A stretch of DNA of 22,736 bases from a virus. This document shows positions 1 to 22,736 of this stretch, one piece after another; the first letter of the stretch is position 1; each line of letters begins with the position of its first letter. A program made the position numbers and the translations under genes. The DNA lies in the IMG/VR virus record IMGVR_UViG_3300024344_000134, positions 1-22,736 of that record. One strand, 5' to 3'. The notes beneath the pieces were generated by a model. The model was not told the origin of the DNA and did no database searches. It saw only the letters and a program-made list of their open reading frames with translations.

Positions 1-174
1 GAAAAAAGACTGCAGTCAGAAGACAGAGCACACAGAATTGGACAACAAAAATCTGTAACATATGTAGATTTGATTTGTAACGAGACCGTAGACGAAAAAA
101 TCGTAAAAGCTCTCCGTAAAAAAATAAACATAGCATCAGAAGTTTTAGGAGAAGAATTAAAGTCATGGATTTAG
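1..174 (+). CDS. SNF2-family helicase, C-terminal end (partial)
   Basis: The open frame runs in from the left edge and gives the last 57 residues before a TAG stop. It carries QSEDRAHRIGQ near its start, which is the conserved helicase motif VI of SNF2-type ATP-dependent DNA translocases; the arginines contact ATP. The tail is lysine/glutamate-rich and helical, as expected after the second RecA-like lobe. In phages these enzymes belong to the replication/recombination module and act on DNA in the cytoplasm. This is the only convincing plus-strand gene of normal size in the window, and it converges on the late virion/lysis block. The family call is firm from the motif; the substrate and exact role cannot be read from this fragment. 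Confidence 0.85.
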   Translation, partial: EKRLQSEDRAHRIGQQKSVTYVDLICNETVDEKIVKALRKKINIASEVLGEELKSWI

Positions 175-180
175 TAGGAT

Positions 181-206
181 ATATACGCGAGGCGCGCTAA
201 AATTTT
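181..206. terminator. Possible bidirectional terminator between convergent genes
   Basis: Only 30 bases separate the stop of the plus-strand helicase from the stop of the minus-strand endolysin. They hold a GC-rich CGCG-AGG-CGCG hairpin (4 bp stem, 3-base loop; one extra G-U pair on the minus strand) in otherwise AT-rich DNA, followed on the plus side by AAAATTTTAA. The position suits a shared terminator. The stem is short and the U-tract weak, so this is tentative. Confidence 0.3.
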
Positions 207-690
207 AAGATACGACTTTTCCGCCAGACCACTTCATCTCTGGAAGGCCGTTCTCGTAAGATTTCCCATCGTAGGTTAATACTTGTTTTCTGTTAGCACC
301 TTGTTCATTGTAGCTAACGTGTACCCAGCCACCTGCTGGATCTTCTGGATTATAAAATTCTAAAATTAATTGGTCAAAGTCTACGTTATTAGAAAGCCAG
401 TAAGCGATCTGAATATTTGGTACACCTGCTATTTCAAAGTCAACCGCCTGCCCCTTTGCATGTTGCGACGTCTTTTTGCTGCCGATCGCTTCACACAGTG
501 CCTCAGACCTGTAGCCCGATGTTATTGTAATTGGTTTGTCAAAGTGTGCACGAGCTGGTTCTAATATTTCGTAGCATACGTTTTCTAAATTTTTTATATC
601 ACCAGATCCTGGTGAGTTGTCGATTCCTTTCCGCGTCGCTGTCATCGACTTGGTCATCTCTTCGAGTTTAAAATGTTTACTAAGCTGCAT
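205..690 (-). CDS. M15-family D-Ala-D-Ala carboxypeptidase-like endolysin
   Basis: This 161-residue protein is a zinc peptidase of the M15 (VanY/Peptidase_M15_3) type, which cleaves peptide cross-links in peptidoglycan; in a phage late operon it is the likely lysis enzyme. The sequence shows the family's ordered motifs: SGYR at 58-61, SQHAKGQAVDF at 75-85 giving zinc ligands His77 and Asp84, and WVHVSY at 122-127 giving the third ligand His124. Length is normal for a single-domain phage endolysin and there is no signal peptide, so release would need a holin. It follows the small membrane protein at 696-887 by 5 bases and is the last gene of the minus-strand block. No clear Shine-Dalgarno sequence precedes its ATG; a candidate promoter lies inside the upstream gene. 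Confidence 0.9.
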   Translation of the reverse strand: MQLSKHFKLEEMTKSMTATRKGIDNSPGSGDIKNLENVCYEILEPARAHFDKPITITSGYRSEALCEAIGSKKTSQHAKGQAVDFEIAGVPNIQIAYWLSNNVDFDQLILEFYNPEDPAGGWVHVSYNEQGANRKQVLTYDGKSYENGLPEMKWSGGKVVS

Positions 691-695
691 GATTT

Positions 696-887
696 TTATT
701 TTGTGAGTAAGGTAAATATAACATATCCCATGCCTGTGATCAAGGCACCAACAGATACCAATAGAATACTTTCTATTCTATGTATTTGTTTTTCAATAGA
801 ATGAATCTTATCATGAGTTTGTTTCTGCATAATCCTGCATAACTTTTCATGAGAATTTATTCTTTGCAATGCGTCATCTTTAGTCAT
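696..887 (-). CDS. Small holin-like membrane protein with C-terminal TM helix
   Basis: The 63-residue protein has a polar, helical, probably coiled-coil N-terminus (about residues 1-40, rich in His, Lys, Gln and Ile at heptad-like spacing) and one hydrophobic segment at 41-61, ending in a single Lys. This layout resembles XhlA-like holin-associated proteins and other small phage lysis proteins. Its ATG overlaps the stop of the 1486-residue gene as TAATG, so translation is probably coupled, and it lies 5 bases upstream of the endolysin. Position plus topology support a role in letting the endolysin reach the wall. No specific holin motif is present, so a membrane anchor or antiholin role is equally possible. 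Confidence 0.7.
   Translation of the reverse strand: MTKDDALQRINSHEKLCRIMQKQTHDKIHSIEKQIHRIESILLVSVGALITGMGYVIFTLLTK
715..743 (-). promoter_or_regulatory. Candidate sigma70 promoter ahead of the endolysin gene
   Basis: On the minus strand a TTGATC box (738-743) is followed after 17 bases by TATATT (715-720), and the -10 is preceded by TG one base away (extended -10, TGTTATATT). It lies within the 3' part of the holin-like gene and would start transcription about 15-20 bases before the endolysin ATG. The -35 matches only 4 of 6 and AT-rich coding DNA yields such hits by chance. Confidence 0.35.
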
Positions 888-3800
888 TACGTTCTCCCCG
901 CAATTATTTTTTCTGATGGTGATAGTAGTGCTTCTTCTGTTCGTGTCAAGTTAGTTTGTGGGTTTTTTGCCATTGTCATTTGTGCATTATTTACTATTGG
1001 CATAGGTGTTTTTGCTAATGGTTGACCTTTATTTTGTGTTCCCATTATATCAGGTGCATTCATCATTGGGGCTTCTGAAATTAAATATCTTTCTTCTTCA
1101 ATTCTAAAATCTTTATTAAGTTTTTGTCTTTGTAATTTTTTTTCTATTTTTTCAAGTTTTCTTTTTATTCTTCTGCTTAATGGATTTTTAATTCCATATT
1201 TATCAGAAATTCTTTCATAAGCCTGTTCCATACCTTCAGTAATACCTAAAGGTTTAAATTTATTTCTTGATATTAATCTAAATAAAGAGCCCTGACCCCT
1301 GTCTTCAAAAATTTGTCTAATTTTCTTTTTGCTGTAACCTAAAACTCTGGCTGCATCATATTGTCTTCTCATTTTATTAAATGTTTCTAATCTCTGTTTG
1401 TTAGCAAAGATATATTGTTTAATAATTTTGTTATCATCTTTAATTGGATCACCTGTTAAAGTGCCAGCGTAAATTAATTTTCTTTCATCTCTTTCCGCTT
1501 TTAAAAAGTTTCCTATAAATATTTCCATTGATCTCTCAATATCTAATGGTGCTTTTCTTAAACCAATTAGTCCTAACAATTCATCGGTTACTTCGTACTC
1601 AGTTCCTTTAATTGTTGTCCCTCTAATTGCACTATATAATCTTTGCATTTGAACTTGAGAACCTGGAGTATATAATTTAGCTAAATGTTTAAACGTTTTA
1701 AATATTTTATCACCTTCAGAATCTCTTTCGTTCCAGATCCGTGATCCTTGTTTCGTTTGTCCTTTTCTTGCATAAATGTCTAACACACCACCAATCCAAA
1801 TAGATTCTGATACAAATGGTTCTACTAGTCTAGCAAAAGCTTTAACTAATCCCATGGTCATAGCAGGAATAACTGGTCTGTCTTCGTCTCTATTTAATTC
1901 TGTAAACATGGCTTGAATAGGATTAGTCACGGTGTCGTAGAAAAACGCTCTACTAAAATCTATGTATTTATATTTACCATCTTCATAAACTGGTATTAGT
2001 GTAGAATCTTCTGAGAACCATGGAACAAATTCTCTTAACGCCATTAATTTATCTTTAGTAAATCCATATGCTTGCATACCTCCCCATACAGCAGCTGGTC
2101 CAATAATACCTACAGTTGTTGCAAAACCTGCCGCTCTTTCCCAACCAATTCTTTTTAATATAGGGTCTTTAATTTCTCTTTTAGCTCCTGCCATAATGTT
2201 ATTTGAAGTTCTAATAATTTCTGCAGGCCAAGACACAAAGTTTCCAAGTGGAGATCTTCTAGATGCTTGAACTAATTCAGAAACGTAAGCATAGTTAGGT
2301 AACATTTCTCTTACATTTTTAGTTGCCATTTTCATTATTTCTAATCTGTTTGGCAATTGATTTTTAGTTAGTGTGCCTGCTTTTAATGCAGCTTGATACG
2401 CTCTGTTAATTTTAAAATCTTCAGCAAAAAAATTAAATATTTTCCAGATGTCATCTTCAGCAATGTACATATCTTGTGCACCTTTTAAAAACTTCTGAGT
2501 TTTATTACCAAGTTTTCTCCACATCTTTTGCAGGAACCCGGTCTTTGCTGTGTCTTCAATTAGTCCAATGACATCTCTGTAGATGGCACTGGCGTTAACC
2601 ATTCCTTCATCTAATAAAAATCTATATAAAGATTGACCAGCTTCTCCTCTTAATGCGTTAGAGTAATCATCAATACTTTTATATTCTAACATTGGTCGTG
2701 CACCTGGTTTGTTTCTATAAAGTATTTGTGGTTGCAAAGTATTAAAAGCAGACTTCATAGATTTTAATACAAACAATGGATTAGTTAAAGCTAAAGATAT
2801 ATTACCCAAAGATACAGTTGTTACTGCACCAGATGAAAAGTTTCTTGAGTGAGTAAACGGACCACCTACTGTTTTACCAGCTTGAATTAATCCTTTAGGT
2901 ATCATAACTGCGTATTGATATGCAGCATTTTTTGTAATACTTCCTAAACTATTTAACGCACCAAACTTTAAACCTTGGGCAATAGCTTCTGTAGTATACA
3001 TACCATTGATAGGAACTGTGTATGCTTTTTCACCCAGTTTTTGTGGTAGCTGTAATCCTCTACTAGCATCTACTAATTTTTCATCTAAACCAAATGCTTT
3101 TCTGGCAGCATTATAAGTAGGATATACAATTCCTTTTTCACCACGTTTAATCATGTCATCAGACGCAGTTTTAATTACATTATAAAATCTATCTCTTGCT
3201 GCAATCTCTGCAAGGTCTGTTGTTACATTTGATATAATTTTGTTAGCATTTTTATAGTTACCAAATAAGTTTTGGAATGCATCTAAATCTTTTTTAGTTT
3301 GAATCAATCCACCTTTTTTATCTGGCTTAAATTTACCACCGCCTGTAATATTGTCTGCAATATTTTTTGTAATTAAAGCTTTTTCTTTAGCAAAATCTGC
3401 GGCCTCATATTTAAATATTGGTGTTGCTGTATTGGGATCTAATTGAACATTTTTAATAATATCTTTAACAACTAACATTGCATCATCTGGATTTAATTTT
3501 TTACGATTAGCTTTAGCACTTCTTACAAATATGTCAGCGACCTCTTTCATAACATCATTTGATGGAGCATATTCTGAAACTGGTCTTAGACCGTTGTCTT
3601 TAAAAATTTTATACTCATTAGATAAAGTATCTCTAATTCTTTCTTTCATTATGTTAACAAATTCTTTTGCTGAAACATTTAAATTTTTTCCTTTAACAAC
3701 TACGTTTAAAAAATCAGCCCAAGAACCATGAACATTACTTAATTCCTCTACTAATTTTAATGCATCTGCTTTAGATACATTTAATTTTTTAGTTAAAGCT

Positions 3801-5347
3801 GAATAGAAATCATCTATCATCTTTGGTTCAAAACCTTTAACAACTACTTTATTTCCACTAACACCAAGTTTACCTTTTAAAATTGTGTTAACAATTAAAT
3901 CAGATAATTCGTTAGTCATACCTGATTTATCAGCAGCACTCTGTGAATATTTAGAAATTCTTTTTATAATTTCATCAAAGTTTCTTAAGTAATCGGTAGC
4001 CATTAAATTTGCTGAAGATTTTTTTCCTTCTAATCTTTGAATAGCTTGAAACTCTTCTTCAGGAAAAGGTCCTCTAGATCTTAAAGGTCGTGCTACATAT
4101 TTATCCACAAACTTATCAAATTTAGAAGCATTAGCTGCTCTTTGCATAACACCACTTGTAATACTTTTGCCTACTTTACCCGCACCTACAATAGCTGGAA
4201 TAATTGGAAAGCCCATTTCCCCTGCAAACTTAAGTTTGTTGTATAACATTCTTGTTGCATCTTCTTGAGCTGACTCTCTACCATCTCTATCTAAAGCTGT
4301 AAGTTCTCCTTCTTCAAAAAATAAATCACCAAATGTTCCAATGTTTTCTGCATCATAAACAACACCACCAGTTACTGCACCACCTACAAAAACACCAGCA
4401 AATTTTTGTTTGCCTGATAGCCTGTTCCATTTAGAAACTTCTTGAGCTAGTTTATATCCTTCTTTATTTCCTGCGGTTTTGACATATTTACCTTGTTTAA
4501 TTCCATTAATTGCTTTGTTGTACATTTTAAATGCAGTAGTAGTTAATTGATCTGCATATTTTCCAGCAGCTTTCCACCCACCATATAATTGAACAAGTGT
4601 TTCAGTTATTTTTCCAACTGCGGTTTCTCTTGCTTTTTCTTCAGCGTATTTTTCAACTTGACCAATAAAAGTTTGTTCCCACCAATTTTCTAATTGAGCT
4701 ACTCTTCCTTTATCAACAGGTAAATTTCTATCGTCAGCCCAATCCATAACCATTGCTCCAAGATTAGCAAAACCTTTTGGAATTTTAATACCACCAGATA
4801 ACACAGCTCCATAAATAGATTCAGTTATACCTACTTCACTTTCAAAAGGAATTCCTTTAGAAGACACTTTCATCGGGCCGGTTGCACCAGCTAAAACTAT
4901 GTTGTCTTTAAAAGTTTCTTTTTCTTTTTTATCACCATATTCAGATTCTAATGTAGGTCCTTTACCTTTGTCCCATACAGTATCGTATGTTTCAAAATCT
5001 AATTTAGCACCGGATAACATTCCCTCCATAGAAGCTATCTCGTCTCTATAATATTGTTTGTTTTCCTCTTCAGTATAATTTCTTGGATCTCTAAAATCTG
5101 GATCGTGTTTTAATTTTTCATCATAGTAAGCATCGTCACCATATTTTTTTCTGTATTTAAATTCTCTAACAATTTGACTAACACTGTCTAAAGCATTTTT
5201 AATATTACTTTGTTTTCTAATGTTAGCTTCACCTCTTTCTACTTCTTCGTCGTAGCTTAATTGTTTATCAACAGCTTCTACTACTTCCTCTTTCTTAAGT
5301 TTCTGTTCGTCTTCAACTAGTTTTCGAGGGTCAAAACCAAATGGCAT
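887..5347 (-). CDS. Very large internal virion / DNA-ejection protein candidate (1486 aa)
   Basis: This is the largest gene in the window and I cannot assign a named family. The first 100 or so residues are highly charged and helical. The body is mostly helical with many Lys/Asp/Glu, and has hydrophobic glycine/alanine-rich stretches at about 317-331, 378-392 and 1068-1092 that could insert into or cross a membrane. The C-terminal 150 residues are strongly basic (KKK and RR clusters around the region after residue 1350). Size, place (after the hub and small virion genes, just before lysis) and composition resemble the large ejected core proteins of podoviruses such as T7 gp16, but I see no transglycosylase motif. 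A tape-measure role is less likely because no tail-tube genes are visible. AGGAGG lies 5 bases before the ATG. The stop overlaps the next start. Confidence 0.85.
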   Translation of the reverse strand: MPFGFDPRKLVEDEQKLKKEEVVEAVDKQLSYDEEVERGEANIRKQSNIKNALDSVSQIVREFKYRKKYGDDAYYDEKLKHDPDFRDPRNYTEEENKQYYRDEIASMEGMLSGAKLDFETYDTVWDKGKGPTLESEYGDKKEKETFKDNIVLAGATGPMKVSSKGIPFESEVGITESIYGAVLSGGIKIPKGFANLGAMVMDWADDRNLPVDKGRVAQLENWWEQTFIGQVEKYAEEKARETAVGKITETLVQLYGGWKAAGKYADQLTTTAFKMYNKAINGIKQGKYVKTAGNKEGYKLAQEVSKWNRLSGKQKFAGVFVGGAVTGGVVYDAENIGTFGDLFFEEGELTALDRDGRESAQEDATRMLYNKLKFAGEMGFPIIPAIVGAGKVGKSITSGVMQRAANASKFDKFVDKYVARPLRSRGPFPEEEFQAIQRLEGKKSSANLMATDYLRNFDEIIKRISKYSQSAADKSGMTNELSDLIVNTILKGKLGVSGNKVVVKGFEPKMIDDFYSALTKKLNVSKADALKLVEELSNVHGSWADFLNVVVKGKNLNVSAKEFVNIMKERIRDTLSNEYKIFKDNGLRPVSEYAPSNDVMKEVADIFVRSAKANRKKLNPDDAMLVVKDIIKNVQLDPNTATPIFKYEAADFAKEKALITKNIADNITGGGKFKPDKKGGLIQTKKDLDAFQNLFGNYKNANKIISNVTTDLAEIAARDRFYNVIKTASDDMIKRGEKGIVYPTYNAARKAFGLDEKLVDASRGLQLPQKLGEKAYTVPINGMYTTEAIAQGLKFGALNSLGSITKNAAYQYAVMIPKGLIQAGKTVGGPFTHSRNFSSGAVTTVSLGNISLALTNPLFVLKSMKSAFNTLQPQILYRNKPGARPMLEYKSIDDYSNALRGEAGQSLYRFLLDEGMVNASAIYRDVIGLIEDTAKTGFLQKMWRKLGNKTQKFLKGAQDMYIAEDDIWKIFNFFAEDFKINRAYQAALKAGTLTKNQLPNRLEIMKMATKNVREMLPNYAYVSELVQASRRSPLGNFVSWPAEIIRTSNNIMAGAKREIKDPILKRIGWERAAGFATTVGIIGPAAVWGGMQAYGFTKDKLMALREFVPWFSEDSTLIPVYEDGKYKYIDFSRAFFYDTVTNPIQAMFTELNRDEDRPVIPAMTMGLVKAFARLVEPFVSESIWIGGVLDIYARKGQTKQGSRIWNERDSEGDKIFKTFKHLAKLYTPGSQVQMQRLYSAIRGTTIKGTEYEVTDELLGLIGLRKAPLDIERSMEIFIGNFLKAERDERKLIYAGTLTGDPIKDDNKIIKQYIFANKQRLETFNKMRRQYDAARVLGYSKKKIRQIFEDRGQGSLFRLISRNKFKPLGITEGMEQAYERISDKYGIKNPLSRRIKRKLEKIEKKLQRQKLNKDFRIEEERYLISEAPMMNAPDIMGTQNKGQPLAKTPMPIVNNAQMTMAKNPQTNLTRTEEALLSPSEKIIAGRT

Positions 5348-5355
5348 TTATCCTC

Positions 5356-6246
5356 CTAATCTGTCTTTATATCTTCAGCGATATATGTTTCGTACGGTAT
5401 AAATTCTGGACCTTGTTTAACGTAGGCTTTTTTAGTTACAAAATCTATGTAAACTCTACCATCTTTATAGTCGTCTTGGTTAGGGTCATAGTCTCTAAGA
5501 ACAATTTTTTCTCCCTCTCTTAGAATTTCAGCTGGATCATCTTCAATGTAGTACTGATAGCTGTCGTGAGGTACTTTATATGTACCAGCATCAATATCAT
5601 CCATAAACTCGTTAAGAATTTTAGCGTCACTAAATCCTATTTTATATGTAGAAGCAATTTGTTCTATTCTTCTGTTATCTGTTTTTTCATCTCTTATTAT
5701 TTCTTCTCTTTCAGTCTCTGCTGGACTTTGATCTTTTCTATATAAACTTTGTGTTGGAAATAATTGTTTTAATGCACTTTTCATATCAGGAAATCTTTCC
5801 GGGTCTTGTGTCATTAACATTTGTGCTCTTTTGTAATAAGCATCTTGTTCATCTTTACTTAAACTTTGCCAAATCTGCATGATGGTATTTCTTTTATTAC
5901 TGTACTCACCCATTTTAGTTTTTTGTAATTGTTGAAATGCCGGACCCGATGCTTTACCTATTGTCTGAAATATAGGTTGTCCACCTGGTTGAGATAAAAT
6001 CCCTGATCCAAGATTCATGAAAAAATCTGAAGCAGCATAAGGATACTTAGGAGTTAAAGACTCTATTACTTCCGACTGTTGTCTAACTCTGTCTACAATG
6101 TTGTTTTCATTTGGTTGAACGTTTTGATCAGCAGGATCACCTGTTCCTTTATACCCCTGTCTAGGTTTACTTAACCCAGTCGTAATTCCAGTTCCAGCAG
6201 ACCCGCCGATTCTAAACATTGGTCTTTGTAAAGTTCTATTAAACAT
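5356..6246 (-). CDS. Minor virion / internal protein with N-terminal FRIGG-GYKG segment
   Basis: This 296-residue protein has no family I can name. It opens with RPMFRIGGSAGTGITTGL (8-25) and GYKGTGDP (31-38), a Gly-rich start I associate with uncultured marine phage virion proteins. A Gln/Pro-rich region follows, then a helical part holding MLMTQDPERFPDMKSALKQLF (about 142-162). The C-terminal third is acidic with Tyr-rich beta-like stretches (VYIDFVTKKAYVKQGPEF). It starts one base after the stop of the gene at 6248 and ends 8 bases before the 1486-residue gene, so the three are almost certainly co-translated. The GYKG segment is shared with the 715-residue protein. Membership in the ejected/internal set is inferred from place and composition only. 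Confidence 0.75.
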   Translation of the reverse strand: MFNRTLQRPMFRIGGSAGTGITTGLSKPRQGYKGTGDPADQNVQPNENNIVDRVRQQSEVIESLTPKYPYAASDFFMNLGSGILSQPGGQPIFQTIGKASGPAFQQLQKTKMGEYSNKRNTIMQIWQSLSKDEQDAYYKRAQMLMTQDPERFPDMKSALKQLFPTQSLYRKDQSPAETEREEIIRDEKTDNRRIEQIASTYKIGFSDAKILNEFMDDIDAGTYKVPHDSYQYYIEDDPAEILREGEKIVLRDYDPNQDDYKDGRVYIDFVTKKAYVKQGPEFIPYETYIAEDIKTD

Positions 6247-6247
6247 A

Positions 6248-7129
6248 TTAATTAAGTGCCTTGTAAGCTCCTAATCCCATTGAAGCTATACCTAACGCCT
6301 GTTGCAACGGCGATTGGTTTGGTGTTACTTGTGATTGATACTGACCCATTGCACTACCAAATAGACCACCGATACCTGTACCGAAGTATCCAAGTCTTTC
6401 ATAAGGTTCGTACGCAGCCATTCTATTCGCTTCTCTTTGTTGATCGAGTTGCGCTTGCTGATATGCTTGTTGAGACGCGCCCGCTTGACCCAACGATTGA
6501 ATGTCTTGTCCACGTAATTGTGGCATTAGTTGAGCCATTCTTTGTTGGTCGGCCCCTAATTGTTGCATTTGTCCAAATGCTGTTTGAGCTTGTTGCCCAG
6601 CTTGTTGGAAATTCTGTTGTCTTAATTGTGCTTCTAATGCAGCTCTATCTAAATTAGATTGGGTTTGATATTCTGATCTCATTACACCTTCTCTACCACC
6701 ACCTAAGTTTCCAGATTGTGCTGCCATCAATCCCATCTGACTTAAATCTCCAGCTGCTTTTTTATCAAAAGATTTCATTGTAGCGTCGATAACCTGCTGT
6801 TGATACGGAGACATAAATTGTTTGTAGGCATCAGGACCTGTTAAGTCTTGTGCACCCATCATACTTGCTGGTAAACCAGCGTATGTTCCTGTTCCAGTTT
6901 GATATTGTCCAGCTGCTGTTAAGTATGGTGCATAAGCTCCGATACCTTGACCAGCCGTTGTAGCCATAGTGTAAGCATCTTTTTGCGCTTGATCTTGTGC
7001 TGCTACGGATGGTTGAAATTTTGTTGTATCTAATGCTTGAGACGTTAAGCCCGTTAACTGCGTTGCGTAATCTTTACCTAGATCTTCTACAAACTGTGGG
7101 GGTAATGCTCTTGATTCTGTTATTGCCAT
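6248..7129 (-). CDS. Gln/Ala-rich internal virion protein candidate
   Basis: The 293-residue protein is extremely rich in Gln, Ala and Gly. Residues about 150-240 form an uninterrupted, strongly helical Q/A block (repeated QQ, QAG, QAQ) of coiled-coil character. It is flanked by an N-terminal region with several YxxYL/GTGTY Gly-Tyr turns and a C-terminal hydrophobic, Gly-rich tail (GIASMGLGAYKAL). Podovirus ejection proteins such as T7 gp14 have similar low-complexity Q/A helices and a hydrophobic end, so an ejected or core role is plausible, but no family match is visible. The ATG comes one base after the stop of the 715-residue gene. AGGAG sits about 13 bases upstream, which is longer than ideal, so initiation is probably by coupling. 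Confidence 0.75.
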   Translation of the reverse strand: MAITESRALPPQFVEDLGKDYATQLTGLTSQALDTTKFQPSVAAQDQAQKDAYTMATTAGQGIGAYAPYLTAAGQYQTGTGTYAGLPASMMGAQDLTGPDAYKQFMSPYQQQVIDATMKSFDKKAAGDLSQMGLMAAQSGNLGGGREGVMRSEYQTQSNLDRAALEAQLRQQNFQQAGQQAQTAFGQMQQLGADQQRMAQLMPQLRGQDIQSLGQAGASQQAYQQAQLDQQREANRMAAYEPYERLGYFGTGIGGLFGSAMGQYQSQVTPNQSPLQQALGIASMGLGAYKALN

Positions 7130-7130
7130 T

Positions 7131-9278
7131 TTATAATACTTCTCCTATTCTCTCTGATACACTAAACATCTCTTGAGCGCCAGTGTTTCCTTGAGTTTCT
7201 TCTGATATTTTTCCGCCTTGCTCTAGGTTCTTCATCACGTTTTCCATGATTTCTGCACCTTTGTCAATATCTCCACCACCTGCTCCTCTTACAGCATCAG
7301 CTGTAAAAACAAATTCATTTCTAGATAATCTTGCAGGTACATCGTCAGCTTTTTCTTCTCCACCAATAGCAACGAAGCCTCCATTGTTTCTATAATCTTT
7401 TTCCATGCCTCCAAGGTCCATGAGCCCACCTTCTTGAGCCATAACTCTTGGTCTAGCCGTTGCTGAAGAAAATTTATTCATCAATCTCATCATTTCTTCT
7501 CTAAACTCTTCTAATTCATCAGCATTTAATTCTTTATAAGGTTTGTTAAACATTCTAAAAGAATGTTCATCTCTATCTCCTTCACTATCTCTGTAAAAAG
7601 GATCATCTACTGAAGCCATTATACCACCTTCGAAAGCTCCTATTCTTCCACCATCTTTAGCTACTGCATAATTTTCATAAGGTGCTGGGATTCCTAAATT
7701 TAAAAAAGGAAACGCTGCATTGATAGCTGCTATTTTATTTGGATCATCGCCAGCTTCTTCAATAGCTGCATTTAAACTTGTTCTAATTCCTTGTGGTGTA
7801 TCTTCTTCTTGTGTCAATGGATTAATTAATCTTCCACCTCTGTCAGTAAAACTTGTTTCATTTGGTGGCGCTTTGGTTCCCATTAAACCACCAATTCCTG
7901 TGACTATCCCTGCCATTTTTAAAGGATCAAATACTTGTGTGCCCAAATTTTTTCCTTTTCCAGCAGAAAATAAAAGAGGATTTGTTTTACTAAAAAATTT
8001 ATCTACACCAAAACCACCAAAACCTTTTGATTTAAACGCTTGTGTAAAAGGCATTCTTCCACCACCGCCATAATATATACCAGCTCCCAGAAGAGCCATC
8101 TTACCTATATCACTCTTTAAAACTTTTCCTGCTGCTTTGGCTACACCTTTAAAAGCTTTCTTAATACTACCTAAAAAATATCCTCTTCTTCCAGTTTCTG
8201 TATCCATGATACCACCGAAAGCTGCTGGTACTCTACCACCTCTCGCTAAATAAGATTTAAAAGTAGCACTTGTTGGGTAACCTGGTTGACCATAAAATTG
8301 ATATGGATAAACAGTGTCAGCAACTCCGTCGCCTTCTTCCACTACTTCTTCTTCTTCAACTTCACCTGTTCCACCTTGTTGAGATCTAAGAAATGCTTGA
8401 TAAGCAGGGTCATTCATATAATTTGGTTGTTGTTGACCTCCGCCACCGTCACCAGTTTTTTCTTTGTAGCCATATGTTGCAGGAATTTTATTTCCAGTCT
8501 TTGGATTTAATTTAAAACTTCCGTCAGGATTTTTTACATAAGTTTCAACATACTTTTCTAAATTACCTACGTTACCTGAATATAATAATCCCGGAGAGCC
8601 TCCATATTCTGCTGCATACTCAGCAAAAGATTGAGCGTTTTTCGGTGACAATGCTTTTACCATATTAAATTCTGCGGCAGTTAGTTTTCTTGGTTCTTCT
8701 TCAAGTAAAGCCTGTAATCCTGCAGGAAGATAGTGGCCGGCTTTTTTTAATCTTGCTAAATAAGCTCTTTCCCATTTAGGATTGTTAGGAAATCTATTGT
8801 ACAAATATTTTTGTAAAAAATTTACTTTCTTTGGTTCCCATGTGTTTGTATTTTTATTCCATGTTTGAGTTGCTTTTTGAAATGCTTGTTCTTCTTGAAA
8901 TTGTTTTGTCTTTTTAATTTGTTGTGGTGTAAGAGTAGAAGGAGGTGCAAAATCAGCTTCTATTTGATCTGGAACTGAAGGTCTAAACGTCGGACCTTCT
9001 CCACCCCCACCAACATTTAAATCTCTATCAGGTCTACCTTTTGTAGTTCCAGGTTTATTACCTACAGCCTTGTCATAAGATTTAGCAAAAGATTCAGTAG
9101 CCGCATCAGCTCCACCTTTATAACCAGGTCGTTTACCATTGCCACTTGATTTAACTAGCTGTGATATTCCACCTGTATTTTTTTGAATTCTACTTCCATA
9201 GGTATCGGCCCAGTCTCTTGCAATCTCTGGTTCGTTAGCAAATAAATATCTTCTTTGTTTCTCTGATTTGAATGGCAC
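7131..9278 (-). CDS. Large Gly-patch virion protein (conserved marine-phage type), GTG start
   Basis: This 715-residue protein starts with PFKSEKQRRYLFANEPEIA (2-20), a basic opening I recognise from marine phage virion-cluster proteins. GYKGG follows at 52-56, and there is an acidic run (VEEEEVVEEGDG) near 305-320. About 340-365 a GGRVPAAFGGIM patch precedes a cationic amphipathic helix and the hydrophobic ALLGAGIYYGGGG. Further GG patches (GGRIGAFEGGIM, EGGLMDLGGM) lead to a conserved-looking tail, DDVPARLSRNEFVFTADAV, near 641-660. No enzymatic motif is visible. The start is GTG, chosen because GGAGGAG lies 7 bases upstream and the MPFKSEK-type opening begins there; no ATG gives as good a start. 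The role (ejection, head completion or tail) is unknown. Confidence 0.8.
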   Translation of the reverse strand: MPFKSEKQRRYLFANEPEIARDWADTYGSRIQKNTGGISQLVKSSGNGKRPGYKGGADAATESFAKSYDKAVGNKPGTTKGRPDRDLNVGGGGEGPTFRPSVPDQIEADFAPPSTLTPQQIKKTKQFQEEQAFQKATQTWNKNTNTWEPKKVNFLQKYLYNRFPNNPKWERAYLARLKKAGHYLPAGLQALLEEEPRKLTAAEFNMVKALSPKNAQSFAEYAAEYGGSPGLLYSGNVGNLEKYVETYVKNPDGSFKLNPKTGNKIPATYGYKEKTGDGGGGQQQPNYMNDPAYQAFLRSQQGGTGEVEEEEVVEEGDGVADTVYPYQFYGQPGYPTSATFKSYLARGGRVPAAFGGIMDTETGRRGYFLGSIKKAFKGVAKAAGKVLKSDIGKMALLGAGIYYGGGGRMPFTQAFKSKGFGGFGVDKFFSKTNPLLFSAGKGKNLGTQVFDPLKMAGIVTGIGGLMGTKAPPNETSFTDRGGRLINPLTQEEDTPQGIRTSLNAAIEEAGDDPNKIAAINAAFPFLNLGIPAPYENYAVAKDGGRIGAFEGGIMASVDDPFYRDSEGDRDEHSFRMFNKPYKELNADELEEFREEMMRLMNKFSSATARPRVMAQEGGLMDLGGMEKDYRNNGGFVAIGGEEKADDVPARLSRNEFVFTADAVRGAGGGDIDKGAEIMENVMKNLEQGGKISEETQGNTGAQEMFSVSERIGEVL

Positions 9279-9292
9279 GGTTACTCTCCTCC
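9276..9292 (-). promoter_or_regulatory. Strong ribosome binding site deciding a GTG start
   Basis: GGAGGAG (9286-9292) stands 7 bases upstream of GTG (9276-9278). It is formed by the last Gly-Gly-Glu codons of the upstream gene. This fixes the start of the 715-residue protein on a non-ATG codon, the only GTG start I found among the minus-strand genes. Confidence 0.75.
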
Positions 9293-9841
9293 AGAGTCAA
9301 TCATGTCCAGCGCTATATTGTAAATTTCAAATTGTTGTTTTTGCGTAAGATCATAAAATTCTTTTCCATATTGTTCTTCTGCTAATTCTTCAGCCAACAT
9401 TTGCGCCTTCCATCCTCTTGCTCCACCACCTGCCATCTTCATAGTGTCTTTTTCTTTAATTGTTTCAATTCCTGAAGGAGTATCTATTGTTTCTCTCATA
9501 CTCATTTCCATGTCCATGTCCCCACCAAACCTTGCTGGTACTCTTTCACTCATGCTGACTTGTTCTTCCATCATTTCTCTAGGCATTTGTGAAGCGATAC
9601 CTTCTTGTTGTTGGTCTTCTTGTAATTGAGCTAAAATCTGTCTCCAGATTCCACTTTGATAAAATTTTTCAAAGTTTCCAAACTGTACTTTTTGTTGGGG
9701 TTCCATTTGCTCCCATATTTCAGCCGCTACTTGCATGGATCTTTGGTCTTCTTGACCTTGGCCCATTCTTACATCTCCTCTATTGTACTTAATACTAGGT
9801 GCGCCGGCTTCTATGGATTCTGACATTTTTTCTTTGAACAT
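9281..9841 (-). CDS. Met/Gln-rich hypothetical virion-cluster protein
   Basis: The 186-residue protein is unusually rich in Met, Gln and Glu. It shows an acidic-polar N-terminal half (QMEPQQKVQFGNFEKFYQSG near 45-64), a central Met cluster (MPREMMEEQVSM, then MDMEMSM, about 85-113), and a better-ordered C-terminal helix region starting MAGGGARGWKAQMLAEELAE near 135. I do not recognise a named family. AGGAG about 9 bases before the ATG supports the start. It is followed after 2 bases by the 715-residue gene and belongs to the same translation-coupled run. A scaffold, chaperone or minor structural role would fit the composition, but nothing in the sequence decides between them. Confidence 0.75.
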   Translation of the reverse strand: MFKEKMSESIEAGAPSIKYNRGDVRMGQGQEDQRSMQVAAEIWEQMEPQQKVQFGNFEKFYQSGIWRQILAQLQEDQQQEGIASQMPREMMEEQVSMSERVPARFGGDMDMEMSMRETIDTPSGIETIKEKDTMKMAGGGARGWKAQMLAEELAEEQYGKEFYDLTQKQQFEIYNIALDMIDSGGE

Positions 9842-9865
9842 ATAAAATCTCCTGAGTTTATTAGT

Positions 9866-10036
9866 TTACTTTGTTTTTGAGAACAAATCAATAGCTGGCA
9901 TGATAACTCTAACATCTCTTTGAATGTCTGCTTCTGGTACATTTGCCGCTTTTAAAGCGTCTTCATCAGGGTAAGTTTCCCCTGTTTTTTTGTTCTTAAT
10001 TGTCGTTATTATTTTTTCTGGTGTTAGTTCTATCAT
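9866..10036 (-). CDS. Small hypothetical protein, 56 aa
   Basis: This short gene starts MIELTPEKIITTIKNKKTG and ends with VRVIMPAIDLFSKTK before TAA. Its ATG shares bases with the stop of the gene upstream (TAATG at 10034-10038), which strongly supports it as real. The middle (YPDEDALKAANVPEADIQRD, about residues 22-41) looks like a small helical domain with a fixed acidic face. It has no membrane segment, no cysteine and no motif I can assign. Being coupled to the hub-proximal small genes suggests a minor virion or assembly factor. Confidence 0.7.
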   Translation of the reverse strand: MIELTPEKIITTIKNKKTGETYPDEDALKAANVPEADIQRDVRVIMPAIDLFSKTK

Positions 10037-10377
10037 TATGTTGTTACCTCTTTCTTGATATTTAGATAGCTAATTGCAATATCTACTCCATCACTTACTG
10101 TTCCAGCTGTACTATATTTTAATACAGTTCCACCTACTACTACTAAAGGTAAACTAATTAATTCAACGCTTGCATTAGTGGCTAGTGTTTGAGTGTGTGT
10201 TACAAAAAAAGCATTATTAGTTATACTAATAGTAGGAGTATTAGATCCTGATTTATTAGTTACTCTTATAGATTTTATAATAAAAGTTTCATTAGCTGCA
10301 GGAGATAACAAAGCTATATTTGAATCAGCACTTGTCGTACTTTTACCATAAAAATCATATATATTTATAACAGCCAT
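10036..10377 (-). CDS. Small beta-rich virion protein, paralogue of 19968-20360
   Basis: The 113-residue protein is all-beta in pattern: alternating Val/Ile/Thr/Ser strands with a Gly-containing turn, and no helix or membrane segment. It lines up with the 130-residue protein at 19968-20360: both have an A-A-x-x-x-x-I-K-x-I-R/N-x-(T)V segment, an NA(S/T)-x-x-L strand followed by a P-containing turn, a VLK turn, and a last strand D-(I/L)-x-I-S-Y. The first reads VELISLPLVVVGG, the second LVLSDTPIYLRE. Such small beta-sandwich proteins are common near fibre and head genes of marine phages, and a decoration or fibre-junction role is possible. It is joined to both neighbours by TAATG overlaps. Confidence 0.75.
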   Translation of the reverse strand: MAVINIYDFYGKSTTSADSNIALLSPAANETFIIKSIRVTNKSGSNTPTISITNNAFFVTHTQTLATNASVELISLPLVVVGGTVLKYSTAGTVSDGVDIAISYLNIKKEVTT

Positions 10378-10541
10378 TATTCCATAAAGAAGCTTTTAGC
10401 TTCTATCTCTTGTTTTAATTCTTCTTGAAAAGTTGTATTTAATTTTTCTAACACAGCGTCTAAATCTCTTACTAAAGATTGAGCCACGTCTTCTTGATAT
10501 TCTTTACTGGCTCGTGTCAATGATTGTACTATCTTTGCCAT
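10377..10541 (-). CDS. Small coiled-coil protein, 54 aa
   Basis: The frame starts MAKIVQSLTRASKEYQEDVA and ends KSFFME before TAA. It is helical throughout, with heptad spacing of Leu/Val/Ile between residues 7 and 48 (SLVRDLDAVLEKLNTTF), and has no Gly or Pro to break it, so it probably forms a coiled-coil oligomer. Its ATG overlaps the stop of the hub gene (TAATG at 10539-10543) and its own stop overlaps the next ATG. The double coupling makes this very likely a real gene although it is short. The function is unknown; a hub plug, adaptor or assembly aid would suit its place. Confidence 0.7.
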   Translation of the reverse strand: MAKIVQSLTRASKEYQEDVAQSLVRDLDAVLEKLNTTFQEELKQEIEAKSFFME

Positions 10542-12760
10542 TATCTTCTTCCTCCTGAATGTATATCTAATCTAAACGTTCCTAATTTCCAGTTAGAATC
10601 TATAGCACTATTAGATATGGTTAATGCTACCGCTCTAGCTCTAGCTCTTGTATCAATTTTTTTAGTACTTGTTGTAATTGTAAAAGGACCTAAAGAAGAA
10701 CTCGCTGATGCATCATTAGGATAATCTCTTAGATCTAATTGCACTACTGTGTCTCCAGTTTGAGAAATAAAGTCAGGCACAACTCGACTTACTCTCATTA
10801 TAAACTCTCCATCTCCTCTTAAATCTGCAAGAGAAGTTGCTGCACCTCTAATAACTTTTTGAGTAATGTCATAATCACCTGAAGTTATATTAGCAGGAAT
10901 AGCACTTGTAGTACCACCTTTAATTTGATTTGTTCCAGTTTCATGTTCATAGTAAATAGTGGTTCCTTCTGTATTTCCTTCAACATCAAAAGAATCATCA
11001 TCACCAGCATCATAAGCTGTAGCATGTGGTAAACCAAACACAGCTGAGTCTTGCCAAGTAGTTCTTTTGCACAATGTACTTGCATTTGTATACCAAATAG
11101 GTCTTTCAAAAGTTGAGTCTAGATAACTATATAAAATTGATCTGTCGGTAACATTAGATGTAGAGGTTGGATAAAACCACATAACTTCTCCAAACAAGTT
11201 ATTAATTCCACAATATATTAATTGATGAGAAGTAGTGTTTAAATCATCATAAACATAGTCTTCTACCAAACAGTCCATAGATTCTAGTTTACCAGTGTAT
11301 CTAAAGAAACCATTGTCAGACATCCAATACGCAGCACCATCAACTTCAACGGCTGCATTCATTCCAATTAATCCACAGTTAGTTCCTACTTGTTCATAAG
11401 CAAATGTAAATGGAGTTCCTACAAATCTCATGGTAAATAAAGATGTGTCAGTCCAAACATAAATAGCATTTCTACCAAGTGTAGCTCCCATGATCCGTGA
11501 TCCGGCGGCCAGTCTTTGTGTACCAGCACTATTGGTTGCTGTTGGTGCCCAAGTGTTTATGTCTTCTTGGTTTGAAAATCTAATAAACATTTCATCTTGT
11601 GTAGATGTGTCTCCAATAGTTGTTTCAGTTCCAAATAAAACTAAGTGACGATCGGGAGTAGATACTAACATATCTCTAGACGCTGTGGGTGCACCTGTAA
11701 TAATTGTTGCTCTATTACCTGTTGCATTAGTTGCATTTGAATCCCATTCAAAAACAGCATTGTTATGAATTAAAGCAATAAGATTTCCACCTAAATTATC
11801 TAATGACCATAGACCAGGATCTGTAGTTATATCAGTGTTAGATGCTGCTGATCCCCATCCAGTCCAACTAGATGTATTGGTAACAGTAGCTCCGCCACTA
11901 TGGGCAGCTCTAGTTGAACCTCTGACTGCTCTTGTAATACCTGTAAAACTTGTTGCTGTTACGCCTGTATAAGAAATTTCTTCGGTACCTACTTGAAAAT
12001 AATTAGTTCCTGAAGAAGGAAAACCAGTTGTGCTTCCAACATTAATAGTTGTTCCTGATCCACCTGTTCCAAAAGCATTGTCTCCTAAACCTGGAGCTGT
12101 TAATGTAGTCGTTGTAGAACCCAATACTTTACCACCCCATAATGATATACCAAAACCATAAGCTCCCACCTGTTCAGCTGGTCCTACGTGATAGTATCTA
12201 AAATAAGTAATTCCTCCAGAAGTAGTAGCTCCACTTCCTGTTTCATTACTATCAACTGTAATTTTAAAATTATCAGCATCCACTATTTCAGTAACCATAA
12301 ACTTTTTGTCACAAAAAGTAGTTGATGAATAATTAGAATTAGTAATTGCACTAAAAGTAGAGGCGTTACCAAATAAACATATGTCTCCAGCTTGAAAGCC
12401 ATGAGATGAAGCTGTAATAGTTACAACGTTTTGACCGTTAGTAGTGCTAAACGCATTAGAAATAGCTGTGCCTGATGGATTAACTAGTGGGTGGATATCA
12501 TAATAAACACCACCTGTGTAAGCATATAAAATTCTGTTTGTTCCAATGATAGCATATTTTTGAGAGTCATTACTTACCATGTGATGCAAAGCTCTTGCCG
12601 CACCAGTAAGTTTACTTTCTCCTAATTGTTGCCATCCTCCTATTTTTTCAGGAGTACCATATCTAAATCTAACATTTTCTCCACCTGTCCATTGAGATTC
12701 AGCTCCGGTAGGTGTTACTTGTTTATTAAATCCTGGTAAAAAAGCTATTTTCTGTAGCAT
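10541..12760 (-). CDS. Tail hub / packaged-DNA stabilisation protein (P22 gp10-like)
   Basis: The 739-residue protein fits the beta-propeller hub proteins that close the portal channel of short-tailed phages (P22 gp10, T7 gp12 in role). It opens with an LPGFNKQVTPTG segment, then repeated beta blades (KYAIIGTNRILYAY; RHLVLFGTETTI; RNAIYVWTDTSLF; GAAYWMSDNGFFRYTG). It finishes in a last beta sheet with LGTFRLDIHSGGRR, an ending I associate with this family. An extra Ig-like or carbohydrate-type module sits at about 233-297 (NVGSTTGFPSSGTNYFQVG then EEISYTG), a unit found as an insert in several phage tail proteins. An AAGGA site lies about 8 bases before the ATG, in the 105-base intergenic region. 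The family is inferred by pattern, not by search. Confidence 0.75.
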   Translation of the reverse strand: MLQKIAFLPGFNKQVTPTGAESQWTGGENVRFRYGTPEKIGGWQQLGESKLTGAARALHHMVSNDSQKYAIIGTNRILYAYTGGVYYDIHPLVNPSGTAISNAFSTTNGQNVVTITASSHGFQAGDICLFGNASTFSAITNSNYSSTTFCDKKFMVTEIVDADNFKITVDSNETGSGATTSGGITYFRYYHVGPAEQVGAYGFGISLWGGKVLGSTTTTLTAPGLGDNAFGTGGSGTTINVGSTTGFPSSGTNYFQVGTEEISYTGVTATSFTGITRAVRGSTRAAHSGGATVTNTSSWTGWGSAASNTDITTDPGLWSLDNLGGNLIALIHNNAVFEWDSNATNATGNRATIITGAPTASRDMLVSTPDRHLVLFGTETTIGDTSTQDEMFIRFSNQEDINTWAPTATNSAGTQRLAAGSRIMGATLGRNAIYVWTDTSLFTMRFVGTPFTFAYEQVGTNCGLIGMNAAVEVDGAAYWMSDNGFFRYTGKLESMDCLVEDYVYDDLNTTSHQLIYCGINNLFGEVMWFYPTSTSNVTDRSILYSYLDSTFERPIWYTNASTLCKRTTWQDSAVFGLPHATAYDAGDDDSFDVEGNTEGTTIYYEHETGTNQIKGGTTSAIPANITSGDYDITQKVIRGAATSLADLRGDGEFIMRVSRVVPDFISQTGDTVVQLDLRDYPNDASASSSLGPFTITTSTKKIDTRARARAVALTISNSAIDSNWKLGTFRLDIHSGGRR

Positions 12761-12865
12761 ATAAAAATCCTTTTATAAGGTTTATATCAGATTTGTAGGG
12801 AATTCAAATGGTTAAAGCAGAGGGAATCTGTGGTGGATCATCCCCCTGCAAGCCTAATGTATAGA
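12761..12865. other. 105-base intergenic region with hairpin, repeats and a micro-ORF
   Basis: This is the longest gap in the minus-strand block. On the minus strand a 9-bp hairpin (arms 12841-12849 and 12817-12825, one G-U pair, 15-base loop) follows the oxygenase stop by 16 bases. It is trailed by only three U residues, so it is a weak terminator or an mRNA end-structure. ATTCCCT occurs twice and CAGATT/AATCTG form a wider inverted repeat. The plus strand holds ATG-to-TAG at 12808-12864, coding for 18 residues with CGGSSPC, with AGGGA 6 bases upstream. I cannot tell whether it is translated. Confidence 0.6.
12781..12807 (-). promoter_or_regulatory. Candidate promoter for the hub gene and genes after it
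   Basis: Minus strand: TTGAAT (12802-12807) and TATAAA (12781-12786) with a 15-base spacer. The -10 is preceded by TGA, giving an extended -10 (TGATATAAA). The start would fall about 15 bases before the hub ATG. The short spacer weakens the -35, and the extended -10 partly compensates. Confidence 0.4.
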
Positions 12866-13501
12866 CTATTTTTTAGGAAGTGTAAAGCCTTTAAACCAAG
12901 CAGGTAGTCCTATAAAAAGACGTTTGTCAAATTCGTTTTCTTTAGCTAACTTAGAGCCTTTTCTATTATAATGTAAAAATACTTGTCCACAATCTTTACC
13001 AGTAAATTCTTCCCGCCAATGTTCTAAATCACAACCAGAATATATTAACATGTCTCCTTTATCTAAAGTTATTTTAATTCCAGCCTGTCCTTTTCTACCT
13101 GTAGGATCTAAATATATGGGCCATGGATCGCCTCCAAGGTTTAAAGTTGTAGATATTTCACATGAATATCTGTCTTTATGTCTAGCTAAAACATCTCCTT
13201 TTTTGTAAATTCTTGCATAAGAATACGTTTCGCTTAACTTTAATTTTGTGTGTTTTTCCATTACGGGTTTTACTTTTTGTAATAAAGTTTCCATCACTAA
13301 ATCTCCATAATGAGAGTATGTATTAGGAACTTGTTGATCATTCCATACACCCCAATAATCAGTAAACGGTGATATATATTTTTGATCAAATAAAAATCTT
13401 GCTACTTTTCTTTTATTTAAAAAATAACCGTAAGCAAAATCTGCTACTTCTGAAGAAATAGCTCCTTTTAAAACACTGTATTTATTTTTTTTGAATGACA
13501 T
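12866..13501 (-). CDS. 2OG-Fe(II) oxygenase-like protein, third of the trio
   Basis: The 211-residue protein has the double-stranded beta-helix layout of prolyl-4-hydroxylase-type dioxygenases, which couple 2-oxoglutarate decarboxylation to hydroxylation. The pattern is YARIYKKGDVLARHKDRYS (95-113), giving the HxD pair His108/Asp110, then DMLIYSGCDLEHW with the distal His161. The position 12 residues on, where the middle gene of the trio has its 2OG-binding Arg, is Gln173 (CGQVFLHYN), so cosubstrate binding may be atypical or use another residue. Its ATG overlaps the preceding gene by 20 bases and is preceded by AAGGAG at 6 bases. The fold call is good; the substrate is unknown. It is clearly a different subfamily from its two neighbours. 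Confidence 0.75.
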   Translation of the reverse strand: MSFKKNKYSVLKGAISSEVADFAYGYFLNKRKVARFLFDQKYISPFTDYWGVWNDQQVPNTYSHYGDLVMETLLQKVKPVMEKHTKLKLSETYSYARIYKKGDVLARHKDRYSCEISTTLNLGGDPWPIYLDPTGRKGQAGIKITLDKGDMLIYSGCDLEHWREEFTGKDCGQVFLHYNRKGSKLAKENEFDKRLFIGLPAWFKGFTLPKK

Positions 13502-14210
13502 TCAATACTCCTTTCGGTATGGCTTGACAGTTAAAATGTATAAACCTAAATGGTTCGTACCCCATATCAACTATGTATTGATGAGGCATATAAGATGGAA
13601 AAAATATCATACGACCAGGTTGAACTTTATAGTGCACTTGTGATGTAGCATAAGTTATTTTTGTCTTATCTTTTTCTGGTAGTAAATTCATAACATTACC
13701 TGCTCTTGGGTCTTCAAACAATGGCATCGATGTTTTGTCACTAGCTTTTAAAAAATAAAAACCTGACATATGTCCGTTCCAATGAGTGTGTAATGTGTGG
13801 TGTCCACCACCTTTTTTTGCAAATTCTTGTACCCACAATTCTGTAGTAAATATTTCAAAGTTACTTAAATCAAAGCCCATTTCACCTAATAAGTTATGTG
13901 ATGTTGCTCCTATGTAATTTTGTATTTCTAAAAAAGCAGGATCTCCTATTAACGATGTAGAATGAAAAACATTTCCCATGTCTCCTTTATCACCAAATTT
14001 TTTATTTCTTTTATCTATTGCTTCTTTTAAATTTTTCTTAGACTCTTCTATGTATTTATCTGATGCTTTATTTAAATCTTTAACAAATTCTGGTGCATCT
14101 CCCCACCATATTGGACATTTAAAATATTCTTCTAATTGTAATTGTTGCGGATAAGATGCTTGATCTTTTTTTATTTTTCTTTGTTTTTGTTTTAATTTTT
14201 TATTTTTCAT
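13482..14210 (-). CDS. 2OG-Fe(II) oxygenase, second of the trio (TIGR02466/2OG-FeII_Oxy_5-like)
   Basis: I place the start at the ATG at 14208-14210, giving 242 residues, because it overlaps the upstream stop as ATGA. In-frame ATGs at 14222 and 14234 would lengthen the overlap to 16 or 28 bases and add up to 8 residues. Numbered from the 14234 start, the core shows HTHWNGHMSGFYFLKA (149-164) with candidate iron ligands His149/His151, then PGRMIFFPSYMPHQ with distal His218 and Arg230 for 2-oxoglutarate. That spacing, including SG-x-Y-x-L after the His and FPS before the distal His, is typical of the 2OG-FeII_Oxy_5 group common in marine phages. The N-terminus is very Lys-rich (about 20 residues) and may bind nucleic acid or be disordered. 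The substrate is unknown. Confidence 0.8.
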   Translation of the reverse strand: MKNKKLKQKQRKIKKDQASYPQQLQLEEYFKCPIWWGDAPEFVKDLNKASDKYIEESKKNLKEAIDKRNKKFGDKGDMGNVFHSTSLIGDPAFLEIQNYIGATSHNLLGEMGFDLSNFEIFTTELWVQEFAKKGGGHHTLHTHWNGHMSGFYFLKASDKTSMPLFEDPRAGNVMNLLPEKDKTKITYATSQVHYKVQPGRMIFFPSYMPHQYIVDMGYEPFRFIHFNCQAIPKGVLNVIQKK

Positions 14211-14833
14211 CTGTAAGGCCATCCTAAATTCCATATTACTAAACTATGTCTAGATCCTTTTTTAACTGGGCACACTCTGTGCCAAACAAAACCAGGGAAT
14301 ACAACTAAAGATCCTTTAGGTAGTATTTCTTTACACTTTCTAATGTTAGGTTTTTTATCCGGGTCTAAGTTTCTAAAATCAAATTCTAACTCACCACCTT
14401 TATAATCTTTTGGGTCTGATAAAGTAACTGTGACAGATAGCTTTCTAATTTTACCATTTGATGGATCTCCTTCTTGTCTTTGATAGGGTCTATCCCACCC
14501 ATCACAATGCCAATCATAAAACTGACCTTTTTCATATTTTGTAAATTGACAATTTTCAGAATAATCCCATTGAAAATTCCAGCCTGCACTTGCATTTGCT
14601 TCATGAATGTATGGATGTATTTCTCTATATATCCATCTATCAGACATCCAAACAATGTTAGAATCTCTTTTTTGTTTTAGATCTTTTATTTCTTTTTGAT
14701 TTAATTTTTTATCACCGTATCCACCTGTAATCGCCATTTGATCTTGTATAGATTTACCATACTTAACAATGTCGTCACAAATACGTTCTGGGATTGCTGA
14801 TTGAAAGTACCAATAATAATTTGTTAAATTCAT
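14207..14833 (-). CDS. 2OG-Fe(II) oxygenase, prolyl/PKHD hydroxylase type, first of the trio
   Basis: This 208-residue enzyme has a full set of active-site residues: FYDWHCDGW (105-113) with His109 and Asp111, distal His185 in GFVWHRVCP, and Arg195 in GSRHSLVIWNLGWP, the usual +10 spacing for binding 2-oxoglutarate. KLSVTVTLSDPKDYKGGEL (131-149) is the characteristic strand-and-turn of the P4Hc/PKHD group. Members hydroxylate protein side chains, or less often small molecules or nucleobases. It is the first gene after a promoter embedded in the 3' end of the glycine-rich gene at 14866-16746 and is coupled to the next oxygenase by ATGA. I see no good Shine-Dalgarno sequence before the ATG; with a predicted leader of about 13 bases, initiation may be nearly leaderless. 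Confidence 0.9.
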   Translation of the reverse strand: MNLTNYYWYFQSAIPERICDDIVKYGKSIQDQMAITGGYGDKKLNQKEIKDLKQKRDSNIVWMSDRWIYREIHPYIHEANASAGWNFQWDYSENCQFTKYEKGQFYDWHCDGWDRPYQRQEGDPSNGKIRKLSVTVTLSDPKDYKGGELEFDFRNLDPDKKPNIRKCKEILPKGSLVVFPGFVWHRVCPVKKGSRHSLVIWNLGWPYR

Positions 14834-14852
14834 AATATGTCTTTATGAATTT

Positions 14853-14880
14853 AATATAGCATTTCCTATGAGACTGTCAA
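14853..14880 (-). promoter_or_regulatory. Sigma70-type promoter for the oxygenase cassette
   Basis: Minus strand: a perfect TTGACA -35 (14875-14880) and a TATATT -10 (14853-14858) with a 16-base spacer. The -35 is formed by the Leu-Thr codons of the last residues (GTLTVS) of the upstream glycine-rich protein. The predicted start lies near 14846, about 13 bases before the ATG of the first oxygenase. Confidence 0.6.
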
Positions 14881-16746
14881 GGTACCAGAGGCTGTAAATC
14901 TTGCAACTGTTGTACAACCTGGAGCAGGAGATACTGAATTAGTTCCTGGAGTTACTGAAAATGATTTTGAATTAGGTCCTCTTACAATAACAACACCTGA
15001 ACCACCTTTTCCACCAGGAGTACAAACACCTGGAGTAGGAGACGCTCCTGATCCACCACCTCCACCACCACCAGATCCTACATTAGCAGTTCCTGATCCA
15101 CCACCAAAATTTCCTGGAGTTCTTCTTCCACCATTTCCACCACCAGCTTTTCCTGCACCTGTACATCCGTTGTTACCCGCAGCACCACCTCCACCACCAG
15201 CGTACGCTACACAACTTCCTGTAATTGCATTACATGCTCCGCAACCACCAGGTCCACCTTTAACACAACAACCAACTCCACCAGCTACACCAACTGAGCC
15301 AATACCACCTCCACCACCACCGGCGTTTGGATTTCCGTTTCCACCAGCATTACCTTGAGGGATAGGAGACCTTGGAGGAGTATTACCAGCAGCAGCTGGT
15401 CCTCCAGGAGTACCACCTCCACCACCTGATCCACCGGTTTTTCCAGCATAACCAGGAGAAGAGTGAACTCCACCACCACCTCCACCACCATCGGATGTTA
15501 TTTTATCTGTATTTTCTGTACCACAAACATTGAATATTGAAGCTGAACCAGTAGTTCCCGCTTGTCCTGGTGAACTTGAAGGAGTACCACCATCTCCACC
15601 ACCTCCAACAGTTATGTTGTATGTTCCTACATTTATACTTAATGCGCTTCCTCTTAATGGACTTGGTCCATAACCAGATGCACGATAACCTCCTGCACCT
15701 CCACCACCAGCTCCATCATTACATGGTGCATATCCAGAACCTCCACCACCTGCTCCACCTACTACTAAATAATCTATTGTAGTTCCTACTACAGGCCATG
15801 TTCCTTGTTTCTTAGCTTGAAACTGACTTTGCATTGACCACACACCACTTGCTTTATTAATTTCTTTTATTAAAACTATACCTGGGCCACCTGTTCCACC
15901 AGCAGCATTATTACCACCAGCTCCACCTCCACCACCAGAATTTGTAGTTCCAGCTACACCTGCAGCGCAAGCTAATCCACCTTTTCCACCACCTCCAACT
16001 CCACCTGCTTGAGGAGCACCAGATGCATGTCTGTTTCCACCTCCTCCACCACCAGCAAATTGTCCACACACAGTAGCTCCTCTGCATGAAGAATTTGCAA
16101 TATAAAAAGGTTGAGGGGCAGATCCAAAAGTAGAAGTAACTGGAGATCCAGCTCCTCCTGTTCCGCCTCCTGTTGATCCTGGATGTGATCCAGATGTTCC
16201 AGCAGCTCCAACTGCAGCCGCACCACCGCCACCGCCGCCACCGTAATTCGTTCCTGGTCCTGGTCCTCCCGGATCGGGACTACCAGCTCCACCATCATTT
16301 CCTTGACAAGCAGTTCCACTACCAGCAGCTTTAGCTGGTACTGCTCCACCACCACCTGAGCCTCCTGGTCCACCGACAGCTCCATTACCACCACCAAAAC
16401 CACCACCTGTTGATGTAATACAAAAGCCTACTGAATTATTTCCTGTACCACCAGGATTTCCATTAGGACCCGGAGTTCCTCCTCCGCCAACTGTAACGGG
16501 ATAAGATACGTTTCCACAAACTGATACTGAAGAAGATATTTGTAAACCACCAGCACCACCACCGGCTGCTGTTCCACCGCCGCCACCCCCGCCACCACCG
16601 ACGATTAGTGTATCGACTACTCTTGTTCCTGGTTGTGTTGTAATTGTTCCTGTAGAAGTTTTAGATGTAACTTTACACTTACCAAAAGAAGCTTGGTTAA
16701 GTTTTCCTATTATTCCGCCGTTTGCTGATCCTGCTGGACTAGCCAT
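14866..16746 (-). CDS. Glycine-rich tail fibre / adhesin candidate, two-unit form (626 aa)
   Basis: The protein is dominated by runs of Gly broken by Pro, Ala, Ser and Asn, in two units. Unit 1 begins VVDTLIVGGGGGGGGG near 43 and ends with VLIKEINKASGVWSM. Unit 2 begins TTIDYLVVGGAGGGG near 320 and ends GVVIVRGPNSKSFSVTPGTN. A short beta tail, RFTASGTLTVS, closes it. Each unit has a hydrophobic strand, a poly-Gly lattice and a beta strand ending in a GG turn (YPVTVGGGG, YNITVGGGG). Polyglycine-helix adhesins such as the gp38 tips of T-even phages are a known precedent. Cysteines recur (VSVCGN, VGFCITS), which is unusual. AAGGAG precedes the ATG by 7 bases. Its N-terminus, unit order and C-terminus parallel the gene at 17253-19955, so the two are paralogues. 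Confidence 0.85.
   Translation of the reverse strand: MASPAGSANGGIIGKLNQASFGKCKVTSKTSTGTITTQPGTRVVDTLIVGGGGGGGGGTAAGGGAGGLQISSSVSVCGNVSYPVTVGGGGTPGPNGNPGGTGNNSVGFCITSTGGGFGGGNGAVGGPGGSGGGGAVPAKAAGSGTACQGNDGGAGSPDPGGPGPGTNYGGGGGGGAAAVGAAGTSGSHPGSTGGGTGGAGSPVTSTFGSAPQPFYIANSSCRGATVCGQFAGGGGGGNRHASGAPQAGGVGGGGKGGLACAAGVAGTTNSGGGGGAGGNNAAGGTGGPGIVLIKEINKASGVWSMQSQFQAKKQGTWPVVGTTIDYLVVGGAGGGGSGYAPCNDGAGGGGAGGYRASGYGPSPLRGSALSINVGTYNITVGGGGDGGTPSSSPGQAGTTGSASIFNVCGTENTDKITSDGGGGGGGVHSSPGYAGKTGGSGGGGGTPGGPAAAGNTPPRSPIPQGNAGGNGNPNAGGGGGGIGSVGVAGGVGCCVKGGPGGCGACNAITGSCVAYAGGGGGAAGNNGCTGAGKAGGGNGGRRTPGNFGGGSGTANVGSGGGGGGGSGASPTPGVCTPGGKGGSGVVIVRGPNSKSFSVTPGTNSVSPAPGCTTVARFTASGTLTVS
15677..15699 (-). 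repeat. Copy of a 23-base exact match shared with 18934-18956
   Basis: It lies in the conserved GGYRASGYG-coding segment of the second unit. The flanks on both sides also match well, so this is the most conserved stretch between the two adhesin genes and a possible site for homologous exchange. Confidence 0.8.
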
Positions 16747-16756
16747 ATGAGTCTCC

Positions 16757-17215
16757 TTATGCGGATACCCAAGCTAGCGCTGATGCATCCCAGTTAAAAT
16801 CTTGTGGTTCTGTGTCGTATGAATTTGTTGAATTATTCCAAACACCTTCATCTTTAGCAGTCCATCTTTGATTATCTTCATCCCAAGCAATAGTATATCT
16901 TTTATCGCCGTCATATGTAGTAACTGTTGGATTAGGGACTGGTGCTTCCCAATCATCATTTGCGTTTAATGACCAAGATGCGTAAGGTTGTGGTGAAATA
17001 AATTTATCTTTTACAGAGTCGTATGTATATCCAATACCTGCGTATTGTTTTCTAAAATTGTGATTATAAGAAGTTTGTTTCCAAGTTCCACCTTTAAAAA
17101 AGTTTTGACACCATGTTTCTCCATCAACATGCATGTCTGAAGGAACACAATCGTTTCCTACAACAACAACTCTAGTTACTTTATTATCTCCATCTAATTC
17201 TGCGAAATGTGCCAT
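16757..17215 (-). CDS. Conserved marine-phage fibre-neighbour protein (MAHFAELD type)
   Basis: This 152-residue protein starts MAHFAELDGDNKVTRVVVV, an opening I recognise from many cyanophage and pelagiphage hypothetical proteins coded next to tail fibres. The central part has GGTWKQTSYNHNFRKQYAGI (42-61) and SPQPYASWSLNAND (74-87), also typical. The C-terminus is Trp-rich (IAWDEDNQRWTAKDEGVWNN), suggesting a small beta domain. It is secretion-signal free and has no membrane segment. It lies between the two glycine-rich adhesin genes, with AAGGAG 7 bases before the ATG and a strong promoter just upstream. A fibre-assembly or fibre-tip role is inferred from position only. Confidence 0.8.
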   Translation of the reverse strand: MAHFAELDGDNKVTRVVVVGNDCVPSDMHVDGETWCQNFFKGGTWKQTSYNHNFRKQYAGIGYTYDSVKDKFISPQPYASWSLNANDDWEAPVPNPTVTTYDGDKRYTIAWDEDNQRWTAKDEGVWNNSTNSYDTEPQDFNWDASALAWVSA

Positions 17216-17238
17216 ATTATTACTCCTTAAATTTATAT

Positions 17239-17267
17239 TTTATATTTTAATTTTAACTTATTGTCAA
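17239..17267 (-). promoter_or_regulatory. Strong sigma70-type promoter embedded in the end of the 900-aa adhesin gene
   Basis: Minus strand: perfect TTGACA (17262-17267), 17-base spacer, TATAAA (17239-17244). A second TATAAA follows at 17232-17237. The -35 is encoded by the Leu-Thr codons of the GTLTIS tail and the stop codon lies in the spacer. Transcription would start near 17232, about 17 bases before the ATG of the 152-residue gene. This is the best promoter in the window. Confidence 0.7.
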
Positions 17268-19955
17268 CGTTCCATTAACTGTAAATGTCATTACAGTACA
17301 GCCTCCTGCAGGGCCTGGTAATGTTGCTTTTGTGTTAGTTCCTGGGGCTACACTATAGCCTGGTCCAGCCGGTCCTGGTGCTCTTAATATAACGACCCCT
17401 GATCCACCTGCTCCACCACTATTATTATAGGACGGATTATAAGAACCTTGGGCACCGCCACCGCCGCCACCTCTATTAACGGTTCCAGTTCCACCAGTTC
17501 CACAATTAGCTTTACTTCCTGCTCCACCTGTTCCACACGGAGAAGCTGCTCCAACTGTTCCTGGTCCTGGGGCTCCATTATAACCTACACCACCTCCGCC
17601 ACCACCAGCGTAAGATAATGCTGATCCTGAAATACTGTTTGGTGCTCCTGCTCCACCTCTACCAGCTTGAATTGGACTTTGTGGTCCTGGTGCACCAACT
17701 CCTGCTTCAGTTGCTCCACCTCCGCCACCACCAGCTGTTTCTCCATTTTGAGATGAATTACCACCAGGGAAACCTTGTGATGCACAAGTTCTTGGAATAT
17801 TTCCTGCGCCACCATAAGCACCTGTACCACCTGGTCCTGGGGGAGTTTGCCCTGGATTATTTAATGGGTTTTCACCCATGTAACCACCTGCTCCAGATCC
17901 ACCATCTCTGGCATCTATCCCTGATGCTCCAGAACTAGCACCACCACCACATGAAGGCGCTGATCCGCCACCACCACCAGCAGATGTAATATATCCTACA
18001 GAAGAGCATCCTCCTCTAACGTTTGCTGCACCACCAGCACCAACTTGAACATAATTTGCTCCTGGTTCTAAAAATACTTTTGTTCCACCTGGAAAAGAAG
18101 TTCTATAACCACCTCCACCTCCACCACCACCAGAGTATGTTGTTGCAGGTGTTACTCCTCCACCACCACCGCCTGCTACTACTAAGTAATCAAAACCGTT
18201 AGAAGGTACATCTCCAACTATATTTAAATTTGCTGATGCTTTAAATTTTGCAATAAAAGTTGATACACCACCGTCTGGTGAACAGACTGGAGCGCAAGAA
18301 CTATTTGTTGTTACATATTGATTTGTTCTTAAAATTACAATTCCTGAACCACCATTACCTGAAGGATATGTTCCACTACTACTTGTTCCTCTAGAACCAG
18401 CTCCTCCTCCACCACCAGTATTAACCGATCCAGATGTTCCAGGACTAGCATTACCACCAGCTCCTCCACCACCATATCCACCGTTTCTTGGTGAGCCTGG
18501 TGTACCTTCGGTACCACCACCTCCACCACCGGCATAATATCTATTTCCTCCTGTTATCTCATTTGGTGCTCCCGTACCACCTGGGCCACCAGGGGTATTA
18601 GTAGTAGCTCCGCCACCGCCACCACCTCTTCTGGCTCCTGGATTGTTAGCACCACCTGGGTTTCCTTCTGGTATGGTAAAGCCACCCGCATTTCCAGTTC
18701 CTCCGGATAAAAGTGCACCACATGGTTCACCAGGTGCTCCACCTCCTGAACCTCCTGGTCTAGTTCCACCACCACCTCCAGATGCTGTTATCGTTAAAAA
18801 GCTTGAAGGTCCTCCACAGTGTCCTGGATGTCCTGGAGAAGCGTCTCCTGTTCCACCAGCTCCAACTACGACTGGATAAGTCCCTAAACTTGCACATAAT
18901 ATTGTTCCTTGCAGTGGGCTCGGTCCATATCCTGATGCACGATAACCTCCTGCACCACCTCCTGAATAAGGTGATCCACCACCTCCACCACCACCTACTA
19001 TTAAATAATCTATATAAGCTTTTCTTGAAGCCCATGAATTTGTTAATCTTTTTTCGTAAACACTATTCATACTCCAGACTCCTGGAGCATTGTTTAATTC
19101 TTTTACTATTACAACTCCTGACCCACCTATTCCTCTAGGGCCTGTTGCTGGATGAGGTGTTCCACCACCACCAGTTCCACCGCCGCCACCACCAGTATTT
19201 GCAGCTCCAAGAGAAGGATTTAATGGTCCTGCTGGATCATCACTTACACCTATTCCTTTTCCGCCACCACCTGGTCCGGCTGCACCACCTGTATAACTTG
19301 AGTTAGCAGCTCCACCGCCACCACCAGCTCTTAATGTACAATCTCCTGGCCATGCAGATGAACCTGTTCCACCATCTCCACCTTTAGGACCTGATCCGTT
19401 TTGACCAACTGCGCCTTTTCCACCGCCGCCACCGCCGCCGTGAGAACAAGCATTAGGATTTCCTGTTCCACCAGCATTACCTTGTGAACATGGACCAGCT
19501 GAACCACCAGCTTTTCCCCAGCCACCGCCGCCGCCAGATCCACCTGGAGCACCAACTGCTGGTCCTGGAGTTGGGGAAGGTTGAGAAGGACCTCTTTGAT
19601 CCGTTCCTCCGCCACCGCCGCCAGTTGAAGTTATACAAAAACCTACTGAATTAGTTCCTGCACCTGCACATGAACCACCTCCTGGGGGAGCAACACCTGC
19701 TGCACCTCCACCACCAACTGTAATTGGATAATCTGTGCCACCTGTAACAGTTGCATTACAAGAACTTAAATAACCACCTGCTCCGCCTCCGCCACCAGAT
19801 GCACCGCCACCACCGCCGCCACCGACGACTAAAACATCTACTTTTGTAGTTCCTGGTTGTGTTGTAAAAGTTGAAGTTGATTTTACTTGAGTAACTTTAT
19901 CACCACCACTAGAAGTTACATTACAAGGTCCAATTATTCCGCCATTGCCAGCCAT
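17253..19955 (-). CDS. Glycine-rich tail fibre / adhesin candidate, three-unit form (900 aa)
   Basis: Three successive poly-Gly units can be seen. They start at VDVLVVGGGGGGG (39-51), YIDYLIVGGGGGGG (about 312) and FDYLVVAGGGGGG (about 585), each with a strand ending in VGGGG or VGAGG and closing with GSG(I/V)VI(V/L). Between units 1 and 2 is the linker NNAPGVWSM, a GVWS(L/M) element seen in many marine phage fibres. The C-terminus is TFTVNGTLTIS. Cysteines recur at intervals (SSCNA, GFCITS, GPCSQG, NACSHG). The N-terminus shares NGGIIG, TQPGT and the first strand with the 626-residue protein. A strong AGGAGG lies about 10 bases before the ATG. A cell-surface-binding fibre of polyglycine-helix type is the best guess; the target is unknown. 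Confidence 0.85.
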   Translation of the reverse strand: MAGNGGIIGPCNVTSSGGDKVTQVKSTSTFTTQPGTTKVDVLVVGGGGGGGASGGGGGAGGYLSSCNATVTGGTDYPITVGGGGAAGVAPPGGGSCAGAGTNSVGFCITSTGGGGGGTDQRGPSQPSPTPGPAVGAPGGSGGGGGWGKAGGSAGPCSQGNAGGTGNPNACSHGGGGGGGKGAVGQNGSGPKGGDGGTGSSAWPGDCTLRAGGGGGAANSSYTGGAAGPGGGGKGIGVSDDPAGPLNPSLGAANTGGGGGGTGGGGTPHPATGPRGIGGSGVVIVKELNNAPGVWSMNSVYEKRLTNSWASRKAYIDYLIVGGGGGGGSPYSGGGAGGYRASGYGPSPLQGTILCASLGTYPVVVGAGGTGDASPGHPGHCGGPSSFLTITASGGGGGTRPGGSGGGAPGEPCGALLSGGTGNAGGFTIPEGNPGGANNPGARRGGGGGGATTNTPGGPGGTGAPNEITGGNRYYAGGGGGGTEGTPGSPRNGGYGGGGAGGNASPGTSGSVNTGGGGGAGSRGTSSSGTYPSGNGGSGIVILRTNQYVTTNSSCAPVCSPDGGVSTFIAKFKASANLNIVGDVPSNGFDYLVVAGGGGGGVTPATTYSGGGGGGGGYRTSFPGGTKVFLEPGANYVQVGAGGAANVRGGCSSVGYITSAGGGGGSAPSCGGGASSGASGIDARDGGSGAGGYMGENPLNNPGQTPPGPGGTGAYGGAGNIPRTCASQGFPGGNSSQNGETAGGGGGGATEAGVGAPGPQSPIQAGRGGAGAPNSISGSALSYAGGGGGGVGYNGAPGPGTVGAASPCGTGGAGSKANCGTGGTGTVNRGGGGGGAQGSYNPSYNNSGGAGGSGVVILRAPGPAGPGYSVAPGTNTKATLPGPAGGCTVMTFTVNGTLTIS
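18934..18956 (-). repeat. Copy of a 23-base exact match shared with 15677-15699
   Basis: It codes the GGYRASG part of the second unit of the 900-residue adhesin. Its partner lies in the second unit of the 626-residue adhesin. Confidence 0.8.
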
Positions 19956-19967
19956 AATTTAAACCTC

Positions 19968-20360
19968 CTATGCGTCGTCTAATACTTCATATGATATGAA
20001 TAAGTCCAGATCAGATGCAGCACTAGCTCCACCTTTGAGTACGTCTGTTTCTCTTAAATAAATTGGTGTGTCTGATAAAACTAACGTTGCGTTAGCGGGA
20101 ATCGAAACTACTTTTGCTAAATAAACATCAGATGCTCCAGATGCAACAGTACCTCCAGCAGAAGTAGTTGCTCCTGCGTCTATGTAAACTGTAACATCAG
20201 CTGCTGCTGAAGTGTCAACATTCGCAACTGTCATTCTATTAATTTTAATTAATTTGTCTGCGGCAACTGTAAACAAAGTTGTAGTTGTAGTTGCTGTTAA
20301 ATTCCATCCTACGGATTCACCGTAGATACTTGATACTGCTACTATATTCGGGTTTGCCAT
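19968..20360 (-). CDS. Small beta-rich virion protein, paralogue of 10036-10377
   Basis: The 130-residue protein is Thr/Ala/Val-rich and all-beta in pattern: FTVAADKLIKINRMTVANV (30-48), then DVTVYID, then VVSIPANATLVLSDTPIYL, and a final strand LDLFISYEVLDD. It aligns along its length with the 113-residue protein at 10036-10377, with an extra Gly/Ser-rich loop (TTSAGGTVASGASD) in the middle. AAGGAA stands about 8 bases before the ATG. It lies between a fibre-like gene and the three-unit adhesin, so a virion surface or fibre-joint role is likely. No enzyme motif is visible. Confidence 0.8.
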   Translation of the reverse strand: MANPNIVAVSSIYGESVGWNLTATTTTTLFTVAADKLIKINRMTVANVDTSAAADVTVYIDAGATTSAGGTVASGASDVYLAKVVSIPANATLVLSDTPIYLRETDVLKGGASAASDLDLFISYEVLDDA

Positions 20361-20381
20361 AATTTAATTCCTTTTTGTTTC

Positions 20382-21086
20382 TTATCCGAAAATCATTGCC
20401 ATTGCAATAGCTTTTCCTGTTGTTATACCAAAAGATGATGTTGCTGTCCAGCCCAGTGTTCCCGAACCATCTGTAGTTACTAGAGCTGTGCTTGAAGCCC
20501 CTACTGCAGCTGGTAAAGTTAACGTATAAGAAGTTGCTGTAGCAGCTGATTTAATACCTATATAAGCTGAGTTATCAGCATCATTTAATTTTAATGCATT
20601 TTGATTATTTAATGTAATTTCTGAAAAAGCAGAAAAAACATCGATTACGCTAGGATTACTACTTTCACCATCTACATAAATAAGTTTATATCCTTTATCT
20701 GTAGTAGACCATGTAACCGTTCCACCTGATCCAGAAACAGTTTTAAATTGAACAGTATATGCTCCACTTGTACTATTTTTAACTAAGTACCAATTTTCAA
20801 CATCGTTAGGAACTGTTACAATTTTAGCTCCTGTAATTGCTTCAGGAGAAACTGCTCCTAAAATAATTACTCTAGTTGCAAGAGTCGCTCCAGTCGATCC
20901 ATCTGATACAGCAAGAGCTGTAGTGTTTGCTCCAGATCCTCCAGCGTTTAAAGTTTGAACTTTAAAACCACCTTGAATTTGTTCTATAATATTTAAATTA
21001 GTATTAGTCTTTGTTCCCCAAGTACCGGCGTTTTCACCAGTAGCCATTAATTCTACGCCGAGAGGTGTGTAAGTTGATGATGACAT
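20382..21086 (-). CDS. Tail-fibre-like protein with conserved N- and C-terminal signatures
   Basis: This 234-residue protein starts with YTPLGVELMATGENAGTWG, followed by TKTNTNLNIIEQ, an N-terminal virion-attachment signature I recognise from many marine phage fibre proteins. Beta-rich segments follow. A second recognisable block is KLNDADNSAYIGIKSAATAT (about 166-185) with SYTLTLPAA, a unit typical of phage fibre and host-specificity proteins. It ends SFGITTGKAIAMAMIFG, a C-terminus also shared widely in this group. The length suits a short fibre or connector rather than a full-length receptor-binding protein. AGGAGA stands about 9 bases before the ATG, and a good promoter sits in the 60-base gap upstream. 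The function is inferred from the family pattern. Confidence 0.85.
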   Translation of the reverse strand: MSSSTYTPLGVELMATGENAGTWGTKTNTNLNIIEQIQGGFKVQTLNAGGSGANTTALAVSDGSTGATLATRVIILGAVSPEAITGAKIVTVPNDVENWYLVKNSTSGAYTVQFKTVSGSGGTVTWSTTDKGYKLIYVDGESSNPSVIDVFSAFSEITLNNQNALKLNDADNSAYIGIKSAATATSYTLTLPAAVGASSTALVTTDGSGTLGWTATSSFGITTGKAIAMAMIFG

Positions 21087-21111
21087 CTTTAATTATCTCC
21101 TAGTTAATTGG

Positions 21112-21140
21112 TTTATATTGTTTATTTAGTTTTAAGTCAA
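21112..21140 (-). promoter_or_regulatory. Sigma70-type promoter ahead of the fibre-like gene
   Basis: Minus strand: TTGACT (21135-21140), 17-base spacer, TATAAA (21112-21117), each 5 of 6 to consensus. It lies entirely in the 60-base gap between the repeat protein and the fibre-like gene. The predicted start, near 21105, leaves a leader of about 19 bases that contains the Shine-Dalgarno sequence. Confidence 0.65.
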
Positions 21141-21146
21141 ACATAA

Positions 21147-22286
21147 TTATGAAGCTACTTTATCGGTGTATGAGGCGCTAGTTCTAGGTGTCTTAGTACT
21201 ATATGAGGCGCTAGTTCTAGGTGTCTTGTCACTATATGAAGCACTCGTACGAGGATATAATTCTTGATAATATCTTAATATTAATTCATCTGCTACAGAA
21301 GTAGTAGCTGTTTGACCTAGTCCCACTAGACTAGCCACAGTCGCTTGAACAGTGGTTACACTATTAACACTTGATGTAGCCGATTGACCAGCTAATACAA
21401 CTGGAGTTAATGGTGTGACTGTTAATGAACCTAAAGAACTTGTAGCTACAATTCCACTTAATTGGAAAGTTGGATTAGATGTAATTGTTAATGATCCAGT
21501 AGCCGAAGTTGCACTTAAACCTGTTATTCCTATTACATCGGCAGGTGATAACGAGCCTACAGATGATGTAGCTGTTAAACCAGTTAATCCCATTGATTGA
21601 TCTGCAGGATCTAAAGTTCCAACAGCTGATGTTGCACTTAGCGCTGAAAGTGTGGTTGTGTTATCAGAACTAACTGATAATGAACCAAGAGAACTTGTTG
21701 CACTTAACCCAGTTAATCCCATTACTTGATCTGCAGGATCTAATACTCCTACAGATGATGTTGCACTTAAACCTGGTAATGTAAATTGAGCTGCTTCAAC
21801 AGATCCCCAACCATTAATTCCCCAAGATAATGTGCCCCAACCAGGTTTGACATAAACATTTTCAGTTGGAAGATTTAAAGATGATGTTGCGCTTAATCCA
21901 CTTAGTCCAACTACATCTGCTGGACTTAAAGCTCCTACAGAACTTGTTGCTGATTGTCCTGTTAATCCCATTACATCTGCTGGACTTAAAGCTCCTACAG
22001 AACTTGTAGCTGTTAAACCTGTTAATCCCATTACTTGATCAGCAGGAACTAAAGCTCCAACTGAAGATGTAGCAGAAAGTGCAGGAAGAACGGCATAAGG
22101 TGAATCACCCCACATACCAGATCCATAAGCCTCACGGCCCCATCCTTGTTCAAGAAGATCAGAATCATTCCAACCAGCTTGTCCCCACGTATAACGTCCG
22201 TATCCTTCTGAGACACCTGTATACGAAAGGTCTCCTAAAGTTGAAGTAGAAGAAAGACCCGTTACTGTGAATGTAACGTCAGCCAT
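21147..22286 (-). CDS. ATSSVG-repeat virion protein with Trp-Gly segments
   Basis: The 379-residue protein has about eleven copies of a G-L-(S/T)-A-T-S-S-(V/L)-G-(S/A)-L unit, with cores at residues 72, 92, 112, 132, 174, 196, 217, 238, 258, 280 and 302, mostly 20-22 residues apart, many followed by SPADVMGLTG. Two Trp-Gly segments interrupt: residues 29-60 (TWGQAGW, QGWGREAYGSGMWGD) and 148-162 (KPGWGTLSWGINGWG). The C-terminus carries three 11-residue PRTSASYSDKT copies. Each ATSSVG unit is probably one or two beta strands of an elongated fibre. TAGGAG, which holds the upstream stop codon, gives the ribosome site 6 bases before the ATG. I recognise this repeat type from marine phages but know no function for it. 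Confidence 0.8.
   Translation of the reverse strand: MADVTFTVTGLSSTSTLGDLSYTGVSEGYGRYTWGQAGWNDSDLLEQGWGREAYGSGMWGDSPYAVLPALSATSSVGALVPADQVMGLTGLTATSSVGALSPADVMGLTGQSATSSVGALSPADVVGLSGLSATSSLNLPTENVYVKPGWGTLSWGINGWGSVEAAQFTLPGLSATSSVGVLDPADQVMGLTGLSATSSLGSLSVSSDNTTTLSALSATSAVGTLDPADQSMGLTGLTATSSVGSLSPADVIGITGLSATSATGSLTITSNPTFQLSGIVATSSLGSLTVTPLTPVVLAGQSATSSVNSVTTVQATVASLVGLGQTATTSVADELILRYYQELYPRTSASYSDKTPRTSASYSTKTPRTSASYTDKVAS
21162..21259 (-). repeat. 33-base tandem repeat, three copies
   Basis: Units start at about 21171, 21204 and 21237 (tgaggcgctagttctagg in the first two, diverged in the third). They code the C-terminal PRTSASYSDKT triplet of the repeat protein. The first two units are nearly identical, the third has synonymous changes, and the unit length is a multiple of three. 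Confidence 0.85.
21912..22007 (-). repeat. 60-base tandem repeat in the ATSSVG gene
   Basis: A 36-base stretch at 21912-21947 is repeated exactly at 21972-22007, a 60-base period equal to one 20-residue protein unit (SATSSVGALSPADV). Other units in the gene match less well, so this pair looks like the most recent duplication. Confidence 0.85.
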
Positions 22287-22295
22287 TTTTTACTC

Positions 22296-22736
22296 CTATG
22301 CTATTTGAACGATTGCGTTTGTAGCTGTTTGTGCTGGGAATTCTATTGTAAAAGTTCCACTTGTTACAGTTTTGTCTGAACCAAAATTAATTGCACAGAC
22401 CGCTCTGTTAGTTGTGAATCCTGTAACAGCTGTAGTATTATAAATTAAACATCCTCTTGCTGTAAAAGAAGCTGATGTCCAACTTGTATCATTAAATTTA
22501 ACACATGCTGTGTCTCCAGATAAAACTGGATCAGCACTTGCTGTTAAAGTATTTCCTCCAGCTGTGTAACCAGATGAAGTAGTTGTTACTTCGTATGTAC
22601 TTGTTGGATCTGCTGACGCACTTGTTGGTGCTGCATAAGCAGTTGTTGATTTACTTAAAGTTGCTGAGTTGCTTGAATATAATGCAAGTTTAAAAGTGTT
22701 ACCTGTTGGTGCTCCACTTGAATCATTAAAATTGTG
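22296..22736 (-). CDS. Fibre-associated small virion protein, C-terminal part (partial)
   Basis: The frame enters from the right edge and gives the last 146 residues. It begins HNFNDSSGAPTGNTFKLALY and continues through VTTTSSGYTAGGNTLTA, GDTACVKFNDTSWTSASFTA, RGCLIYN and INFGSDKTVTSGTFTIEFP. I recognise this order (a FKxALY start, YTAGG, a Trp-containing strand, ARGxLIYN, FGxDKTVTxGxFxIxFP) from a small phage protein usually coded beside tail fibres, about 140-160 residues long, so only a few N-terminal residues are missing. It is all-beta with no enzyme motif. Its TAG stop overlaps the Shine-Dalgarno sequence of the repeat-protein gene 9 bases later, so the two are coupled. The role is unknown. 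Confidence 0.8.
   Translation of the reverse strand, partial: HNFNDSSGAPTGNTFKLALYSSNSATLSKSTTAYAAPTSASADPTSTYEVTTTSSGYTAGGNTLTASADPVLSGDTACVKFNDTSWTSASFTARGCLIYNTTAVTGFTTNRAVCAINFGSDKTVTSGTFTIEFPAQTATNAIVQIA

Follow-up and report, generated by a model that had tools for sequence, protein, structure and literature searches.

Three unlike 2OG-fold enzymes encoded next to glycine-rich fibre genes in a marine phage genome

Layout and relatives of the oxygenase cassette

The DNA analyzed here (the window, meaning the whole stretch under study) is a virus record of 22,736 bases. On its minus strand it carries three putative oxygenase genes: P3 (14207-14833, 208 aa), P2 (13482-14234, 250 aa), and P1 (12866-13501, 211 aa; phrog_2954/T4-GC615), the first, second, and third oxygenase of the cassette, respectively. 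The ORFs overlap by 28 bp (P3/P2) and 20 bp (P2/P1), which bears out the three overlapping consecutive genes described in the first-pass annotation. Two Gly-rich fibre/adhesin genes, encoding the candidate substrates, are located on the same strand at 14866-16746 (gene 1) and 17253-19955 (gene 2). Both products contain 34% Gly and pass the 24.3-bit cut-off of PF21722 (Gly_rich_2) with 89 and 143.4 bits, respectively. The small gene between them (16757-17215, minus strand) belongs to phrog_7759 and its protein starts with MAHFAEL, a start that recurs in S-SM1 and S-RSM4. In other phages, homologues of phrog_7759 are found next to the Gly-rich and oxygenase genes, and we infer that the protein is possibly an assembly partner. 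Transcription on the minus strand runs from Gly-rich gene 2 through phrog_7759 and Gly-rich gene 1 to P3, P2, and P1. The trio sits among the structural genes of the window and has no adjacent replication genes.

A sigma-70-like promoter candidate lies before P3 (14853-14880, minus strand) and overlaps the end of Gly-rich gene 1. Its sequence, TTGACA-16-TATATT (14880-14853), agrees with 11/12 consensus positions, and the promoter proposed earlier in front of the trio stands as a strong promoter-like site, but the region holds fewer such hits than shuffled sequences (13 vs. 22.0). In the gap behind P1 (12761-12865, minus strand) a hairpin was predicted, in line with the structured gap that had been claimed; the fold reached a z of only -2.15, however, and no terminator-like site or T run was found in this gap. 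An Rfam search of the window gave no match. With promoter-like hits below shuffles, no terminator, and a weak fold, the proposal of a self-contained modification unit is thus weak. Beyond the gap, the structural gene at 10541-12760 matches phrog_3287, a 'virion structural protein', and its previous label as the tail hub is not supported.

The nearest named kin of the trio is Pelagibacter phage HTVC033P, with 79.9% DNA identity over 99% of the trio and protein identities of 82% (P1), 75% (P2), and 81% (P3), followed by HTVC023P and 023Pt_psg01. Gene order in all three phages is that of the window trio; in HTVC033P a further small ORF separates P1 from P2. As the nearest named kin are pelagiphages, the host of the window phage is probably SAR11. 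A survey of IMG/VR built from the best 80 matches per search gave 161 loci, dereplicated to 144 locus groups. The P3-P2-P1 order on one strand was retained, beyond what chance would give, in 115/115 full-trio groups of these 144 among the matches listed, where most of the fetched trio loci are close relatives. Fusions of P1 and P3 occur in some phages: the two halves of phrog_3531 match P1 and P3, and further single ORFs match both. The P1 protein of S-SCSM1 carries a second oxygenase-like domain.

Iron sites, families, and predicted folds

The motif spacings proved exactly as first described, i.e., HxD...H+10 Arg (P3), HxH...H+12 Arg (P2), and HxD...H+12 Gln (P1). Probabilities obtained with hhalign were 8% for P1-P3 and 0.6% for P1-P2, while the 92% for P3-P2 extends over 37 columns only; on these values a local duplication was rejected as the source of the trio. 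Combined with the Pfam assignments (PF13640 for P3, PF13759 for P2, no match for P1), they agree with the initial view of three subfamilies.

The iron motif of P3 (all positions are numbered with Met) is H109-x-D111...H185 with R195 (+10), conserved in 52/52, 52/52, 50/51, and 50/50 relatives among the matches listed. P3 belongs to phrog_61 and scores 60.2 bits against PF13640 (2OG-FeII_Oxy_3, P4Hc/PKHD-like; cut-off 27), whereas its best score against the NCBIfam YbiX-type PKHD equivalogs was 56.2 vs. a cut-off of 143 bits. Profile matches were obtained to PiuC 9ghl (E 4.1e-6) and to vCPH (0.075). In cyanophages, P3 relatives are often found between uvsW and uvsY. In P2 the motif is H149-x-H151...H218 with R230 (+12), and among the matches listed it is retained in 40/40, 40/40, 37/38, and 31/38 relatives. 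The canonical HxD/E is thus replaced by HxH in all 40 of these relatives, and its sequence suggests that the iron of P2 may be held by three His residues. P2 is filed under PF13759 only (2OG-FeII_Oxy_5; 52.7 bits, cut-off 27) and falls short of the NCBIfam cut-off of TIGR02466 (60.8 vs. 62.5 bits). Structure prediction, suggested as a check in the first-pass annotation, gave AlphaFold2 models of 2OG type for both P1 (mean pLDDT 96.3) and P2 (pLDDT 89). The P2 model matched 3bvc (Z 19.7), then PHD2, P4H, and vCPH. These data show a 2OG fold for the cassette enzymes, as predicted by model for P1 and P2 and by family for P3.

P1 was identified as phrog_2954 (E 8.8e-49), and its relatives are present in 154 phage records. 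The window protein had no match in Pfam and belonged to 0 families of NCBIfam, and a sequence search of solved structures returned nothing relevant. Its iron motif, H108-x-D110...H161 with Q173 (+12), is fully conserved in diverse relatives among the matches listed (His 78/78, Asp 78/78, third His 77/77), as are Arg+2, Gln+12, and His+16 (each 76/76). The Gln stands where 2OG enzymes usually have the Arg or Lys that binds the 2OG carboxylate; judging from conservation, the invariant Arg163 (+2) or His177 (+16) could be the residue holding it. The best PDB matches of the P1 model in Foldseek were 4iw3 and 4j25, the Pseudomonas putida prolyl-4-hydroxylase (best E 1.2e-9, 4iw3), with the enzyme in complex with EF-Tu at the top, followed by Dictyostelium PHD and PHD2. 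With VIA, the 50 rows listed were 2OG-type enzymes (Z 14.7-16.5). No chelatase fold appeared among the 50 Foldseek and 50 VIA rows listed, an absence that is in itself no proof. Of 78 P1 relatives among the matches listed, none matched the Pfam ferrochelatase family (which we take to be PF00762) at E 0.05. Among their weak Pfam matches, 2OG-FeII_Oxy_2 (3 members, best 1.9e-4) and PhyH (3 members) came first, and 3/78 weakly matched PF13532, presumably the AlkB-type family. As P1 displays the HxD...H iron triad and, in its AlphaFold2 model, the double-stranded beta-helix of the Fe(II)/2OG superfamily, we predict it to be an Fe(II)/2OG oxygenase. Judged by sequence and model, P1 is an enzyme of 2OG-oxygenase fold and its identity as a ferrochelatase is rejected. 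In the accessible part of PMC3037559, T4-GC615 is entered as 'Hyp. with ferrochetalase domain', and an ecological analysis treats phrog2954 as ferrochelatase (PMC11561400, accessible part).

P1 homologues are also encoded on bacterial chromosomes. In Brevundimonas (L541) the gene is flanked on one side by a gene resembling a lasso cyclase (256 bits against NF033535, under the cut-off of 525) and on the other by a lasso B2 gene, which passes the NF033537 cut-off of 33 with 71.2 bits. Others lie between NRPS and PhyH genes (L543), next to a phosphopantetheinyl transferase gene (L562), or next to a gene for an AMP-binding/carrier/reductase protein (L531). Most chromosomal neighbours form no peptide cluster (YebC, ArgG, AhpC, an acyltransferase, a GDSL lipase), and these remaining contexts suggest no common theme. 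By gene context, the lasso- and NRPS-type settings fit a peptide-acting P1 family, short of proof.

Coupling of the oxygenase genes to glycine-rich fibre genes

Occurrence of the trio mostly in phages without Gly-rich fibres had been set beforehand as the outcome that would speak against the fibres as substrates. Instead, a Gly-rich ORF was observed upstream of P3 in 109/110 trio loci whose sequence extends 1 kb or more in that direction (among the matches listed); the single exception (L082) has only ~1 kb upstream of P3. Addition of distant P1 loci yielded 253 loci, i.e., 62 clusters at 70% identity among the matches listed. In these, Gly-rich coding sequence was found upstream in 22/55 clusters at 1-2 kb and 16/48 at 2-3 kb, vs. 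2/57, 2/45, and 2/41 in the first, second, and third kb downstream (among the matches listed). At 50% identity (22 clusters), the values at 1-2 kb were 6/19 upstream vs. 2/18 downstream among the matches listed. The pairing thus holds for part of the distant P1 relatives; the signal becomes weaker with distance without disappearing.

We also performed the survey from the fibre side. The motif of the Gly-rich fibres gave at least 119 stretches, of which 118 loci were used, and a motif of the S74 chaperone fibre served as control (at least 120 stretches, 120 loci used). As the former motif was drawn from the window's own fibres, the sample is biased towards related fibres. The sets overlap in part: L137 and L231 recur under the same id, and L347 is the contig of L057. 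Relatives of P1, P2, or P3 were present in 47/118 Gly-rich vs. 6/120 S74-fibre loci among the matches listed. Within 3 kb downstream of the fibre gene, the numbers were 35/66 vs. 5/81 (Fisher 1.1e-10), while upstream they were 3/72 vs. 1/58; 93/95 oxygenase ORFs lay on the strand of the fibre (all among the matches listed). The excess persisted after dereplication by proteins other than the oxygenases, with greedy representatives: 29/85 vs. 5/90 (Fisher 1.8e-6) and 12/55 vs. 4/75 (Fisher p 0.006), among the matches listed. Single-linkage dereplication (3/20 groups with an oxygenase) was set aside, as its links between loci ran via the oxygenases. In 21/42 pairs among the matches listed, the Gly-rich gene has just one P2-type HxH enzyme gene behind it, in many cases at a distance of 150-250 bases; the freshwater phage DSL-LC04 is a named case, and HTVC023P has a second pair of this kind (Gly-rich gp70, then P2-like gp71). 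PF21722 itself was detected in 0/40 S74 contigs (40 of the 120 loci searched) and 8/40 distant P1 contigs (40 of 80 searched). The coupling of the oxygenases to Gly-rich fibres is specific. Both surveys support the earlier proposal of the Gly/Pro-rich neighbours as the leading candidate substrate, as far as gene context can indicate.

Among named phages, 18 records were searched whole for PF21722, which was present in 15, in 14 of them over the cut-off; as the 18 were chosen for carrying related oxygenases, 15/18 is no base rate. In 12/18 no more than ~6 kb separate it from the oxygenase cluster: HTVC033P, HTVC023P, 023Pt_psg01, HTVC008M, Mosig, S-SM1, S-RSM4, DSL-LC04, S-CREM1, S-CAM8, Syn9, and ACG-2014b. 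The coupling is thus shared by podovirus-type pelagiphages, the myoviruses HTVC008M and Mosig, and the cyanophages S-SM1, S-RSM4, S-CAM8, and ACG-2014b, and halogenase-bearing cyanophage clusters are among the 12. The fetched flanks alone had shown a Gly-rich ORF in 10/19 loci, missing the fibres of Syn9 and S-CREM1. In S-SCSM1 and S-H35 the domain is present far from the oxygenase cluster, and S-RIM32 has only a sub-threshold match ~8 kb off. The whole records of S-PM2, S-P4, and HTVC027P gave no PF21722 match despite their P1- or P2/P3-type genes: P1 of S-P4 has replication genes around it, and in HTVC027P the cluster adjoins tail genes without a Gly-rich gene. Related oxygenase clusters thus also occur without Gly-rich fibres.

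Fibre hydroxylation, competing readings, and known systems

Of the prolines in the two window fibres, 44% and 42% stand directly before Gly, and the PG counts (18 and 30) exceed those of shuffles (13.8 and 24.0). X-Pro-Gly is the context used by collagen hydroxylases. As a weak pointer to the target residue, fibres with an oxygenase were higher in Pro than those without (4.7 vs. 3.7%, p 0.01, kinship ignored), while their Lys, Asn, and Asp contents did not differ (both among the matches listed).

As the pairing recurs in many phages and P1 was long mislabelled, the fibre proteins of the phage itself are the probable target to which the trio adds oxygen. In our best reading, which we consider reasonably probable, the locus is a cassette for the maturation of the phage's Gly-rich adhesin by hydroxylation. 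The fibre genes and the cassette would be expressed together, late in infection, and the Fe(II)-dependent 2OG-fold enzymes would hydroxylate fibre side chains before or during assembly, as the chains fold. The unlike active sites of P1, P2, and P3 may serve unlike residues. The P4Hc type of P3 and the P4H/PHD-like fold of P1 suggest Pro as a target, and Pro in X-Pro-Gly would be the first guess for these two enzymes. Such hydroxyl groups could make the Gly-rich fold stiffer or adjust its contact with the receptor, and the modification may thereby stabilize or diversify the adhesin tip.

The adjacency could also be positional: tail-tip regions of marine phages gather cargo, and the oxygenases would then act elsewhere. 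Genes for oxygenases, haem oxygenase, bilin reductase, and halogenase do all cluster near tail or neck genes, and in S-PM2 and S-RIM32 the oxygenases adjoin short tail fibres. Such a landing-site effect is weakened by the S74 control (6/120 loci) and by the fixed side (35/66 downstream vs. 3/72 upstream), and the gene order is likewise fixed (115/115; all among the matches listed); we regard it as rather unlikely. Modification of a host protein during infection (a translation factor, the ribosome, or a surface receptor) would suit the P. putida P4H solved with EF-Tu as the top structural match of P1, but a Foldseek rank tells fold and not substrate, and coupling to a fibre class would be left unexplained. 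We therefore hold a host-protein target to be unlikely.

According to the accessible parts of PMC9599517, PMC11561400, and PMC3037559, published readings turn to host metabolism, either as tetrapyrrole metabolism by a 'ferrochelatase' with iron-using partners or as 2-oxoglutarate draw-down signalling nitrogen stress; for the 2OG enzymes of cyanophages, PMC3037559 suggests a role in DNA repair or in 2OG signalling. In Mosig, haem oxygenase and bilin reductase genes stand directly behind the oxygenases in the same gene run, a placement that suits the older tetrapyrrole reading. The metabolic role is made quite improbable by P1 itself, with its 2OG-type AlphaFold2 fold, 0/78 relatives matching Pfam ferrochelatase, and weak matches led by 2OG families (among the matches listed). 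Repair or base modification of nucleic acids, an earlier proposal cited in PMC9146016 (accessible part), agrees with the P3 relatives next to uvsW/uvsY in cyanophages and with the weak PF13532 matches of 3/78 P1 relatives (among the matches listed). The window trio, however, lies in the structural block away from replication genes, and we judge this role very improbable.

The adhesin reading can be widened, in a form that we put forward tentatively, to a modular maturation system in which a Gly-rich receptor-binding fibre, often with a 'MAHFA' protein, is combined with swappable oxygenases (P1, P2, P3, or a P1-P3 fusion) and in some phages with a halogenase, and which would write non-standard side chains. 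P1 would then represent a new peptide-hydroxylase family with an unusual co-substrate site. Such a system would span marine and some freshwater phages, with a flavin halogenase in cyanophages such as Syn9 and S-CREM1; P1, long labelled ferrochelatase, would have kin in lasso-peptide clusters. Marine phages frequently carry 2OG oxygenases as 'auxiliary' genes of unexplained role. Should P1 turn out to hydroxylate peptides, with the phage's own fibre as its substrate, a large class of supposed host-metabolism genes would become genes of virion maturation, and one could test directly, in cultured pelagiphages and cyanophages, whether receptor-binding proteins are chemically diversified. In the open-licence literature we found no relevant mention of fibre modification.

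Among known systems, P3 shares the HxD...H...Arg site of the PKHD/P4Hc enzymes (PF13640; PiuC 9ghl, Sbal_3634 3dkq, viral vCPH 5c5t), but it lies far under the YbiX-type cut-offs and in a fibre gene context. P2 resembles PF13759/TIGR02466 proteins (3bvc, 2rg4) in its PF13759 score, its Z of 19.7 to 3bvc, and the retained HxH, yet it stays below the TIGR02466 cut-off, and none of the members met here is characterized. CanE, an Fe/2OG enzyme, hydroxylates a lasso precursor according to the accessible part of PMC9266682, and a P1 homologue was found in a lasso cluster; this is a likeness of description rather than of compared sequences, and phage P1 adjoins fibres instead of lasso genes. The closest system is the HTVC023P-type gene set with the same genes in the same adjacency as the window trio. 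The trio itself is already published for pelagiphages: the accessible part of PMC9599517 (mSystems 2022) describes co-located 2OG-Fe(II) oxygenases beside a 'ferrochelatase', read there as an iron-insertion partner, and fibre coupling is not seen in that part. Here, in contrast, P1 is reassigned and the coupling tested; what is new is this reassignment, the specificity of the fibre coupling, and PF21722 near the cluster in named phages.

A small and a long protein of the window

The Gly-rich genes of the window, candidate substrates of its three oxygenases, are adjoined by a gene for a small phrog_7759 protein (16757-17215, minus strand), which starts with MAHFAEL. Homologues of this protein are present in HTVC033P, HTVC023P and 023Pt_psg01, the pelagiphages with the same trio, and in HTVC008M, and a MAHFAEL-type start was also seen on the protein located immediately ahead of the oxygenases in S-SM1 and S-RSM4. 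The phrog_7759 protein may be a constant assembly partner. Elsewhere in the window, a 1486-aa ORF (887-5347, minus strand) gave no matches in the PHROG search; in HTVC033P and 023Pt_psg01 this position is taken by the long ORFs of the structural region.

Oxygenase clusters of other phages

Tryptophan halogenase genes were observed within or close to the oxygenase clusters of S-CREM1, Syn9 and HTVC008M. S-CREM1 and Syn9 also have Gly_rich_2 upstream, and our guess is that the same Gly-rich fibre may be halogenated. The three-gene oxygenase cluster of HTVC027P (17093-18754) is encoded on the strand opposite to its neighbours and adjoins tail collar genes; no Gly_rich_2 match was found in the whole record of this phage. 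In Mosig, a putative haem oxygenase and bilin reductase (12984-14220) directly follow the oxygenase run.

A lasso-peptide-like cluster in Brevundimonas

The Brevundimonas locus carries a lasso-peptide-like cluster (4574-9187), in which an oxygenase of the P1 type (P1 being the phrog_2954 member of the window's trio) is flanked by a cyclase-like gene and B2. The cluster also includes an HprK-related kinase-like gene and, as judged by eye, a small putative PqqD-like ORF.

Follow-up and report, generated by a model that had tools for sequence, protein, structure and literature searches.

The window, that is the whole stretch of DNA analysed here, is a virus contig of 22.7 kb related to pelagiphage HTVC033P, an HMO-2011-type phage of SAR11 (PMC9038755). 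In order of transcription, the minus strand contains a glycine-rich gene, a phrog_7759 gene, a second glycine-rich gene and two 2OG-Fe(II) oxygenase genes. These genes and the promoter elements discussed below are the following:

21112..21140, minus strand: TTGACT-17-TATAAA, a third promoter-like site, non-coding, between genes 21147-22286 and 20382-21086
17253..19955, minus strand: first glycine-rich tail gene, 900 aa, Pfam Gly_rich_2, ending in FTVNGTLTIS
17262..17267, minus strand: TTGACA, proposed -35, identical to the Leu-Thr codons of the first tail
17239..17244, minus strand: TATAAA, proposed -10, spacing 17, with a start expected near 17232
17223..17228, minus strand: AAGGAG, ribosome-binding site of the phrog_7759 gene
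16757..17215, minus strand: phrog_7759 gene, 152 aa, function unknown, downstream of the first embedded promoter
14866..16746, minus strand: second glycine-rich tail gene, 626 aa, Pfam Gly_rich_2, ending in FTASGTLTVS
14875..14880, minus strand: TTGACA, proposed -35, identical to the Leu-Thr codons of the second tail
14853..14861, minus strand: TGC-TATATT, proposed extended -10 (TATATT at 14853-14858), spacing 16, with a start expected near 14846
14207..14833, minus strand: 2OG-Fe(II) oxygenase gene, 208 aa, first gene of the cassette behind the second embedded promoter
13482..14234, minus strand: second 2OG-Fe(II) oxygenase gene of the same cassette, 250 aa

Both glycine-rich proteins contain the glycine-rich domain PF21722 (E values of 5.9e-25 and 1.4e-41), and from their composition and position we infer that they are adhesins. 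One glycine-rich phage adhesin is gp38 of the T-even phages. Like it, the genes described here have long glycine-rich modules, and they too are variable and lie in the tail region, but they match the Pfam family Gly_rich_2 and are likened to gp38 by composition and position.

The first glycine-rich gene ends GGA ACG TTG ACA ATA AGT TAA and the second GGT ACC TTG ACA GTC TCA TAG. The first-pass annotation had described both genes as ending in GTLT(I/V)S with the Leu-Thr pair spelled TTGACA and with a -10 box past each stop codon at 16-17 nt. Sequence and coordinates bear this out (TATATT at 16 and TATAAA at 17 nt), and the transcript starts that it predicted agree with the positions of the -10 boxes. 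By sequence match these sites are of the sigma-70 type, with a TTGACA-like -35 and a TATAAT-like -10 separated by 16-18 nt, a consensus that may not be that of SAR11. Sites marked TTGTTTGACTTAAAACTAAATAAACAATATAAA, akin to the third one at 21112-21140, precede genes homologous to 20382-21086 in four related loci (L090, L221, L231 and L255). Within the window TTGACA is found 15 times against 19 expected, and a scan of the window alone gave no excess of promoter-like sites over shuffled sequences. As neither was enriched, relatives were collected for comparison. A BLASTN search of a phage collection gave only one close isolate and TBLASTN with the second glycine-rich protein matched only this same isolate, so loci from IMG/VR were used. 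They were gathered by three routes: homology searches with the first oxygenase and with the phrog_7759 protein gave 80 loci each, and a pattern-only scan looked for the gene-end peptide in any synonymous spelling. After removal of identical copies, 213 GTLT gene ends were left. Starts of the next genes were assigned mechanically, as an ATG with an open frame. For 209 distinct ends, nearly all of them on IMG/VR contigs, we compared tails with room for a promoter, meaning at least 20 nt from the stop to the next ATG, and tails without it.

Among the 213 ends the Leu-Thr pair was spelled TTGACA in 131, TTGACT in 32, TTAACA in 19, TTAACT in 15 and otherwise in 16. TTGAC(A/T) was used in 161 of the 193 tails with room but in only 2 of the 16 without it (p 9e-9), TTGACA alone accounting for 130 of the 193. 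The same difference was seen in the pattern-only subset (TTGAC(A/T) in 88/107 vs 2/12, p 9e-6) and after de-replication at 80% with TTGACA only (55/98 vs 1/14, p 9e-4). Where the tail peptide is internal and opens the next glycine-rich module (for example FTASGTLTVGETGSGVSTNYLVVGGGGG), none of its 16 copies contains TTGAC. Outside the tails, the 1583 Leu-Thr pairs of the related loci include 18 TTGACA and 23 TTGACT (41/1583 together), and TTG makes up 7.4% of Leu codons. In the tails it makes up 83%, and the neighbouring codons are mixed (GGA 68%, TCT 53%, GTA 48%). The earlier proposal would have fallen with random codon choice in relatives, and the choice found at their GTLT tails is non-random. 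These counts show that selection, rather than chance, maintains the TTG-ACA spelling, and they support the view that the tail TTGACA behaves as a promoter -35 under selection. The Thr codon in front of the tail TTGACA is also biased, being ACA in 60%, ACG in 32% and ACT in 3%, a preference that is unexplained; over the related loci as a whole ACT makes up 36% of Thr codons and ACG 5.5%.

The presence of a -10 goes with the codons. A box with at least five of six matches was found 15-19 nt away in 115 of 130 TTGACA tails but in only 6 of the 32 tails that use other codons. In 83% of the TTGACA tails TATA stands 16 or 17 nt away. The TATAAA-like box that had been anticipated behind the tails of relatives is thus present in most TTGACA tails. 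The spacing stays at 16-17 whether one, two, three or four residues come after Leu-Thr, and -35 and -10 are conserved together across the relatives, as in promoters of the sigma-70 type. Tails with other codons followed by long gaps often have a separate promoter past the stop, such as CCCCTTGACA-17-TATAAT or TTTACT-17-TAAAAC. We consider it highly probable, at roughly 85%, that the glycine-rich tail ends are dual-coded, the Leu-Thr codons TTG-ACA being at the same time the -35 of a sigma-70 type promoter for the downstream gene. In the conserved end FTxxGTLT(I/V)S the TTG-ACA would double as the -35, with the -10 lying 16-17 nt further on, past the stop; the first of these promoters would serve the phrog_7759 gene and the second the 2OG-Fe(II) oxygenase cassette. 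The target of selection would then be the DNA of the downstream gene's promoter, the choice of Leu codon being silent in the protein.

Essentially only two gene families are found downstream of these tails, and they differ from each other in -10, spacing and leader. The oxygenase type has a spacing of 16, TATATT or TATAAG, often a TGn (48 of 80 relatives) and a leader of about 8-10 nt; no Shine-Dalgarno-like site was found in the relatives compared. The phrog_7759 type has a spacing of 17 and TATAAA (the same type in 62 of 75 relatives), and 69 of the 75 also have a Shine-Dalgarno-like site. We weighed the possibility that the phrog_7759-type sites are late promoters of the T4 kind (TATAAATA) and dismissed it, since they have a -35 at a constant distance and the relatives do not resemble T4. 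The early region of HTVC033P contains eight TTGACA-17-TATNNT/C sites. Its annotation lists no RNA polymerase or sigma factor, the search for an RNA polymerase being one with no working control, and HTVC033P gave no match to Sigma70_r2. The host sigma-70 is the likeliest factor for transcription from the sites described here, and host RNA polymerase would start at them.

In some loci TTGATCTAGATCAA, a palindrome that fits the FNR/CRP-family pattern TTGAT-N4-ATCAA, separates the glycine-rich stop from the TTTACT-17-TATAAA/TAAAAC promoter of the oxygenase gene (L023 at 3427, L052 at 2567, L064 at 3006, L073 at 3228, L161 at 1733 and about 20 further loci, all outside the window). Between the end of the palindrome and the -35 there are in most cases 5 or 15 nt, distances one helical turn apart, and this spacing suggests an activator site. 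A scan of bacterial genomes found no such palindrome beside a similar promoter, and a 20-nt extension of it matched two contigs, neither of them from SAR11.

Of the 161 TTGACA promoters in front of the two gene families, 118 fall within the upstream gene, where 114 are read in frame as Leu-Thr, and the other 43 come after its stop, although a few of the latter (e.g. L192) may depend on a mechanically chosen upstream stop. In 25 of these 43 non-coding sites an in-register stop is kept exactly where the old tail ended. A group with CCCCTTGACAATTTTAAATAAC among the 43, mostly outside the 25, represents a separate promoter instead of a relic. Examples of relics are CAATAA-TTGACAGTTTCATAA in L115 and L162, where the upstream gene now ends in IRYK(F/Y)Q, and GGAACG-TTGACAATAAGTTAA in L231, where it ends in GTWPT. 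HTVC033P itself has one intact tail, and its other glycine-rich gene has the relic TTGACAATAAGTTA right past the stop. The TTGACA DNA persists without a coding role and it is therefore the promoter DNA and not the codons that is conserved, the promoter belonging to the downstream gene. The glycine-rich proteins of these loci use a few alternative ends (GTLTVS, VKxGTWTN, IRYKFQ and GNYVVN in L101, L115, L132, L138, L231 and others) that resemble the joints between modules, a hint that entire end modules have been lost or exchanged.

The first-pass annotation had gone further and seen in the shared tail a module that moves with the adhesin gene and makes a promoter for whatever gene follows. The part of that idea in which the tail TTGACA acts as a selected -35 is supported; the part in which the promoter is carried to any downstream gene is not, at least in that form. 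Within one genome the same tail and -35 do stand ahead of two gene families unrelated to each other, and in L011 and L187 a new TTGAC-bearing tail lies ahead of an older relic tail, as a moving tail would leave it. However, the restriction to two families that differ in -10 type and leader, and the 43 loci in which TTGACA has stayed with the downstream gene in the absence of a coding tail are against such movement. Besides, the -10 lies outside the tail, so that a moved tail would bring only half a promoter. We thus regard a travelling tail as improbable. L011 and L187 may rather illustrate how exchange could leave the old promoter working.

Alternatively, TTGACA could be conserved at the adhesin border as a motif for recombination or DNA processing rather than as a promoter. 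Changes of the upstream end do cluster just before TTGACA, and in about 10 loci the new upstream stop is directly against it. Yet such a motif leaves unexplained why the -10 keeps a constant distance, why TTG is lost where there is no place for a -10 and why many loci with TTG-less tails have a separate promoter, and we find it very unlikely.

The loci are related and the tails clearly homologous, so that TTG-ACA could in principle be a frozen accident copied from one ancestral sequence. The codon state, though, switched 10 and 9 times on the trees of the two downstream genes (about 19 in all), and the switches go with the -10. In independent pairs the -10 moves the same way in 5.7/7 and 3.2/7, almost never in the opposite one, with p ~0.03 in the independent-pairs test for the first set (one gene family) only; the loci are linked by descent and recombination and the trees are therefore rough. 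The free variation of neighbouring tail codons beside a Leu codon that is so largely TTG, and the TTGACA retained in non-coding relic copies, also oppose shared ancestry alone, to which we give hardly any credence. In the tree sets 21 of 158 TTGAC tails have no -10 at 15-18 nt, and these TTG-bearing tails are best seen as relics after promoter replacement. Finally, chance, a common hexamer next to an AT-rich intergenic region, would agree with the lack of enrichment across the window, but it is refuted by the codon choice and opposed by all the comparative counts in relatives, and is negligible.

Compact phage and bacterial genomes contain sigma-70 (RpoD) promoters that reach into the 3' end of the preceding gene. 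The promoters predicted here resemble them in the hexamers 16-17 nt apart and in beginning within the upstream gene, and two early sites of HTVC033P (L281), at 2066 and 3103, are comparable as well, since the TGA within their TTGACA is also the annotated stop of the upstream early gene. What sets the promoters predicted here apart is a -35 that falls on the conserved peptide motif closing a variable tail gene, that occurs ahead of both gene families and that outlives the coding end as relic DNA. Morons are accessory genes in the structural part of a phage genome that bring a promoter and a terminator of their own. The 2OG-Fe(II) oxygenase cassette, in the tail region and with its own predicted promoter, is like them at the sequence level only, and differs in having the -35 within the upstream structural gene. 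The literature searched held no report of such promoters in pelagiphages and no transcript map for this group of SAR11 phages.

Returning to dual coding of the tail end, the promoter seems to stay put while the 3' ends of the adhesin genes are exchanged. The upstream end would be exchanged or truncated at or just before TTGACA, with the promoter surviving as non-coding DNA, and selection against promoter loss would set the border of the exchange. As a tentative extension, the tail promoter might thus act as a fixed limit to the exchange of adhesin ends. Recombinants with a broken promoter would be lost, ends would be swapped up to the promoter and the accessory genes would stay expressed. These tails provide an unusually clean natural experiment on dual coding, TTG-ACA being used only where a promoter is both needed and possible, and the persistence of the promoter as relic DNA once its coding role is lost is part of that experiment. 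They also name two precise predicted promoters in relatives of an abundant SAR11 phage, and suggest, plausibly, that the points of exchange in variable tail genes can be determined by promoters.
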